64,000 nt of DNA from an uncultured Aquimarina sp. Its GTDB lineage: Bacteria; Bacteroidota; Bacteroidia; Flavobacteriales; Flavobacteriaceae. Shown one piece after another: positions 1 through 64,000 of the stretch. Position numbers and translations under genes: made by a program. How positions within the stretch are numbered: the first letter of the stretch is position 1; every line of letters begins with the position of its first letter. Location of the stretch: assembly GCF_947492965.1 (NCBI RefSeq), contig NZ_CANLOZ010000011.1, forward strand, positions 1 through 64,000, in the 5' to 3' direction. A model generated the notes under the pieces. It saw only the letters and a program-made list of their open reading frames with translations. It did not search any database and was not told the DNA's origin.

Positions 1-1
1 C

Positions 2-30
2 AAAAAACCCCTTGAAGCTAGCTTCAAGGG
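2..30 (-). terminator. Rho-independent terminator of lpdA
   Basis: On the minus strand the inverted repeat CCCTTGAAGC-TA-GCTTCAAGGG is followed by a GTTTTTTG run. It lies about 57 bases past the lpdA stop, where a terminator is expected. The stem has ten perfect base pairs. Confidence 0.85.
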
Positions 31-86
31 ATTAAATAAAATCTTGTAAAATTGTCAACCTATTTTAGGACGACTCACTTAAACTT

Positions 87-1493
87 TTACACGTGTAAAG
101 CTCTATTATCTGTAGCAGCTAATGCAGCCTCTTTGATAGCTTCGGTAAATGTTGGATGTGCATGAGACATTCTAGAAATATCTTCTGCAGATGCCCTAAA
201 TTCCATAGCAGTTACAGCTTCTGCAATAAGATCTGCACAACGTGCTCCTACCATATGAACACCTAGTACCTCATCTGTTTTCTCATCTGCCAAAATCTTC
301 ACAAACCCATCAAGATCCGCACTAGCACGAGCTCTTCCTAGCGCTCTAAATGGAAACTGACCAGATTTATAAGCAATCCCAGCTTCTTTTAATTCTTCTT
401 CTGTTTTACCTACAGCAGCAACTTCAGGCCAAGTATAAACTACACCAGGGATAAGATTATAATCAATATGCGGTTTCTGACCTGCTAGTGTTTCTGCAAC
501 AAAGACACCTTCTTCTTCGGCTTTATGTGCTAACATCGCTCCTTTTATTACATCACCAATTGCATAAATATTGCTAGCTGATGTTTGTAAATGATCATTT
601 ACTTCTACTTGTCCTCTATCATTTAGTTTAACTCCTGCTGCTTCAGCGTTTAATCCATCTGTATATGGACGTCTCCCTACAGAAACTAAACAATAATCTC
701 CTTTAAACTCTACTGGATTTCCTTTTTTGTCATCCGCAGTAATAGTCACCTGTTTCGCCGTTGCCTTTACTCCTGTTACCTTATGCGAAGTATAAAATTT
801 AACCCCTTGTTTCTTAAGAACTTTCTGTAACTCTCTAGATAAAGCCTTATCCATTCCTGGAATAATTCTATCCATATATTCTACTACAGAAACCTCAGCT
901 CCTAAGCGACGGTACACCTGCCCTAGCTCTAAACCAATAACACCTCCACCAATAATTACAAGGTGTTTAGGAACTTCTTTAAGTTTTAATGCTTCTGTAG
1001 AAGTAATTACCCGCTTTTTATCGATAGTAATAAAAGGTAAGGTAGAAGGTTTTGATCCTGTAGCAATGATCGTCTGTTTTGCTTCTATAGTTTCTACAGA
1101 GTCATCATTTTTTGTAACGTTTATATGAGTAGCGTCTTTAAAAGAACCAATCCCCTCATAAACATCAATTTTATTTTTCTTCATTAAAAAATCAACTCCT
1201 CCTGTTGTCTGATCAACTACAGCTTGCTTGCGGGCAATCATTTTTTCTAAGTTAATCTTTACATCTCCCGGAATTTCAATCCCATGATCTGCAAAATGCT
1301 TTATTGCATGCTCATAATGATGCGACGAATCTAGTAATGCTTTACTAGGAATACATCCTACATTAAGACAAGTTCCACCAAGTGTCGAATATTTTTCGAT
1401 TATTGCAGTTTTCATACCCAGTTGTGCACAACGTATTGCTGCTACATATCCACCAGGTCCGGAGCCGATCACGGCTACATCATATGTACTCAT
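87..1493 (-). CDS. lpdA: Dihydrolipoyl dehydrogenase (E3)
   Basis: This flavoprotein reoxidises the dihydrolipoyl groups of 2-oxoacid dehydrogenase complexes (pyruvate, 2-oxoglutarate, branched-chain) with NAD+ in the cytoplasm. The 468-residue length is normal for the family. The FAD-binding GSGPGG is at 10-15, the redox disulfide GGTCLNVGC puts Cys42 and Cys47 in place, and the C-terminal HAHPTFTEA gives the catalytic His446/Glu451 dyad. A second GGGVIGLE motif marks the NAD-binding domain. An upstream in-frame ATG at 1544 would add 17 residues with no counterpart in the family, so the ATG at 1493 is chosen. It is a single gene with its own terminator, and no E1/E2 gene is nearby. Confidence 0.97.
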   Translation of the reverse strand: MSTYDVAVIGSGPGGYVAAIRCAQLGMKTAIIEKYSTLGGTCLNVGCIPSKALLDSSHHYEHAIKHFADHGIEIPGDVKINLEKMIARKQAVVDQTTGGVDFLMKKNKIDVYEGIGSFKDATHINVTKNDDSVETIEAKQTIIATGSKPSTLPFITIDKKRVITSTEALKLKEVPKHLVIIGGGVIGLELGQVYRRLGAEVSVVEYMDRIIPGMDKALSRELQKVLKKQGVKFYTSHKVTGVKATAKQVTITADDKKGNPVEFKGDYCLVSVGRRPYTDGLNAEAAGVKLNDRGQVEVNDHLQTSASNIYAIGDVIKGAMLAHKAEEEGVFVAETLAGQKPHIDYNLIPGVVYTWPEVAAVGKTEEELKEAGIAYKSGQFPFRALGRARASADLDGFVKILADEKTDEVLGVHMVGARCADLIAEAVTAMEFRASAEDISRMSHAHPTFTEAIKEAALAATDNRALHV

Positions 1494-1533
1494 AAAGAGA
1501 TTTTTATATTGTCTTATAAAATTTTTAGAATAA

Positions 1534-1541
1534 CAAATGTA
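1534..1541 (-). promoter_or_regulatory. Possible -7 element (TACATTTG) for lpdA
   Basis: On the minus strand TACATTTG matches the Bacteroidota -7 consensus TAnnTTTG about 40 bases before the lpdA ATG. No convincing -33 TTTG lies at the usual spacing, so this rests on one element only. Confidence 0.35.
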
Positions 1542-1711
1542 CAAATGTTTTGCTTCTTACAGAAGTGAAGATCTTATCAAATTTTTATTATGAAAGCAAT
1601 ATTAGTAGTGGTTAAAAAGTTATACATTTAACACGTCGATTAGCTTTTCTAAAAATCATACTATTTTTTAAAAGCTTTTTGGATATATTTAAACAAAATA
1701 GCTAGTTAATA

Positions 1712-3265
1712 ATGCGATATTTATCTTCTCTTCTCCTCCTTGTTCTTATAGTTTTATGGAGTTCTTGTCGTAAAGATTTTGAGTCTGGTCCGAGTACTGG
1801 TAATCTGCAGTTTTCAACAGACACCTTATTTTTAGATACCGTTTTTACCAATATTGGTTCGAGTACCTATAGTTTTAAGGTATACAATAGAACTAATGAT
1901 GATTTTACAATTCCAAGTATAGCATTAGAGAGAGGAGAAAGTTCTAATTATCGATTAAACGTAGATGGAATACCAGGAAAATCTTTTCAAGATATTCAAG
2001 TATTGGCTAAAGATAGTATTTTCGTATTTGTAGAGACTACGACTGATATTACACAACAAACAGGTGATTTAGAATTTTTATATACAGATCGAATTTTATT
2101 TGATCCTACAGGTAGTCAGCAAGATGTAGATTTAGTAACACTAGTAAAAGATGCTGTATTTCTATTCCCCTCTAGAGATGATGATGGAATGGTAGAACAG
2201 CTTCCTATTGGCAATGAAGGTGATAGTATTGAAGGGTTCTTCTTGGAAGATGATGAGCTCAATTTTACCAACGAGAAACCTTATGTAATCTATGGTTTTG
2301 CGGCCATTCCACCTGATAGAACGTTAACTATAGATGCTGGAGCAAGAATTCATTTTCATGATCAATCAGGGATTATTGCTGCAAACAACTCTACACTTAT
2401 AGTTAATGGCGAAGTAAGTTCGGATCCAGAGTTATTAGAAAATGAAGTGATCTTTGAAAGTGATCGATTAGAACCTGGATTTAGTGAGATTCCTGGTCAA
2501 TGGGCTTTTATATGGCTTACTGCTGGTAGTACAGGACATGTCATCAATCATGCTACGATAAAAAACGGAGCCGCCGGAATTATTATGGATTCTAACGACG
2601 GAGGTCCCGATCCTACATTAACTATTACCAATTCTCAAATTTATAACCACTCTGCTTTTGGAATTTTAGGAAGAACAGCCAATATCAGAGGTGAAAATTT
2701 GGTCATCAATAACGCAGGGATACATGCTATGTATGCTTCATTCGGAGGTACTTATAATTTTAACCATTGTACATTTGCGAACTATTGGAATGTAAGCTTT
2801 AGAGATACACCTGCATTGGCTATCGACAACATATTCGTAGTGAGAGATGAAGATGGAAATATTACAGAAATTTTAGCAGAAAATCTTGTTGAAGCTAATT
2901 TTACTAACTGTATCGTATATGGAAATGAAAACCTAGAACTTGGAATCACCAGAGCTGAAGGGACAACCTTTAATTATAATTTTGGAAATTCTCTTATACG
3001 TTTTAATGATTTCAATGGTCAGTTTTCTGACAATGCCTTATACGATTTCACTGATAATAGTTTGTTTAATAACGTTATTTTGAATGAAGATCCTAGTTTT
3101 AAAGCTCCTTTTGAGAATGAGTTGAATATTGGTGATGATTCCGCTGCAAACGGACAGGCCTCTACTCCAACTATGGGTACTGATATTTTAGGTACACCTA
3201 GAGATATGACCGCTCCAGATATTGGCGCTTATGAAAGTATTATTTTCGAAATGGAAGAAAATTAA
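1712..3265 (+). CDS. Lipoprotein with right-handed beta-helix
   Basis: This is a probable cell-envelope lipoprotein of 517 residues. A signal peptide ends in a lipobox-like WSSC with the lipid-accepting Cys at 19. The first part (about 30-150) looks like an Ig-like beta domain. From about 190 onward Asn/Gly-rich beta-strand repeats (NSTLIVNGEV, ATIKNGAAGI, NSQIYNHSAFG) suggest a parallel beta-helix. The end, TDILGTPRDMTAPDIGAYE, is the closing motif common in Bacteroidota beta-helix proteins of the choice-of-anchor type. It has no T9SS tail. The next gene starts 22 bases downstream, so the two are probably cotranscribed. Ligand and function are unknown. Confidence 0.8.
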   Translation: MRYLSSLLLLVLIVLWSSCRKDFESGPSTGNLQFSTDTLFLDTVFTNIGSSTYSFKVYNRTNDDFTIPSIALERGESSNYRLNVDGIPGKSFQDIQVLAKDSIFVFVETTTDITQQTGDLEFLYTDRILFDPTGSQQDVDLVTLVKDAVFLFPSRDDDGMVEQLPIGNEGDSIEGFFLEDDELNFTNEKPYVIYGFAAIPPDRTLTIDAGARIHFHDQSGIIAANNSTLIVNGEVSSDPELLENEVIFESDRLEPGFSEIPGQWAFIWLTAGSTGHVINHATIKNGAAGIIMDSNDGGPDPTLTITNSQIYNHSAFGILGRTANIRGENLVINNAGIHAMYASFGGTYNFNHCTFANYWNVSFRDTPALAIDNIFVVRDEDGNITEILAENLVEANFTNCIVYGNENLELGITRAEGTTFNYNFGNSLIRFNDFNGQFSDNALYDFTDNSLFNNVILNEDPSFKAPFENELNIGDDSAANGQASTPTMGTDILGTPRDMTAPDIGAYESIIFEMEEN

Positions 3266-3287
3266 ATAAACATACTTCTTTTTTACT

Positions 3288-3584
3288 ATGACGATATCCA
3301 AAAATAATGAACTTTTTATCTTAGGAAATAGTGCTCTCTTAATAACACTTTTCCTATTTTTTATAGATGAAGGTAATTACAATTTTAATTGGATAGAGGA
3401 ACCTTTCGTTTTGGTGATATTTGGAATCTATGCCATTCCGATTTTCTTAGGTCAGTTATTTATTTACAAGGTATTTCTTAAAAATAGTAAATCAACCAAA
3501 AAAATAGTGCTAAGTATATTTGGTGGCTCTATCATCGGAATAACAGCTACAGTAAGCATCTTGCTTAGTGGGATACTTACATAA
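3288..3584 (+). CDS. Small three-helix membrane protein
   Basis: I do not recognise this 98-residue protein. It has three hydrophobic stretches (about 11-26, 40-62 and 73-95) separated by short charged loops (FIDEGNYNFNWIEE and KNSKSTKK), so it is probably an inner-membrane protein. It follows the beta-helix lipoprotein gene by 22 bases on the same strand. It converges with the leucine-rich repeat gene, whose stop is 9 bases away. No catalytic motif is visible. Confidence 0.6.
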   Translation: MTISKNNELFILGNSALLITLFLFFIDEGNYNFNWIEEPFVLVIFGIYAIPIFLGQLFIYKVFLKNSKSTKKIVLSIFGGSIIGITATVSILLSGILT

Positions 3585-3593
3585 AAAAGGAAA

Positions 3594-4511
3594 TTAAAAA
3601 ATTACTTTTGTATTCGGTAACTGTTCTTTTATTCTTTCTTTTTCATTTTCAGAAAAGTTGTTTTTACTAAGTTCTAAAACTTTTAACCCAGTAAGACCTT
3701 TTAAATTTTGAGGCATAAATTGAAAGTTGTTATTTCGTAATAGAAGTACTTTTAAACTTTGTAAAGAATCTACTGCAGCTATAAGATTGGAAAGCTGAAG
3801 TTTTGGATTAGCATCCAGAACCAGCCCTTCTATATAGTTTAGTTTACTAATGTTTCTGGGGATTTCAGCAATTTCATTATTAGATAAAACCAAAATCTTT
3901 AATGATTTTATTTGTTCAACTATAGAAAATACTTGATCCAAATCAAGCTCTGGATTATTATTAAGATGTAGCTCTTGTAACACATTACACTTAGAGAATT
4001 CTTCTGGTAATTCCTTAAGATTGTTTTCACTCAAATACAAAAAGTCTAACTTTTCTATTTGGGTTAATACTTTGCTGGCTTGTAAAATATCTAAATTTGG
4101 ATTTTTAGCTAAATCAATCTCTCTTAGATTCGGCAATTCGCTCAAAACAGTAGGTATTTCATTAAAATCATTACCTCTCACATTTAATACTGTTAATTGG
4201 TTCATTTTATCAAACTCTGGTGGTAAAGAAGTTACCTTATTGTCTTCTACATTAAGAAGTTTCAATTTTGACAACCTTAGTACCTCATTAGGAATCTTTT
4301 CTAAATTACAATCCTTAAGATATAATGATTCTAGTGTCATTAACCCATCTATTGATTCTGAAAACAGATCTAACTCTTCACAATCTAGAGATACACTAGT
4401 TAGCTTTTCATTTCCTTGTACCGCATCCTTTAAGGTCAATTTTTCAGTGATTTGTGCACTCATAAAGAATTGTATGCATATCAAACAAATAAGAAATAGT
4501 ATTGCTCTCAT
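3594..4511 (-). CDS. Secreted leucine-rich repeat protein
   Basis: A signal peptide (MRAILFLICLICIQFFMSAQ) is followed by about nine leucine-rich repeats of the LxxLxLxxNxLxxLP type filling the rest of the 305-residue protein (LKLLNVEDNKVTSLP, LDFLYLSENNLKELP, LKILVLSNNEIAEIP). Such repeats form curved binding surfaces, and the ligand here is unknown. There is no T9SS tail or anchor, so it is probably periplasmic or exported. An ATG at 4532 would add seven residues. I prefer 4511 because AAGGA lies seven bases upstream and the signal peptide then starts properly. It follows the CPBP protease gene closely and is likely cotranscribed with it. Confidence 0.8.
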   Translation of the reverse strand: MRAILFLICLICIQFFMSAQITEKLTLKDAVQGNEKLTSVSLDCEELDLFSESIDGLMTLESLYLKDCNLEKIPNEVLRLSKLKLLNVEDNKVTSLPPEFDKMNQLTVLNVRGNDFNEIPTVLSELPNLREIDLAKNPNLDILQASKVLTQIEKLDFLYLSENNLKELPEEFSKCNVLQELHLNNNPELDLDQVFSIVEQIKSLKILVLSNNEIAEIPRNISKLNYIEGLVLDANPKLQLSNLIAAVDSLQSLKVLLLRNNNFQFMPQNLKGLTGLKVLELSKNNFSENEKERIKEQLPNTKVIF

Positions 4512-4535
4512 TGCGTTATCCTTAACAAACATAAA

Positions 4536-5396
4536 CTATACCTTTTCCTTAGTATATCCTTTACGAAGAATCATATAAGATATAACTCCAACGACCATCC
4601 AAATACATAATATACCAAAATTGGCTTGTAGTTTATATTCTCCAAAATCCATTTCGAATAACAATGTTAAAACACCATTAACACCTCCATGAGCAAAAAC
4701 CGCTGGCCAAACACTTTTAGATTTAATTGTCAATAGCGCTAAAAAACTTGATACAAACACTGTATTTATAGGAAGAAAAATAAAAGCCCCCAAAATTGGA
4801 TATTCTGGATAATTAAATCCATCTAAAACGATTGGTAAGTGCCAAAAACCCCAAACCAATCCTAAAAAGATAATTGATTTTAGCAAACTGTTTTGCTCTA
4901 ATAATTTCTTTTGTAAAAAACCTCTCCAACCAACTTCTTCTCCAAATGCTAGTAAACTGTTAACTAAATTAACAACAAGCATTGTAATGAAAAAGTTCGC
5001 CCAGAAAAAAGGAATGCTTTGATCTTCATTGCCTAAAAGTAAGGACAAGTCTATATTAATAACCTTATTATCCGTAATGAGGTATTCATGATTAATTCCC
5101 CAACCAATCTTTTCAAATAATAATCTACCTAGTACGGTAATAATGATAGGAACAAATAAACTTAATAGAAGATACCAAAATGTACGAAGTTTCCAATCAA
5201 TATATTTTAAACCAATCTTATTTTTCACTAGATAAATAATGGTCCCAATACATGGAATAAACATAGTTACCATCATAAAAGGTTGAAAAAACTCATACTC
5301 TTGCCCTCCATTAAGAATAATAAACATTTGTACTAAATATGTGGCTAACAATAAGAGGATAAGGTATATCCAAACACTTTTTTCTAATTTTATCAT
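4536..5396 (-). CDS. CPBP-family intramembrane metalloprotease
   Basis: This 286-residue polytopic membrane protein belongs to the CAAX-protease/bacteriocin-processing (Abi) family. The family signature is complete: EEVGWR at 153-158 (Glu153, Glu154, Arg158), FWHLP with His186, and HGGVN with His236/Asn240. There are about eight membrane spans. Family members cleave within or near the membrane, and bacterial substrates are mostly unknown. It precedes the leucine-rich repeat gene, which starts within 25 bases of its stop, so a shared transcript is likely. There is no bacteriocin or prenylation gene nearby to suggest a substrate. Confidence 0.88.
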   Translation of the reverse strand: MIKLEKSVWIYLILLLLATYLVQMFIILNGGQEYEFFQPFMMVTMFIPCIGTIIYLVKNKIGLKYIDWKLRTFWYLLLSLFVPIIITVLGRLLFEKIGWGINHEYLITDNKVINIDLSLLLGNEDQSIPFFWANFFITMLVVNLVNSLLAFGEEVGWRGFLQKKLLEQNSLLKSIIFLGLVWGFWHLPIVLDGFNYPEYPILGAFIFLPINTVFVSSFLALLTIKSKSVWPAVFAHGGVNGVLTLLFEMDFGEYKLQANFGILCIWMVVGVISYMILRKGYTKEKV

Positions 5397-5619
5397 GGAT
5401 GTAAGTTTCTAATTTTTTATCAATTATTATTCCGTTTTATTTGTGCTTTTAAAAAAGAACTGTCTCTTATTTATTGAACTTCAAATTCTCATAAATAATA
5501 GTTTTACGATTTTCTAGAAATGGTGTCAAAATTATTTTAAGGTTTTTTAAATATATGTAACTTTCCCTTCTTTATCATATCTGCTTAACAAAAAGTAAAA
5601 ATCATCAAAATTCAAACTT

Positions 5620-6162
5620 TTGAAATCTTATTTATTTACATCAGAACGACTTGGCTTTCGTAATTGGTCCATAGAAGACTTAGACATCTTGCATACAGAG
5701 GTTAATAATGACGACGATGTGATGGAGTTTTTCCCATATAAACCTACATTGGATCAAACCAAAGATTTTATTCTTCGCATGCAACAACATTATGAGCGTA
5801 CTGGTTTTTGCTATTTTGCAGTAGACTTATTAGAAAGCGATGAGTTAATTGGTTTTATTGGATTTAGCGAGCAATCCTATCTTGAAGAGTTAGGAACGTT
5901 TGTAGATATTGGATGGCGATTAAAAAAATCAAGTTGGAGAAAAGGATTAGCTACAGAAGGTGCAAAAGCGTGTTTAGCATATGCCTATGAACATTTAAAA
6001 TTAGAAGATATTTATTCTGTAGCACCTGAGATAAATGAAAATTCTATAGCTGTAATGGAAAAGATCGGAATGAAATACCTAAAAGTTTTTGATCACCCCA
6101 AATTATTAGATGATGTAAGGTTAAAAACATGTGCTCTCTACCATAAAAACATTAGAAACTAA
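5620..6162 (+). CDS. GNAT N-acetyltransferase (RimJ/RimL type)
   Basis: This 180-residue protein has the fold signature of acetyltransferases that modify protein N-termini or small amines with acetyl-CoA. It opens with TSERLGFRNW, typical of the RimJ/RimL/PF13302 group. The acetyl-CoA loop is WRKGLATEGAKA (about 108-119) and NENSIAVMEKIGM follows near 146. The only fitting start is a TTG at 5620, since no in-frame ATG precedes the conserved first strand. The substrate cannot be read from sequence. A second GNAT of the same group lies about 1.7 kb downstream on the opposite strand, but the two are not close copies. Confidence 0.85.
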   Translation: MKSYLFTSERLGFRNWSIEDLDILHTEVNNDDDVMEFFPYKPTLDQTKDFILRMQQHYERTGFCYFAVDLLESDELIGFIGFSEQSYLEELGTFVDIGWRLKKSSWRKGLATEGAKACLAYAYEHLKLEDIYSVAPEINENSIAVMEKIGMKYLKVFDHPKLLDDVRLKTCALYHKNIRN

Positions 6163-6215
6163 TATATCCCATATTTCTTTGCTACATTTAGGACTTTATA
6201 TCGTTATTTATTCAT

Positions 6216-6734
6216 ATGAAAAACATAACCAATAAAATCCGAATTTTTGTAATTTTTTCGCTGGTTTTGCTCAACGTTAGTTGTGATCAGATTTCGAAAA
6301 CAGTTGTACGACAAACTATTGAAAAGAATGAAATAATATCTGTTTTTGATGACAACTTTGTTTTAACCAAAGTAGAAAACACTGGTGCTGCTTATAGTTT
6401 AGGATCAGATCTTGCTCCGGTTCTTAAAATTATTTTATTGCAAATATTACCAATTCTAGTGCTACTATTTTTACTTAGACTTCTTATTATAAAAACTAAT
6501 TACTCTAAAGAAACTATAGTAGGTTTTACTTTTATTATTGGAGGCGGAATTGGAAATCTTTATGATCGCATTGTTCATGGTTCGGTTACTGATTTTATGA
6601 TCATGGATATAGGAATTATAAAAACTGAGATTTTTAATATGGCTGATGTTTCTATTATGTTGGGTTCCTTCATTATTTTAATCACTGCTTTGATTACCAA
6701 GAAAGATACTTTCTTTAGAGAAACTACGAATTAA
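6216..6734 (+). CDS. lspA: Lipoprotein signal peptidase II
   Basis: This inner-membrane aspartyl protease removes signal peptides from prolipoproteins after lipidation. The 172-residue protein has four membrane helices. The family motifs are all present: NTGAAYSLG at 55-63, GGGIGNLYDR at 109-118, the catalytic Asp126 in VTDF and Asp144 in FNMAD. The substrate pool is visible here, as the window encodes at least six lipoproteins. The downstream AhpD-like gene starts one base after the stop, so the two are cotranscribed although their functions look unrelated. Confidence 0.96.
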   Translation: MKNITNKIRIFVIFSLVLLNVSCDQISKTVVRQTIEKNEIISVFDDNFVLTKVENTGAAYSLGSDLAPVLKIILLQILPILVLLFLLRLLIIKTNYSKETIVGFTFIIGGGIGNLYDRIVHGSVTDFMIMDIGIIKTEIFNMADVSIMLGSFIILITALITKKDTFFRETTN

Positions 6735-6735
6735 T

Positions 6736-7341
6736 ATGGCTTGGATACAGGAAATCACTTTCGAAAATGCGAAAGGACAGCTAAAACGACTTTATGAACG
6801 AGTTAAAGGACCAAATAATAATGTCGATAATGTCTTATCCATTCATAGCCTAAGACCTCATACTTTAGTGGGTCATATGGGATTATATAAAAATGTATTG
6901 CATAATTCTAATAATACATTACCAAAATGGTATTTAGAAACGCTAGGTGTCTATGTAAGTTTTTTAAATCAATGTGATTATTGTGTCGCACATCATAGCG
7001 CGGGATTAAAGCGTTTACTTGCTGATGATTTAAAATTTAAACAAATCACCAATTGTATTCAGAAAGATGACGCAGCTTCTTATTTTGATACAAAATACCT
7101 TGAAGGAATGCAGTATGCTAAAAAATTGACCTTATCCCATCATACTATTACAAAAATGGATATTGATTCGTTGAGAGATCATAATTTAACGGATGGAGAG
7201 ATTTTAGAAATCAATCAAGTGGTAAGTTATTTTAATTATGTAAATCGTACAGTTGTCGGACTTGGAGTAAATACTGATGGAGATATCATAGGATTATCTC
7301 CAAATGATTCTAACGATCCAGATAACTGGGGACACTCTTAA
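6736..7341 (+). CDS. AhpD-like carboxymuconolactone decarboxylase-family protein
   Basis: This 201-residue protein belongs to the peroxidase-related branch of the CMD/AhpD family, small helical proteins that reduce peroxides through a CxxC pair. The signature QCDYCVAHHSAG is at 79-90, with redox Cys80 and Cys83 and His86/His87. In AhpD these residues relay electrons to AhpC. No AhpC or lipoamide partner is adjacent, so the donor is unknown. The gene begins one base after lspA and probably depends on its promoter. Confidence 0.87.
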   Translation: MAWIQEITFENAKGQLKRLYERVKGPNNNVDNVLSIHSLRPHTLVGHMGLYKNVLHNSNNTLPKWYLETLGVYVSFLNQCDYCVAHHSAGLKRLLADDLKFKQITNCIQKDDAASYFDTKYLEGMQYAKKLTLSHHTITKMDIDSLRDHNLTDGEILEINQVVSYFNYVNRTVVGLGVNTDGDIIGLSPNDSNDPDNWGHS

Positions 7342-7374
7342 AAAAACATCAACTAGGCTGATTGTGGATAAATA

Positions 7375-7758
7375 TCAGTTCTCAAGAGGTTCCCTATATT
7401 TTACAATATCGATTCCTATTCCATTTGGATCTTCGATAGCAAAGTGTCTTTCTCCCCAAGGTTCATCTCTTAATCCAACTTTAATAGCTATATCTTTTGT
7501 TTTCATCTCTTCATATAACTGATCTACATCATCCACTTCGATTGTTAGATACATACCTTGTCCCATAAAAGGTTTATGAAAAAATGGCTGCTGTGTCGGA
7601 TGATTGGGTAAAAGAAAACTTAAAGTATCCTTAGCATTAGGTGTTTTGAGAAGAAGATAAAAATCATTTTCAAATTTTACAGCAAACCCCAATGCTTTAA
7701 TGTAAAACTCCTTGGTCTCTTTTAATTTAGTTGTTAAAATACCCGCATTTAATCTCAT
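7375..7758 (-). CDS. VOC-family (glyoxalase/bleomycin resistance) protein
   Basis: This single 127-residue vicinal-oxygen-chelate unit has the paired beta-alpha-beta-beta-beta modules: MRLNAGILTTKLKETKEFYIKALGFAVKFEN first, then MYLTIEVDDVDQLYEEMK, and the final strand RHFAIEDPNGIGIDIVKY. Members bind a metal and act as lyases, dioxygenases or drug-binding proteins, and the substrate here cannot be inferred. Glu51-like and terminal Asp positions suggest a metal site, but I cannot assign ligands with certainty. It converges with the AhpD-like gene 33 bases away. Confidence 0.85.
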   Translation of the reverse strand: MRLNAGILTTKLKETKEFYIKALGFAVKFENDFYLLLKTPNAKDTLSFLLPNHPTQQPFFHKPFMGQGMYLTIEVDDVDQLYEEMKTKDIAIKVGLRDEPWGERHFAIEDPNGIGIDIVKYREPLEN

Positions 7759-7843
7759 TATAAAAAAGGTTTTAGTTGTATCCTAAAATTACAATATTCA
7801 CCTTTTTTTGTTTATAGATTTAATCAATTATTAACAAGTAATG

Positions 7844-8380
7844 TCATTGCGATTTCAACCAGTCAGATTTTTTTAGCGTATAGAAGTTGAGTATTTCATT
7901 ATCATATTCAAAAGTCTCCACAAACTGTAATCCCACTTTTTTTAGGACTGTATTAGACGCGATATGTTGGATTTCTGCTGCTGCACTAATTTCTTCAAGA
8001 TTTAATTTTTCGAATCCATACTTTAATGAAGCTATCGCCGTTTCTGTGGCGATTCCGTTTCCCCAATATTTTTTTATAAGTCGATACCCTATATCGTAAT
8101 AATTAAATTCCTTTCGTAATTCTTTCTCATATTTTAGACCAGACCAGCCTATAAAATCATTCGTTTTCTTATCTATCACTGCCCATCTGCCTATTCCATT
8201 GTCGATATACTGAGCTCTTATCATATCAATAACTTTTTGTGCCTCTTCTATGGTTTTTATAGGTCGTTTACCCAAAAACTCATGAACATCAGGATCAGAA
8301 TCTAGTTCAAACATTCCTTTATCATCATATGTCTCAAGTTCTCTTAAGAAGAATCTGTCAGTTTCTACGTGTATTTTCAT
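7844..8380 (-). CDS. GNAT N-acetyltransferase
   Basis: This 178-residue member of the RimJ/RimL-like acetyltransferases starts with VETDRFFLRELETYD and carries the acetyl-CoA loop YWGNGIATETAIASLKYGFEKL. The motif HIASNTVLKKVGLQFVETFEY follows near 140. The substrate is unknown. It is an isolated gene, with about 85 bases to the VOC gene downstream and no close upstream partner. Stand-alone GNATs of this kind in flavobacteria usually have no assigned role. Confidence 0.85.
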   Translation of the reverse strand: MKIHVETDRFFLRELETYDDKGMFELDSDPDVHEFLGKRPIKTIEEAQKVIDMIRAQYIDNGIGRWAVIDKKTNDFIGWSGLKYEKELRKEFNYYDIGYRLIKKYWGNGIATETAIASLKYGFEKLNLEEISAAAEIQHIASNTVLKKVGLQFVETFEYDNEILNFYTLKKSDWLKSQ

Positions 8381-8476
8381 TAATGATTGGTCTTAATTTC
8401 GATAAGTCTAACTAAATGTCAACTAAAAACTTATCAAACATTTATATAATAAAATTAGTAAAAATAAATTCCAATT

Positions 8477-9334
8477 CTAAGGAGTTGCGGGTACTAGTGC
8501 GTAAGGAGATTCTAAGATAATCCAATTGTTATTCGCTAAGCTTTCTTTAGCATGTTCATAAACTTTTATGTAAGCCTTTTTATTTTCTAGCGGTATCCTA
8601 TCCTGATATATATTGTTGGGATTATTAAGCTCCTCTATTGCCAAACTTAAATTAGTTTTAGCCGTTTCTATTTGCCCTTCATTATATAATTTCCAAGCGT
8701 AATAATAATAGTCTTCTGGATGATTTAATTCTTGATTTGCCAAATCCATATGTAAAATTCCATATAATCTACTTTCTCTTTCAACTAGAAAGTACACTGA
8801 GATTATCAAAAATACTCCAAGTACTAATTGCCCCGAAGTAACCTTGTCCTTCATTACAAACAAAACTACCAAAGCAACAAAAATGGTCAAAAAGGCTGCG
8901 AACTTAAGTGCAGTTGATCCTGGCCAAAACAATACTTTAAAACAAAAGGCCAAACTACAAAACCCTACAGCTAAAAATAAAATCGACACTCCTATTTTAT
9001 GTTTTTTAATACTACTATAGATAAAAAATATAATCGAGCTTAAACATACAATTTGGCTTCCAATAATGATCATTTCATTTCCAAAAGGCCAACTCATTAG
9101 CCAAAACAATACTCCCATAATCAATGGAATAGAGACCAGCATCATAAATGCTTCGATTCGATGTTTTTTCTTTACTAATGATAGTATGGTATAAATTGGT
9201 ATACATAACAGAATAATCAAAACTCCTATTATTAAAAGTGCATTAGTTTGTGGAAAAGGAAATAAAAATCTAGAAACTAAACCAAAAAGAGATAATCCAA
9301 ATAAAACTAAAAGTATGTATTTAAGTATTTTCAT
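8477..9334 (-). CDS. Polytopic membrane protein with soluble C-terminal tail
   Basis: I do not recognise a family. The 285-residue product has seven or eight hydrophobic helices over about residues 1-185. The linkers repeat the pattern LFWLMSWPFGNEM and VLFWPGSTALK, which hints at internally duplicated helix pairs. The last 90 residues are polar and helical (NHPEDYYYYAWKLYNEGQIETAKTNLS) and resemble a single TPR-like helix pair. ATG codons at 9340 and 9334 are both possible; the second gives the cleaner first helix. It is isolated and followed by glyA on the same strand after a terminator. Confidence 0.65.
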   Translation of the reverse strand: MKILKYILLVLFGLSLFGLVSRFLFPFPQTNALLIIGVLIILLCIPIYTILSLVKKKHRIEAFMMLVSIPLIMGVLFWLMSWPFGNEMIIIGSQIVCLSSIIFFIYSSIKKHKIGVSILFLAVGFCSLAFCFKVLFWPGSTALKFAAFLTIFVALVVLFVMKDKVTSGQLVLGVFLIISVYFLVERESRLYGILHMDLANQELNHPEDYYYYAWKLYNEGQIETAKTNLSLAIEELNNPNNIYQDRIPLENKKAYIKVYEHAKESLANNNWIILESPYALVPATP

Positions 9335-9461
9335 GCTCATTTATTGTGCTATTCTATTATTTCAAACATGTTGTTATTAATCTTAACATCTTTAGTTAGT
9401 ATCTAATAATGATTAAATGTTACCTAACAATTTTACTTTTTAGGTTTAAGTTGATAAAACA

Positions 9462-9492
9462 AAAAAAGCGTAACCTTGGGTTACGCTTTTCG
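9462..9492 (-). terminator. Rho-independent terminator of glyA
   Basis: On the minus strand the hairpin GCGTAACC-CAAG-GTTACGC is followed by TTTTTTTGTTTT. It lies about 25 bases after the glyA stop, and A-residues on the other side make it partly bidirectional. Confidence 0.88.
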
Positions 9493-9516
9493 AATACAGT
9501 TATTTTATGTCAATGA

Positions 9517-10791
9517 TTATACTACAAACAAAGGTTTGTCTGCCATCATTGCATTTACATCATTTGCAATATTATGCAGCTCTTCTTCGTTTTCTACGTT
9601 GTTAATGACACGATCTATTAGCTCTACAATTGCCAACATATCATCTTCTTTTAATCCACGTGTTGTTACTGCAGCAACTCCAATACGAATACCAGAGGTT
9701 ACAAAAGGAGATTTATCATCAAACGGTACCATGTTTTTATTTACCGTAATTTCTGCTACTCCTAAAGCTTCTTCTGCCTCTTTACCAGTAACCCCTTTAT
9801 TTCTAAGGTCGATTAACATCATATGGTTATCAGTTCCTTCAGAAATTACTTCGTATCCTTTCTTTACAAATGCATCTGCCATGGTAGCTGCATTTTTCTT
9901 TACCTGAATAATGTAATGTAAAAACTCATCTGTTAATGCTTCTCCAAAAGCGATTGCCTTTGCAGCAATAATATGCTCTAACGGTCCTCCTTGGTTTCCA
10001 GGAAAAACAGCACTATCTAATAAAGAAGACATCATTCGCTTTTTACCACTTTTAAGGGTAATTCCGAATGGATTTTCAAAATCTTTACCCATTATGATCA
10101 GTCCTCCTCTTGGTCCTCTTAATGTTTTATGAGTTGTTGTTGTTACAACGTGACAATGAGGTACAGGATCTGCGATAACCCCTTTGGCTATTAAACCAGC
10201 AGGATGCGCTATATCTGCTAACAAAATTGCTCCTACACTATCAGCAATTTCTCTAAATCTTTTGTAATCGATCTCTCTAGAATACGCAGATGCTCCTGCA
10301 ATAATTAATTGAGGCTTTTCTGCTGTAGCAATTTCCTGAATTTTATCATAATTCAATCTACCTGTCTCCTTCTCTACACCATAAAAAACTGGATTGTATA
10401 GTTTACCAGAAAAGTTTACCGGAGATCCATGTGTTAAATGTCCTCCATGAGAAAGGTCAAATCCTAAAATTTTATCTCCTGGTTTAAGACAAGCATGGTA
10501 TACTGCGGTATTTGCTTGTGATCCTGAATGTGGTTGTACGTTAGCATATTCTGCTCCGAACAATTCTTTAGCACGATCGATAGCGATTTGCTCCACCACA
10601 TCTACCACAGAACATCCTCCGTAATATCTCTTACCAGGATATCCTTCTGCATATTTATTAGTTAAAACTGAACCGGCTGCTTCCATAACCTGTTCACTTA
10701 CAAAATTTTCTGAAGCGATCAATTCCAATCCGTTGATCTGGCGCTCTTTTTCGTCTTGAATTAAATCAAAAATCTGCTCGTCGCGTTGCAT
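9517..10791 (-). CDS. glyA: Serine hydroxymethyltransferase
   Basis: This PLP enzyme interconverts serine and glycine with tetrahydrofolate, feeding one-carbon metabolism in the cytoplasm. The 424-residue length is typical. The conserved [10 protein letters not shown] is at 50-59, HSGSQAN near 88, and [16 protein letters not shown] carries the Schiff-base Lys222. An ATG at 10860 would add 23 unrelated residues. The ATG at 10791 begins the family-typical [11 protein letters not shown]. It is transcribed alone and divergently from fahA, with a strong terminator behind it. Confidence 0.98.
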
Positions 10792-10949
10792 GTTGTATTG
10801 TTTATAAAATAGATCTTCAAAAATAGGAACATTCCATAAAATAAATCTATGGAATAACAATAAATTTCAACATTTTCTTCACAATTAAAAATATCACATT
10901 TTTTAGTTAACTTTCACAGAAATAAAATATATAAAACGTTCTATTATTA

Positions 10950-10957
10950 TATATTTG
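10950..10957 (+). promoter_or_regulatory. Likely -7 promoter element of fahA (TATATTTG)
   Basis: TATATTTG is a perfect match to TAnnTTTG 38 bases before the fahA ATG, giving a leader of about 30 bases. No clear TTTG -33 element is seen at the expected distance. Confidence 0.5.
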
Positions 10958-10994
10958 ATCATAAGAAGTACCAACACTTATTAAAAGAAAAATA

Positions 10995-12275
10995 ATGCCC
11001 ATAACAGCAAATAACCCAAATAGAAAAACCTGGATCGATACTCCTACAAATACCGATTTTCCGATTCAAAACATTCCTTTTGGCGTATTCCTTACCAGAG
11101 ATGACGTCATTACTATAGGAACCAGAATTGGAGATACTGCTATAGATCTTGGTGCTTTGCATCAACTAGGTTATTTTGAAGGAATTCCTCTAACCGACGA
11201 TATTTTTTTACAAGATTCTTTGAATGATTTTATATCCGATGGTAAAAAAACCTGGAGACTAGTACGCAATCGAATTGCTGAAATTTTTGATGCAAAAAAT
11301 AATGCACTAAAAAAGAATAAAGAACATTGCAAAATTGTGCTCTTTACACTTGATGAAATTGAAATGCAATTGCCAGTTACCGTTGGTGATTACACAGATT
11401 TTTATAGTAGTATCGAACATGCTACTAACGTAGGAACCATGTTTAGGGATCCAGATAATGCGTTATTGCCTAATTGGCTACATATCCCAGTAGGATATCA
11501 TGGTCGTAGTAGTTCTATTATTCCGTCAGGAATTCCTGTGCATAGACCACAAGGACAAAAACTAATTAATGGAACCGAAAAACCTATTTTTGGACCATCT
11601 AGATTGGTAGATTTTGAATTAGAGATGGCGTTTATTACTACAGATGCCAATTTATTAGGAGAACCTATACCTATTGAAGAAGCTGAAGATTATATTTTTG
11701 GTTTAGTTTTATTTAATGATTGGAGTGCCAGAGATATTCAGAAATGGGAATATGTTCCGTTAGGACCATTTTTAGCAAAAAACTTTGCTTCCTCTATTTC
11801 TCCATGGATTGTAACACTAGATGCACTAGAACCTTATCGTGTTGCAGGGCCAAAGCCTATCAAAGAGCAGCTTCCTTATTTACAATATGAAGGCGATAAA
11901 AGTTTTGATATTCATCTAGAGGTAGCCATACAACCAGAAAAAGCAAAAGAAACTGTTGTTTGTAGAAGTAATTTCAAACATATGTATTGGAACATGTCTC
12001 AACAGCTAGCACATCATACAATTAATGGATGTCCTGTAAATTCTGGAGATATGATGGGTAGTGGAACGATCTCCGGTCCTACTCCAGATTCTTTTGGATC
12101 TATGTTAGAACTTAGTTGGCGTGGAGAAAAACCAGTTCAACTAGATGAAGGAGGAAGCCGTAAATTTATTGAAGATAACGATACCGTTATTATGAGAGGT
12201 CATTGTGAAAAAGATGGCGTACGAATAGGATTTGGAGAAGTGTCTACCAAACTGCTCCCAATATTTAAAAAATAA
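10995..12275 (+). CDS. fahA: Fumarylacetoacetase
   Basis: This enzyme hydrolyses fumarylacetoacetate to fumarate and acetoacetate, the last step of tyrosine/phenylalanine catabolism through homogentisate. The 426-residue protein has the N-terminal SH3-like domain and the FAH catalytic domain. The block DYTDFYSSIEHATN supplies metal ligand Asp135 and catalytic His142. FELEM supplies Glu207 and Glu209, and FNDWSARD supplies Asp241, matching the metal set of mammalian FAH. GYHGRSSSIIPSG is the family signature. No homogentisate dioxygenase is next to it, so the rest of the pathway lies outside this window. Confidence 0.97.
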   Translation: MPITANNPNRKTWIDTPTNTDFPIQNIPFGVFLTRDDVITIGTRIGDTAIDLGALHQLGYFEGIPLTDDIFLQDSLNDFISDGKKTWRLVRNRIAEIFDAKNNALKKNKEHCKIVLFTLDEIEMQLPVTVGDYTDFYSSIEHATNVGTMFRDPDNALLPNWLHIPVGYHGRSSSIIPSGIPVHRPQGQKLINGTEKPIFGPSRLVDFELEMAFITTDANLLGEPIPIEEAEDYIFGLVLFNDWSARDIQKWEYVPLGPFLAKNFASSISPWIVTLDALEPYRVAGPKPIKEQLPYLQYEGDKSFDIHLEVAIQPEKAKETVVCRSNFKHMYWNMSQQLAHHTINGCPVNSGDMMGSGTISGPTPDSFGSMLELSWRGEKPVQLDEGGSRKFIEDNDTVIMRGHCEKDGVRIGFGEVSTKLLPIFKK

Positions 12276-12296
12276 AGATCAACAATTCTTAAATAA

Positions 12297-12330
12297 AAAC
12301 CTCAAAGAGTGACTTTGAGGTTTTTTTGTT
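12297..12330 (+). terminator. Rho-independent terminator of fahA
   Basis: The hairpin ACCTCAAAG-AGTGA-CTTTGAGGT followed by TTTTTTTG lies about 25 bases after the fahA stop. Confidence 0.9.
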
Positions 12331-12378
12331 ACCTTTTGGCATCAAAATTGAATAAGTGTCCCCCAAACGCATGATATT

Positions 12379-13566
12379 ATGAAAAGAAAACTACTTGTAT
12401 TTTTAATCACTATTGCTTTATATTCCTGTGGTGGTAAAAAAAAGACGGTTACTGCATTAAATACTGGTAACTACGATCAAGCCATTAATACTTCAGTAAG
12501 TAAATTAAGAACTAATAAACACAAAAAAGGGAAGCAAGATTATATTCTTATCCTAGAAGAAGCTTTTGCCAAAGCTGTAGATAGAGATATGAATGCGATC
12601 GCTTTTATGGAAAAAGAAGGAAATCCTGCTAATCTAGAACGTATTTACAACTCTTATAACACCCTTAAAACCAGACAAGAAAGAATTAGACCGTTATTAC
12701 CTCTATTCCACGTAGAACAAGGGCGTAATGCTAATTTTACTTTTGATAATTACGATGATGAAATTCTGAATACAAAAGAACAATTATCAACCTATCTGTA
12801 TGATAGTGCAAAATCCTTATTATCCAAAGCAAGAAGAAAAAGCGATTATCGCAAAGTATATGATGATTTGGTGTATCTAAATAAAATTAATCCAAACTAT
12901 AAAAACACCAATGATTTAATTGAAGAAGCTCATTTTAAAGGAACTGATTTTGTAAAAGTAAGTTTAAAAAATAACACCAATGTAATCATCCCAAGGCGTT
13001 TAGAAAATGACTTATTAAATTTCAGTACATATGGATTAAACGATTTATGGACTGTATACCACAATGAACCACAACGTTCTATAACTTATGATTATTTAAT
13101 GGAAGTGTCCTTTAGGGAAATAAATATCTCTCCAGAACAGATTAGAGAAAGACAACTAGAACGAGAAAAATTAATAAAAGATGGTTGGGAATATCTATTA
13201 GATGAAAATGATGATTTCGTTTTGGATGAAGATGGAAAGAAAATTAAGGTTGACAAAATGGTTACTGTAAGATGCGAATATTATGAATTTATGCAGTTTA
13301 AAGAGGCTCAAGTTGTCGGAAATGTTCAATATCGTAATCTTAACACCAAACAACTACTAGATGCTTTTCCTTTATCTAGCACCTATGTTTTTGAACATAT
13401 TTATGCTAATTATAATGGCGATAAACGTGCTTTAGATGATGACTTGATCAGATATTTAGGCTTACAAGCTGTACAATTTCCAACTAACGAACAGATGGTA
13501 TACGATTCTGGTCAAGACTTAAAGAATAAACTAAAAAGTATTATAACTAGGTATCGATTTAATTAA
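12379..13566 (+). CDS. Conserved hypothetical lipoprotein
   Basis: This 395-residue probable lipoprotein has a signal peptide ending LYSC with Cys17. The next 160 residues are strongly helical (GNYDQAINTSVSKLRTNKHKKGK, KARRKSDYRKVYDDLVYLNKI) and read like TPR-type repeats. A beta-rich second half follows, containing VVGNVQYRNLNTKQLLDAFPLSSTYVFEHIYA. I know similar proteins in flavobacteria only as unnamed lipoproteins; a periplasmic assembly or scaffolding role would be a guess. It stands alone between the fahA terminator and a convergent glyoxalase-like gene whose stop overlaps its own by four bases. Confidence 0.72.
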   Translation: MKRKLLVFLITIALYSCGGKKKTVTALNTGNYDQAINTSVSKLRTNKHKKGKQDYILILEEAFAKAVDRDMNAIAFMEKEGNPANLERIYNSYNTLKTRQERIRPLLPLFHVEQGRNANFTFDNYDDEILNTKEQLSTYLYDSAKSLLSKARRKSDYRKVYDDLVYLNKINPNYKNTNDLIEEAHFKGTDFVKVSLKNNTNVIIPRRLENDLLNFSTYGLNDLWTVYHNEPQRSITYDYLMEVSFREINISPEQIRERQLEREKLIKDGWEYLLDENDDFVLDEDGKKIKVDKMVTVRCEYYEFMQFKEAQVVGNVQYRNLNTKQLLDAFPLSSTYVFEHIYANYNGDKRALDDDLIRYLGLQAVQFPTNEQMVYDSGQDLKNKLKSIITRYRFN

Positions 13567-14216
13567 TACTTTATCGTAAGTCCTAACTCAGAAAAAACTT
13601 TGTTATTTCCCTGTTTTTGATTATCAAATTCAAGAGTTAGATGAGATCGATTACTCTTTATGAACAATATATTTGAGAGTTCACTAAAATAATTAGTGAA
13701 CTCTTTTTCTTTATCTGTAGTATTAACTTCGAACTCAACTTTGGTTAATGATTTGATTCTGTTTAAATGAATTTTAGGTTCATTATTAGCCTTCTTTTCA
13801 TTTCTGTAAGGAAGCCTAAAAGTCCACGGTAACACTGGATTTTCATTGTTAGTGATGATGTCTATCGACATCCCTTTCGGGAAATAATCTGGTTGATACA
13901 CCTCGCTGTTTTCAAAAAGTTGATCTGTAGCTTCCGAATTTACCAAGCATAATCCATATCGTGAGTAACCATTTTTAGTAAATTGAGAACGCTCCCAAAG
14001 TTTCGTTGGCGAAGAAATATCATTTTGAATTTCTTTTTCATTGATAACCCATAAAACCTCAAGAAAGAAATTTTCGAAATAAAACTTACGATTTGTAGTG
14101 CCCTGCCCTGGATGAACTCGACTACTACCTTCTATGAAACCAAAACTGAGTAAATCGTCTGCTTCTTTTCCATTATTATCAGAAAATATAAATATATGAT
14201 CAACTTCCATTTTCAT
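13563..14216 (-). CDS. Glyoxalase-like (VOC superfamily) protein
   Basis: This 217-residue protein has an N-terminal MEVDHIFIFSDNNGKEADDLLSFGFIEGSSRVHPGQGTTN, which resembles the Glyoxalase_3 branch of the VOC superfamily (DHIxIxV, HPGQGTxN). FENFFLEVLWV follows. The first His of DHIF and Glu of FLEVLW are plausible metal ligands. The C-terminal half is less conserved. No substrate can be named. The ATG at 14216 or the one two codons later could be used. It overlaps the end of the convergent lipoprotein gene by four bases. Confidence 0.7.
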   Translation of the reverse strand: MKMEVDHIFIFSDNNGKEADDLLSFGFIEGSSRVHPGQGTTNRKFYFENFFLEVLWVINEKEIQNDISSPTKLWERSQFTKNGYSRYGLCLVNSEATDQLFENSEVYQPDYFPKGMSIDIITNNENPVLPWTFRLPYRNEKKANNEPKIHLNRIKSLTKVEFEVNTTDKEKEFTNYFSELSNILFIKSNRSHLTLEFDNQKQGNNKVFSELGLTIKY

Positions 14217-14247
14217 TTAATAATAGTCCTAACTTTCAATTAATATA

Positions 14248-14643
14248 CTATATAAATTGATGCAATACCTGAGCATCTATAGCGCTATGCGAAGCATGAT
14301 ACACTGTTTCTCCATTTCTAATTACGATAAACTGTGGAGACTCATGATACACCTGAAATTTAGCCGCAATTTCGGATGAAATATCTCTGTGATTTAATAA
14401 ATCTAAATAATATAAGTCTACCTGATTTTCAGAAACATCGAAACTACTTTCAAAATTTTTAATCACCATTCTACTAATTCCACAACGGGTAGAATGTTTA
14501 AAAATAGCTTGCGTTTTACCCTTTGAAGCTTCTGCAATTGTATCTAATTGCGCCAAAGATTTCAATTCTTGCCAAGGTAAGGCTTGTTTTTCTTCTTTAG
14601 GTTCTTTGTCTTCTGACCCAAATATTTTTCCGAATAATCCCAT
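14248..14643 (-). CDS. ytxJ: Bacillithiol system redox-active protein YtxJ (monothiol bacilliredoxin)
   Basis: This 131-residue thioredoxin-fold protein is linked to bacillithiol. The family motif FKHSTRCGISRMV places the single active Cys54 where thioredoxins have CxxC, and HESPQFIVIRNGETVYHASH carries the cis-proline loop. YtxJ proteins are thought to remove bacillithiol from oxidised proteins. The ATG at 14643 begins MGLFGKIFG; an ATG 27 bases upstream adds nothing conserved. It has its own likely -7 element and sits downstream of the terminator of the large beta-helix gene. Its presence implies bacillithiol synthesis (bshA/B/C) elsewhere in the genome. Confidence 0.92.
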   Translation of the reverse strand: MGLFGKIFGSEDKEPKEEKQALPWQELKSLAQLDTIAEASKGKTQAIFKHSTRCGISRMVIKNFESSFDVSENQVDLYYLDLLNHRDISSEIAAKFQVYHESPQFIVIRNGETVYHASHSAIDAQVLHQFI

Positions 14644-14667
14644 GCAATTTTTATTTATTAAGTCGTG

Positions 14668-14675
14668 CAAAAATA
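14668..14675 (-). promoter_or_regulatory. Likely -7 promoter element of ytxJ (TATTTTTG)
   Basis: On the minus strand TATTTTTG matches TAnnTTTG 25 bases before the ytxJ ATG. It lies just past the terminator of the upstream gene, as expected for an independent promoter. The -33 element is not clear. Confidence 0.5.
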
Positions 14676-14702
14676 CTAAAAATTACGGCTAGATTTCTAT
14701 TC

Positions 14703-14734
14703 CAAAAAAATAGCGAGTTCCTAAGAACTCGCTA
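14703..14734 (-). terminator. Rho-independent terminator of the beta-helix/CBM6 gene
   Basis: On the minus strand TAGCGAGTTC-TTAG-GAACTCGCTA (ten base pairs) is followed by TTTTTTTGG, about 30 bases after the stop at 14766. Confidence 0.9.
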
Positions 14735-14765
14735 TACCAATAAAACAAATATACAATCAAGGATT

Positions 14766-17456
14766 CTATGATTTTATAAATTTTAAAACTGCTTTGGTCT
14801 TATTTTCTGTAAGTATATATAAGCCATTGCTAAGCTCGGAAACATCAACCTGTGTAATCTTATTAGAAAGTTTTACTTTCTTCACTACCCTTCCGGTTAG
14901 GTCTGTAATTTTAAACTCGTGTTCTTTTCTTAAACCTATTAACGATATTGAAGTTTTTGCAGGGTTAGGGAATATAACCACATCTTGTAAATCAAAATCA
15001 CCTACAGATAAAGCAGAAGTAGAAAACTCAATACTATTGATGTTAAATAATAATCCGTTCCCTCCACTATAAGAAAATCGAATATTTTGATTACCCGAGA
15101 TAAGATTAACAGAAGTACTAATTGTATTCCAGCTTTGCCATCCTCCAGTATTCGAAACATCTACGGAACCTATTACTGTTTGATCATTCAAAATATTAAT
15201 AGTTCCTCCTTGAGAATTGGATGCTATTCTAAAAGACACTTCGTAAGTTCCATCAGTTTCAATAGAAGATTGATATGTGGTATAATCACCATTTTCTATA
15301 TAGCCAATATTCATGCCTCCACCAGTATCACTTGTAGTTTCCCTCTGTATACCTTGAGCTGTCGTATATTCTTCAGCTTCAATGATTCCAGGAATAGTAT
15401 GTAAAATTGTACATGTATTAAGTTCATCTACAGGACAATCATCATCAGCATTAGATACATATCCTGTTGGTTGTGTACATGCAGAAACAACATCAGTATT
15501 ATCTCCTAAACCATCATTATCTGTATCCGCATACCAATTAGTGGGATTAGTACAATTTTGAACACAGTTTTCATTTTCTCCTGGTAAACCATAACATCCT
15601 AATCCATTTGGACCTAAAGTAATATCCCAATCAATTCCTGCAACCCAATTATCACCATTAAACTCATATGCTCCAGCATCTGGATTAGCTCCATTAAATC
15701 CATCGGTAATACCATTGATTACTCTTCCTGCATCTATGGCAGCAGATCCCTGACTTAAGTTGAAATTTCCATTGGCAATACTTACATAAGAATCCGAATT
15801 GACGACTATATTATTTTGTTTATCTGACTGTGGTTCCCATTCTCCTTTAAAGCCCAAATTATTCCATACCTTCACATTGGTAAACGATGTTCCTTCTTTA
15901 TGCCAAGCTCCCATCTCATCAGAGTTGTTATAAAAGGTATTATTAAAAACATCTATATCTTTTCCGTCCCAATTGATTTGAACACCTGTCCATTCTGTAT
16001 TCCAAACCACATTATGATGTACAGAAAAAGCTTCTGCATCATTATCTAAATAAATCCCTGCTGCTTTATTTTTAGATCCGCGAGAAGCAGTATCATGAAA
16101 CCAATTATGGTGTATTTCTGTGTTTTGTGGTCCACCAACGGTATAAAAAGTGGCACAATCATCTGCTATTAAATTACTTCGATATACATCATTATAAGCA
16201 ATCTCGCATCGGTTTCCATTAAAATTGATACCATCACGCCCTCCATTAAAAATAGTATTGTTCAAAATTTTATTATCAGTTCCTCCTCTTGCAACTAAAG
16301 GGGCATCATAAGATCCTAAATAATTAAAATCATGAATATAAGAGTTACGGACTTCGTTAAACTGTCCTCCCAAACGTAATCCAGTAGCTGCGCTAAATGC
16401 TATCTCGCATTTTTCTATCACATTTCTTGAACCATTTACCTCTACGCTAGGTTTTCCTGCATTAAATCCTCTGAAAATTCCTTGTGTATGATTACCATAA
16501 AATGAAGAAACTCCAAATAACACATTATTATTCGAATTGTTCTTTAACTCTATGGCTCCGCCAAAAACAGCCAAATTTCTAACTTCTATATAGTTTCTAC
16601 CATTAAGATCTATAGTTAATCTTCGTTTTCTCATTCGCACCATACCGTCTTGTGGAGCATTCCCATTCGGTAATTGTACAAAAAGTTCCTTGGTGTTTTC
16701 GTTAAACCACCATTCATTTTGATAATCAAGAGCTGCCTTTACACCTTCTAAATAAAAGTCACCAAAATCACCAGGAGCATGAAAAGTTCTAATCCATGTT
16801 GGATTTTTGTCTAGATTAAAATTTACTCTTCCTGCTGAACTTGATGTAATAAAAGATTTCCAGGCAATCCAACCGGATCCTGGTTTATCACCATAAAAAA
16901 ATACAGAACCTCCAGTCCAATCGATATTTGGGATTTGTGATGAAGTTAAAAAAGCATTATTTACCACATCTGGCCCACTTCCACCATCATTACGCAAAGA
17001 ATTGAGTGTAAAAGGTTCTCCGTCTGTATTATTTGGCCATCTTGCAAGATCTAATGCTGTGCTTCCATTCATCACAAAATTTTCTTGTCCCAACGAATCA
17101 AAATTTATCGTTGTTTTATAAATAGTTCCAGAATCATTGGACCATCCGCTAAGTGATTGCATTGCAGAAATAATCACTTTTTCACCAGGATATGATGTAA
17201 ATACAATTGGATTTCCAGCAGTACCTGAATTCGAAGGTTTGAGTATCTCTTCATAAGTACCTTCTCTAATATATACGATATCTCCAGCAACAGCTACAGA
17301 TGCTGCTTTAGTTATTGTCTTGTAAGGATTGTCTATAGATCCATTATTAGCATCATCCCCATCCATAGCTACATAAATATCTCTTGAATACGCAGTACTA
17401 TTAGATAAAAATAACATAGCAATACATACTATGAGTGTTTGTTTAAAAGCGTCCAT
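14766..17456 (-). CDS. Secreted beta-helix protein with CBM6-like and T9SS sorting domains
   Basis: This 896-residue extracellular protein is a likely polysaccharide lyase or glycan-binding enzyme. After a signal peptide (about 1-24) comes DIYVAMDGDDANNG, the usual entry to a pectate-lyase-like right-handed beta-helix. Repeats such as NKILNNTIFNGGRDGINFNG run to about 600. Around 645-685 there is a calcium-binding-type Asp-rich linker (DTDNDGLGDNTD). A CBM6-like lectin domain covers about 688-815 (IEAEEY, GDYTTYQ). The T9SS type A sorting domain begins near FPNPAK (about 825) and ends VLKFIKS. I cannot point to catalytic residues, so lyase activity is only inferred. The ATG at 17456 starts the signal peptide; an earlier ATG at 17522 is less likely. 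Confidence 0.88.
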   Translation of the reverse strand: MDAFKQTLIVCIAMLFLSNSTAYSRDIYVAMDGDDANNGSIDNPYKTITKAASVAVAGDIVYIREGTYEEILKPSNSGTAGNPIVFTSYPGEKVIISAMQSLSGWSNDSGTIYKTTINFDSLGQENFVMNGSTALDLARWPNNTDGEPFTLNSLRNDGGSGPDVVNNAFLTSSQIPNIDWTGGSVFFYGDKPGSGWIAWKSFITSSSAGRVNFNLDKNPTWIRTFHAPGDFGDFYLEGVKAALDYQNEWWFNENTKELFVQLPNGNAPQDGMVRMRKRRLTIDLNGRNYIEVRNLAVFGGAIELKNNSNNNVLFGVSSFYGNHTQGIFRGFNAGKPSVEVNGSRNVIEKCEIAFSAATGLRLGGQFNEVRNSYIHDFNYLGSYDAPLVARGGTDNKILNNTIFNGGRDGINFNGNRCEIAYNDVYRSNLIADDCATFYTVGGPQNTEIHHNWFHDTASRGSKNKAAGIYLDNDAEAFSVHHNVVWNTEWTGVQINWDGKDIDVFNNTFYNNSDEMGAWHKEGTSFTNVKVWNNLGFKGEWEPQSDKQNNIVVNSDSYVSIANGNFNLSQGSAAIDAGRVINGITDGFNGANPDAGAYEFNGDNWVAGIDWDITLGPNGLGCYGLPGENENCVQNCTNPTNWYADTDNDGLGDNTDVVSACTQPTGYVSNADDDCPVDELNTCTILHTIPGIIEAEEYTTAQGIQRETTSDTGGGMNIGYIENGDYTTYQSSIETDGTYEVSFRIASNSQGGTINILNDQTVIGSVDVSNTGGWQSWNTISTSVNLISGNQNIRFSYSGGNGLLFNINSIEFSTSALSVGDFDLQDVVIFPNPAKTSISLIGLRKEHEFKITDLTGRVVKKVKLSNKITQVDVSELSNGLYILTENKTKAVLKFIKS

Positions 17457-17814
17457 GTGATTAGTTGTTTTTTTAGAGGCTAATGACCTCTTTTTTTCCA
17501 ATTTTGGTTGAAAATATATCACTTATCATAAGGGTTACTATGTAAAACTAGAATTCGTTTGGAATAATTGAGAATATGTCAACTTATCTATAATATTTAA
17601 AAAAAGTATCATCTATCTATGACAAATAAAATACTTAGATACTACGATAGCATTTGTATAAATTAATTATCTTAAGGTTGCTAGTAACAAATCAAATCAA
17701 CAACACAAAAAAGACAAAACGTCACAAAAAACAAGAGGTTTCACGACATTTTGGCATTTATATAGCAAAGGAATGCTATTTGATTTTAGCTAGTTCAAAA
17801 CAAAAAGATACACT
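17457..17814. other. Divergent intergenic region before clpB
   Basis: This 358-base AT-rich spacer separates two divergent genes, so it should hold both promoters. I find no RNA gene and no credible ORF. On the clpB side TTTTG at 17749-17753 is followed 22 bases later by TATTTG at 17777-17782, a loose form of the Bacteroidota promoter. A 6-bp inverted repeat (ATAGCA-N6-TGCTAT) lies at 17762-17779. Nothing convincing is seen on the side of the beta-helix gene. Confidence 0.5.
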
Positions 17815-20415
17815 ATGAATTTCAATAATTTCACTATAAAATCACAAGAGGCTATACAGCAAGCCCAACAGCTTGCTCAGAGTTATGGTCATCAACAAAT
17901 AGAAAACGAACACATCTTTAAAGCTATATTTAATGTAGATGAAAATGTGCTTCCTTTCTTGTTAAAAAAACTAAATGTAAATATTACTATTTTACAACAG
18001 GTATTAGATAGTACTTTAGAAAGTTTTCCAAAGGTAAATGGTGGGGATATGCAATTATCTCGAGAAGCGGGAAAATCTCTTAATGAAGCTAGTATTATTG
18101 CAAAATCAATGCAAGATGAATTCGTTTCTATTGAACATCTGATCATTGCAATTTTTAAATCTAAAAGTAAGATTGGTCAAATCTTAAAAGATCAAGGAGT
18201 TACTGAAAAGCATCTAAAAGAAGCGATTAATGAAATTAGAAAAGGAGAAAGAGTTACTTCACAAAGTGCCGAAGAAACATATCAATCCTTGAGTAAATAT
18301 GCTAAAAACTTAAATGAATTAGCTGAAAATGGTAAACTAGATCCTGTTATTGGAAGAGATGAAGAGATTCGTAGAATTCTACAAATCTTATCCAGAAGAA
18401 CAAAAAATAACCCTATGCTGGTAGGAGAACCTGGAACAGGAAAAACGGCCATTGCAGAAGGATTAGCGCATAGGATTATAGCAGGAGACATTCCAGAAAA
18501 CTTAAAGGATAAACAAATTTATTCTTTAGATATGGGAGCACTAATTGCTGGTGCAAAGTTCAAAGGAGAGTTTGAAGAGCGATTAAAGGCAGTTGTTAAA
18601 GAAGTTACTGCTAGCGATGGTAATATCGTATTATTTATTGATGAAATACACACATTAGTAGGTGCTGGCGGAGGTCAAGGTGCTATGGACGCGGCAAATA
18701 TTCTAAAACCTGCATTAGCGAGAGGAGAACTAAGAGCTATTGGAGCAACTACATTAGATGAGTATCAAAAATACTTTGAAAAAGACAAAGCATTAGAACG
18801 ACGTTTCCAAAAGGTTGTAGTTGATGAACCCGACACAGAAAGTGCTATCTCTATTCTTAGAGGAATCAAAGAAAAATACGAAACACATCATAAAGTAAGA
18901 ATTAAAGATGAAGCAATTATTGCCGCGGTAGAACTTTCTCAACGATATATAACAAATCGTTTTTTACCAGACAAAGCTATTGATCTGATGGATGAAGCTG
19001 CTTCTAAACTTAGAATGGAAATCAATTCTAAACCTGAAGAGCTAGACGTATTAGATCGAAAGATTATGCAATTAGAAATTGAAATTGAAGCGATTAAACG
19101 TGAAAATGATGCTTCAAAACTAAAATCTTTAAATGCAGATTTAGCAAACTTTAAAGAAGAACGCAATGAGATTTTCTCCAAATGGCAAAGTGAAAAAGAA
19201 GTTGTAGATGCTATTCAGAATACTAAAACTGCCATTGAAGAATATAAACTTGAAGCAGAACGAGCAGAACGTAACGGTGATTATGGAAAAGTAGCAGAAT
19301 TACGCTATGGAAAAATTAAAGATGCTCAGGAAAATTTAGAAGTATTACAAGAACAATTGAGTCAACAACAACATAAATCTTCTTTGATTAAAGAAGAAGT
19401 TACTAATGATGATATTGCAGAGGTTGTTGCCAAATGGACCGGAATTCCTGTAACTAAAATGTTACAAAGTGATCGTGAAAAACTTTTAGTTTTGGAAAAA
19501 GAATTACAAAAGCGGGTCGTTGGGCAATCTGAAGCAATTCAGGCAGTAAGTGATGCTGTTAGACGAAGCCGTGCAGGATTACAAGATCAGAAAAAGCCAA
19601 TTGGTTCTTTCTTATTCTTAGGAACCACAGGAGTTGGTAAAACCGAACTTGCTAAGGCATTGGCAGAATACTTATTTAATGATGAAAGTGCCATGACTCG
19701 AATTGATATGAGCGAATATCAGGAGCGACATTCAGTGAGCAGATTAGTTGGTGCACCTCCTGGATATGTAGGATATGATGAAGGAGGACAACTTACAGAA
19801 GCAGTAAGAAGAAAACCATATTCTGTTGTACTGTTAGACGAAATTGAAAAAGCACATCCAGATACCTTTAATATCTTATTACAAGTACTAGATGAAGGTC
19901 GTTTAACAGATAATAAGGGAAGAACTGCTGATTTTAGAAATACAATTATTATTATGACCAGCAATATGGGAAGCCATATTATTCAGGAAAAGTTTGAAGC
20001 TGTCAAAGATATAGACACTGCAATGGAAAGTGCTAAAATCGAGGTATTAGGCCTACTGAAACAAGCTGTACGTCCAGAATTTCTTAACAGAATTGACGAT
20101 ATCATTATGTTTACTCCATTAACTAAAGCAAACATCCAAGAAATCGTGAGATTGCAACTAAAAAATGTTTCAGTAATGTTAGCCCAACAAAATATTACCT
20201 TAGATGCTACTGAAGAAGCGATTAACTTTTTATCTAAAAAAGGGTTCCAACCAGAATTTGGTGCAAGACCTGTAAAAAGAACGATACAAAAAGAAGTGTT
20301 GAATGCGCTTTCCAAAGAGATCCTTGCGGGAAAAGTATCTACCGATAGTATTATATTATTGGATGAATTTGATAACAATTTGGTATTTCGAAATCAAACA
20401 GATCTTGTGATGTAA
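17815..20415 (+). CDS. clpB: ATP-dependent disaggregase ClpB
   Basis: This hexameric AAA+ chaperone works with DnaK to pull proteins out of aggregates. The 866-residue length is typical. The Clp N-domain repeats occupy about 1-145. NBD1 has Walker A GEPGTGKT at 204-211 and a matching Walker B (LFIDEIH). A coiled-coil middle domain spans about 400-530. NBD2 has Walker A GTTGVGKT at 603-610 and [13 protein letters not shown]. The IGF/LGF loop for ClpP binding is absent, as expected for ClpB. It is monocistronic with a strong terminator. Heat-shock control is likely from the family but no known operator such as CIRCE is visible. Confidence 0.98.
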
Positions 20416-20449
20416 TAAACTGTAATTGTTTTAAATATATACCTTTATG

Positions 20450-20482
20450 AAGGGCAAATTTTAGTAAAATTTGCCCTTTTCT
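20450..20482 (+). terminator. Rho-independent terminator of clpB
   Basis: A perfect 14-bp inverted repeat (AAGGGCAAATTTTA, one-base centre, then its complement) is followed by a short T-run, about 35 bases after the clpB stop. Confidence 0.88.
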
Positions 20483-20626
20483 CGTTTTATTAAAAAACTT
20501 TTGATCATCTCTATCTATATGAAAACACTTGATATTACGGTTTTACCGTAGTTGTTAACAAATACATTCTTACATAGTTGATAAAATTTTCTTACGTGAG
20601 ATGAACTTTTAAGTAACTTGCCATCG

Positions 20627-21277
20627 ATGAAACCAGCTTTAATTGTATATATCTACCTCTGCGCATGCACTTTAACTTTTGCTCAAAGTAAGAAAGAAAT
20701 TTTTGCTGATATTAAGAACAAGTATTCATTAATTAGAGAATTAGTAGATAATAATACACTTAGACAATTTTATACCGATTATACCTGTGAAGAATCTCTG
20801 GAAAAAGGCTCCATTACATTCTATTATAATAGCAGGGAATTAAAACTTATTGTACATCGGTATACCCAAGGGAGAGTTTCTTATGAAGATGAATACTATG
20901 TTTGGGATAATGAATTATTTTTCGAATTCTCTAAACACAAGGTACGATATAAAGACTATAAGCACTCAAAAAAGAAAAAAGTTAAAAAAATAGATGTTGT
21001 TCTCAACTTAGAAGAACGATTCTACTTTTACAATTTACTACCTATTAAATGTCAATTCAAAGATTTTGAAACTAGGAGTAATAGAAGTAAAAATCCTAAG
21101 ACCAATTATGTAAGAAACAAAAGTACTAATTGTGAAGAAGCTGGCAGAATTCTTGAAAAATATAACATCCTATTAGATTTTCAAAATACAGAAATGGTTG
21201 ATACTTGTGCTCTACCAAGAAGTATTGCAAAAATAATATCAGATGATGTTATTTATGGAAGTCTTGGTAGAAACTAA
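20627..21277 (+). CDS. Secreted protein of unknown function
   Basis: I do not recognise this family. The 216-residue protein starts with a cleavable signal peptide ending TFAQ near residue 19. The mature part alternates beta-strands (GSITFYYNSRELKLIVHRY, EYYVWDNELFFEF) with a very basic patch (KHSKKKKVKKID) and has four cysteines that could pair. The ATG at 20627 is chosen over a TTG nine bases earlier because it starts the signal peptide. It is flanked by the clpB terminator and converges with the endonuclease gene, whose stop is two bases away. Confidence 0.65.
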   Translation: MKPALIVYIYLCACTLTFAQSKKEIFADIKNKYSLIRELVDNNTLRQFYTDYTCEESLEKGSITFYYNSRELKLIVHRYTQGRVSYEDEYYVWDNELFFEFSKHKVRYKDYKHSKKKKVKKIDVVLNLEERFYFYNLLPIKCQFKDFETRSNRSKNPKTNYVRNKSTNCEEAGRILEKYNILLDFQNTEMVDTCALPRSIAKIISDDVIYGSLGRN

Positions 21278-21279
21278 TT

Positions 21280-23241
21280 TTAATGAATTATAATTCTTTT
21301 AGTTTCTGATTGTTGATCATAATACATTTTAGCAAAATAAACACCTGTAGAAAGGTTAATCTCTATTCTTGTATTCTCTCTAAGAGGTTGCTCTATTAAT
21401 ATATTTCCAAGCGTATCAAAAATCTCTAACCTTCCTTCTCTTCCATTTGTTTGGAATGTTATATAATCTCTTGCTGGGTTAGGATATATTAGAAACTGTG
21501 ATTGTATATTTTCTGAAACTGATAACGTATTCGACCACGGTTGCCCTACATTATTACCCCAAATATACTCTACCAGATCTGGTTGATCTATGAACGGATT
21601 GCGATTAAATTGCCAGGTATAAATAACATTATTTCTATTCATCTCAAAATCGTCCGGTGGATCATTGCGATGCCAATCCAATAAGGTTGTTAAATCACCT
21701 AATTGACCAACAGTAGAATTATCTGGATTACCACTCACTACATCTAATCCATTATAACGTACGGTAAGAAAAAAGATACTACGTGCTACATCTCCTTGCC
21801 AACTTCCTTGATTTCCAGATGGACCACTATATTCTCCATAATCCTGATTTCCTCTAGAACTATTTTCTGGACCATCTGTAGCTCTCAATCCATGTGCATC
21901 TGAATTAGCATGTCTTAATGAATCTGGTCTGGTTACCGTAAAGACATCTATACCATCTGCTATATCATCTTCTTCTATGCTATTAAAACCACCTCTAGAT
22001 CTTGGATATGTATGTTCTCGATTCCATTTTCCTACATTACTCCCTCCACTAGACTGAAAATCTAATTTAGGGCGTTGTTGTTCTGTATACAACAACCAAA
22101 CTTGATTACTATTTAACGGACTCTGATCAGCTTCTTTTAAAATATCGATAATGTCCGTGTACGTTTGAGCTCTCACGACTGAAGGATCTGCTATGATATC
22201 CTGGATTCCCTGAACCAAAACTCCATCTGATAATCCTTCTATAGCATTATAATAATCTTCTGGCGCTGTAGTAGTAACATTACCATATGTAGGATTCAAA
22301 GGAGTTCCCCAGGAAGCAATAGCAAAATCATTATCAACTATCCTGAGTTCTTTATTGTCATTAGTAAGTTTAAAATCATCTGGAATAGTTCCAAATGTAA
22401 TTTTCATTACCTCATCTCCTTCATCATTCACATCATCTATCAATTGTATAGAGTTGGTTGTTGTATTTGTTCCGTTAAGAATCGTTACCGAGGTACTCCC
22501 AGAATAATCATCAGTTGTAAAATTTCCATTGGTAATTGAAACCTCAAAGGTAAGATCGCTAGTAACATTTGTTTCTGTAGTAAAAACCATATCAATAACG
22601 TCTCCTTCATCATAACTCTCCGCATTTGTTGAGATGGATATTCTATTAAACTGAATACCACTCCCATCATTAAGAGCTCCTGGTGTAGGGGTAGTTACTG
22701 TATAAGTACCATCTGCATTACGTTGAATCGACTCCGTAGTTTTATTGTTATTTTCGTCTTCATTAATTTGTTCGGTAAGTCCTAATAAGGTCATTAATCC
22801 CATATCATCAGCATCGTCCGTATCATGAATTAAGGCATCAATTAAATTATTGGTAGTTGCCAACGTACCTTCTGGAAAATCAGTACCATTTCCTATATAA
22901 ATAGCCACAGCATCCGCTCCGTTTTGGATAGTATTCTCAGATAACATCAAATCAGGAACTGGTGAAACTTCTGGTCCACCTACTAAAAAAACACCATTTG
23001 CATCTGTAGTAAAACCATCCAAATCTAAACTAAAATAACTAGAATCTCCTCCGCTCGTTGAACCATTAAAAAGAACTAAAACGAAGCCGTCTAGAGAGAA
23101 ATTTGGATTATCCGATTTTAGTTCGATAAATTCTTGTGTATCCGTGCTAGGAGTATCCGAATCTAATTCGTTAATTACTAATTGCCCAAACGACAATTCC
23201 ATTAGTAAACAGGCAAAAATTGTAACATAAAGATGTTTCAC
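21280..23241 (-). CDS. Secreted endonuclease I-family nuclease with T9SS sorting domain
   Basis: This 653-residue extracellular nuclease probably degrades environmental DNA or RNA. The modules in order are a signal peptide (about 1-19), a lamin-tail-like domain (LVINELDSDTPSTDTQEFIEL, about 20-190), a Calx-beta-like domain (about 197-306) and the endonuclease I catalytic domain (about 325-570). The catalytic domain has the metal-binding motif WNREHTYPRS (Asn407, Glu409, His410) and DAHGLRA. A T9SS sorting domain begins FLIYPNPARDY and ends KRIIIH. The start is a GTG at 23241; the next ATG falls inside the signal peptide. EndA and NucM of other bacteria share only the catalytic part. Confidence 0.9.
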   Translation of the reverse strand: MKHLYVTIFACLLMELSFGQLVINELDSDTPSTDTQEFIELKSDNPNFSLDGFVLVLFNGSTSGGDSSYFSLDLDGFTTDANGVFLVGGPEVSPVPDLMLSENTIQNGADAVAIYIGNGTDFPEGTLATTNNLIDALIHDTDDADDMGLMTLLGLTEQINEDENNNKTTESIQRNADGTYTVTTPTPGALNDGSGIQFNRISISTNAESYDEGDVIDMVFTTETNVTSDLTFEVSITNGNFTTDDYSGSTSVTILNGTNTTTNSIQLIDDVNDEGDEVMKITFGTIPDDFKLTNDNKELRIVDNDFAIASWGTPLNPTYGNVTTTAPEDYYNAIEGLSDGVLVQGIQDIIADPSVVRAQTYTDIIDILKEADQSPLNSNQVWLLYTEQQRPKLDFQSSGGSNVGKWNREHTYPRSRGGFNSIEEDDIADGIDVFTVTRPDSLRHANSDAHGLRATDGPENSSRGNQDYGEYSGPSGNQGSWQGDVARSIFFLTVRYNGLDVVSGNPDNSTVGQLGDLTTLLDWHRNDPPDDFEMNRNNVIYTWQFNRNPFIDQPDLVEYIWGNNVGQPWSNTLSVSENIQSQFLIYPNPARDYITFQTNGREGRLEIFDTLGNILIEQPLRENTRIEINLSTGVYFAKMYYDQQSETKRIIIH

Positions 23242-23420
23242 AAACTTAATTTTTTAATGATAAGTTACTATATTACAGCAGCTTATCATATATTATATTC
23301 ATAAAATAATAGCAGAACAAGATACGTATAATAAGTAGTTTATTAGGTTATCTTATTATTAAAAAATTAGAAAAGAATTCGAGTTCTAAAAAAGCATAAT
23401 ATGTTAAATTAAAAACACAA

Positions 23421-23436
23421 TATACCAATTGGTATA
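23421..23436. promoter_or_regulatory. Palindromic operator O1 of the TetR regulator
   Basis: The perfect 16-bp palindrome TATACCAATTGGTATA lies just upstream of the tetR -7 element, where bound protein would block the promoter. The same sequence with one central change recurs before the thioesterase gene, which argues for a real binding site. Confidence 0.75.
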
Positions 23437-23444
23437 TTATTCAT

Positions 23445-23452
23445 TATATTTG
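23445..23452 (+). promoter_or_regulatory. -7 promoter element of the tetR gene (TATATTTG)
   Basis: TATATTTG matches TAnnTTTG 20 bases before the tetR ATG. Operator O1 ends nine bases upstream, covering the spacer and the -33 region. Confidence 0.6.
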
Positions 23453-23471
23453 ATTCTGTAATTAAATATTG

Positions 23472-24068
23472 ATGTACACTAAAGCTGAAAAAACTACTGA
23501 ATTTATTATAGAGACCGTTGCGCCTATTTTTAATAAAAATGGATATGCAGCCACAAGCCTTAGTGATATTACAAAAGCAACAGGTTTAACCAAAGGAGCT
23601 ATTTATGGTAATTTCAAAAATAAAGAAGAACTAGCCGTCGCTGCTTTTACCATGACGGTAAAAAGTATGCTCAGACGAATTAAGGAGCATCAATCTTTAA
23701 GTAACTCGCCAATCCAAAAACTCTTTTTAATCTCCAATTTTTATAGAAACTATTATAATTTCAGTCAGGAATTAGGAGGATGTCCGGTATTAAATATGGG
23801 CGTAGATGCTAAACACCAAAATTCAGGGCTTTTTAATTATGTTCAATACACCATAAACAAAATTCAAAATAATCTTGCATTACTAATTGATCAAGGAAAA
23901 GAATTACAGGAAATAAAACCTAATATAGACTCACAATTATATGCCAAACGATTATACACTATGATTATTGGAGCCATATTTATGACACATACTATGGAAG
24001 ATAATAGTTACTTATTACAAACTATGGATCAAATAGATACAATGATTCAATCCGAATTGAATCTCTAA
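23472..24068 (+). CDS. TetR/AcrR-family transcriptional regulator
   Basis: This 198-residue one-component repressor has the N-terminal TetR helix-turn-helix at about 7-55 (IFNKNGYAATSLSDITKATGLTKGAIYGNFKNKEEL). The C-terminal ligand domain contains GGCPVLNMGVDA, a stretch common in regulators of the AcuR/YcdC-like group (PF16925-type). The ligand is unknown; fatty acyl compounds would suit the thioesterase downstream. A TTG lies directly before the ATG at 23472, and I use the ATG. Two copies of one 16-bp palindrome, one over its own promoter and one before the next gene, point to autoregulation and joint control. Confidence 0.9.
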   Translation: MYTKAEKTTEFIIETVAPIFNKNGYAATSLSDITKATGLTKGAIYGNFKNKEELAVAAFTMTVKSMLRRIKEHQSLSNSPIQKLFLISNFYRNYYNFSQELGGCPVLNMGVDAKHQNSGLFNYVQYTINKIQNNLALLIDQGKELQEIKPNIDSQLYAKRLYTMIIGAIFMTHTMEDNSYLLQTMDQIDTMIQSELNL

Positions 24069-24087
24069 ATATTTTTTTAAACATTAA

Positions 24088-24103
24088 TATACCAATCGGT
24101 ATA
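24088..24103. promoter_or_regulatory. Operator O2 of the TetR regulator
   Basis: TATACCAATCGGTATA differs from O1 at one central base. It lies between the tetR stop and the thioesterase ATG, 13 bases before the latter. No TAnnTTTG element accompanies it, so it may act on readthrough transcription or on an unusual promoter. Confidence 0.7.
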
Positions 24104-24116
24104 AAACTTAAAAGTT

Positions 24117-24602
24117 ATGACAACATTACCAAAAACCTTAGAAAGTAAAGCAAAAATCAGATTTCAGCACTGCGACCCCTTCAACCACCTCAATAATGCT
24201 GAATATATAAACTATATGATTAATGCCAGAGAGGATCAAATCATAAGTAATTACAATTTAGATCTTTTTAAAATGGCCCGAACTCAAGGAATAAGTTGGG
24301 TAGTTGGTACAAATCAAATTGCTTATTTACGTCCTGCATTTCTTATGGAAGATATTATTATCGACTCTCAGCTTTTTTCCTTTACCGAAAATGAACTACA
24401 TGTAGAGATACGCATGTGGAATCACGATAAAACCGAATTAAAAGCTGTGATGTGGAGTTCTTTTGTTCACTTTAATTTACTAAAACAAAAACGATGGAAC
24501 CACACGAATGAATTGATGGAATTATTTACATCCATTGTAAATCCAATTAAATCACTTTCATTTAATGAAAGAATTTCTCAATTAAAACCACAAAAAGTGT
24601 AA
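24117..24602 (+). CDS. Acyl-CoA thioesterase, hotdog fold
   Basis: This 161-residue 4HBT-type thioesterase releases CoA from acyl-CoA thioesters. The signature RFQHCDPFNHLNNAEYINYMINARE has the catalytic Asp20 position and HLNN for the hotdog helix. The later strand WVVGTNQIAYLRPAFLMEDI is also typical. The chain-length preference cannot be judged. The gene follows tetR by 48 bases, and operator O2 lies in the gap, so its expression is probably induced together with tetR by the same acyl-type or xenobiotic ligand. Confidence 0.85.
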   Translation: MTTLPKTLESKAKIRFQHCDPFNHLNNAEYINYMINAREDQIISNYNLDLFKMARTQGISWVVGTNQIAYLRPAFLMEDIIIDSQLFSFTENELHVEIRMWNHDKTELKAVMWSSFVHFNLLKQKRWNHTNELMELFTSIVNPIKSLSFNERISQLKPQKV

Positions 24603-24659
24603 CATATCTTCTGGAGAGCAGTCTTATAATATACATCAATCAACAAAATCTAACCATTT

Positions 24660-24785
24660 ATGAAAACTTCTGACAATCTTGGCTCCTCTCACAAGAAGAG
24701 AAGTTCTTATTTTTTTATTGCATTTTTTATAATTGCAATTTTATCCATGGCCGTAGTAGCTTGGAAATTAGGAGTGTTTGGATAA
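24660..24785 (+). CDS. 41-residue single-pass membrane protein
   Basis: This short ORF reads MKTSDNLGSSHKKRSSYF followed by a hydrophobic helix (FIAFFIIAILSMAVVAWKLG) and VFG. The basic Lys/Arg cluster before the helix is a normal inside-positive signal, so the C-terminus would face the periplasm. It starts 57 bases after the thioesterase gene on the same strand and is followed by a strong terminator. It may therefore be the third gene of the tetR transcript. I know no family. Support is the clean ATG, compact membrane-protein layout and operon position. Confidence 0.5.
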   Translation: MKTSDNLGSSHKKRSSYFFIAFFIIAILSMAVVAWKLGVFG

Positions 24786-24821
24786 TATTTTCAAAGTAAT
24801 TTGAAAATATCAATATAAATC

Positions 24822-24862
24822 AAAGTCGTATTTCTAGATACTCCAGAAATACGACTTTTAGT
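24822..24862 (+). terminator. Rho-independent terminator after the TetR-thioesterase group
   Basis: A 14-bp stem (AAAGTCGTATTTCT, nine-base loop, AGAAATACGACTTT) is followed by a short T-run. It lies 36 bases after the stop of the 41-residue ORF, consistent with that ORF being the end of the transcript. Confidence 0.85.
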
Positions 24863-25042
24863 GCTTATTGTTATTTAAGAAATTAAATCAGGCCGATTTC
24901 AATTTTAATTGATGTATTTAGTTTTATATCTATAAAACATATTCCTTTTTACTAAATCACAGATATTCTATACTAAATGAAGATTAAGTTCGTTATGTGG
25001 AGATATTGTTAACCAGTTTTAATAACGTCTCAAACACACATC

Positions 25043-26317
25043 ATGAAACTAAACTTTACACACTTAAAAACATCAAAAAAATCATTTTTTCTAATTACCT
25101 GCACTTTATTTTTATTTTCCTTTTTTAATTACACTATTGCTCAAACTCCCGTAGAAAGATATGGAAGACTACAAGTCAATGGAAGTCATGTTACTGCAGA
25201 AAACGGTGATAAAATAAGTCTAGCTGGTATGAGTCTTTTTTGGAGTAATGCCGGAGATGGAGGAGATTTTTATAATAGTCAAACGGTTAATCATCTTGCA
25301 GATGACTGGCAAAGTCCAATTATAAGGGCTGCACTTGGAGTAAAAGAAACCTGGGATGGAGGTACCGGATATATTGACAATACCGCTGCTCAAAAAGCCA
25401 AAATAAGAACAGTGATCGATGCTGCTATCGCCAAAGGAGTGTATGTAATTATCGATTGGCATACACATGCAGCAGAAGTATATACAGATGAAGCAGTTGC
25501 TTTTTTTACTGAAATGGCAGAATTATATGGATCTAATGATCATGTGATTTATGAAATTTATAATGAACCTATTGGTCAATCTTGGAATGATGTAAAAAGT
25601 TATGCGCAAGAAGTGATCGCTGGTATTAGATCCAAAGATCCTGATAACCTTATTATTGTTGGTAGTCCAACTTGGTCTCAGGATGTAGATCAAGCTGCCG
25701 CGAATCCAATAACGGGAGATCCTAATTTAGCCTATACACTGCACTTCTACGCTAATACACATAAACAATTTTTACGAGATCGTGCCTTAGCAGCTATGAA
25801 TGATGGTATTGCTTTATTTGTAACCGAATGGGGAACTACGGATGCTAGTGGAGATGGTGGTTATAATCCTCAAGAATCTCAAATATGGATCGACTTTATG
25901 ATTCAAAATAACATTAGTTACGTAAACTGGACGGTATCACATAAAAATGAAGATTCGTGTGTAGTAAGCCCAAATCAAGGATTACAAGGACTTCTTAATG
26001 GTAACTTAACTACATCTGGAACGTTTATAAGAAATCACATTCTTTCTAGAGCACAAACACTAAGTACAGATGATTTCGTAATTGGATCAGAGAAACTATC
26101 ATTGCAACAAAATCCTGTAAAAAACATCCTATCTATTAACTCTTCTACTATCATCGATGACATTACAGTTTTTGATATGAATGGAAGGTCTGTACTCTCG
26201 AGAGATGTTAATCAAGATAATCCACAAATAGATATTACCACTTTAACAACTGGTAAATATATTTTACAAGTGAATGGCAATAATAGCAGTGCCACTACAA
26301 AATTTATAAAGATTTAA
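25043..26317 (+). CDS. Secreted GH5 glycanase (cellulase type) with T9SS sorting domain
   Basis: This 424-residue extracellular endo-glycanase resembles GH5 subfamily 2 endoglucanases, so a beta-1,4-glucan is the likely substrate. A signal peptide ends TIAQ near 34. The catalytic barrel spans about 36-335 and has GVYVIIDWHTH at 132-142, acid/base Glu175 in IYNEP and nucleophile Glu262 in VTEWG. The last 75 residues are a T9SS type A sorting domain ending TTKFIKI. No carbohydrate-binding module or SusC/SusD pair is present, so it is a stand-alone enzyme rather than part of a utilisation locus. It has its own terminator. Confidence 0.93.
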   Translation: MKLNFTHLKTSKKSFFLITCTLFLFSFFNYTIAQTPVERYGRLQVNGSHVTAENGDKISLAGMSLFWSNAGDGGDFYNSQTVNHLADDWQSPIIRAALGVKETWDGGTGYIDNTAAQKAKIRTVIDAAIAKGVYVIIDWHTHAAEVYTDEAVAFFTEMAELYGSNDHVIYEIYNEPIGQSWNDVKSYAQEVIAGIRSKDPDNLIIVGSPTWSQDVDQAAANPITGDPNLAYTLHFYANTHKQFLRDRALAAMNDGIALFVTEWGTTDASGDGGYNPQESQIWIDFMIQNNISYVNWTVSHKNEDSCVVSPNQGLQGLLNGNLTTSGTFIRNHILSRAQTLSTDDFVIGSEKLSLQQNPVKNILSINSSTIIDDITVFDMNGRSVLSRDVNQDNPQIDITTLTTGKYILQVNGNNSSATTKFIKI

Positions 26318-26334
26318 AGAGTACCATAACGCAA

Positions 26335-26372
26335 AAAAAGACCTTTCAGTTTTATAATTGAAAGGTCTTTTA
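26335..26372 (+). terminator. Rho-independent terminator of the GH5 gene
   Basis: The inverted repeat AAAGACCTTTCA...TGAAAGGTCTTT followed by TTAATTT lies 20 bases after the GH5 stop. A-rich sequence on the other side makes it possibly bidirectional, serving the convergent small lipoprotein gene as well. Confidence 0.85.
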
Positions 26373-26395
26373 ATTTATCACACTAAAAAAAATCT

Positions 26396-26677
26396 CTAAT
26401 TTCCAGCATTAGCACAATCCAAAGGCAAAAGTGCCAATTCATCTGCATATGCCAGTTCACTAGTACATTCTAAATCTCTATACTCCTCTACTGTATCCTT
26501 TATAGCTTGACAAGTTGTTTCATTCTGATCTGCTTCATATGCTTCTATAGCAGCTTCTACAGATAGTTGTAAAGCGTCTTCTGCTACATCACAAGCTGCG
26601 TCTTCGACATCATCTCCATCACAAGAAATACAAAAAGATCCAACTAATAATAAGGTAAAGATTGTTTTTTTCATCAT
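26396..26677 (-). CDS. Small acidic cysteine-containing lipoprotein
   Basis: This roughly 93-residue protein starts MMKKTIFTLLLVGSFCISC; the Cys after CIS is the likely lipidation site. The next residues DGDDVED are acidic, as in the surface-export signal described for Bacteroidota lipoproteins. The mature part is very acidic and helical with four cysteines (DAACDVAED, TTCQAI, LECTS, LDCANAG), enough for two disulfides in a small helical bundle. I recognise no family. Two adjacent ATG codons (26677, 26674) are possible. It converges with the GH5 gene and has no close upstream neighbour. Confidence 0.65.
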   Translation of the reverse strand: MMKKTIFTLLLVGSFCISCDGDDVEDAACDVAEDALQLSVEAAIEAYEADQNETTCQAIKDTVEEYRDLECTSELAYADELALLPLDCANAGN

Positions 26678-26800
26678 TGTTTTTTTAAAGTTATGATACA
26701 AATATCTTGTTTCGTACTACTAGTAAGTATCTCTAAAACAATTTTTCTTAACTCTATTCAATTTCATCAAAAATGCTATCACAACTAAACATATAAATAG

Positions 26801-26808
26801 TATTTTTG
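26801..26808 (+). promoter_or_regulatory. Likely -7 element of the phytase-like/phosphatase pair
   Basis: TATTTTTG matches TAnnTTTG 25 bases before the ATG at 26833. No clear -33 partner is seen. Confidence 0.45.
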
Positions 26809-26832
26809 GATACCCTTGATATCATTACTATT

Positions 26833-27957
26833 ATGCACTCCAAACTAAAATTACTCAGCATATTTATTTCTATATTTTTTTTTCTAGTTTCTTGCAAAAA
26901 CACGAATAAGAACTCTAATAAAAATAAAATCTTAATTAATTACTTAGACGAATATGTAATTTATAACGATACCATTTTTAACGAATCCAAAATAGGGGGA
27001 TTATCGGGTATCGATTATAGCAAAGATGATAAATTTTATTACCTCGTATGTGATGATGCAAAAAAACCTAGATATTACAAGGCTTCTATTCTATTAGATA
27101 ACAATCAATTTAATTCGGTGGAAATAAATGAAGTTGTAGAACTAAAAGACACAATACGTCAATTTTTAAATAATAACATAATCGATTTAGAAGCTATCCG
27201 AACTTTTGGGAAAAACAAGCTAATATTCGCTAGTGAAGGTTCTATTAAGAACGACTATAATCCTTCTATTTTTATTACAGACCCATATGGGAATTACTCA
27301 GAAAGCTTTTCATTACCTACATACTTTTTAACGGACACAAATTCTAGAAATAAACCTAGACATAATGGTGTTTTTGAGGGACTAGCTGCAGATATTACAA
27401 ATGATGGATATTGGGCAGCAATGGAACTTCCTTTAGAATTGGATGGTAAAGAACCTACTTTTAATCATTCCGGAGCTCCTGTTAGAATTACTCATTTTAG
27501 TACGAAGACAAATCAAGCAGATTTTCAGTTTACGTATCCTTTGGATAAATTAACAAAAGATCCTAAAGGCAATTTTGGGGTAAATGGAATTACTTGTCTC
27601 CTACAATTATCCCAAAATGAATTTATTGTAATAGAACGAGCATATTCTGAAGGATATGGAACACAAGGAAATACGGTGAAAATATATCTTGCAAATATTG
27701 AACACACCACGAATACTTTACCTTTCGATACGCTACAAAATAAAGAATATAAGGTAGCGAAAAAAGAACTACTTTTTGATTTTGAAACCGTTAGATCACA
27801 ATTAACCAATAATATTTTGGATAATATCGAAGGTATAACACTCGGACCCATTTTAGAAAACGGAAATCAATCATTAATTTTAGTGGCGGATAATAATTTT
27901 AGTCCCGTTTCAAAACAAATAAATCAATTAATCTTACTGGAACTTGTTAAACCATAA
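26833..27957 (+). CDS. Phytase-like esterase lipoprotein
   Basis: This 374-residue protein has the architecture of the esterase-like activity of phytase family (PF13449), a beta-propeller group linked to phosphoester hydrolysis. A lipoprotein signal ends FFFLVSC near residue 21. IGGLSGIDYSKDDKFYYLVCDDA is the first propeller blade; HNGVFEGLAADITNDGYWAAMELPL and NGITCLLQLSQNEFIVIERAYSEG are the most family-like stretches. LDNIEGITLGP...LILVADNNF is the closing blade. A TTG 27 bases upstream is less likely than the ATG at 26833. A secreted histidine phosphatase gene follows after 11 bases, suggesting joint phosphate scavenging. Confidence 0.82.
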   Translation: MHSKLKLLSIFISIFFFLVSCKNTNKNSNKNKILINYLDEYVIYNDTIFNESKIGGLSGIDYSKDDKFYYLVCDDAKKPRYYKASILLDNNQFNSVEINEVVELKDTIRQFLNNNIIDLEAIRTFGKNKLIFASEGSIKNDYNPSIFITDPYGNYSESFSLPTYFLTDTNSRNKPRHNGVFEGLAADITNDGYWAAMELPLELDGKEPTFNHSGAPVRITHFSTKTNQADFQFTYPLDKLTKDPKGNFGVNGITCLLQLSQNEFIVIERAYSEGYGTQGNTVKIYLANIEHTTNTLPFDTLQNKEYKVAKKELLFDFETVRSQLTNNILDNIEGITLGPILENGNQSLILVADNNFSPVSKQINQLILLELVKP

Positions 27958-27968
27958 TATTCTAACTT

Positions 27969-28481
27969 ATGAAACTCAATATAACAATCTTTATCTTTTG
28001 TTTATTTTCTCTGCACGGATACAGTCAAGAAACCGATAAAGAAGCATCAACGACTACCTATATCTTGGTAAGGCATGCAGAAAAAGATCTAAGTAATCCA
28101 GAGAACAAAAACCCTGATTTAACCGAAGAAGGTATTTCAAGAGCTAATAGATTGGTAAAAATTTTAAAAGATATCCATATCGATATGGTCTATAGTACAG
28201 ATTACAAAAGAACACTACAGACAGCTGCTCCAATAGCGAAGGACAGAAATATAGAAATTGCATTATACAATCCGAAGAAATCGTATGACGAAACTTTTAA
28301 GCAAAAAACGCGAGGAAAAACAACAGTAATTGTAGGACATAGCAATTCAACTCCAACATTTGTTAATAAAATCATTGGACAGAAAAAATATAGCAGTATA
28401 GATGAAAAAGATTACAACAAACTATTTATCATTTCTTTACAAAAAGATGTGATAACAGATATGATGCTTAATTTCGATTAG
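27969..28481 (+). CDS. Secreted histidine phosphatase (phosphoglycerate mutase-like)
   Basis: This 170-residue protein starts with a signal peptide ending GYSQ near 20. The branch signature is TTYILVRHAEKD with Arg35 and the phospho-accepting His36. YSTDYKRTLQTA is the second arginine region and VIVGHSNSTP carries the second catalytic His124. It probably dephosphorylates small phosphoesters in the periplasm or outside. It is cotranscribed with the phytase-like lipoprotein 11 bases upstream. Its stop overlaps that of the convergent DUF6503 gene by four bases. Confidence 0.88.
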   Translation: MKLNITIFIFCLFSLHGYSQETDKEASTTTYILVRHAEKDLSNPENKNPDLTEEGISRANRLVKILKDIHIDMVYSTDYKRTLQTAAPIAKDRNIEIALYNPKKSYDETFKQKTRGKTTVIVGHSNSTPTFVNKIIGQKKYSSIDEKDYNKLFIISLQKDVITDMMLNFD

Positions 28482-29230
28482 AATAAATTATTTTCATCAT
28501 ATACATAAATGTCTTTGAGTTCTATTTTGGACAATAGTTTTAACGCTCCCTTTTCAAAAAGTACATCTAAATCCGATAAGGGAGTTGACATATCATCTGT
28601 TTTGTAATTGTTGTAATCCACAAAACGAATATTTTTAATAAATCTATCGTTATATGCCTGTCTGAAACGTATTCCACCTCCATCAACGGCATATTTATAA
28701 GCGAGATAGTCTACAGTGAACTTTTCTTTATGAATCCAATATAAAAACTCATCTTCAAAATCTGTTCCTCCTCCTTCTTGATCAAAAGTTACTTTAATTT
28801 TATGATAGGGAAGATTATTAATTTTTGATTCACCCACTAACTCCTTATTCACAGCTGGAGCATTTAATCCATAGGGTAAATTAGCAAAATAATGAACCGA
28901 ATTTACCCCATCGCTAATTTTGGTGATTAATGAATCTGCAACGTTAACAACACAGTTTTCTACAGATCTGGTCAAACCATCGTTCGCAACAATATCATGA
29001 ACTATTCCTTCTTTACCAAAGATCTTTCGTTCCAGAAGATAATTCCCATGATCTCTTGTACTTATATATTCTTTATCTCTAAAATTGAAACGTATTTTAA
29101 CGGCATCAAATTTAGCTCCTCCAGCTGCACTTATTGTTTTATCAATAATCTCTTGCGCAGAATATTGATCTACTAGAATATCAAAAGACATTAAAAACAA
29201 TACCATTGTAAATAGCATGAACTTCTTCAT
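28478..29230 (-). CDS. DUF6503-family secreted protein
   Basis: This 250-residue protein has a hydrophobic N-terminal export signal (MKKFMLFTMVLFLMSF). The body matches what I know of DUF6503: SAQEIIDKTISAAGG, then strands ERKIFGKEGIVHDIVANDG, HYFANLPYGLNAPAVNKELVGESKINNLPYHKIKVTF and a final IRFVDYNNY. The fold resembles lipoprotein carriers of the LolA/outer-membrane beta half-barrel kind, but no partner or activity is established. It is monocistronic and converges with the histidine phosphatase gene. Confidence 0.78.
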   Translation of the reverse strand: MKKFMLFTMVLFLMSFDILVDQYSAQEIIDKTISAAGGAKFDAVKIRFNFRDKEYISTRDHGNYLLERKIFGKEGIVHDIVANDGLTRSVENCVVNVADSLITKISDGVNSVHYFANLPYGLNAPAVNKELVGESKINNLPYHKIKVTFDQEGGGTDFEDEFLYWIHKEKFTVDYLAYKYAVDGGGIRFRQAYNDRFIKNIRFVDYNNYKTDDMSTPLSDLDVLFEKGALKLLSKIELKDIYVYDENNLF

Positions 29231-29439
29231 AAAATCTTGATTTATTATTGTGCTAAAATACTTTTTACCAATTTCAAATTTGTAAGAGTTTTGTTAAACT
29301 AATATATGATTAGAAAGTTGCAAAACTAATATCTCCTAAGTCTATTCTTGAAAGTAAAACTTTCATAACAATACCTAATTTTAAGTTTATTTTTTTTTAA
29401 ATCTTCAAAAAGATAATTAATTTGCAGTGCCTAAAATCT

Positions 29440-29805
29440 ATGAACATTATGAAATATTTATTACTTTTTTTGGTTGGATTTGCTATCCAGCCAATACTAG
29501 CGCAAGATTCCGCTGTTTATGAAAAAGCTACAAAGGCTTTTCAGGAAAATTTCAATGCCCAAAATATAGATGCTGTTTTTGATTTGTACGCTACCGAAAT
29601 GCAAGAGGAAATGACCAAAGAAGGAGTTACTCGTTTTATTAAAGGATGTCATTCGCAATTTGGAAATTTAAATACAGTAACTTTTATAGAATCTGCAGAA
29701 GGTATTAATAGTTACACAGCTGCTTTTGATAATATTAGTTTGGTTATGGAGTTAAAATTAAATCCTGACGGAAAAATAGCAACGATACAATTTCAAGAAC
29801 CTTAA
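29440..29805 (+). CDS. Secreted DUF3887-like protein
   Basis: This small secreted protein of about 121 residues has a signal peptide ending PILAQ. The mature part (YEKATKAFQENFNAQNIDAVFDLYATEMQEEM...FIKGCHSQFGNLNTVTF) follows the DUF3887 pattern, an NTF2/cystatin-like alpha-beta fold seen in many secreted proteins, often fused to hydrolases. Here it stands alone. Starts at 29440 and 29449 are both ATG; I give the first. A hairpin terminator lies 30 bases downstream, so it is monocistronic. Confidence 0.72.
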   Translation: MNIMKYLLLFLVGFAIQPILAQDSAVYEKATKAFQENFNAQNIDAVFDLYATEMQEEMTKEGVTRFIKGCHSQFGNLNTVTFIESAEGINSYTAAFDNISLVMELKLNPDGKIATIQFQEP

Positions 29806-29835
29806 AAAAGATTCTAATCATATATTATAATTTAC

Positions 29836-29872
29836 AAAGCTTTCTATATAGAAAGCTTTTGTATTTTTGTAC
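29836..29872 (+). terminator. Perfect 24-base palindrome acting as probable terminator
   Basis: Positions 29836-29859 are a perfect palindrome with arms AAAGCTTTC and GAAAGCTTT around TATATA, followed by TTGTATTTTTG. It fits a terminator for the DUF3887 gene. The tail also holds TATTTTTG, a possible smpB -7 element, so the two signals overlap. Confidence 0.65.
29862..29869 (+). promoter_or_regulatory. Possible -7 element of smpB (TATTTTTG)
   Basis: TATTTTTG matches TAnnTTTG 30 bases before the smpB ATG. The sequence upstream is the 24-base palindrome and offers no clear TTTG -33 box. Confidence 0.4.
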
Positions 29873-29898
29873 TCTTTGCAAACATTCTGCATTACCAT

Positions 29899-30360
29899 AT
29901 GAACAAAAATAAAATCAATATACTAAACAGAAAGGCCAAATTCGAATATGAATTTTTGGATAAATATACTGCTGGAATCAAATTAGCAGGAACAGAAATA
30001 AAAGCAATTAGAGAAGGTAAAGCTGGTATTGCTGAAAGTTTCTGTGAGTTTCATAACGGAGGAGAACTTTTTGTAATCAACATGCATATAGAAGAGTATT
30101 CTCATGCTACTTATTTTAATCATAATCCAAAAAGTGAACGCAAATTATTATTAAATAAACAAGAATTAAAAAAGCTCGAAAAAGAAGTTAAAAATTCAGG
30201 ACTCACCATTATCCCCACGCGACTGTTCATTAATGATAGAGGACTAGCTAAACTTGATATTGTACTCGCCAGAGGTAAAAAACTATACGATAAGAGAGAA
30301 ACAATTAAAGATAGAGACAATAAACGCGCGCTGGATCGAATAAAAAAGAATTACAAGTAG
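29899..30360 (+). CDS. smpB: SsrA-binding protein SmpB
   Basis: SmpB carries tmRNA into stalled ribosomes for trans-translation. The 153-residue length and the order of motifs are standard: NRKAKFEYEFLDKYTAGIKLAGTEIKAIREGKA at the start, the oligonucleotide-binding beta-barrel, and the basic C-terminal tail KLYDKRETIKDRDNKRALDR that enters the mRNA channel. The ssrA gene for tmRNA is not visible next to it. It is followed by pcm on the opposite strand, 30 bases away. Confidence 0.97.
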   Translation: MNKNKINILNRKAKFEYEFLDKYTAGIKLAGTEIKAIREGKAGIAESFCEFHNGGELFVINMHIEEYSHATYFNHNPKSERKLLLNKQELKKLEKEVKNSGLTIIPTRLFINDRGLAKLDIVLARGKKLYDKRETIKDRDNKRALDRIKKNYK

Positions 30361-30390
30361 CCTTCTACCACAGAAACTTTATACAAATTA

Positions 30391-31038
30391 TTAATTTTTA
30401 TTTTCTAATAAAGGTACAAAGCGGAATTCTCCAAACTCATGTTTCTCAAATTTGGTATCACTTTTTCGGATAAACAAAGTCATTATTTGCGGATCATTAC
30501 CTACAGGAATAACTAACCTACCTCCTATTTCTAATTGAGCTAATAATGGTTTTGGAACATAAGGAGCACCAGCAGTAACTATAATCCCTTTGTAAGGCGC
30601 AAATTCTTCTAATCCTTTATAACCATCCCCAAAAGACAAATGTTTCGGTCTATATCCCAATTTAGGTAAAAACAGCTTCGTCTTTTTAAACAATTCTTGC
30701 TGTCTTTCTATACTATATACTTTACATCCTAGCTCACATAATACAGCTGTCTGATAGCCCGATCCGGTTCCTATCTCCAGTACTTTATCTCCTCGTTCTA
30801 CCTGTAATAGTTCCGATTGAAATGCAACCGTATAAGGTTGTGATATCGTTTGATCTGCTCCAATAGGAAAAGCTTTATCCTGATAAGCATGATCATCAAA
30901 ACTAGAATCCATAAACAAATGTCTAGGAATAGTATTAATTGCTTCCAAAACGGATGTATCTTTAATGCCTTTACCAACTAATATATCAACTAGTTGCTTT
31001 CTCTTTCCAGCGTGTTTTAACGTATCTTTAGATTTCAT
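30391..31038 (-). CDS. pcm: Protein-L-isoaspartate O-methyltransferase
   Basis: This enzyme repairs isoaspartyl residues in aged proteins using S-adenosylmethionine. The 215-residue protein has the family start KRKQLVDILVGKGIKD, IPRHLFM, the region QTISQPYTVA at 63-72 and SAM motif I LEIGTGSGYQTAVL at 87-100. FAPYKGIIVTAGAPYVP is the later conserved region. It stands alone, convergent with smpB and divergent from the Gfo/Idh oxidoreductase gene. Confidence 0.96.
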   Translation of the reverse strand: MKSKDTLKHAGKRKQLVDILVGKGIKDTSVLEAINTIPRHLFMDSSFDDHAYQDKAFPIGADQTISQPYTVAFQSELLQVERGDKVLEIGTGSGYQTAVLCELGCKVYSIERQQELFKKTKLFLPKLGYRPKHLSFGDGYKGLEEFAPYKGIIVTAGAPYVPKPLLAQLEIGGRLVIPVGNDPQIMTLFIRKSDTKFEKHEFGEFRFVPLLENKN

Positions 31039-31158
31039 TAGGGTAGATTAACAGGCTAAAATTACATAAAGATTTTAAAGAATAAAGAAGAAACTTATCA
31101 TTAAAATGAATATTTTTTATTTTAGATAGAATTAAGATTTAGAATTTATAAATAATAC

Positions 31159-31166
31159 TATTTTTG
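31159..31166 (+). promoter_or_regulatory. Likely -7 element of the Gfo/Idh gene (TATTTTTG)
   Basis: TATTTTTG matches TAnnTTTG 16 bases before the ATG at 31183, giving a leader of about ten bases. It may drive the long co-directional run that follows. Confidence 0.5.
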
Positions 31167-31182
31167 TGTAAAATCTTTAATT

Positions 31183-32148
31183 ATGCTCAAAGCCGGAGTA
31201 CTTGGCGCAGGACACTTAGGTAAAATCCATTTACGTCTCCTAAAACAATCCGAAAATTACGAACTCGCTGGTTTCTACGATTCCAGTGAAAAACAAGCAA
31301 AATCAATTTCCGAGGAATTTGGTTATACACTTTTTAACTCTGTCGAAGAATTAATAGAGGCTGTAGATGTAGTAGATATCGTAACACCTACTTTTGCTCA
31401 TTTCGATGTTGCCAAAAAAGCTATAGAAGCAGGAAAACATGTTTTTATAGAAAAACCAATAACTAATACCGTAGAAGAAGCTGAGAAGCTTATTGCATTA
31501 GCAAAAGCTCATAATGTCAAAGGACAAGTTGGACATGTAGAACGTTTTAATCCTGCCTATACCGCTGTTGCTGATAAAATAGTTAATCCTATGTTTATCG
31601 AAGCGCATAGACTTGCAGAGTTTAATCCTAGAGGAACAGATGTACCTGTGGTTTTAGATCTTATGATTCATGATATTGACGCAATTCTAAGTGTCGTTCA
31701 TTCTGAAGTAAAACATATTAGCGCAAGCGGTGTATCTGTAATTAGTGAAACACCTGATATTGCCAATGCTAGAATAGAATTTGAAAACGGTTGTGTAGCC
31801 AACCTCACGGCTAGTCGTATTTCTCTTAAGAATATGAGAAAAGCAAGATTCTTTCAGAAAGATGCTTATATCTCCGTGGACTTCTTTGAAAAGAAATGTG
31901 AAGTAGTAAAAATGAAAGATGCTCCAGAGAATCCTGGAGATTTTGATATGATTTTGCAAAATGCAGAAGGTGTTAAAAAGCAAATTTACTTTGATAACCC
32001 TGAAATTCCTTCTAATAACGCCATATTAGACGAATTAGACACATTTGCCGAAGCTATACAAAATGACACAACACCTATTGTTTCCCTTACTCAAGGTAAA
32101 AAAGCATTAGAAGTAGCATTAAAAATAATTGAGTGTTTCAAGCACTAA
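31183..32148 (+). CDS. Gfo/Idh/MocA-family NAD(P)-dependent oxidoreductase
   Basis: This 321-residue dehydrogenase has an N-terminal Rossmann domain (GVLGAGHLGKIH at 5-16) and the family motif VFIEKPITNTVEEAEKL, whose EKP lysine is the general acid in relatives. GQVGHVERFNPAY and DLMIHDIDAIL are the second conserved region, the His-Asp pair being usual in sugar or inositol dehydrogenases. The substrate cannot be assigned; flavobacterial relatives are mostly annotated only at family level. It is followed by the 3-hydroxybutyryl-CoA dehydrogenase gene after 75 bases. Confidence 0.9.
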   Translation: MLKAGVLGAGHLGKIHLRLLKQSENYELAGFYDSSEKQAKSISEEFGYTLFNSVEELIEAVDVVDIVTPTFAHFDVAKKAIEAGKHVFIEKPITNTVEEAEKLIALAKAHNVKGQVGHVERFNPAYTAVADKIVNPMFIEAHRLAEFNPRGTDVPVVLDLMIHDIDAILSVVHSEVKHISASGVSVISETPDIANARIEFENGCVANLTASRISLKNMRKARFFQKDAYISVDFFEKKCEVVKMKDAPENPGDFDMILQNAEGVKKQIYFDNPEIPSNNAILDELDTFAEAIQNDTTPIVSLTQGKKALEVALKIIECFKH

Positions 32149-32223
32149 ACATCAATTCATAAGAAAAAGCATAAACAAACATCTCATTCACTAGTTATTA
32201 GTGAATAATTATAACTATAATAC

Positions 32224-33111
32224 ATGAAAAACGTAGCAGTAATCGGTGCGGGAACAATGGGAAATGGAATTGCCCATACTTTTGCACAAAAAGGTTTTAA
32301 AGTTCAATTAATAGACATCTCTCAACAGTCATTGGATAAAGGATTGGCAACAATCACAAAGAATCTAGATAGAATGATCGCTAAAGAAAAAATTTCTGAA
32401 GCGGATAAAGAAGCTACTCTTGGAAACATTTCTACTTACACTAATATAAGAGAAGGAGTAGAATATGCTGGACTTGTAGTAGAAGCTGCTACCGAAAATG
32501 TAGAGTTAAAACTAAATATCTTCAGAGAATTAAGTGAAGCTTGCCCAGAAGATACAATATTAGCGACCAATACATCTTCAATTTCTATTACTCAGATTGC
32601 TGCGGTTACTAAAAGACCCGACATGGTAATCGGAATGCATTTTATGAATCCTGTTCCGATAATGAAATTAGTAGAAATCATTAGAGGTTACAATACTTCT
32701 GATGAAGTGACCAATACTATTATGGAAATGTCAAAAACTTTAGGTAAAGTACCTGTAGAAGTAAATGATTATCCAGGATTTGTAGCTAACAGAATTCTAA
32801 TGCCAATGATCAATGAGTCTATAGAGACATTATACAATGGTGTTGCTGGAGTATCAGAAATTGATACCGTAATGAAATTAGGTATGGCACACCCGATGGG
32901 TCCGTTACAATTAGCAGATTTTATCGGATTGGATGTATGTCTATCCATTCTAAATGTAATGTATGATGGATTTAAAAATCCTAAATATGCACCTTGCCCA
33001 TTATTAGTTAATATGGTAATGGCTGGTAAATTAGGAGTAAAAAGTGGAGAAGGTTTTTATGATTACTCAGAAAGCCGAAAAGCTGAAAAAGTAGCTAAAC
33101 AATTCGTATAA
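32224..33111 (+). CDS. 3-hydroxybutyryl-CoA dehydrogenase
   Basis: This 295-residue NAD(P)-dependent enzyme interconverts 3-hydroxyacyl-CoA and 3-oxoacyl-CoA. It has the Rossmann GAGTMGNGIAHTFA at 8-21. ATNTSSISITQIA contains the catalytic Ser, MHFMNPVPIMKLVEII supplies the His-Asn region, and NDYPGFVANRILMPMINE is the family signature. The stand-alone length, without a hydratase domain, fits the Hbd/PaaH type. It could serve butyrate-type or phenylacetate pathways, but no other beta-oxidation gene is nearby. The M23 peptidase gene follows after 34 bases. Confidence 0.94.
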   Translation: MKNVAVIGAGTMGNGIAHTFAQKGFKVQLIDISQQSLDKGLATITKNLDRMIAKEKISEADKEATLGNISTYTNIREGVEYAGLVVEAATENVELKLNIFRELSEACPEDTILATNTSSISITQIAAVTKRPDMVIGMHFMNPVPIMKLVEIIRGYNTSDEVTNTIMEMSKTLGKVPVEVNDYPGFVANRILMPMINESIETLYNGVAGVSEIDTVMKLGMAHPMGPLQLADFIGLDVCLSILNVMYDGFKNPKYAPCPLLVNMVMAGKLGVKSGEGFYDYSESRKAEKVAKQFV

Positions 33112-33145
33112 GATATAGTATCAATTCATATAAAAATACTTGTCA

Positions 33146-33760
33146 ATGAAAACTATTTTATACACAACTTTCATTTTGGCAAGTATTTTTTTGTTTAAAG
33201 ATATTCCCCATACAAGAGAATTTTCGGATGGTAGAAATACTACCAAAGGATCGCAAAACAAATTCCATAAATATGATTCTATTTTCGCAAAGCATCCAGA
33301 ATTCATTGCCAAAAGCTTTGATTTCCCTGTTGGGAAGCCTAGTGCTAAAGGATATTATAATGCACAAGGATTTCAAGTAAATTATCATTTAGGTGATGAC
33401 TGGAATGGTGTTGGTGGTGGTAATTCGGATCTTGGGGATCCCATATATTCGATTGGTAATGGATATGTATCATTTGCGGCAAATATTGGTGGCGGATGGG
33501 GAAATGTAATTCGCGTTATCCATAAATATAAAGGTACATACTACGAATCCGTATATGCGCATTGCGAGTCTATAAAAATTAGTAAAGGAGATTTTGTAAA
33601 AAAGGGGAAACTAATTGGAACCATTGGTAATGCAGATGGAACTTATTTAGCACATTTGCACTTAGAGATTAGAGATGATATCTTTATGGACATCGGTCCA
33701 GGATATTCTGACAATACAGAGGGATATTTAGATCCTACCAAATTTATTAACGAACATTAA
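33146..33760 (+). CDS. M23-family peptidoglycan endopeptidase
   Basis: This 204-residue LytM/M23-type zinc peptidase has an N-terminal hydrophobic export signal (MKTILYTTFILASIFLF). The zinc ligands are visible: His81 and Asp85 in YHLGDDWN, and His172 in AHLHLEIRD, with His139 in VYAHCES and His170 completing the active site. GNGYVSFAANIGGGWGNVIRVIH is the usual central strand pair. Such enzymes cut peptide cross-links in peptidoglycan. A TTG six bases upstream is a weaker start. The gene sits before the TlpA tandem with an 11-base gap, so the three are likely cotranscribed. Confidence 0.9.
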   Translation: MKTILYTTFILASIFLFKDIPHTREFSDGRNTTKGSQNKFHKYDSIFAKHPEFIAKSFDFPVGKPSAKGYYNAQGFQVNYHLGDDWNGVGGGNSDLGDPIYSIGNGYVSFAANIGGGWGNVIRVIHKYKGTYYESVYAHCESIKISKGDFVKKGKLIGTIGNADGTYLAHLHLEIRDDIFMDIGPGYSDNTEGYLDPTKFINEH

Positions 33761-33771
33761 AACAACCACCC

Positions 33772-34899
33772 ATGAAAAGATCTTATTTTCTTGTAATGTC
33801 TGCATTAGTATTTATTGTTTTTTCTTGTAAACAAAAGCAACAAAACGAACAAACAGATGACTTCAATACTGAAACTGAAGGTTATCAAATTGTTGGAAAC
33901 CTGAAAAACATACCTGATAGCACTTGGATTTATATTAATAAAGACAATAAAATCGTAGATTCCACGCAGATTATAGGAGAAAAATTCGAATTTACGGGAT
34001 TTGTAGATGAACCTTCCTCGTTTTTCATGATGGTTGGTAAAACGAATCGAGAATATTTTTACATGTGGGCCGAAAATGTAAACATAACGGTCACAGGTAA
34101 AAAAGGAGATCTTAAAAACTCAGCAATTGTTGGTGGAAAAGCTCAAAAAGATAGTGATATCTTTAACCAAAGAATGGATAGTGTAAGTAAGGGGTTAGAT
34201 TGGATAGAAAAAAAGTATCGCTATGCAAAAAATATATCTAATGAAACCCATGATTCGATAGCAAAGGCTCAAAGTAAACTTTTAGCAAAATCGGAACAGA
34301 TTAGTAAAGATTTTATTAGAGAATTTCCAGACTCTTATGTTAGTGTGCATTCATTATATATTTATAACACCACTTGGGACAAACAAGTAGTTTCTGAATT
34401 ATATAACAACTTATCTGACAGGATGAAAAAATCAAAAAATGGTCTAACCATTAATAAATTTTTATCACTTCCCGAAACACCAAAAACAGGAGAAAAATAC
34501 ATTGATTTTGAACTACCTAATACTTCTGGAGAGCTCGTAAAATTATCAGATATAAAAGGAAAATATGTCCTTGTAGAGTTTTGGGCTTCTTGGTGTGGGC
34601 CTTGTATCGAAGATAATCCGAAACTAGTAAAAACATATAACACCTATAAAGAAAAAGGGTTTGAAATCATTGGAGTCTCACTAGATACTAACAAAAAACA
34701 TTGGCTTAAAGCCATTGAAAAAGGCAATTTACCATGGATGAATGTTGGAGATATGAAAGGAAGTAAAACTGAAGTAGCTCAAATTTATGGTGTTAATGGA
34801 ATACCTGATAACTTCCTTATGGACGAACAAGGAATAATCGTCGCAAAAACATTAAGAGGAAATGCCCTAGAAAACAAATTAAAAGAGTTGTTTCAATAA
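33772..34899 (+). CDS. TlpA-family thiol-disulfide lipoprotein with DUF4369, copy 1
   Basis: This 375-residue envelope protein has a lipoprotein signal ending IVFSC (Cys19) and an acidic/Gln-rich linker (KQKQQNEQTDD). A DUF4369 domain follows (YQIVGNLKNIPDSTWIYINKDN...FEFTGFVDEP), then a helical middle and a C-terminal thioredoxin domain with WASWCGPC (Cys275/Cys278) and the cis-Pro loop GVNGIPDNFLMD. Family members reduce periplasmic disulfides, for example in cytochrome c maturation. The gene is immediately followed by a paralog 15 bases away whose first and last parts are nearly identical at DNA level. Confidence 0.92.
   Translation: MKRSYFLVMSALVFIVFSCKQKQQNEQTDDFNTETEGYQIVGNLKNIPDSTWIYINKDNKIVDSTQIIGEKFEFTGFVDEPSSFFMMVGKTNREYFYMWAENVNITVTGKKGDLKNSAIVGGKAQKDSDIFNQRMDSVSKGLDWIEKKYRYAKNISNETHDSIAKAQSKLLAKSEQISKDFIREFPDSYVSVHSLYIYNTTWDKQVVSELYNNLSDRMKKSKNGLTINKFLSLPETPKTGEKYIDFELPNTSGELVKLSDIKGKYVLVEFWASWCGPCIEDNPKLVKTYNTYKEKGFEIIGVSLDTNKKHWLKAIEKGNLPWMNVGDMKGSKTEVAQIYGVNGIPDNFLMDEQGIIVAKTLRGNALENKLKELFQ
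33818..33854 (+). repeat. 5' repeat block in TlpA copy 1
   Basis: These 37 bases, encoding the lipobox and the KQKQQNEQT linker, recur without change at 34967-35003 in the neighbouring paralog. Identity then continues with scattered differences through the start of DUF4369. Confidence 0.85.
34795..34892 (+). repeat. 3' repeat block in TlpA copy 1
   Basis: These 98 bases, encoding NGIPDNFLMDEQGIIVAKTL and the C-terminus, match 35941-36038 of the second copy with only two differences that I can find. Confidence 0.9.
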
Positions 34900-34914
34900 T
34901 TTAAATTTTAAAAA

Positions 34915-36048
34915 ATGAATTTTAAAAAGTACTTTTTTATTGGACTTTCTGCTGTTACATTTACTTTTTTTTCTTGTAAACAAAAGCAACAAAACGAACA
35001 AACGGATGATATCCATACTAATACCGAAACTAATGGTTATCAAATTATCGGAAACCTGAAAAACATACCTGATAGTACGTGGGTTTATCTTCATGAACAT
35101 AATACAGTAAAAGATTCCGCATTAGTGATATCAGAAAAATTCGAGTTTACTGGATCCGTAGATGAACCTTCTAAAAGAAACATAAGATTAAAAAATGGAA
35201 AATCTATTTCATTTTGGATAGAGAATAAGACAATTGAGATTAAATCTAATAAAAATGATTTTTCGAACACCATAATAAGAGGAGGAAAAATTCAGGAAGA
35301 AAGCTTGTTGTTAAAAAAGCCGATTGATAGTATTTTTGATGAGATTACTCAGGTACATAAATTATTCGAAAACCAGAACCTAACCAAATATGAGCGTGAT
35401 TCTCTAGTTAAAAGACAAAACACTTTATTCGAAGAAATAAAAAATATCAATATTAAATTTATAAAGGATCATCCAAATTCATATGTAAGCATATCAAGAC
35501 TAGATGGCTATGCTTCTAACTGGGGAAAAGCAACTACCAAAACGTTGTTTGAGCCTCTATCAGAAGAATTAAAGGCATCCCATTATGGAAAATCTATAAA
35601 ACATTTTATTTCACTTCCTGAAGTACCAAAAATTGGAGAAAAATTTATTGACTTTGAGTTAGTAGATATAAATGGAAAATCGATAAAAATTTCAGATGGA
35701 AAATCAAAATATGCTTTGATAGAATTCTGGGCTTCATGGTGCTATCCATGTAGAAAAGAAAACCCTAATCTTATAAAAACATATAGTACTTATAAAGACA
35801 AAGGTTTCGAAATCATTGGAGTATCCATCGATAACGATAAGAAAAATTGGATTGATGCAATTAAAAAAGATTCTCTTCCTTGGAAACAAGGAGTTGACCT
35901 AAAAGGCTTCAAAAGTGATATTGCTTTAACATATGGAATCAATGGAATACCTGATAACTTCCTTATTGACGAACAAGGAATAATCGTCGCAAAAACATTA
36001 AGAGGAAATGCCCTAGAAAACAAATTAAAAGAGTTATTCACTGAATAA
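34915..36048 (+). CDS. TlpA-family thiol-disulfide lipoprotein with DUF4369, copy 2
   Basis: This 377-residue tandem paralog of the preceding gene has a lipoprotein signal ending FFSC (Cys21), the same KQKQQNEQTDD linker and a DUF4369 domain. Its middle region is clearly different. The thioredoxin domain has WASWCYPC (Cys276/Cys279): Gly of copy 1's CGPC is Tyr here, which usually shifts redox potential and partner choice. The cis-Pro loop GINGIPDNFLID is kept. The shared ends and diverged centre suggest duplication followed by gene conversion. It is likely cotranscribed with copy 1. Confidence 0.92.
   Translation: MNFKKYFFIGLSAVTFTFFSCKQKQQNEQTDDIHTNTETNGYQIIGNLKNIPDSTWVYLHEHNTVKDSALVISEKFEFTGSVDEPSKRNIRLKNGKSISFWIENKTIEIKSNKNDFSNTIIRGGKIQEESLLLKKPIDSIFDEITQVHKLFENQNLTKYERDSLVKRQNTLFEEIKNINIKFIKDHPNSYVSISRLDGYASNWGKATTKTLFEPLSEELKASHYGKSIKHFISLPEVPKIGEKFIDFELVDINGKSIKISDGKSKYALIEFWASWCYPCRKENPNLIKTYSTYKDKGFEIIGVSIDNDKKNWIDAIKKDSLPWKQGVDLKGFKSDIALTYGINGIPDNFLIDEQGIIVAKTLRGNALENKLKELFTE
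34967..35003 (+). repeat. 5' repeat block in TlpA copy 2
   Basis: Second copy of the 37-base block found at 33818-33854, in the same place relative to the start codon of the paralog. Confidence 0.85.
35941..36038 (+). repeat. 3' repeat block in TlpA copy 2
   Basis: Second copy of the 98-base block at 34795-34892. Third codon positions are kept as well as protein sequence, unlike the central parts of the two genes. Confidence 0.9.
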
Positions 36049-36076
36049 ACTAAAATCTATCATAACACATCTATAA

Positions 36077-37315
36077 ATGGCAAAAATTCATCCTTTCAGA
36101 GCCGTAAGACCGACTAGAGATAAGGTAAGTCTGATTGCCTCTCGCTCCTATCAAAGTTATACTCCAGAAGAAAGAGATTCGAGAATGGACTACAACCCCT
36201 ACTCTTTTCTTCATATTGTGAATCCAGGTTACAAATATCATAAAGAGATTTCTGGAGAAGAACGTTATAAATTAGTACGTAATCGGTATTTAGAATTCAA
36301 GGAAGATGAGATTTTTATACAAGATAATACGCCATGTTATTATGTATATAAGATTGTAAATCGAGAACAAGAGTCTTTTTCAGGAATTATTGCAGCTGCC
36401 AGTGCTACAGACTATGAAAATGATATCATTAAGAAGCATGAAGATACCTTAGCCGATAGAGAAAGTACTTTTAAACAGTACCTAAAAACAGTAGGGTTTA
36501 ATGCAGAACCTGTATTACTAACATATCCAGATAATGATGATATCACAAGTATCATTGAAAAAGTGATTCAGGAAAGAGCTGAATATGAATTTACTACTAC
36601 ATACAGAGATACTCATTATCTATGGAAAGTAGCTGATCCAACCAACATCGAGCAACTAAAATCTGCATTCGAGGGTATGAAAACCATCTATATCGCAGAC
36701 GGACATCATAGATCGGCCTCATCTTACCTACTGGCAAAAGATCTTTCCAAAGAAAACCAAGAACATAAAGGTATAGAACCCTATAACTTTTTCATGAGTT
36801 ACTTAATTCCGGAATCTGACTTAAAAATTTATGAGTTTAATAGATTAGTCAAAGATCTAAACGGACTGTCTAAAGAAGAGTTTTTGATACGGTTAGATGA
36901 ATGGTTTAGAATAGAAAACAGAGGAATAGAAGTATACAAACCTTCTAAACCTCATCACTTTAGTATGTACCTAGATGGCGAGTTCTATTCTTTATATCTT
37001 AGAAAAACCATTTACGAATTTACAGATGCTCTGGCAGAATTGGATGCACAAGTATTATTTAAGACTGTACTAGAACCAGTATTAGGTATTAAAGATCTTA
37101 GAACCGATACCCGAATAGAATATTCTCATGGTAAAAACGATATTGTATACGTAAAAAGTAAAGTAGATCAAGGAGAGTTTGAAGTTGGTTTTGGTTTATT
37201 TCCTGCCACCGTAGATCAAATGAAAAAAATTGCGGATCAAGGTTTAAAGATGCCTCCAAAAAGCACTTACATTGAGCCCAAATTACGAAGTGGAATTACT
37301 ATTTATGAATTCTAA
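36077..37315 (+). CDS. DUF1015-family protein (SerK-like)
   Basis: This 412-residue cytoplasmic protein belongs to the DUF1015 family, which includes the ADP-dependent serine kinase SerK of archaea. It starts MAKIHPFRAVRPTRDKV, typical of the family. YNPYSFLHIVNPG follows near 40, and the strongly conserved IYIADGHHRSASSYLLA lies at about 208-224. The C-terminal region GLFPATVDQMKKIADQGLKMPPKSTYIEPK is a second family hallmark. The bacterial function is not settled; a phosphotransferase role on serine is possible. It follows the TlpA pair by 28 bases. Confidence 0.92.
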   Translation: MAKIHPFRAVRPTRDKVSLIASRSYQSYTPEERDSRMDYNPYSFLHIVNPGYKYHKEISGEERYKLVRNRYLEFKEDEIFIQDNTPCYYVYKIVNREQESFSGIIAAASATDYENDIIKKHEDTLADRESTFKQYLKTVGFNAEPVLLTYPDNDDITSIIEKVIQERAEYEFTTTYRDTHYLWKVADPTNIEQLKSAFEGMKTIYIADGHHRSASSYLLAKDLSKENQEHKGIEPYNFFMSYLIPESDLKIYEFNRLVKDLNGLSKEEFLIRLDEWFRIENRGIEVYKPSKPHHFSMYLDGEFYSLYLRKTIYEFTDALAELDAQVLFKTVLEPVLGIKDLRTDTRIEYSHGKNDIVYVKSKVDQGEFEVGFGLFPATVDQMKKIADQGLKMPPKSTYIEPKLRSGITIYEF

Positions 37316-37392
37316 TTTGTAATTATTATTTACTATTTACTAAAACTAAATACAACCTCTCATTTCTCTAAATTTAGGTATATTTACGGCTT

Positions 37393-38058
37393 ATGAATTC
37401 TATTGCGCAAAACTTAAAGCACATTGAAAATACACTTCCTAGTGGAGTAACTCTTGTGGCAATATCTAAGACAAAACCTATTCCTAATCTTATGGAGGCC
37501 TATAATGCTGGGCAACGTATTTTTGGAGAAAACAAAATTCAGGAAATGACCCAAAAATGGGAAGAAATGCCAAAAGATATTTTGTGGCATATGATTGGTC
37601 ATGTTCAGACGAATAAGGTGAAATATATGGCTCCTTATGTGGATACTATCCATGCAGTAGATAGCTTAAAACTTTTAAAAGAAATCAATAAACAAGCACT
37701 TAAACATAATCGAAAAATCAATTGCTTACTACAAATTAAAATCGCTGAAGAAGAGAGTAAATTTGGATTAAGTGAAAACGATGCGATAGACCTCTTAAAA
37801 TCTGAAGAAGTACAAAAACTAAGAAACGTAAAAATTAAAGGTCTTATGGGAATGGCAACTTTTACTGATGATTCTAATCAAATTAAAAACGAGTTCGATA
37901 AAATTCAGGTACTTTTTAAACAACTAAAAACTACATTTACAGAATTTGATACTTTATCAATTGGTATGAGTGGTGATTATAAAATTGCCATGGATTGCGG
38001 CAGCACTATGGTAAGGATTGGAAGCTCTATTTTTGGAGCAAGAAACTATTCAATTTAA
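37393..38058 (+). CDS. YggS-family pyridoxal phosphate homeostasis protein
   Basis: This single-domain 221-residue fold-type III PLP-binding protein buffers PLP and affects amino-acid and vitamin B6 balance, with no known catalysis. The cofactor lysine is Lys26 in LVAISKTKP. FGENKIQEM, WHMIGHVQTNKVKYM and GLMGMATFTDD follow, and the C-terminal LSIGMSGDYKIAMDCGSTMVRIGSSIFGARNY is diagnostic. The ATG at 37393 lies 77 bases after the DUF1015 stop; TATATTTA just upstream is a near-match to a -7 element. Confidence 0.96.
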   Translation: MNSIAQNLKHIENTLPSGVTLVAISKTKPIPNLMEAYNAGQRIFGENKIQEMTQKWEEMPKDILWHMIGHVQTNKVKYMAPYVDTIHAVDSLKLLKEINKQALKHNRKINCLLQIKIAEEESKFGLSENDAIDLLKSEEVQKLRNVKIKGLMGMATFTDDSNQIKNEFDKIQVLFKQLKTTFTEFDTLSIGMSGDYKIAMDCGSTMVRIGSSIFGARNYSI

Positions 38059-38113
38059 AAACACTATTTTAGGTCATTATTAGATAAACTTATACTACCC
38101 CACCCAGTAACGT

Positions 38114-39499
38114 ATGATGTACGCGATTTTAGATATAGAAACTACAGGAGGAAAATATAATGAAGAAGGAATTACAGAAATTGCGATTTATAAATTCGAC
38201 GGGCATAAAGTTGTAGATCAGTTTATAAGCCTTATTAATCCAGAAAAACCTATTCAACCATTTGTTGTAAATCTTACTGGTATTAACAATAAAATGCTAC
38301 GTAATGCACCAAAGTTTTATGAAGTTGCCAAAAGAATCGTAGAGATTACAACTGATTGTATTATCGTAGCACATAATGCCTCTTTTGATTACAGAGTATT
38401 AAGAACTGAATTTGATAGACTTGGTTATGAATACGAACGTCAATCTTTATGTACTGTAGAGCTTTCTCAAAAACTTATTCCCGATCAAAAATCATATAGT
38501 TTGGGTAAATTAGTTAGAAGTTTGGGCATAGCTATTTCTGACCGACACAGAGCCACAGGAGATGCACAAGCAACCGTAAAACTCTTTAAATTATTACTTT
38601 CTAAAGATGTTGAAAAAACAATACTAAAAGAAACGGTAAAACTAGATACTAAGAAAAAGGTAAATGATAAATTACTTCGACTTATAGAAAACTTACCTTC
38701 TGCAACTGGTGTATATTATATACATCGCAAAGATGGAGGAATCATATACATCGGTAAAAGTAAGAATATAAAAAAGCGTGTTACACAACATTTTACCAAT
38801 GAAAACAGAAAATCAAGAAAGATTCAGGAAGAAGTTATCAATGTAACTTATGAAATTACAGGTAGTGAATTGGTTGCCCTATTAAAAGAAAATGAGGAAA
38901 TAAAACGTAACAAACCCAAATACAATAGAACGTTTAAACGAACTAAATTCAATCAGGCGCTTTATGAATTTACGGACGAAAATGGGTATTTAAATCTTCA
39001 GGTAAAAAAGGTAGATCGTCGTAAAAAGAGTATTACCACTTTTACCAATAGACAGCAGGCAAAATCATTTATGTATCGCTGGGCAGAAGAATATAATTTA
39101 TGCTTACGGTACCTGGATCTTGACAATAATAATGAAAAGTGTTTTAAAAATACAACGCAAAAATGTAATGGAGCTTGCATCCAAGAAGAATCAATAGACA
39201 CCTACAACGACAGAGTGAGAGAACTAATATTCAAACATACTTTTAGAAATAAAAACATGATAATTATTGATAGAGGTCGTGATATTGATGAACAGAGTGT
39301 TATTTTGATTGAAAAAGGTAAATTTATGGGTATTGGTTATTTTAATCTTAATCATCAAATTAATAATATCAATATTCTAAAATCTATAATCACTCCCATG
39401 GAGCATGATAGAGATGCTCAGCATATTATCCAGAGTTACACAAGACAACATAAAAGACTGAAAGTTGTCCCTTTGGATAAAAATAAAAGTAACTCCTAA
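38114..39499 (+). CDS. DnaQ-type exonuclease fused to a UvrC-like GIY-YIG nuclease
   Basis: This 461-residue two-domain nuclease has an N-terminal DEDDh 3'-5' exonuclease of the DnaQ/epsilon type: Asp7 and Glu9 in ILDIETTG, Asp92 in AHNASFD, and His145/Asp150 in HRATGDAQ. From about 195 it has a GIY-YIG domain (TGVYYIHRKDGGIIYIGKSKNIKKR) with the family Glu in ALLKENEEIK and Asn in KPKYN. A four-cysteine motif follows at Cys330, Cys343, Cys351 and Cys355 with spacing like the iron-sulfur site of UvrC. Such fusions resemble Cho/UvrC N-terminal homologs and suggest a DNA repair role. Two adjacent ATG codons could start it. Confidence 0.9.
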   Translation: MMYAILDIETTGGKYNEEGITEIAIYKFDGHKVVDQFISLINPEKPIQPFVVNLTGINNKMLRNAPKFYEVAKRIVEITTDCIIVAHNASFDYRVLRTEFDRLGYEYERQSLCTVELSQKLIPDQKSYSLGKLVRSLGIAISDRHRATGDAQATVKLFKLLLSKDVEKTILKETVKLDTKKKVNDKLLRLIENLPSATGVYYIHRKDGGIIYIGKSKNIKKRVTQHFTNENRKSRKIQEEVINVTYEITGSELVALLKENEEIKRNKPKYNRTFKRTKFNQALYEFTDENGYLNLQVKKVDRRKKSITTFTNRQQAKSFMYRWAEEYNLCLRYLDLDNNNEKCFKNTTQKCNGACIQEESIDTYNDRVRELIFKHTFRNKNMIIIDRGRDIDEQSVILIEKGKFMGIGYFNLNHQINNINILKSIITPMEHDRDAQHIIQSYTRQHKRLKVVPLDKNKSNS

Positions 39500-39545
39500 G
39501 GGTAACATTTCTTTAAAACAAGCTACTATATATAAAAGTACCATT

Positions 39546-41516
39546 ATGTTTCGATCATTTTTGATTACTACTATTCTATTATCTTCATTTTTCTGTACCT
39601 CTCAAGAAAATTACAACTCGAAAAATTTAATTGTTAGTAAAGCTGATCTTAAAGGAACTATATATAAAAAAGACACAACGGCTAATGCATTCTATATATA
39701 TGAAAAAGGATATAGTAGAATCGAAAATAGCGGAAACTATGGCTTATTAACCGATTATAGTGGAAAAATAAAGATTTTAAATCAAGAAGGGTTTGATAGT
39801 AGTATTTTCGAAATATTACTGTATAATAATAAAAGTAAAAAAGAAGTCTTTAGAGATCTTGTAGCATACACTTATAATTTAGAAGATGATAAAATAGTAA
39901 AAACGAAACTAGAAGAAGACAAAATATATACAGAAAAATACAATGAACACTATACGCTTGTAAAATTCACCTTCCCAAATATAAAACCAGGCTCTGTTCT
40001 CACCTATTCATATCAAACAGAATCGCCATTCACTTTTAATTTTAATGGATGGGATTTTCAGGACGATATTCCCAAGTTGCATAGCGAATACGTAGCAGAC
40101 TTGCCGGGCAACTATGTATATAATATAAGATTAGTGGGTACACAACCATTAGATACAGAGGATAACTCAATAAAAAAGGGCTGTTTTGATATTGGATATG
40201 GAAGAGTTGCTGATTGTGCGCATAGTAGATATGTGATGAAAAATATTCCGGCTTTCAAAAAGGAAAAATTTATGACTGCCAAAAAAAATTACTTTTCCAG
40301 AATAGAGTACGAATTAAAGGAATTTAAGGGTTTTGATGGTATCAATAAAAAATACACAGAAACTTGGGAAAATGTCGACAAAGAATTAAGAACCGAAAAA
40401 ACGATTGGACAACAACTAAAAAAGATTAAAGCTACCAAAAATGTTCTTCCTGTTTCACTTGCTAATATGCCTCTAAATTTAGAAAAAGCAAAAGCCATTT
40501 TTAGATATATTACGAATAATTATAGCTGGAACGAGGAGTACAAAATTTTTAATGACGTAGACATTAAACAAATTCTTAAATCCAAAACTGGCAATGTTAC
40601 TGAAGTAAATACTTTACTACATAATGTCTATAAACAACAAGGGTTTACTGTGTTACCCGTATTATTATCTACGAGAGAAAATGGTTATGCTACTAAAATC
40701 CATCCTATTCTTTCTGATTTCAACTATCTGATTGTACAATTAGAAATTGATCAAAAGAAATATTTACTAGATGCTACTGAAAAAACCTTACCCTTTGGCG
40801 AAATTCCATTTAGATGTTTAAACCAATATGGTAGACTCTTAGATTTTAAAAATGGAAGTTCTTGGATAGATATTAAACCTAAAAAACGTTCTTCCTATTA
40901 TTATAGAGAAAAACTCATATTAACGGAAGATTTGAGTATCCAGGGAAATGGAAAATATACCTATATAGGCTATCACGCATATAATAATAGAAAATTTTTA
41001 GATCGAGTTGGCGAAGAAAAATACGTTCAAAAAATGATGGATATCGATGAAAATTTATCTATCGTAAATGCAGAACTCCAAAATGCTAATGAGTTAGATA
41101 AACCTTTTATAGAAGAAGTAGAATTTACCAAAATACCTGAAAAGATAGATGACATCATTTATATAAAACCATTTACTAGAATATTTTTTCAGGAAAATCC
41201 ATTTAAATTAAACGAGAGAACCTATCCTGTAGACTTCGGTTATAAAGATACTCTTACTTATATCACCTATATAGAAGTTCCTGATAATTATCAATTTGTA
41301 GATATTCCTAAAAGTAAGAACTATGCGTTGCCAGGAAAATCTGGAAAACTTGGGTTAGATTTCAAATTACAAGATAACACATTGATCATCAGTCATACTG
41401 TTATCCTATTATCATCATATTATCCAGTGGATTATTATAGCGCATTAAAAGAATTCTTCAATCTAATTGTAGATATGGAAACCAACACCTTAATAGCCAT
41501 CAAAAAAACAAGTTAA
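39546..41516 (+). CDS. DUF3857 protein with transglutaminase-like domain
   Basis: This 656-residue exported protein has a signal peptide ending FFCTSQ near residue 19. The DUF3857 beta-domain (about 45-240) includes YNEHYTLVKFTFPNIKPGSVLTYSYQTESP. A transglutaminase-like core follows (about 270-430). At the place of the catalytic Cys the sequence is SKTGNVTEVNTLLHNVYKQQGF (Gly349-Asn350-Val351), so Cys is replaced by Val and the domain is probably not enzymatic. The last part is a DUF3858-like beta-domain. The ATG at 39546 starts the signal peptide; an in-frame TTG-type start inside the previous gene would not. A role in envelope protein binding is only a guess. Confidence 0.85.
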   Translation: MFRSFLITTILLSSFFCTSQENYNSKNLIVSKADLKGTIYKKDTTANAFYIYEKGYSRIENSGNYGLLTDYSGKIKILNQEGFDSSIFEILLYNNKSKKEVFRDLVAYTYNLEDDKIVKTKLEEDKIYTEKYNEHYTLVKFTFPNIKPGSVLTYSYQTESPFTFNFNGWDFQDDIPKLHSEYVADLPGNYVYNIRLVGTQPLDTEDNSIKKGCFDIGYGRVADCAHSRYVMKNIPAFKKEKFMTAKKNYFSRIEYELKEFKGFDGINKKYTETWENVDKELRTEKTIGQQLKKIKATKNVLPVSLANMPLNLEKAKAIFRYITNNYSWNEEYKIFNDVDIKQILKSKTGNVTEVNTLLHNVYKQQGFTVLPVLLSTRENGYATKIHPILSDFNYLIVQLEIDQKKYLLDATEKTLPFGEIPFRCLNQYGRLLDFKNGSSWIDIKPKKRSSYYYREKLILTEDLSIQGNGKYTYIGYHAYNNRKFLDRVGEEKYVQKMMDIDENLSIVNAELQNANELDKPFIEEVEFTKIPEKIDDIIYIKPFTRIFFQENPFKLNERTYPVDFGYKDTLTYITYIEVPDNYQFVDIPKSKNYALPGKSGKLGLDFKLQDNTLIISHTVILLSSYYPVDYYSALKEFFNLIVDMETNTLIAIKKTS

Positions 41517-41547
41517 TTTTTTAGTATTTTCGCTAAAACATTCAATT

Positions 41548-42384
41548 TTGAAGGATACTTCCAAAAATAAAAACTGGAAACATCAATTACATGAGGTAAT
41601 TTATGAAGCAGACACAAGAGCCGGTAAAACTTTTGATCTGATCATTCTTATTATCATCCTTGCCAGTATTGTACTGGTCATGTTAGAAAGTGTATCGTAT
41701 ATAAATGATAAATATGCTTCATTATTCAATATCTTAGAATGGATTATTACAATTGTATTTACCATCGAATATTTTTTAAGAATTATTACAATAAATAAGC
41801 CTAGAAAATACATTTTTAGCTTTTATGGGGTCATTGATTTACTATCTACAATTCCAAAATATCTTTCCATTCTATTTGTCGGTACTCATGCGTTGGTAGC
41901 GCTAAGAGCGCTTCGCTTACTAAGAGTTTTTAGGATTTTGAAATTAGCTCGTTTTATAGGAGAATCTAATAATCTTGTAAAAGCATTAAAAGCTAGCAGA
42001 GCTAAAATATCGGTTTTCTTATTTGCGGTATTAATTGTTGCCATAATTTTAGGAACTGTTATGTATTTGGTAGAAGGTCCAGAGCATGGCTTTAACAGCA
42101 TACCAAGAAGTGTTTATTGGTGTATCGTAACACTTACTACAGTAGGATATGGAGATATTTCACCAGAAACACCATTAGGTCAATTCATCGCATCTATTGT
42201 TATGGTTCTAGGTTATGGTATTATAGCAGTACCTACGGGTATTGTTAGTGCAGAATATACGCAACAAATAAAAAAGAATCCAATCAATCTAAACACCCAG
42301 CATTGCTCAAATTGTCTAGAGAGCAATCATTTAGACAATGCAAAATTCTGTCATAAATGTGGACACACCTTATTCAATGATTAA
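41548..42384 (+). CDS. Voltage-gated-type potassium channel with C-terminal zinc ribbon
   Basis: This 278-residue six-helix ion channel has S1 starting near FDLIILIIILAS. S4 is ALRALRLLRVFRILKLARF with five regularly spaced arginines, so voltage sensing is plausible. The pore has TLTTVGYGDISP with the K+ selectivity filter. The C-terminus carries CSNCLESNHLDNAKFCHKCG (Cys253, Cys256, Cys268, Cys271), a zinc-ribbon motif seen in a subset of bacterial ion transporters. The start is a TTG at 41548, because the next Met would remove S1. Its last eight bases overlap the miaA start. Confidence 0.92.
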   Translation: MKDTSKNKNWKHQLHEVIYEADTRAGKTFDLIILIIILASIVLVMLESVSYINDKYASLFNILEWIITIVFTIEYFLRIITINKPRKYIFSFYGVIDLLSTIPKYLSILFVGTHALVALRALRLLRVFRILKLARFIGESNNLVKALKASRAKISVFLFAVLIVAIILGTVMYLVEGPEHGFNSIPRSVYWCIVTLTTVGYGDISPETPLGQFIASIVMVLGYGIIAVPTGIVSAEYTQQIKKNPINLNTQHCSNCLESNHLDNAKFCHKCGHTLFND

Positions 42385-43297
42385 TAATACTCTTATCGTA
42401 GTAGTTGGTCCTACCGCCATTGGAAAAACTAGTTTAAGTATCGAACTAGCCAAACATTTTAATTGTGAAATTGCATCTGCAGATAGCAGACAATTTTATA
42501 AAGAAATGCGTATTGGTACCGCTGTACCCAGTGCTGAAGAATTGCTACAAGCCAAACATCATTTTATACAACACAAAAGCATTCATGAAAATTACTCGGT
42601 TGGAGATTTTGAAAAAGACGCAATTAACAAGTTAGAATCTCTATTTGCCACTAACAATCATGCTATTTTAGTAGGAGGATCGGGATTGTATGTAGATGCA
42701 GTTACCAAAGGATTAGACAACTTTCCTGAAGTTCCAACTGATGTTAGAGAGCAACTACAAAGAGCCTACAAAGAAGAAGGAATTGTCTATTTACAAAATC
42801 AGTTGAAAAAACTAGATCCTGTTTATTACGAAAAAGTTGACATTCATAATACACATAGAGTAATGAGAGCTCTAGAAATATGCATTAGTACTAATAAACC
42901 ATATTCCTCTTTTATTACTCAGCCAAAAAAGAAACGGCCTTTTAAAATTATTAAAATCGGAATCACTGCAGAACGACCAACTATATATGATAGAATTAAT
43001 CAAAGAGTTGATATTATGGTAGAAGAAGGATTGCTAACTGAGGTAAAGAGCTTATATCCTTTTAAAGAACTCAATGCGCTTAATACTGTAGGCTACAAGG
43101 AGATTTTTAATTACATGGACGGTATTTGGGATTTAGACTTTGCTATTTCTGAAATCAAAAAAAACACAAGACGTTTTGCCAAAAGACAACTCACCTGGTT
43201 TAGAAAAGATGAAGAAATACATTGGTTTGATTATGTAGCACCCAGAGAACATATTATAGAAACAATTCAAAATTTTAGTCAAAATAAAAACAACTGA
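42377..43297 (+). CDS. miaA: tRNA dimethylallyltransferase
   Basis: MiaA adds a dimethylallyl group to A37 of tRNAs reading UNN codons. The 306-residue protein begins MINNTLIVVVGPTAIGKTS with the P-loop at 11-18. ASADSRQFYKEMRIGTAVPS and GGSGLYVDAVTKGLDN follow, and NTVGYKEIFNYMDG and RRFAKRQLTWFRKD near the end complete the family pattern. Starting at 42377 it overlaps the channel gene by eight bases, so translation is probably coupled. An upstream in-frame ATG at 42338 would extend into the channel's zinc ribbon without homology. Confidence 0.97.
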   Translation: MINNTLIVVVGPTAIGKTSLSIELAKHFNCEIASADSRQFYKEMRIGTAVPSAEELLQAKHHFIQHKSIHENYSVGDFEKDAINKLESLFATNNHAILVGGSGLYVDAVTKGLDNFPEVPTDVREQLQRAYKEEGIVYLQNQLKKLDPVYYEKVDIHNTHRVMRALEICISTNKPYSSFITQPKKKRPFKIIKIGITAERPTIYDRINQRVDIMVEEGLLTEVKSLYPFKELNALNTVGYKEIFNYMDGIWDLDFAISEIKKNTRRFAKRQLTWFRKDEEIHWFDYVAPREHIIETIQNFSQNKNN

Positions 43298-43373
43298 AAC
43301 TAAAGAAAAATATTGAACCTATTGTTTTTATTGAAACAAAACTATTAGATACTTATTCATGTATAGATATATA

Positions 43374-43407
43374 AAAACCGCTTTAGTTCTTGTTCTAAAG
43401 CGGTTTT
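43374..43407. terminator. Bidirectional terminator between miaA and the response regulator
   Basis: AAAACCGCTTTAG, an eight-base loop and CTAAAGCGGTTTT form a 13-bp stem with A/T runs on both sides. It can serve the convergent miaA and response-regulator genes. Confidence 0.9.
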
Positions 43408-43450
43408 AGTATATAGATAATAATTTTATTACCGTTATTAAGATCGGTTT

Positions 43451-44164
43451 TTATGATTCGTCACTACGAACTACTAACCTAAATCCTTCTCCGTGAATAT
43501 TTAAAATTTCCACGTTTTCGTCTTTCTTTAGGTATTTTCTAAGTTTAGCAATATATACATCCATACTTCGAGAAGTAAAGTAATTATCATCTCTCCATAT
43601 TTTAGTTAATGCCAATTCTCTAGGCATTAAGTCATTTAGATGTAACGCTAACAATCGTAATAATTCATTTTCTTTAGGGGATAACTTTATCGGATCTTCT
43701 TCTCTAAAAGTTAAAAATCTTAATTTTGAATTTAAGTGGAAACCACCGATTTTAAATTCAAATTGCTTACTATCTGCAACAGACTCAGTTGTTTTACGCT
43801 GCATTATAGCTTGTATTTTCATTAAAAGCACTTCACTATCAAAAGGCTTATTAAGATAATCATCTGCTCCTACCTTGTATCCCTTTAGAACATCCTCTTT
43901 CATTGCTTTCGCTGTTAAGAAAATGATAGGAACTTCTTCATTCTTATCTCTTATCTCTTTTGCCAAAGTAAATCCATCCTTATAAGGCATCATTACATCA
44001 AGGATACACATATCATAGTCATCCTTTTTAAATTTTTCGAAGCCTTCCATACCATTTTTAGCATGTACAACATCATAATCGTTCATAACAAGATAATCCT
44101 TTAGTACGGTACCAAAGTTCGGATCATCTTCTACAAGCAAAATCTTTTTGTTTTCTGTTTCCAT
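43451..44164 (-). CDS. OmpR-family response regulator (RprY-like)
   Basis: This 237-residue response regulator has the receiver domain at 7-120 with acidic Glu12/Asp13/Asp14 (LLVEDDPNF), phospho-accepting Asp56 in CILDVMMP and Lys in NKPFDSE. A winged-helix DNA-binding domain spans about 142-232 (LSPKENELLRLL, SRSMDVYIAKLRKYL, NIHGEGFRL). It resembles RprY of Bacteroides, but identity of the regulon is unknown. It starts three bases after the histidine kinase stop, so the pair is one operon. No DNA motif for it can be assigned here. Confidence 0.94.
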   Translation of the reverse strand: METENKKILLVEDDPNFGTVLKDYLVMNDYDVVHAKNGMEGFEKFKKDDYDMCILDVMMPYKDGFTLAKEIRDKNEEVPIIFLTAKAMKEDVLKGYKVGADDYLNKPFDSEVLLMKIQAIMQRKTTESVADSKQFEFKIGGFHLNSKLRFLTFREEDPIKLSPKENELLRLLALHLNDLMPRELALTKIWRDDNYFTSRSMDVYIAKLRKYLKKDENVEILNIHGEGFRLVVRSDES

Positions 44165-44167
44165 AAT

Positions 44168-45736
44168 TTAAGATATTAACGGTAATTTAGTTATAAATGT
44201 GGAGCCTTTTCCCCTTTCGCTCTCCACCCAAATTTGACCATGATGGTCATCTATTATTCGTTTTACGTAAGTTAATCCAAGTCCATGTCCTTTCACGTTG
44301 TGTAAATCTCCTGTATGCTCTCTAAAGAACTTTTCGAAGATTTTCTTCTGCGCCACTTTACTCATTCCTACTCCCTGATCACGTATTTTAAGGACAATAC
44401 TATTTTTTATATTTTCTGTGTAGATATCAATCTTTGGTGCTCCTTCGGAGTACTTGATTGCATTATCTAACATGTTAACCACCACATTCGTCATATGACT
44501 ATCATTAGCCAAAATAGAAGATTTTAACGCTCCTAAATGCGTTTTTATATACCCTTCTCTATTTTCGACTATTAAAGAAACATGAGTTATAGCATCTTCT
44601 ATAATATCATGTAGCTCTAGCCTTTCTTTCTTAATATTTAACTCATTCTTCTCTAATTGAGAGATTCTTAAAACATTCTCTACTTGCGTAAGCATCCTTT
44701 TGTTTTCCTCTCTAATCATGCTCATATAACGCTTTCGCTTTTCCGGATCATCCGAAATTTTTGGATTCTTAATAGCATCAAGTGCTAAATTTATTGTAGC
44801 AATTGGTGTTTTAAGCTCATGAGTCATATTATTGATAAAATCCGTTTTTATTTGCGATATCTGACGTTGCTGTAACAGCTGTGATAATGCACTCGAATAA
44901 GCTACTACAATAACCAACGTAAAAATAATTGACAAAATTGCCATTCCTTTTATTGTCGATAAAATATACCTATTCTTACCTGTAAAGTTTACATATAATT
45001 GATACAAGCTAGAACCATCTTCATTATTAACAAAAAGAGGCACGGCAAACGTATTTCCATCACTTTCTGTGGCACTAAAATCTTCAGAACGTACTCGAGT
45101 AGCCAATGCATTACTGTATATAGCATACTCAAAATCAACTTTCATATCTCTCTCAGCTAACTCTTTTTTCAGCAATCTTTCTACCTCTTCTTTCTTTACT
45201 CTCCTATGAATAGGAATAAAATTAGCCAGCTGATCTATTACAATTTCATAATCTCTTCTTTGCAAATCAGTAAGCGTACTTAGTCTATCCAGTTTTGATT
45301 TTGATCTTTGCTTTGTTTGATAAGCTTTTTTCTTATCATCGATGATTTCTGCATTTCGATTTAAAATATCCTTCAACCTTACGGTATCAATATTAAAATC
45401 TATAAAAGAAGAAAATAACTTAGAATCTTCTTCCAGAACACCATCGCCAAAAGCAAATGACCCTTTATCAAAGCCTATGTCTAAGAGCTGCTGTATTGTT
45501 TTGCTATCAGGTTGTTTTATACTATCCAGAATCTCTTGTAACGGATAGTACATTTCTTCGAATTCCCTATATTCAATTTTATTGGAAACAGATATTAAAA
45601 TTTGCTTTGCATTGAAAGAGAACTGTTCTCTATTGTTCTCTACCGTATTCTGAATCCAATATCCCTGAACAAAAATAATCCCGATTAATGATAAACTCAT
45701 TAAGAGGATCAGCAATGCGAATAACCTTTTATTCAT
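44168..45736 (-). CDS. Membrane sensor histidine kinase (RprX-like)
   Basis: This 522-residue sensor has a first membrane helix at about 5-27 and a periplasmic domain of about 230 residues with no known family. A second helix lies near 265-285. The HisKA domain has the phospho-accepting His306 in NNMTHELKTPIATINLALDAI. The ATPase domain shows N-box NMLDNAIKYSEG, G1 RDQGVGMS, F-box KIFEKFFRE and G2 GHGLGLTYVKRI. It is the first gene of the pair with the OmpR-type regulator. The long periplasmic part suggests an envelope or redox signal; nothing in the sequence names it. Confidence 0.94.
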   Translation of the reverse strand: MNKRLFALLILLMSLSLIGIIFVQGYWIQNTVENNREQFSFNAKQILISVSNKIEYREFEEMYYPLQEILDSIKQPDSKTIQQLLDIGFDKGSFAFGDGVLEEDSKLFSSFIDFNIDTVRLKDILNRNAEIIDDKKKAYQTKQRSKSKLDRLSTLTDLQRRDYEIVIDQLANFIPIHRRVKKEEVERLLKKELAERDMKVDFEYAIYSNALATRVRSEDFSATESDGNTFAVPLFVNNEDGSSLYQLYVNFTGKNRYILSTIKGMAILSIIFTLVIVVAYSSALSQLLQQRQISQIKTDFINNMTHELKTPIATINLALDAIKNPKISDDPEKRKRYMSMIREENKRMLTQVENVLRISQLEKNELNIKKERLELHDIIEDAITHVSLIVENREGYIKTHLGALKSSILANDSHMTNVVVNMLDNAIKYSEGAPKIDIYTENIKNSIVLKIRDQGVGMSKVAQKKIFEKFFREHTGDLHNVKGHGLGLTYVKRIIDDHHGQIWVESERGKGSTFITKLPLIS

Positions 45737-45820
45737 AGGTCAAAAGTAAGACTTTAACATTTAGCTACTTTAGGGTTTAACCAAATGTTAACAAAATGAA
45801 AGATTGTGAAAATTACCCAA

Positions 45821-46414
45821 TCAAAGAATGAGTTTATTATGGATTTTATTAACTTGAAGCCAAGTTTTCTCTAAATCTGTATTTTTTATTACAAAATCTG
45901 CTAACGGAATCTTCTGAACATCTGTCCATTGATTTTTTAGTCTCTCTAGAACCTTCGATTTCGTCGTGTGATCTCGTTTTATTACTCGATTTATTCTTAT
46001 TTCTTCAGGAGCTGTAACCAGAATTGTATAATCACATTTCTTATAACCACCATTTTCAAATAGAATAGCTGCTTCTTTAATTACATAGTTTGATTCTTGC
46101 TTATTCTTCCAAGATAAAAAGTGATTTGCGACTGCAGGATGTACAATGGCATTCAGTTTTTCTAATAATTTTTTATCATTAAAAACAAGATCTGCTATAT
46201 AATTCCTATTCAATTGATTATCTACATATGAATCTTCCCCTAATAGCGCCACAATCTGATTTTTCACTTCTTCATCCTCATGCATCAATTTTTTCGCTTC
46301 ATCATCTGCTATATAGATTGGAACTTCAAGTTTCGCAAACATTTTTGCAACTGTGGATTTTCCACTACCAATACCACCTGTTAATCCGACTACCTTCACT
46401 TTTTTATGTTTCAT
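45821..46414 (-). CDS. coaE: Dephospho-CoA kinase
   Basis: CoaE phosphorylates dephospho-CoA, the last step of coenzyme A synthesis. The 197-residue protein has the P-loop VVGLTGGIGSGKST near 8-21. DDEAKKLMHEDEEV, HPAVANHFLSWK and EAAILFENGGYKKCDYTILVTAP, with the RVIKRD motif, are all typical. The ATG at 46414 is preferred to the TTG directly before it. It follows the YbbR-domain gene with a 35-base gap. The other CoA gene in this window, coaBC, lies 5.6 kb away in a separate operon. Confidence 0.95.
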   Translation of the reverse strand: MKHKKVKVVGLTGGIGSGKSTVAKMFAKLEVPIYIADDEAKKLMHEDEEVKNQIVALLGEDSYVDNQLNRNYIADLVFNDKKLLEKLNAIVHPAVANHFLSWKNKQESNYVIKEAAILFENGGYKKCDYTILVTAPEEIRINRVIKRDHTTKSKVLERLKNQWTDVQKIPLADFVIKNTDLEKTWLQVNKIHNKLIL

Positions 46415-46449
46415 CAATGTATATTCAGAAAATACAAATGTGCTATATA

Positions 46450-47409
46450 CTAATTAAGAATTACAAATTGCACTTGTTTATCTTGTAATCTTACGTCATG
46501 TATGGATTCTGGCATATCTACTAATTCCAAAATCAAATAAGGACTATCAGCAGACACCTTATTATAATCTGCAAGAACTTTAAAATCTCTTAAACTGATT
46601 TCATTATACTTATCGAGTCCTACTCTATACACAACTTTAACTTCTTTTGGAAAAATTTTAATTTCTTTTCCTTCAGGTACATTCATCAGAGTAATCGGGA
46701 TTTCCTGACTCCCTTCGGTAAACTTACTTACAGCAATACTTGCCTCTACTTCATTTGGAGCAACTACTACTCTCGATGGCAGACTGTCTGTTTTTATTGC
46801 CAAAGTGGTTTTATAATCTGTATTTAAACCTTCTAACTTTAGGTCTTCTGTAGTAACATAACTTATGGTATCAATAGTATTTTTGGGGCCATTTATTTTT
46901 ACCGAATCTGGCATAAGAACCACTCCTTTATCACTTCCGTAACCTGCTGCATACTGTAATTCTTTAGATACCTTTACTGGAATCATTTTTTCTAAATTTA
47001 CATCTAGCTTAATTCGCAATGTATCCTTTTCTGAAGAAAGAATCCTTCCTTTAAAATTTAATTTTTCTTTTAATGATTGATTGGCTTTGTTTACATAAAA
47101 GTAATATTCATTTTCCGCGGTTTCAATCGCTTTTGAAATATCAAGTTGTAGTTTAGGCTTGCTCCAAGTATGATTGATCAGTCTAAATCCATTCCCATTA
47201 AGTGTTAATTTTAATGTCTGATCACTTCCTTCATGTAAAATTCTGTCTTTAGGAAGATTGGTATATTGAATATCAACTTCTACTTCTTCAGTATAATTTT
47301 TAGAAAACTGTATAAACAACCAAAGAATAGAAGTAAAAACCAAAAAGAAAAGAAATGTTTTTACATTATTTCTTTTTAAAGAAAATCGACTTAATTTATT
47401 TTTGGACAT
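46450..47409 (-). CDS. YbbR/CdaR-like single-pass membrane protein
   Basis: This 319-residue protein has a basic N-terminus, one membrane helix (VKTFLFFLVFTSILWLFIQ, about 16-34) and a long extracytoplasmic part of YbbR-like repeats (IPVKVSKELQYAAGYGSDKGVVLMPDSVKINGP, YDTIS-type turns). In Firmicutes the YbbR protein CdaR regulates the diadenylate cyclase CdaA. The cyclase gene is not next to it here, so a c-di-AMP link is only inferred from family membership. It lies six bases after the glycosyltransferase gene and before coaE. Confidence 0.85.
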   Translation of the reverse strand: MSKNKLSRFSLKRNNVKTFLFFLVFTSILWLFIQFSKNYTEEVEVDIQYTNLPKDRILHEGSDQTLKLTLNGNGFRLINHTWSKPKLQLDISKAIETAENEYYFYVNKANQSLKEKLNFKGRILSSEKDTLRIKLDVNLEKMIPVKVSKELQYAAGYGSDKGVVLMPDSVKINGPKNTIDTISYVTTEDLKLEGLNTDYKTTLAIKTDSLPSRVVVAPNEVEASIAVSKFTEGSQEIPITLMNVPEGKEIKIFPKEVKVVYRVGLDKYNEISLRDFKVLADYNKVSADSPYLILELVDMPESIHDVRLQDKQVQFVILN

Positions 47410-47415
47410 ATTTTG

Positions 47416-48420
47416 TTACTTTGAAAAAAACAGCTTTTTAAACTTTTGCTCTGGACTCTTTTTCAATAGATGAATATAATAATAAGATTTTAGGAATCCT
47501 TTTCCATACCCATAAAACTGAACAAATACTGCTATTACTGCTTGTGTTCCAATAGAAAAGCTTCTATAACTTAGGGTCGCATTGATCAAAATGATCCCAA
47601 AATACACTCCCAATAAAGCTATAAAATACCAATATCCTAGTAATAAAGACAACAAAGAGAATATCGTGTAGCCCAAAAATAAGGTCGGAAACCAATAGGT
47701 AATTTTAGCTGTTTCGGGATGCCATAAATTAAGAATAGGACGAACTTTCCCAAATTTATTAACTTGAATATAAAATTTATTCCAAGAAATTCTTCTTTTA
47801 TGAAATACTTTTGCCTCTGGAATCAAAGCGGTTTCATATCCCAACTTCCACAATCTAATGGTAAGATCAGGATCTTCTCCTGGATGAATATTCCCAAAAC
47901 CTTTTGAAGACTCAAATGCCTCTTTGGAGATTCCCATATTAAAGCTCCTAGGCTGAAACTTACCCACATTTTTCTTTCTTCCTCGTATTCCACCAGTAGT
48001 AAGGTATGAAGTCATACTAAAACTGATAGCCTTCTGAAGATCTGAGAAATCTCTATGAGCATCATCAGGTCCTCCAAAACAATGGACAAATTTATGAGAA
48101 AGAAATTCATCTACCTTTTTTAGATAGTCAACAGGCAAAATAACATCGCTATCCAATATCAGGAAATAGTTTCCCTTTGCCTTTTGCATCCCAAAATTTC
48201 TAGAATCACCAGGTCCTGTATTTGGTTTTTGATAATAACTTATCTGTAATTTATCCGTGTATGATGCTATAACATTTTCCGAAGTTTCTGATGAGCCATC
48301 CTCTACAATAACAATTTCATAAGATTTCGAATAATCTAACATTGTCATGCTATCCAATAATTCATCTATTTCATTGGGCCTATTAAATACAGGTATGATG
48401 AAAGAAAAAGAAACACTCAT
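47416..48420 (-). CDS. Membrane-associated family 2 glycosyltransferase
   Basis: This 334-residue GT-A fold enzyme transfers a sugar from a nucleotide donor. It begins SFIIPVFNRPNEIDELLDSM, with the donor-binding VEDGSSE and the metal-binding FLILDSDVILP (DSD near 103-105). GEDPDLTIRLWKLGYETALIPEAKVFHKRR is the acceptor side. The C-terminal third has two or three membrane helices (WFPTLFLGYTIFSLLSLLLGY...). The acceptor is unknown; cell-surface polysaccharide or lipid is likely. It is the first gene of the group with ybbR and coaE. TACCTTTG four bases before its ATG resembles a -7 element but is too close to be trusted. Confidence 0.9.
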   Translation of the reverse strand: MSVSFSFIIPVFNRPNEIDELLDSMTMLDYSKSYEIVIVEDGSSETSENVIASYTDKLQISYYQKPNTGPGDSRNFGMQKAKGNYFLILDSDVILPVDYLKKVDEFLSHKFVHCFGGPDDAHRDFSDLQKAISFSMTSYLTTGGIRGRKKNVGKFQPRSFNMGISKEAFESSKGFGNIHPGEDPDLTIRLWKLGYETALIPEAKVFHKRRISWNKFYIQVNKFGKVRPILNLWHPETAKITYWFPTLFLGYTIFSLLSLLLGYWYFIALLGVYFGIILINATLSYRSFSIGTQAVIAVFVQFYGYGKGFLKSYYYIHLLKKSPEQKFKKLFFSK

Positions 48421-48475
48421 TAGACAAAGGTAAATAAATAGGTTTGTTTGATACGTTTAGGTTGTGGTTCAAAAC

Positions 48476-48507
48476 TAAAAAAGCTTAATTCTCGTCGAAT
48501 TAAGCTT
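48476..48507 (-). terminator. Rho-independent terminator of fabI
   Basis: On the minus strand AAAGCTTAATTC-GACGA-GAATTAAGCTTT is followed by TTTAGTTTTG, about 30 bases after the fabI stop. It separates fabI from the glycosyltransferase gene. Confidence 0.88.
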
Positions 48508-48537
48508 TCATAATCCATGATGGATTAGATGATAGTT

Positions 48538-49356
48538 TTATTCTTCATCTACAAATTTCTCCATCACCATTTGGCTCACTCCCATATTAGAGAAACCTCC
48601 ATCGTGATATAGATTTTGTAGTGTTACTTTTTTAGTAAGATCAGAAAATAAGGTAATGGTATAATCTGCACAGTCATCAGCAGATGCATTCCCTAATGGT
48701 GACATTTTATCAGCATATTCGATAAATCCATCAAACCCTTTTACTCCTTTACCTGCTGTTGTAGGAGTTGGAGATTGAGAAATGGTATTTACTCTTACTT
48801 TTTTATCTCTTCCGAAGAAATATCCAAAACTTCTTGCAATCGATTCTAGATACGCTTTATTATCAGCCATATCATTATAATCAGGAAAAACACGTTGTGC
48901 CGCCATATAGGTTAATGCCACAATACTTCCCCATTCATTCATTGCTTCTTTTTTGTAAAGCGTCTGCATAGTTTTATGAAAAGATAAGGCAGATACATCC
49001 CATCCTTTTCCACTCCAATCATAATTTAAATCTGTATAATGACGTCCCTTTCTAACATTTACGGACATTCCTATTGAGTGTAATACAAAATCTAGTTTCC
49101 CGCCTAAAATCTCCATTGATTTCTCCACTAAATTTTCTAAATCTTCTATGGAAGTAGCGTCTGCAGGTATAATCTCAGAATTTGTTTTTTCTGCTAATTG
49201 CTTAATTGCACCCATTCTCATAGCAACTGGAGCATTAGTAAGCACAAAACTCCCTCCTTCTTCATAAACACGTTCTGCTGTCTTCCAAGCGATTGAATTC
49301 TCATCCAACGCACCGAATATAATTCCTTTTTTGCCTTTTAATAAATTGTATGACAT
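48538..49356 (-). CDS. fabI: Enoyl-[acyl-carrier-protein] reductase (NADH)
   Basis: FabI catalyses the last reduction of each fatty-acid elongation cycle. The 272-residue protein has the atypical short-chain dehydrogenase start KGKKGIIFGALDENSIAWKTAE. SIGMS lies near 94-98 and the catalytic Tyr160-x6-Lys167 is in PDYNDMADNKAYLES, with Tyr150 before it. The QSPTPTTAGKGVKGFD loop is the substrate-binding segment. It is the likely triclosan target in this organism unless another enoyl reductase exists. It follows recN with 84 bases between and has its own terminator. Confidence 0.96.
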   Translation of the reverse strand: MSYNLLKGKKGIIFGALDENSIAWKTAERVYEEGGSFVLTNAPVAMRMGAIKQLAEKTNSEIIPADATSIEDLENLVEKSMEILGGKLDFVLHSIGMSVNVRKGRHYTDLNYDWSGKGWDVSALSFHKTMQTLYKKEAMNEWGSIVALTYMAAQRVFPDYNDMADNKAYLESIARSFGYFFGRDKKVRVNTISQSPTPTTAGKGVKGFDGFIEYADKMSPLGNASADDCADYTITLFSDLTKKVTLQNLYHDGGFSNMGVSQMVMEKFVDEE

Positions 49357-49440
49357 TTAATCCTAAATTATAAAATGATTTATGAGTGGTAAAGATAACA
49401 AAACGACTGTAATCAAAATGACACTCTACCTATTTTCGTA

Positions 49441-51096
49441 TTAATTATGCAATAATGATTTTGCGTGTGTTAAAGCAGAATCAGAAACTTGCTTACCTCC
49501 AATCATTTCAGCAATTTCTCGTATTCTATCTTCTTCGTTTAACAATTTCAATCTTGTTACCGTAACATTATTTACGTCTTCTTTAAAAACTTTATACTGT
49601 TTATTACCATTAGCGGCTATTTGTGGTAAATGCGTGATACTAAAAACCTGAAGATTCTTACTCATCGTCATCATCAAATCAGCCATTTTATGAGCTATTT
49701 CTCCAGAAACACCCGTATCAATTTCATCAAAAATTATTGTAGGCAATTGAGTATATCTAGAAAGAATAACTTTAATACCTAACATAATTCTGGATAATTC
49801 TCCTCCTGATGCTACTTTCTTCAGCTCTCCATAAGTACCTCCTTTATTAGCAGAAAACAAAAACTCCAATTCTTCTTTTCCATTAGAAAGATATTTCTCT
49901 TGTAGCAACAAAGACGTTTTGAAAGTTGCGTTAGGCATTCCTAAACCTTTTAAAATACCTTCCAGCTCTGTCACTAATTTTGGTAGTGCTTTCTTTCTTT
50001 TTGAATGTATTCTTTCTGCAACCTCATCCAACTGCTTTTTAATAGTCTCTATTTCTTTTTGGATACCTTCTATATCATCAGAAAGTGATTCGGTTTTAGA
50101 AACTTTTTCTTGTAATTCTTCTTGGATTGTTAGTAACTCTTCTATCGAAGAAACTGTATGCTTTGTCTGAAGATTATGTATAATCTGTAATCGATTACTA
50201 ACTTCTTCTAATTGTTCTGGATCGGCATCCAGTTTTTCTAATTCATTTTGCAATGAATCATTTACATCCTCTAGCTCTATATATACACTTTCAACTCTAT
50301 CGGATAATTCTTTTAGACTACTAGAATACGATGCGATTTTGGAGAGATTATTTTTTACGGTGTTCAAAAGATCCGAAATTCCGATTTCCTCAGAAGAAAC
50401 CAAAGACACAGCGTTAGATAATCGTTCTTGTATTTCTTCAATATTAATCAACGTTTCATGACGTTCTTCTAATTGTGCTAATTCTCCAGATTGCAACTTC
50501 GCCTCAACCAATTCGTTTAACAAAAAGGAATTATAATCATGTTCCCTTGTTAATTCATGCTGACTTTCCAGCAATGTTCTTTGCTCTTTTTCTTTTATTT
50601 TTAGGAGAGACAATCCTCTTTTATAAGATTCTATTTCTCTTCCTGCATCTGACAATGCATCGAGTACTTCAAATTGAAAGTCATTTGTCGTTACTTCTAA
50701 TGTCTGATGTTGACTATGAATATCAATCAACCGAAGTCCTAACTTGTTTAACGAACTTAACGTTACTGGAGTATCATTAATAAAAGCTCTGGATTTACCT
50801 GATGGTAATATTTCTCTTCTGATTATTGTTTCGGTTTCATAATCCAAATCTTCTTCTTCGAAAAGAGAAGCTAAATCATACTTTTCTATATCAAAAACAC
50901 CTTCTATAGTACATTTATTAGCGCTATCTTTTATACTAGACAGATCTGCACGTTTACCAAGCAAGAGACCTAAAGCTCCTAATAACAAAGATTTACCAGC
51001 ACCAGTTTCTCCGGTTATAGTTGTTAAACCAGTATCAAACGAGACTTGTAACTGTTCTATTAAAGCGAAGTTTTTTATTGAAAGACTTCTAAGCAA
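49441..51096 (-). CDS. recN: DNA repair ATPase RecN
   Basis: RecN is an SMC-like ATPase acting in double-strand break repair. The 551-residue length is standard. It begins MLRSLSIKNFALIEQLQV with Walker A GETGAGKS at 29-36. Long coiled coils lie at about 150-230 and 280-360, and the signature SGGELSRIMLGIK and Walker B PTIIFDEIDTGVSGE are near the end. The start must be the TTG at 51096, as a stop lies four codons upstream and the conserved MLxxLxIxNFAL begins there. It is the last gene of the bamD-rpoZ-coaBC-porD-recN series. Confidence 0.96.
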   Translation of the reverse strand: MLRSLSIKNFALIEQLQVSFDTGLTTITGETGAGKSLLLGALGLLLGKRADLSSIKDSANKCTIEGVFDIEKYDLASLFEEEDLDYETETIIRREILPSGKSRAFINDTPVTLSSLNKLGLRLIDIHSQHQTLEVTTNDFQFEVLDALSDAGREIESYKRGLSLLKIKEKEQRTLLESQHELTREHDYNSFLLNELVEAKLQSGELAQLEERHETLINIEEIQERLSNAVSLVSSEEIGISDLLNTVKNNLSKIASYSSSLKELSDRVESVYIELEDVNDSLQNELEKLDADPEQLEEVSNRLQIIHNLQTKHTVSSIEELLTIQEELQEKVSKTESLSDDIEGIQKEIETIKKQLDEVAERIHSKRKKALPKLVTELEGILKGLGMPNATFKTSLLLQEKYLSNGKEELEFLFSANKGGTYGELKKVASGGELSRIMLGIKVILSRYTQLPTIIFDEIDTGVSGEIAHKMADLMMTMSKNLQVFSITHLPQIAANGNKQYKVFKEDVNNVTVTRLKLLNEEDRIREIAEMIGGKQVSDSALTHAKSLLHN

Positions 51097-51178
51097 AGGA
51101 TAATACTATTTTGTGATTTATTAAAGAAAGTAAAGATACTATAGTTTTAAAAAGATTTCAATGACAAAAGAGAAAAAC

Positions 51179-52066
51179 TTATAACTTTATCTCAGCCCAA
51201 TTGGTAGCGTATGTTGGGGCTATTCTTCCTAAAATAGAAATAGTTTCTGCAACGTTTAGCGCTGGTCCACCTGAAAGAATTTTAGCTACTTCATCTGCTT
51301 TTGCATCAAAGAAAACTCTCATGATATATGAGTTTGGTCGGGTTCTATGCAAACCTTCTAAAGTTTTCATAGACTCTAAAATAGATTCCTTTCCTTTTTT
51401 AAGGTCATTATTCATAATATCCAGACCTTCTCTATGATAAGTATACAATGCAGTTCGGTATCCATCAAAGGTACCAGACAATAAATCATCATTTAATCTA
51501 AATCTGGTTTGTGGTCCGTCTTGTCCATTCCATCCTAAAGTATTACTACCTTGTGCATTACCCACAATATTTTTTGCCTCCTGAAAATAATTTGTACCTG
51601 AATTTAATTCAAAAGAATCTGCATCAACACCTAAAATCGTATATAGATAAAAAGCAACTACTGATATTAGATTAGATTCGAAATTATTAGGATTGTAATT
51701 TAATGGCTGAAACTCTAAATACCTAAAATTAAACTGTTTGTCATTTATATTAAGAATGGTAGTTTTATAATTAGATCCATATACGGGTCTTGAGGCTTGA
51801 ACCTGCAAGGTAGCATTGAAACTATCATTATCGTTCCCCGTAATGGTTATAAAAAAACTACAATCAATTCTTTCTTCATTTCTATAATCTGTTTCAGTCC
51901 ACTTTGTATTATTTATAAATTCTGCCACAGACCTCTCCAAGGTTTTAAAAACTTGCAAGTTTGGATTTCCAGTCTGTTCTGCATTTACTACAACGGTAGC
52001 ATTAAACTCTTGAGCATTTGCAAAAATGCATGATAAAAGTAGTGTAAGAAGAAAAAAATTACGCAT
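51179..52066 (-). CDS. porD: DUF4835-family secreted protein (PorD-like)
   Basis: This 295-residue exported protein has a signal peptide ending ANAQ near 19. The body fits DUF4835: FNATVVVNAEQTGNPNLQVFKTLERSVAEFINNTKW, IDCSFFITI, then YRTALYTYHREGLDIM and LEGLHRTRPNSYIMRVFFDAKADEV. In recent annotations this family is named PorD and linked to the type IX secretion system; the mechanism is not clear. The ATG at 52066 overlaps the end of coaBC by eight bases, so translation is coupled. An ATG at 52105 would lie deeper in coaBC and delay the signal peptide. Three T9SS cargo genes are in this window. Confidence 0.85.
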   Translation of the reverse strand: MRNFFLLTLLLSCIFANAQEFNATVVVNAEQTGNPNLQVFKTLERSVAEFINNTKWTETDYRNEERIDCSFFITITGNDNDSFNATLQVQASRPVYGSNYKTTILNINDKQFNFRYLEFQPLNYNPNNFESNLISVVAFYLYTILGVDADSFELNSGTNYFQEAKNIVGNAQGSNTLGWNGQDGPQTRFRLNDDLLSGTFDGYRTALYTYHREGLDIMNNDLKKGKESILESMKTLEGLHRTRPNSYIMRVFFDAKADEVAKILSGGPALNVAETISILGRIAPTYATNWAEIKL

Positions 52067-53273
52067 TACGTTGTGTATTGATTTCGTTAAAAATATCCTG
52101 TGCAACTTCAGCTTTGGTCTTTAAATCAAACGCTTTAATTTCCATTTTATGATTAATAAGCGTCACTTTATTAGTCTTTCCCTTAAAGCCAGCTCCTTTA
52201 TCATTTAAAGAATTTAAAACTATTAAGTCCAAATTCTTCTTTTTCAATTTTGCTTTGGCATTCTCCTCCTCATTTTGTGTTTCTAAAGCAAAACCAACTA
52301 AAAACTGTTCTTTCTTTACCGATCCCATCCATTTAAGGATATCCGTAGTACGTTCTAATTCGATTGCAAAGCTACTGTCGGATTTTTTAATTTTTTGATC
52401 GGAAACATTTTTAGGTCTATAATCAGCTACAGCAGCAGAAGCTATAGCTATATCACAACTCTCAAATTCCTTTTCAACCGCTTCATACATCGATTCAGCA
52501 TTTACTACAGGAACTACATTAATTAATCCATGATCTACTGTTAAAGAAGAAGGACCCAAAACCAAGGTTACTTCCGCACCAAGCGATGCCGCCTGAGAAG
52601 CCAGTTCGATCCCCATTCTTCCTGTAGAATGATTCCCTATAAAACGTACTGGATCTATTGCTTCATATGTCGGACCAGCAGTAATTAATACTTTTTGTCC
52701 TTTAAGCGGTAATTTTTCTAAGATATTAGCTTCAATAAAACTGACAATATTTTCTGGTTCTGCCATCCTTCCTTGTCCTACAAGGCCGCTTGCTAGCTCT
52801 CCAGATTCGGCAGGAATCATAACATTACCAAACTCTTGCAGTTTTTTGAAAGTTTCGTGAGTAGAAGGGTGATTATACATATCCAAATCCATAGCTGGAG
52901 CAAAATATACAGGACATTTTGCAGACAAATATGTAGCTAACAGAAGATTATCACTATTACCTGTAGACATTTTAGACAAGGTATTTGCTGTGGCAGGTGC
53001 TATGATCATAAGATCCGCCCATAATCCCAGCTCTACGTGATTATTCCATTCGGCATTTTCATCTTCTTCATCATAAAAAGAAGAATTCACCGGATTTTTC
53101 GATAATGTAGAAAGTGTAAGTGGAGTTACAAAATCCTTTGCTGCAGGAGTCATAACTACCTTAACCTGTGCGCCTGATTTAACAAACAAGCGCACTAAGG
53201 AAGCTGTTTTATACGCAGCGATACCAGCGGTAACACCTAAAAGAATTTTTTTACCGCCTAATATTGATGCCAT
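52059..53273 (-). CDS. coaBC: Phosphopantothenoylcysteine decarboxylase/phosphopantothenate-cysteine ligase
   Basis: This bifunctional 404-residue enzyme carries out the second and third steps of coenzyme A synthesis. The N-terminal flavin decarboxylase starts KKILLGVTAGIAAYK, has the NHVEL segment with its catalytic His, and PAMDLDMYNHPST as the flavin/substrate loop. The ligase half starts with LITAGPTYEAIDPVRFIGNHSTGRMG and ends with LDLIVLNSLNDKGAGFKGKTNKVTLI. It begins seven bases after rpoZ and its end overlaps porD, confirming a single operon. Confidence 0.97.
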   Translation of the reverse strand: MASILGGKKILLGVTAGIAAYKTASLVRLFVKSGAQVKVVMTPAAKDFVTPLTLSTLSKNPVNSSFYDEEDENAEWNNHVELGLWADLMIIAPATANTLSKMSTGNSDNLLLATYLSAKCPVYFAPAMDLDMYNHPSTHETFKKLQEFGNVMIPAESGELASGLVGQGRMAEPENIVSFIEANILEKLPLKGQKVLITAGPTYEAIDPVRFIGNHSTGRMGIELASQAASLGAEVTLVLGPSSLTVDHGLINVVPVVNAESMYEAVEKEFESCDIAIASAAVADYRPKNVSDQKIKKSDSSFAIELERTTDILKWMGSVKKEQFLVGFALETQNEEENAKAKLKKKNLDLIVLNSLNDKGAGFKGKTNKVTLINHKMEIKAFDLKTKAEVAQDIFNEINTQRNA

Positions 53274-53280
53274 AAATTAT

Positions 53281-53613
53281 TTATAAAGATTCAGAATCTG
53301 TTTTTGTATTTCTGAAGTAAATTTTACCTTCTAACCACTCTTGCGCAGCTAGTGAATGAGGTTTTGGTAATCTTTCGTAGAATTTAGAAACTTCTATTTG
53401 TTCTTTATTCTCAAAAATTTCTTCTAAACTATCATTATAAGTAGCAAACTCATCAAGTTTTTCCAAAAGCTCCTTTTTAATATCCGTATTAATCTGGTTT
53501 GCTCTTTTAGATATTACAGAGATTGCTTCGTATATATTACCTGTTGGTTGGTCTACTAAGTTTTTATCAATAGTAGTAGTATTTACAGGCGCATTACTTT
53601 TTTTCAAATCCAT
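53281..53613 (-). CDS. rpoZ: RNA polymerase omega subunit
   Basis: This 110-residue omega subunit assists assembly of RNA polymerase around the beta-prime chain. The core TGNIYEAISVISKRANQINTDIKKELLEKLDEFA is the omega signature, and the remainder (YNDSLEEIFENKEQIEVSKFYERLPKPHSLAAQEWLEGKIYFR) is the Bacteroidota version. Position between bamD and coaBC supports the call, as this order is common in the phylum. Gaps of 14 and 7 bases to its neighbours indicate cotranscription. Confidence 0.9.
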   Translation of the reverse strand: MDLKKSNAPVNTTTIDKNLVDQPTGNIYEAISVISKRANQINTDIKKELLEKLDEFATYNDSLEEIFENKEQIEVSKFYERLPKPHSLAAQEWLEGKIYFRNTKTDSESL

Positions 53614-53627
53614 CTTCTCCTAATTTT

Positions 53628-54419
53628 CTATTTATATTTTTCTAAACGTGTCTTAATATCTTCTGAAATTTCTTCAGCATCGGCAGTAAACTCACCTTCT
53701 TTGTAATACTTTTTGTAATTATTATAGAAACTTTCGGCAGTTTCTAATCGTTCTTTTACAAAAACTTCATAGCTACCAATAGCTAATAAATATTGTGATT
53801 CTAGCTTGTAATATAATGCTTTTTCTCTAAAAACAGAACCTGGATAATCTATTAGATAATTATCAAAAGCTTTTATAGCCACTTTATAATTCTCTCTATG
53901 ATGATATTGTTTTGCTATTTCAAAAGCCTTTTTTTCTTTTTTGTTTCTTAATTCTGCAACCAATTTATTGGCTTCTTCAAGGTTTTCACTATCTGGATAT
54001 GCATTAATATAAGCTTGTAACTTCTGAATTGCTTCATCTGTTTCTTGCTGATCTAAACTATATCTAGGAGATAATTGATAGTAACTCTTAGCTCCTTTAT
54101 AGGCAGCTTCTTCCCTTTTATCACTATTCGGATATGATTTAGCAAATCTTTCAAACTGATATCCAGCAAGGTAATAATCCTCTAAATTATAATACGTATC
54201 AGAGTAATAATACATCACCCTTTCTGCCTGAGGCTTTCCACGAAACTGCGGCACGATTTGCTCAAAGAGACGTAAAGCTTTTTTATACTTACCCTCTTTA
54301 TACAATTCTTCTGCTAACTTATATTTAGGCCCAACTTCTTCTTCTTTAAGTACTTTTTGATACTCACTACAAGAACCTAATACCAATACTAATGTTAACA
54401 AAAACAATAATTTCTTCAT
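53628..54419 (-). CDS. bamD: Outer membrane assembly lipoprotein BamD
   Basis: BamD is an essential lipoprotein of the BAM complex that inserts beta-barrel proteins in the outer membrane. The 263-residue protein has a lipoprotein signal ending LVLGSC (Cys17). Five TPR-like helix pairs follow (YKLAEELYKEGKYKKALRLFEQIVPQFRGKPQAERVMYYYSDTYYNLEDYYLAGYQFERFAKSYPNS is the most typical part). It is the first gene of a five-gene series and has a good promoter directly upstream. Confidence 0.95.
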   Translation of the reverse strand: MKKLLFLLTLVLVLGSCSEYQKVLKEEEVGPKYKLAEELYKEGKYKKALRLFEQIVPQFRGKPQAERVMYYYSDTYYNLEDYYLAGYQFERFAKSYPNSDKREEAAYKGAKSYYQLSPRYSLDQQETDEAIQKLQAYINAYPDSENLEEANKLVAELRNKKEKKAFEIAKQYHHRENYKVAIKAFDNYLIDYPGSVFREKALYYKLESQYLLAIGSYEVFVKERLETAESFYNNYKKYYKEGEFTADAEEISEDIKTRLEKYK

Positions 54420-54437
54420 ATCTTAAAAAACATCTGG

Positions 54438-54467
54438 CAAAAATAGATATTTCTACCGTATTACAAA
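54438..54467 (-). promoter_or_regulatory. Promoter of the bamD-rpoZ-coaBC-porD-recN operon
   Basis: On the minus strand a -33 TTTG (54464-54467) is followed after 18 bases by TATTTTTG (54438-54445), matching the Bacteroidota primary sigma factor pattern. The predicted leader is about 12 bases. This is the best two-element promoter I see in the window. Confidence 0.65.
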
Positions 54468-54543
54468 AACTTTAATTGATTCTATTAAATAACTAAAAGA
54501 AGAGGTCATTGTTGCAAAATTGTAACATAAAAAAACAGCTGCT

Positions 54544-55473
54544 CTATTTCTCTGAATTATACACCTTGGTTTCACTTATTTTATCATGATCCAATACTGT
54601 AAACCCTTCATCATCATAATGAAATGCAGGAACGAAAGCTTCATCAATTTTTATATCATTAAGAACATAAGAGTGCACCTGATGAACTTCTTGAGTAAAA
54701 GACTCATCATAATAACTTATCAAGATCAGTACTTCTCCGTGTAATTTAGATAAGTCTTCGCGTTTAAACTCCGCTAATGGACTAGTTTCTGTAATGGGAT
54801 GCACTATGGTCCAAGTAGTAGGCAAATAAGTAATTTGACTTCTCTCTAATTTAAGATTGTAAAAATTATTTACATATTTAGCACCTTCTGTTTGTTGAGA
54901 TAGCGCTAAGGTAACTTCAGCTTTTGGACGTATCATTACATTAGTACTTCGGCTCATTAACCGGAACATAATACAATCATTTCCATTATGTTCTCTGAGC
55001 ACCATTCTTTTACTAAATCTTATACTCGATTTTGGTTTAGAAAATCTTCCATACAACAATCCTGTAATAAAAGAAAAACTTAAAAGTCCTACTAACGCTT
55101 CTATAGAAGAAATTACCCCAAAAACCACTCCCTTAGGAGCCATTGCTCCATACCCTACCGTAGTTACTGTTTGGGCAGAAAAAAAGAATGCTTTTAGAAA
55201 ATCACCAAATAAACTACCTGTCGGAACTGTAATGGCAGAAATACCTATAGACACATAAATTATAGCAAAAACTGAATTTACAAAAACATACCCAAGAAAT
55301 ACCCAGCAAAAAAACTTCAACCAGCTGATACTAATCAAATAATCGTAACTCCTTGAAATCGAAGTACGCCTATTGATATGTTTTATATTAAAAGAACCAT
55401 CAGAACTGATAAATCGTTTCGCTAACTTATCTGATGATAAACCAATCCCAGGATCTTTTATTTTTTTTGCCAT
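54544..55473 (-). CDS. Inward rectifier (Kir-type) potassium channel
   Basis: This 309-residue channel has two membrane helices around a pore loop TVTTVGYGAMAP with selectivity filter Thr105-Val-Gly-Tyr-Gly109. A large cytoplasmic immunoglobulin-like domain follows (about 155-300), the layout of KirBac channels. FSKRMVLREHNGNDCIMFRLMSRSTN is the conserved entry to that domain. It starts nine bases after the dapA stop and is the end of the DUF6913-dapA-channel series. A functional link to lysine synthesis is not obvious. Confidence 0.93.
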   Translation of the reverse strand: MAKKIKDPGIGLSSDKLAKRFISSDGSFNIKHINRRTSISRSYDYLISISWLKFFCWVFLGYVFVNSVFAIIYVSIGISAITVPTGSLFGDFLKAFFFSAQTVTTVGYGAMAPKGVVFGVISSIEALVGLLSFSFITGLLYGRFSKPKSSIRFSKRMVLREHNGNDCIMFRLMSRSTNVMIRPKAEVTLALSQQTEGAKYVNNFYNLKLERSQITYLPTTWTIVHPITETSPLAEFKREDLSKLHGEVLILISYYDESFTQEVHQVHSYVLNDIKIDEAFVPAFHYDDEGFTVLDHDKISETKVYNSEK

Positions 55474-55482
55474 AAAAGCTTG

Positions 55483-56358
55483 TTAATTACTTTTTACGAA
55501 CTCTTCTATTTTATCAGCTAAATCTTTAGAAACAGGAACTAAAGGTAATCGTACATAATCATCACAAACACCTTTTTTCTTTAAAATATTTTTTATACCC
55601 GCTGGATTACCTTCCTCAAAAGCATAATCCAAAACAGGTAACAATTTATATAAAATTTCAAATCCTTCTTTAGTATCACCAGAAAGTCCTAACCTAATCA
55701 TGTTGGAAAATTCTTCTGGAAACCCTTGACCAATTACACTAATTACTCCATCACCTCCAGCTGCTACCAAAGGAAGTGCTAGCGCATCATCTCCAGAAAT
55801 CACCAAGAAATCTTTAGGCTTATCTTTTAAAATTCTAAGTACTTGTGTAAAATCACCTGTCGCTTCTTTAATTCCAACAATTTTATCTAATTTGGATAAT
55901 CTTAATGTTGTTTCTGCACTCATATTTGTTCCAGTACGTGAAGGGACATTATATAACAACACAGGTAACGGAGACTGATCATTTATCATTTTATAATGTT
56001 GATAAATTCCTTCTTGACTTGGTTTGTTATACATTGGCACAACAGATAAGATAGCATCAAAATCTGAAGTATCCGTATCTTTCATTTCTTGTAGAATCGC
56101 TGCGGTATTATTACCGCCAATACCTATAACTAAAGGTAATCTTTTGTTATTTATTTTTACAATATGCTGTACTAACTCCTTTTTTTCTTCTTTTGAAAGT
56201 GTAACTGACTCTGCCGTAGTTCCTAGTACAACTAAGTATTCTACACCGCCATTTATACAATATTCTACTAACGATTCTACTCCTTTGTAATCAATTGAAC
56301 CATTACTATTAAAAGGCGTTGCTAATGCAACACCAGTTCCTTTCAGAAAAGCACTCAT
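55483..56358 (-). CDS. dapA: 4-hydroxy-tetrahydrodipicolinate synthase
   Basis: DapA condenses pyruvate with aspartate semialdehyde in the diaminopimelate/lysine pathway. The 291-residue protein has the GTTAES motif at 46-51 and YNVPSRTGTNM with Tyr136 and Arg141. The Schiff-base Lys164 is in VGIKEATGD, and VISGDDALALPLVAAGGDGVISV is the second signature. It follows the DUF6913 gene with one base between and precedes the Kir channel gene by nine bases. Confidence 0.97.
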   Translation of the reverse strand: MSAFLKGTGVALATPFNSNGSIDYKGVESLVEYCINGGVEYLVVLGTTAESVTLSKEEKKELVQHIVKINNKRLPLVIGIGGNNTAAILQEMKDTDTSDFDAILSVVPMYNKPSQEGIYQHYKMINDQSPLPVLLYNVPSRTGTNMSAETTLRLSKLDKIVGIKEATGDFTQVLRILKDKPKDFLVISGDDALALPLVAAGGDGVISVIGQGFPEEFSNMIRLGLSGDTKEGFEILYKLLPVLDYAFEEGNPAGIKNILKKKGVCDDYVRLPLVPVSKDLADKIEEFVKSN

Positions 56359-56359
56359 A

Positions 56360-56884
56360 TTATATTATCTGTAAAATTTTTAAATATTTTTTTAATTCGG
56401 AAATAAAAAGGTTAGTGTCTTGATCGGCAGAACCTATTACGAGATCATTAATTCTATTATCAATCTCAGCAAAACCAACTTTAAACTTTGCTTTGGAAGC
56501 GGCAGCAACATAATCTAACTCCAATTTACTTTCGGAGTAAAAATTGATTAAAATGTCATAATCCTTTTTTATAAAATCATTCAAAGAATTACTCTTTACA
56601 GAACCTCCAACACCAAAACTTTTATCGTTGTAATAATCGGCATCTTTATCATCTGAAATTTCTTTCTGGTCTTCCTTATACCCCATTACTTTCAAGTTAT
56701 CGGACTTCACACCAAGTTCATTTGCCAACTTAACCACCGACAAAATGTTAACGGATTGCGAAGCATCAATCAAAACTGCTAAATTTCTAATATTAGAAAC
56801 CTCCTTAGCTCTGGATTTTCTTGATTTAATATGAGATTCAACACTCTTTTTTAAAGCATTTCGCTTTAGACCTTTTAAAATCAT
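56360..56884 (-). CDS. DUF6913-like conserved protein beside dapA
   Basis: This 174-residue cytoplasmic protein has a basic helical N-terminus (LKRNALKKSVESHIKSRKSRAKEV). An alpha/beta part follows with LAVLIDASQSVNILSVVKLANELGV, then VGGSVKSNSLNDFIKKDYDILINFYSES and LDYVAAASKAKFKVGFAEIDNR. I believe it is the flavobacterial family DUF6913, known next to dapA, but no function is established. The alternating strands and helices suggest a Rossmann-like fold without a clear nucleotide motif. Its stop is one base before dapA and a -7 element lies upstream, so it heads the operon. Confidence 0.72.
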   Translation of the reverse strand: MILKGLKRNALKKSVESHIKSRKSRAKEVSNIRNLAVLIDASQSVNILSVVKLANELGVKSDNLKVMGYKEDQKEISDDKDADYYNDKSFGVGGSVKSNSLNDFIKKDYDILINFYSESKLELDYVAAASKAKFKVGFAEIDNRINDLVIGSADQDTNLFISELKKYLKILQII

Positions 56885-56905
56885 TTACAATTAAAGATTA
56901 AATGG

Positions 56906-56913
56906 CAAATGTA
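56906..56913 (-). promoter_or_regulatory. Likely -7 element of the DUF6913-dapA-Kir operon (TACATTTG)
   Basis: On the minus strand TACATTTG matches TAnnTTTG 21 bases before the ATG at 56884. A TTTG lies 26 bases further upstream, longer than the usual spacing. Confidence 0.45.
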
Positions 56914-57006
56914 GGTATTTTCAATTTTAAATAACACTACAAAGCCTAATATAAATTAAAAACTAAACAATATTTAACACAAAAAGTTATATATATAACA
57001 AATAAA

Positions 57007-57045
57007 TTTAATCTGTTTGATGTAGATTATATCTATCAGATTAAA
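57007..57045 (-). terminator. Weak inverted repeat at the end of the membrane-paralog cluster
   Basis: On the minus strand TTTAATCTG, 21 bases, and CAGATTAAA are followed by TTTATTTGTT. The left arm overlaps the stop codon of the last gene of the cluster. The stem is AT-rich, so this is a tentative terminator. Confidence 0.3.
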
Positions 57046-57748
57046 GATATCTATGGCCTACTTCGTTATTATCTTTCAACTTTACCTCCATAAGAAACTT
57101 CAAGAAACAATATAAGCCAATAATCTCCGTAACATTCGCAAGTACCGTAAAAACCTTACTGTAGTAATAAAAATGATTGATTAAAACCAAGGCATTTACA
57201 AAAAGACAACAACTAGCAGAGATAAATAGCTTAAAATTACCCTCATATTTATCTGCGAGATAAATCACAAAACACGCCCCTACAAATACAAAGAGTGTAA
57301 ACATTATTGCAAAGAATGAAAAAACAACATCCATAAGCGTTGGTAATACCATTTGAGAAACAGAAAAAACCAAATATGCCACCAGGAAAAAACTTATTAT
57401 TATAGGTAATGATGTGAACCTGGTAATTTTGATATCCTTTAGAGTTATATATTTCCTTAATAAAAAAATATTCACCAGATAGAATAAAATTATTGTAAGC
57501 GCTACATGATTAAAATATTTATAAAAATCCAAATAAATCAGAGTATCGCTAGCCATCAGTATTACCATACTAAACGAATAACAAAACCAAATAGATTTTT
57601 TATCTGAGATGCATATAAAAATAAGCGCTAAAGGAATTAATGGTTTAACATATACCAAATGTATATTTTCACAAAGCACTGCAGTAAACACAACCACAAT
57701 AAAGGAAAAACCAAAAAATAAATATGCTAATCTACTATTCTTCTCCAC
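57041..57748 (-). CDS. YhhN-like membrane paralog 4
   Basis: This 235-residue membrane protein has about eight helices. HLVYVKPLIPLALIF (about 30-44) is the VKP motif of the YhhN/TMEM86 lysoplasmalogenase family, and VILMASDTLIYLD carries Asp68 at the first conserved acidic position. The second conserved position, SD in the family, reads CLFVNALVLINHFYY, so Asp is lost. Lysoplasmalogenase activity is therefore doubtful and another membrane role is possible. The start is GTG at 57748. It lies 58 bases after paralog 3 and is the last of four tandem copies. Confidence 0.7.
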   Translation of the reverse strand: MEKNSRLAYLFFGFSFIVVVFTAVLCENIHLVYVKPLIPLALIFICISDKKSIWFCYSFSMVILMASDTLIYLDFYKYFNHVALTIILFYLVNIFLLRKYITLKDIKITRFTSLPIIISFFLVAYLVFSVSQMVLPTLMDVVFSFFAIMFTLFVFVGACFVIYLADKYEGNFKLFISASCCLFVNALVLINHFYYYSKVFTVLANVTEIIGLYCFLKFLMEVKLKDNNEVGHRYL

Positions 57749-57806
57749 CTAACTCAGTCTTGGTAACTTTAATTCCGCTTTCAAAATAATCATTTCAAAT
57801 ATGGTA

Positions 57807-58502
57807 TCAAAAAAACTCAACAGTATTAGGTTTCAGGTCATTTTGTTCAATAAAAAATTTAATTAAAAAGTAGTGACCAAAAACTTGCAGAACATTGCTC
57901 AGAATAACAAATACGTCTAAATGAATATACAACTTATTCAATACCGTAATAATATTCACAATCAGAAAGCTCGAGGCAGCTACCATAAGCGAATAACTGA
58001 TTACTGTTCTACTGTTTAAATAAATATAATAACAAAGCCCTATGAACAAAATAAATAAAACAATAAAAACATTGAGATACAATTGATCCTCCGATATACT
58101 ACCCGAAATCATGTCTGCAACAGAATAAATCACATAAGATATCAATCCCATGGTAATTAACAACTGTATCGTAAAGATCTTTTTAAATTGTATTTTAATT
58201 CTTTTTAAACTCTTGCGTAGTAGCAGAATATTAAAACAGTAGTACAAAGACATCAATACATTAATTATCCTGAAATATTTTTTAAAATCAATGACCGCTA
58301 AGATTTCAGAAATCAATACGAACAACAATCCCAAAATAACTAAATATTGTATCCTTTCTACCTTAGACACATAGATCAAAAACACAGAAGAAACCACTAA
58401 AGTTTTAGTATAAACTAACCAATTTTCATTAAAAATTGCTGTTATTAGAAGTAAAACCCCAGAGATATACAATAGCCGATAAGAAAGTTTAGTTCTATCC
58501 AA
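57807..58502 (-). CDS. YhhN-like membrane paralog 3
   Basis: This 231-residue eight-helix membrane protein is the most diverged of the four. YTKTLVVSSVFLIYV stands where the family has VKP, the first acidic position is Glu66 (VLISEILAVID), and the second reads FLIVNIITVLNKLY with Asn183 in place of Asp. It pairs with paralog 4 in the tail pattern (VFVILSNVLQVFGHYFLIKFFIE against VFTVLANVTEIIGLYCFLKFLME), so these two arose from one ancestor. The start is TTG at 58502, with 19 bases to paralog 2 upstream. Activity cannot be inferred. Confidence 0.68.
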   Translation of the reverse strand: MDRTKLSYRLLYISGVLLLITAIFNENWLVYTKTLVVSSVFLIYVSKVERIQYLVILGLLFVLISEILAVIDFKKYFRIINVLMSLYYCFNILLLRKSLKRIKIQFKKIFTIQLLITMGLISYVIYSVADMISGSISEDQLYLNVFIVLFILFIGLCYYIYLNSRTVISYSLMVAASSFLIVNIITVLNKLYIHLDVFVILSNVLQVFGHYFLIKFFIEQNDLKPNTVEFF

Positions 58503-58521
58503 AATTACTTTAATTTACATT

Positions 58522-59217
58522 CTAAAATCCTTCGAACTCTTCTGATTTAAGATACTTATATTTTGTAATCATGTAGTTAACCAAAAACACTAAAGCCAAT
58601 GGTTCACAGATTAAACGAATCACTTTTAACTCATTGGATTCCAGATAAAAATGATCAATAAGTAAAATAAAATCACTAAAGGAAAAATTCAACATGGCTA
58701 AAAAAAACCATAATGACTTTTCTGATCTAATATTAATGTAGTGCATTGCAGCTACAATCAGCAGAACATACAGCAACAACAGATGAAGAAAACCTATTAA
58801 ACTTAGACTCCCCATAGGTCCTCTAAGCACAAAATAAGTCATAAAAAATATAGCCGTGTATAAAGAGCTACCTAATACCAAAGTAAAAACATCTCTTTGA
58901 TTGTATTTAAAAGATTTATGATTGTAATACAGAAAATAAAACAATATCAGATATCCAATAATTCTGATAAACATAATATCTCCAATTGTTATTTGATGAC
59001 CTAATATTCCTATTAATTCTGCGAAAAAAAATATGGAAAGAACAATAAAATGAAGTAGTTTACTTTTTTTACTACTCCAAAAATAAAATATCAAAATAAT
59101 CATAAACAGGAAAGGTTTGCTATAAGTGTATAACAGCGGAAACTGAAACACAAAACCTATTACCTGTAAAACAATCAAAAAAGAAATTAAAAATCTTAGT
59201 AGTTTTCCTCCATCCAT
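58522..59217 (-). CDS. YhhN-like membrane paralog 2
   Basis: This 231-residue eight-helix membrane protein aligns almost without gaps to paralog 1: YSKPFLFMIIL at 32-42, GYLILFYFLYYNHKS near 88-102, HYINIRSEKSLWFFLAMLNFSFSDFILLIDHFY near 159-191. The second acidic site Asp182 is kept, but the first is Glu67 (FFFAELIGIL) instead of Asp. It may be active with altered properties or a non-enzymatic relative. The ATG at 59217 is 117 bases after paralog 1 and its end is 19 bases before paralog 3. Confidence 0.73.
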   Translation of the reverse strand: MDGGKLLRFLISFLIVLQVIGFVFQFPLLYTYSKPFLFMIILIFYFWSSKKSKLLHFIVLSIFFFAELIGILGHQITIGDIMFIRIIGYLILFYFLYYNHKSFKYNQRDVFTLVLGSSLYTAIFFMTYFVLRGPMGSLSLIGFLHLLLLYVLLIVAAMHYINIRSEKSLWFFLAMLNFSFSDFILLIDHFYLESNELKVIRLICEPLALVFLVNYMITKYKYLKSEEFEGF

Positions 59218-59334
59218 TATAATTTAATGTAAAAAAGTGCAAATATCCCTCACTCCTTACTCCGTTTAACAATTTTTCCTTTGGTTAAGATACTAAATTT
59301 CAAATAAATACCTAAAACAGGAATTAAACTTCAA

Positions 59335-60018
59335 TTAATTTTTTATTTTAAGAGAATCAGGACTTGAAATTTTAAATTTCACTAGAAAGTATACTGCTAA
59401 CAATTGGTAGATGGAGTTAATAATTTTTAATTCTAATGAAGGAACATAAAATCGATCTAACGCAAAACAAGCATCACTAATTACAAAATTAAGTATCGCA
59501 ATTACAAACCAAAGAGATCTAGGAGACCTAATGTTTACGTACTGAAAGACAGCACCTATTAAAAGCAGATAAAGAATGATTATATAGATAATACCAAATG
59601 ATCTTATAGCGCCCATATTCTGATTCGTAACAGCATATATCTCATAGACAATAAGCGTCCACAAAACTAAAAAAGCTGTCAGATATACAATATCTATATT
59701 ATTGTAATCTATTTTTTTATGATTCCGATATAGAAAATAGAATAAGATAAAGTAACATAAGGTATAGCTTAACAAAACATATCTAAACCCATTTTCTATT
59801 CCCGTAAGTAAAAAAATATCACCTAAAAAACAGAGGAGTAAAACAACTGCAAATAATGAATCAACCTTTTTTACATTAAACCAATATAACATAAAAAACA
59901 GGGGAACAGTCATTGGTTTTACATACAACTCCAAAGCAGAATTCTGCAAGATTGTACTAAGAACACATAAACTTCCCGTTAGCAACAACAATATTTTGAT
60001 AAGTGTTCTTATTTTCAC
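59335..60018 (-). CDS. YhhN-family (lysoplasmalogenase-like) membrane protein, paralog 1
   Basis: This 227-residue eight-helix protein is the most family-like of the four. YVKPMTVPLFFMLYW is at 32-46, CFLGDIFLLTG carries Asp67 and NFVISDACFALDRFY carries Asp182; both acidic residues are conserved in YhhN/TMEM86 proteins, which cleave the vinyl ether bond of lysoplasmalogens in animals. Bacterial function is less certain. The start is GTG at 60018. It heads a run of four tandem paralogs on the minus strand and follows ligA at 79 bases. Confidence 0.78.
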   Translation of the reverse strand: MKIRTLIKILLLLTGSLCVLSTILQNSALELYVKPMTVPLFFMLYWFNVKKVDSLFAVVLLLCFLGDIFLLTGIENGFRYVLLSYTLCYFILFYFLYRNHKKIDYNNIDIVYLTAFLVLWTLIVYEIYAVTNQNMGAIRSFGIIYIIILYLLLIGAVFQYVNIRSPRSLWFVIAILNFVISDACFALDRFYVPSLELKIINSIYQLLAVYFLVKFKISSPDSLKIKN

Positions 60019-60097
60019 GTAGTTATAATTAATATATCAGAATTCATACGAAATCCGTTATGTTCATATGATTCAAAATTCAATTACAATTATCTCT

Positions 60098-62131
<2,034 letters not shown>

Positions 62132-62722
62132 TTACGTCCTATCCGGTTGCAACCACTTTGGAACTTGTGCAGGTTCAAATGACTTCATTTTTTCTAATAA
62201 CGAATCGATTTGATCATCCACAATTAGAAGATCATAGTTTTCTTGTTTTAGAAATCCACTTTTCACCATATTCTCCAGTAAAAGTAATAAATGATCATAA
62301 AATCCATTGACATTCAATAAGCCAATAGGTTTTTGATGCAACCCTAACTGAGACCAAGTAATGATTTCAAATAATTCTTCTAGTGTTCCGAAACCACCAG
62401 GTAAAGTAATAAACCCATCACTAAGATTATGCATTTTCATTTTACGTTCGTGCATATTTTTAGTTGTTATCAGTTCGGTTAACCCAAGATGAACAACTTC
62501 TTTTAATTTTAGGAAATCAGGAATAACTCCTATTACCTTTCCTTGTTGACTAAGAGCGCCTTCTGCTACTTTTCCCATGACACCAATCTTAGCTGCTCCA
62601 TACACCAAGGTAATTCCCAAATTAGCTAATTTTTCTCCGAGTAATAGAGCATCACTTACCGTTTTAGTATCATTGCCTTCGCTACTTCCACAAAAAACGC
62701 AAATAGAAGTTAGATTATTCAT
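62132..62722 (-). CDS. LOG-family nucleotide 5'-monophosphate phosphoribohydrolase
   Basis: This 196-residue Rossmann-fold protein belongs to the TIGR00730/LOG family, which removes ribose 5-phosphate from cytokinin-type or purine nucleotides. ICVFCGSSEGND lies at the start and LVYGAAKIGVMGKVAEGAL follows. The diagnostic PGGFGTLEELFEIITWSQLG carries the PGGxGTxxE catalytic motif, and MHERKMKMHNLSDGFI precedes it. Bacterial members often act on AMP-like nucleotides. Its ATG shares one base with the prmC stop (TAATG), so the two are translationally coupled. Confidence 0.94.
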   Translation of the reverse strand: MNNLTSICVFCGSSEGNDTKTVSDALLLGEKLANLGITLVYGAAKIGVMGKVAEGALSQQGKVIGVIPDFLKLKEVVHLGLTELITTKNMHERKMKMHNLSDGFITLPGGFGTLEELFEIITWSQLGLHQKPIGLLNVNGFYDHLLLLLENMVKSGFLKQENYDLLIVDDQIDSLLEKMKSFEPAQVPKWLQPDRT

Positions 62723-63591
62723 TAATTATATTTTTTAGTATTACAAGCACGGATCATTCGATCGTTACCATTTATATCTTTACGAAGATCAATAAATTCA
62801 TATTCGTATTCCTGAATCATATTTTTTGTTTCGAGACCAAGGTATTGATTAATTTCAAAATATAAAGCACCGGTTTCTGTCAAACATTCTTTAGCAAGAG
62901 CAGTAATTTTTTTATAAAAAACTAAAGGATTTTCATCAGAAACGAACAGTGCGGTACTTGGTTCATTTTCTAATACATTAGCCTGAATTTCTTCTTTTTC
63001 TAATTCTCTTACATATGGAGGGTTTGAAACAATAATATCAAACTTTTGAGGTAAAGAATTCATTTCTAAAATATCCGATTGCATAAACCGAATATCCACT
63101 TCATGATGCTTGGCGTTAAATTTAGCTACTTCCAAAGCTTTTTCAGAAATATCTATAGCATAAACATCAGCATTAGGAAGCGCTTTAGCTAATGAAATAG
63201 CTATACAACCACTACCCGTTCCTATATCTAAAATAGCAAGTTTACGAGTATCGTTGATAGACTGCCAATCTTTCACAATCCAATCTACCAATTCTTCAGT
63301 TTCTGGTCTGGGAATTAATACGTGCTGATTCACCTTTAATAAAAGTCCATAAAATTCGGTATCCCCGATAATGTACTGTATAGGCTCTTCATTTAACAAT
63401 CTTCTTTTCGCTTCTTGAAAATATAAGACATCCTCTTTATTTATGATTCTATCCAACTCTAAAGCTATATCCACACGTTGTAGACCAAATTTATACTCCG
63501 AAAGTAAATAAAAGAACGATCTAGCTTCTTCTAAACCATACAATTCCGATAGTGCATCAACAAAATCTTTTCTAAGATCTTTAATTTTCAA
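62722..63591 (-). CDS. prmC: Release factor glutamine N5-methyltransferase
   Basis: PrmC methylates the GGQ glutamine of release factors RF1 and RF2 with S-adenosylmethionine. The 289-residue protein has a helical N-terminal domain (LSELYGLEEARSFFYLLSEYKFG), QYIIGDTEFYGL and VLIPRPETEELVDWIV. SAM motif ILDIGTGSGCIAISLAKALP and the catalytic NPPY in FDIIVSNPPYVRELE follow. It lies between the truncated GNAT gene (two bases upstream) and the LOG-family gene it overlaps by one base, forming a compact operon. Confidence 0.96.
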   Translation of the reverse strand: MKIKDLRKDFVDALSELYGLEEARSFFYLLSEYKFGLQRVDIALELDRIINKEDVLYFQEAKRRLLNEEPIQYIIGDTEFYGLLLKVNQHVLIPRPETEELVDWIVKDWQSINDTRKLAILDIGTGSGCIAISLAKALPNADVYAIDISEKALEVAKFNAKHHEVDIRFMQSDILEMNSLPQKFDIIVSNPPYVRELEKEEIQANVLENEPSTALFVSDENPLVFYKKITALAKECLTETGALYFEINQYLGLETKNMIQEYEYEFIDLRKDINGNDRMIRACNTKKYN

Positions 63592-63593
63592 AT

Positions 63594-64000
63594 CTATAAA
63601 TCTTTAATCATCCAAGCCTGACAACTGTAGTGCCCTGTATCTCCCATTGGGGCATCTAAATAAGTAAAGCCAACTTTAGCATACAATTTCCTTGCGTCTT
63701 TCATATAAGGCATTGTCTCCAAATAACATTTTGTAAATCCTTGTGCTCTGGCAAAATCAAGACAGGTATTCATCATTTGATGCCCTAATCCTTTTCCTCT
63801 AGCCTCTGGTAAAAAATACATTTTTTGAAGTTCACAAATCTCATCACTTCCTTTTTCTAATTGAGCAATTCCTGCACCTCCAATAATTTTCTCATCCTCT
63901 TCTACCACAAAATATTCTTTCCTTGCACCTTCATAGGTTTCAAACATTATATCCAGCTCTTTATCCTCATAAGCAGTACCTACCTTAGGAACTCCCATTT
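63594..64000 (-). CDS. GNAT N-acetyltransferase, truncated by the window edge
   Basis: Only the C-terminal part, about 135 residues, is inside the window. It shows FLPEARGKGLGHQMMNTCLDFARAQGFTKCYLETMPYMKDARKLYAKVGF, the acetyl-CoA loop and last strands of a GNAT domain, with EYFVVEEDEKIIGGAGI before it. The segment VGTAYEDKELDIMFETYEG is normally internal in relatives, so the Met near 63998 is probably not the true start and the gene continues beyond position 64000. The substrate is unknown. It leads directly into prmC two bases downstream. Confidence 0.85.
   Translation of the reverse strand, partial: MGVPKVGTAYEDKELDIMFETYEGARKEYFVVEEDEKIIGGAGIAQLEKGSDEICELQKMYFLPEARGKGLGHQMMNTCLDFARAQGFTKCYLETMPYMKDARKLYAKVGFTYLDAPMGDTGHYSCQAWMIKDL

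Follow-up and report, generated by a model that had tools for sequence, protein, structure and literature searches.

YhhN proteins are widely regarded as lysoplasmalogenases, a view argued in PMC9052158, and PMC4602095 describes for them a GPCR-like topology plus one additional helix at the N terminus. Eight residues have been tested in human TMEM86 (K43, G81, D82, H104, G182, S189, D190, and Y213). In PMC11994398, alanine mutants at the Asp residues, and at the Tyr (Y213) of TMEM86A and TMEM86B, had activities below 10%, and more than 10% was left in His mutants of both proteins and in the Gly182 mutant of TMEM86A. All eight residues (KGDHGSDY) are present in 30/30 canonical YhhN proteins of the bacterial family to which the array described here belongs; these are the best-scoring 30 YhhN matches and hence a biased set, and one, L055, is encoded by the gene that opens another array (L100). 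Both Asp residues occur in all 30, in agreement with the conservation that an initial annotation of this locus had asserted. The host is a marine Aquimarina-like bacterium, and the array consists of duplicated, much-altered relatives of a lysoplasmalogen-degrading membrane enzyme.

YhhN-related genes between ligA and DUF6913

The window, i.e., the whole 64,000-nt stretch of DNA that was analyzed, contains four neighboring minus-strand open reading frames (57041 to 60018), transcribed in the order y1, y2, y3, y4 (Table 1). The initial annotation had described four adjacent same-strand genes of 227 to 235 codons, which the reading frames confirm, and the residues that it gave for the two acidic sites, from first gene to last, were read exactly as claimed. 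The end of ligA and the start of y1 overlap by 1 to 4 nt in 30 of 35 relatives and lie 79 nt apart in this genome.

Table 1 Features of the ligA-DUF6913 region, in window positions
Feature	Position	Strand	Description
ligA, NAD-dependent DNA ligase	60098..62092	-	Upstream flank; Pfam
y1	59335..60018	-	YhhN-family membrane protein of 227 aa; Tyr, Ala, and Gln in place of His, Gly, and Tyr; D67/D182 kept
Promoter-like element TTTAGTATMTT	59287..59297	-	Conserved; in y1-y2 spacer 59218-59334; spacer alignment and window match
y2	58522..59217	-	231 aa; sister of y1; E67/D182
y3	57807..58502	-	231 aa; E66/N183
y4	57041..57748	-	235 aa; relative of y3; D68/N185
TAnnTTTG box (TACATTTG)	56906..56913	-	Promoter-like; upstream of DUF6913, after the array
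DUF6913 gene	56360..56884	-	Downstream flank; PF21857, 166 bits
dapA	55483..56358	-	Neighbor past DUF6913; PF00701

A YhhN profile search, suggested in the initial annotation, gave only part of the expected picture: in Pfam, y1 scored above the PF07947 cutoff (50.5 versus 25.6 bits), but y2 fell below it (15.5 bits) and y3 and y4 had no YhhN match. Profile comparison placed all four. When array profiles were aligned by hhalign with a profile of 25 canonical YhhN proteins, the E values were 7.9e-14 for y1, 9.3e-6 for y2, 4.8e-9 for y3, and 1.5e-7 for y4, compared with 0.064, 0.0036, 0.69, and 0.17, respectively, in controls in which the columns of the same alignments were reversed. Homology covers most of the protein length in each case (hhalign and joint trees). 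On these profiles and trees, y1 to y4 all belong to the YhhN/TMEM86 superfamily, with homology beyond chance, and the relationship proposed at the outset is borne out. The alternative that y3 and y4 belong to an unrelated family found no credible candidate in Pfam or NCBIfam. Matches of y3 to FUSC (Pfam; E value of 0.52) and TrbE (NCBIfam; E value of 0.023, 14.9 bits versus a cutoff of 94) were judged to be due to chance because the profile comparison supports YhhN, and y4 matched no unrelated family in Pfam.

AlphaFold2 models of y1 (mean pLDDT, 85.7; pTM, 0.83) and y4 (91.7; 0.88) were all-helical, and about eight membrane helices, the number originally proposed, could be read in both when one DSSP helix of 52 to 57 residues was counted as two. 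Foldseek searches of the PDB with these two models returned no match at an E value of ≤0.001 (best, 0.14). VIA-align gave Z scores of ~9 to 11 (best, 11.3), mostly with GPCRs and rhodopsins, a level that helical bundles reach by chance; the top match of y4, a chain of EBV LMP1, was put down to the general resemblance among helical bundles. Neither the array profile nor the canonical YhhN profile matched any PDB chain at an E value of ≤1.

Distribution, duplication, and expression units

Arrays of one to five genes between ligA and DUF6913 were found at 35 loci, 34 of which are titled Aquimarina; at all 35, ligA precedes y1 and DUF6913 follows the last array gene. All four types are intact at 21 of these loci; y2 is broken or a remnant at three (L181, L185, and L190), one array (L191) is reduced to y1, and two genomes (G010 and G012) have no array gene at the site. 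All array proteins and their ligA-locus relatives formed one clade (support of 97/96 in the first tree and 100/99 in the second). The paralog pairs of the initial annotation were recovered in both trees, y1 with y2 at 100/99 in each and y3 with y4, dispersed copies included, at 95/83 and 99/97; these trees, together with the loci of one to five genes, also support the repeated duplication that it had proposed.

Single ligA-adjacent genes of four other genera (L143, L144, L146, and L147), each with 8/8 key residues, are among the closest relatives outside the array. L158 (genome G020) is grouped with these singles in residue counts and trees; its 5.9-kb contig carries no ligA. We infer that duplication in place of a single ligA-adjacent yhhN may have produced the array, some copies being scattered to other sites. 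Duplication in place falls short of proof because relatives away from ligA (L149, L150, L151, L152, and L116) branch near the same place as the ligA-adjacent singles and because the deep forks are weak in the second tree (87/42 and 87/13).

The 150 nt that follow y1 contained the element TTTAGTATMTT, without mismatch, in 22 of 36 cases, versus a mean of 0.1 in mononucleotide shuffles, and TAnnTTTG, which we take to be the Bacteroidota -7 box, was found upstream of DUF6913 in 36/36 stretches, versus 7.7; the shuffles keep single-base composition only and ignore kinship among loci. TTTAGTATMTT also occurs at two loci that lack y2 (L196 and L197). A sigma-70 scan gave no signal (19 promoter-like sites versus 23.1 in shuffles). 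In the proposed arrangement, y1 would be expressed with ligA, and y2, y3, and y4 would form a separate unit.

Active-site residues and proposed function

The full eight-residue active site is absent from each of y1 to y4. Five of the eight TMEM86-tested residues are kept in y1 (four in two sequences with Cys at S189), typically one in y3, typically two or three in y4, and a varying number in y2, one shortened copy of which (L109) has gaps at three residue columns. Nearly every sequence of each copy has other residues at the His and the C-terminal Tyr (eight further relatives away from ligA have His in six cases and Gln in two); other changes are copy specific. In y1, the Lys, the Gly-Asp, and the Asp pair are kept, as is Ser-Asp in 34/36 sequences, and the His, Gly182, and Tyr213 columns hold Tyr, Ala, and Gln, respectively, in 36/36. 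A broader statement, that y1 lacks any His near the fourth helix, does not hold: in 6 of the 36 sequences, a His lies toward one end or the other of residues 75 to 98. The first acidic site of y2 is Glu in 22/27 sequences, and y3 has Asn at the second site and Gln at the C-terminal Tyr column, each in 27/27. The second site of y4 (37 sequences) is Asp in 22, Asn in 10, Ser in 3, and Thr in 2. Hence, the “stepwise loss” of aspartates first described holds for the residues of this genome but is not fixed. The copy-specific fixed residues are K/D/Y/D/Q (y1), K/E/Y/N/Q (y3), and K/D/Y/[D or N]/E (y4), with y2 being more variable, and in most array sequences both Asp columns hold an acidic or amide residue.

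With the full active site missing from all four proteins, the array probably serves a purpose different from the known lysoplasmalogen reaction. We put at about even the chance that its products are membrane proteins with a lipid pocket, a family that has been duplicated and rewired. In such a family, the intramembrane pocket would still bind a lipid-like molecule, and the canonical vinyl-ether hydrolysis would be gone. The best candidates for altered-substrate hydrolases would be y1 and those y4 proteins of other species that have Asp at both sites; y2, y3, and the y4 of this genome would more likely be lipid-binding, nonhydrolytic partners. The TMEM86 tests were made on human proteins with alanine as the substitute, and the Tyr-to-Gln or His-to-Tyr changes of the array may be tolerated.

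dN/dS was calculated by the Nei-Gojobori method with Jukes-Cantor correction, without a significance test, for 13 species pairs, with the genes covered varying by pair and several dS values saturated. Where dS was finite, y1 to y4 gave 0.02 to 0.34 and ligA gave 0.02 to 0.04, and all four copies look to be kept by selection. It is unlikely, in our view, that the genes are relaxed, near-redundant leftovers of a tandem family in birth and death, with little function. The copy number of one to five per locus, the y2 remnants and breaks, the two genomes without an array gene at the site, the evolution of y4, the fastest of the four, and two close-pair values of 0.33 to 0.34 fit such leftovers; however, every copy has a dN/dS below 1, the Asn and Gln of y3 are fixed, and a conserved element precedes y2.

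A further reading, developed from the initial annotation, is that y1 is an active lysoplasmalogenase with which y2 to y4 assemble as noncatalytic subunits or lipid sensors. In its favor, y1 keeps the Lys, Gly-Asp, and Ser-Asp and exceeds the Pfam cutoff, and this genome has no PF07947 match besides the array. We nevertheless consider it quite doubtful. The designation of y1 as the one probable enzyme was not supported: y1 is not safely called an intact enzyme, because in all 36 sequences the His, the Tyr, and one Gly are replaced. Nor is it a simple replacement of canonical YhhN, since 17 of the 39 genomes of the genus that gave a y1-like match also carry a canonical protein; moreover, y1 is linked to ligA, whereas y2 to y4 seem to have their own promoter. 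A search for PF10520, which we take to represent CarF/TMEM189-type plasmalogen synthesis, matched 0/66 genus genomes but also no control genome and was uninformative.

That all four proteins are still lysoplasmalogenases or close vinyl-ether hydrolases, in a family tolerant at the changed positions, is very improbable: the shared superfamily, the acidic or amide residue that most sequences keep at each Asp column, and the activity left in TMEM86 His mutants would allow it, but the Asp and Tyr mutants fall below 10% (PMC11994398), y3 lacks the second Asp in 27/27 sequences, and the first Asp of y2 is Glu in 22/27.

Comparison with other arrays and known systems

The survey of flavobacterial genomes that had been proposed recovered the ligA/DUF6913 array at 35 loci, but the array type is not unique: in other Flavobacteriaceae, altered YhhN arrays of three to seven genes have radiated separately (L097 to L104; genomes G131, G173, G103, G178, G183, G119, and G054). 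The claim that no four-gene array had been described stands for the titles and abstract starts of open-license papers among the matches listed, but not for the genomes of other genera. Outside Flavobacteriaceae, one yhhN is usual, as first stated (34 of 35 matched genomes; copies per genome are lower bounds, with at most nine candidates scored in each).

Extending the lipid-pocket reading to both kinds of array, we tentatively suggest, as a rather unlikely generalization, that they are GPCR-topology pseudo-enzymes, that is, sets of lysoplasmalogenase-derived lipid receptors or carriers in which each paralog would have its own pocket chemistry, and that such sets arose at least twice in Flavobacteriaceae. 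The two clades differ in signature, with His to Tyr and Tyr to Gln or Glu at ligA and His to Lys, often with Asp to Glu, elsewhere. Many YhhN homologs, several of them under family thresholds, cannot be assumed to catalyze the lysoplasmalogenase reaction. Paralogs that differ naturally, and in defined ways, at TMEM86-tested residues would make the active site and its change of function open to dissection, and this lineage suits such work, with gene order and duplication readable.

Like the array, the L097-to-L104-type arrays consist of neighboring YhhN paralogs with altered active-site residues. They differ in lying at other loci and in their 22 altered proteins forming a separate clade (100/99); in their signature, 19 of 24 proteins have Lys in the His column, 11 have Glu in that of the second Asp, and 22 retain the Tyr, and the first genes of the L097 and L100 arrays are canonical. 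The single ligA-adjacent yhhN genes likewise lie directly after ligA and are near relatives of the array, but they are single copies with all key residues intact. The predicted y1 and y4 models may fit the published GPCR-like topology with its additional helix. With the PF07947 lysoplasmalogenases (TMEM86A, TMEM86B, and bacterial YhhN), the array proteins share a helical membrane protein of ~220 to 240 amino acids and homology over most of its length; they differ in lacking the conserved His and Tyr, in copy-specific changes at the Gly, Asp, Ser, and Asp columns, and in occurring as tandem copies.

Key residues of the array proteins

The array under study comprises four YhhN/TMEM86-type genes, y1 to y4 in transcription order, whose acidic pairs we read from the sequences exactly as the initial annotation had listed them.

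Features of the array locus in the window
Feature	Coordinates	Strand	Description
ligA, array flank	60098-62092	minus	named by Pfam
y1	59335-60018	minus	227 aa, D67/D182
y1-y2 spacer	59218-59334		contains conserved TTTAGTATMTT
y2	58522-59217	minus	231 aa, E67/D182
y3	57807-58502	minus	231 aa, E66/N183
y4	57041-57748	minus	235 aa, D68/N185
DUF6913 gene, other array flank	56360-56884	minus	named by Pfam
Inward-rectifier K+ channel gene (IRK_C)	54544-55473		between dapA and bamD

PMC11994398 describes alanine exchanges in human TMEM86A and TMEM86B at K43, G81, D82, H104, G182, S189, D190, and Y213 (TMEM86A numbering); all of these residues except G81 (seven of eight) were crucial, and mutants of crucial residues had <10% activity, except those of His (both enzymes), Gly182 (TMEM86A), and Ser (TMEM86B). 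The 30 best-scoring canonical flavobacterial YhhN proteins carry all eight residues (30/30). For y1 to y4, the corresponding columns were taken from a MAFFT alignment. In y1 (the window plus 35 loci; n = 36), Lys, Gly, and both Asp residues are retained in 36/36 and Ser is retained in 34/36, and Tyr, Ala, and Gln replace His, the second Gly, and Tyr, respectively, each in 36/36. On these counts, y1 is not an intact canonical enzyme; the proposal had been one probable enzyme alongside noncatalytic partners. At the Tyr-to-Gln column, the alignment, read by eye, runs without a gap from the FY motif on one side to the AxYF motif on the other; hhalign does open one there, and a Tyr of y1 sits one residue ahead of the Gln.

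Of the 27 y2 sequences, 22 have Glu and one has Asp at the first acid, 25 retain the second Asp, and 24 carry Tyr at the His column. Of the 27 y3 sequences, 26 have Glu at the first acid, and all 27 have Asn at the second, Tyr at the His column, and Gln at the Tyr column. In y4 (n = 37), the first acid is Asp (34) or Asn (3) and the second is Asp (22), Asn (10), Ser (3), or Thr (2); all 37 carry Tyr at the His column and Glu at the Tyr column. The proposed stepwise loss of aspartates thus fits the window genome but not the lineage, in which the second acid of y4 is Asp in 22/37.

Distribution and origin at the ligA site

The 35 compared loci were found with y1, so its presence in 35/35 is by construction; by record title, 34 are Aquimarina and the remaining locus belongs to a Bacteroidia bin. 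In all 35, ligA lies ahead of y1 and DUF6913 lies behind the array, near in most loci and with 1.5 to 3 kb of intervening sequence in a few. All four types are intact in 21/35 loci, 4 of which have a fifth gene, a second y4 (L171, L175, L176, and L186); three genes are present at eight loci, two at five, and y1 alone at one (L191). The y2 gene is broken or reduced to a remnant in L181, L185, and L190. PF07947 matches occur in 46/66 genus genomes; by score, 39 have a y1-like match (39 to 59 bits; genomic position checked for part of them), 24 have a canonical match (132 to 154 bits), and 17 have both. At the ligA-DUF6913 site, G010 has a 908-aa gene instead of the array (L156:7070-9796), G012 has no array gene, and G005 and G007 have one divergent copy each; G020 has a single copy ahead of DUF6913 on a contig without ligA. 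Elsewhere in the family, ligA-site arrays have four genes (G214) or two (G203, G302, and G063). The IRK_C gene is present in Aquimarina loci whose flank extends far enough; BLAST did not detect it at this site in the other-genus loci L108, L115, L143 to L145, L159, and L160.

In its own genome, y1 is the sole PF07947 match in a genome-wide Pfam profile search. A fifth relative, unlinked to the array (contig C2 near 162 kb; L117:9176-9883), reads LCDFVIVH at the eight sites and also lacks Lys and the second acid.

In a first tree (84 proteins, rooted on canonical YhhN), all array proteins form one clade (97/96), outside which branch the lone yhhN genes that directly follow ligA in four other genera (L147, L143, L146, and L144), with 8/8 key residues intact. 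The proposed pairing of y1 with y2 and y3 with y4 was recovered in this tree (100/99; 95/83 with dispersed copies) and in a second tree of 71 rows (100/99 and 99/97). In the first tree, the 95/83 group is nested in a 100/99 clade with two ligA-site array proteins of G214 and single copies from four congeners. There, y1, y2, and y3 form one clade apiece; for y4, two changes are required, as dispersed copies are interspersed with its proteins. These copies cluster with y4 (100/99), making it plausible that they were copied out of the array. In the second tree, the array proteins again form one clade (100/99), the four ligA singles and two non-ligA relatives make up a separate clade (99/93), and support for the deep forks is weak (87/42 and 87/13). 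The array's origin is best read as in-place duplication of a ligA-linked yhhN, but this falls short of proof, given the shifted place of the ligA singles, the weak deep forks, and the programs' warnings, for both trees, about long branches that meet.

Selection, putative expression signals, and other arrays

By the Nei-Gojobori method (13 species pairs), dN/dS was <1 for all copies (0.02 to 0.34 where dS was finite), highest on the whole for y4; values for ligA and dapA were 0.02 to 0.04 and 0.03 to 0.16. The y1 start overlaps the ligA end by 1 to 4 nt in 30/35 loci (window spacing, 79 nt). TTTAGTATMTT follows y1 in 22/36 loci (shuffled mean, 0.1), with variants in most others; in the window, the rest of the spacer is poorly conserved. 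No variant matched in L174, L180, L190, L191, and L195, four of which lack y2 and one of which has a broken y2; as counterexamples, L196 and L197 carry the motif yet lack y2. A TAnnTTTG box lies upstream of DUF6913 in 36/36 (shuffled mean, 7.7). The overlap, motif, and box together suggest three putative expression units, ligA-y1, y2-y3-y4, and DUF6913-dapA.

Phylum-wide, 54/296 genomes had matches, and a single yhhN is indeed usual: 34/35 matched genomes outside the family had one match, and the other had two, on separate contigs. Within the family, further arrays have seven (G173), four (G131), or three (G103 and G248) genes, and pairs occur in G183, G119, and G178. Among 24 non-ligA array proteins (L097 to L104), 19 have Lys at the His column, 11 have Glu in place of the second Asp, and 22 keep the Tyr. 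In the second tree, the 22 altered proteins form their own clade (100/99), separate from the ligA lineage (97/87); two separate radiations of altered arrays are therefore likely. In G131 and G178 (L097:5395-8355 and L100:4883-6352), a canonical first gene (8/8 residues) precedes altered paralogs, so the idea of one enzyme plus partners suits these arrays better than the window and would find its better test case there. The seven tandem paralogs of L098 (G173:C77:42000-57000), with Lys at the His column, lie between what we take to be a nucleotidyltransferase-like gene and an MtaB-like gene. In another genus, a lone relative adjoins a divergently transcribed patatin-like phospholipase gene (L107:4747-7437; PF01734, 45.6 bits).

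Family membership, function, and predicted fold

Against the Pfam YhhN cutoff of 25.6 bits, y1 scored 50.5 and y2 scored 15.5 (E = 0.015); y3 and y4 had no YhhN match in this search. When each ortholog-group alignment was compared by hhalign with an alignment of 25 canonical YhhN proteins, E values were 7.9e-14 (y1), 9.3e-6 (y2), 4.8e-9 (y3), and 1.5e-7 (y4), versus 0.064, 0.0036, 0.69, and 0.17 for a column-reversed control, which preserves hydrophobic composition. We give about an even chance to the view, drawn from sequence, that y1 to y4 are lysoplasmalogenase-derived lipid-pocket proteins with changed chemistry, y1 possibly being a hydrolase of another lipid and y3 most likely nonhydrolytic. 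Among the matches listed from the open-licence literature, we noticed nothing on YhhN arrays or flavobacterial YhhN in the text available.

AlphaFold2 predicted confident, all-helical models for y1 (pLDDT 85.7, pTM 0.83; 93 alignment rows) and y4 (pLDDT 91.7, pTM 0.88; 60 rows). Foldseek returned no matches for either model at E ≤ 0.001, and no PDB chain matched the canonical YhhN or array profile at E ≤ 1. Structural comparison of both models with the PDB returned mostly GPCRs and rhodopsins (Z of ~9 to 11 over 138 to 185 residues); these matches agree with the GPCR-like topology published for Escherichia coli YhhN (PMC4602095), but unrelated helical bundles often reach such Z scores too.
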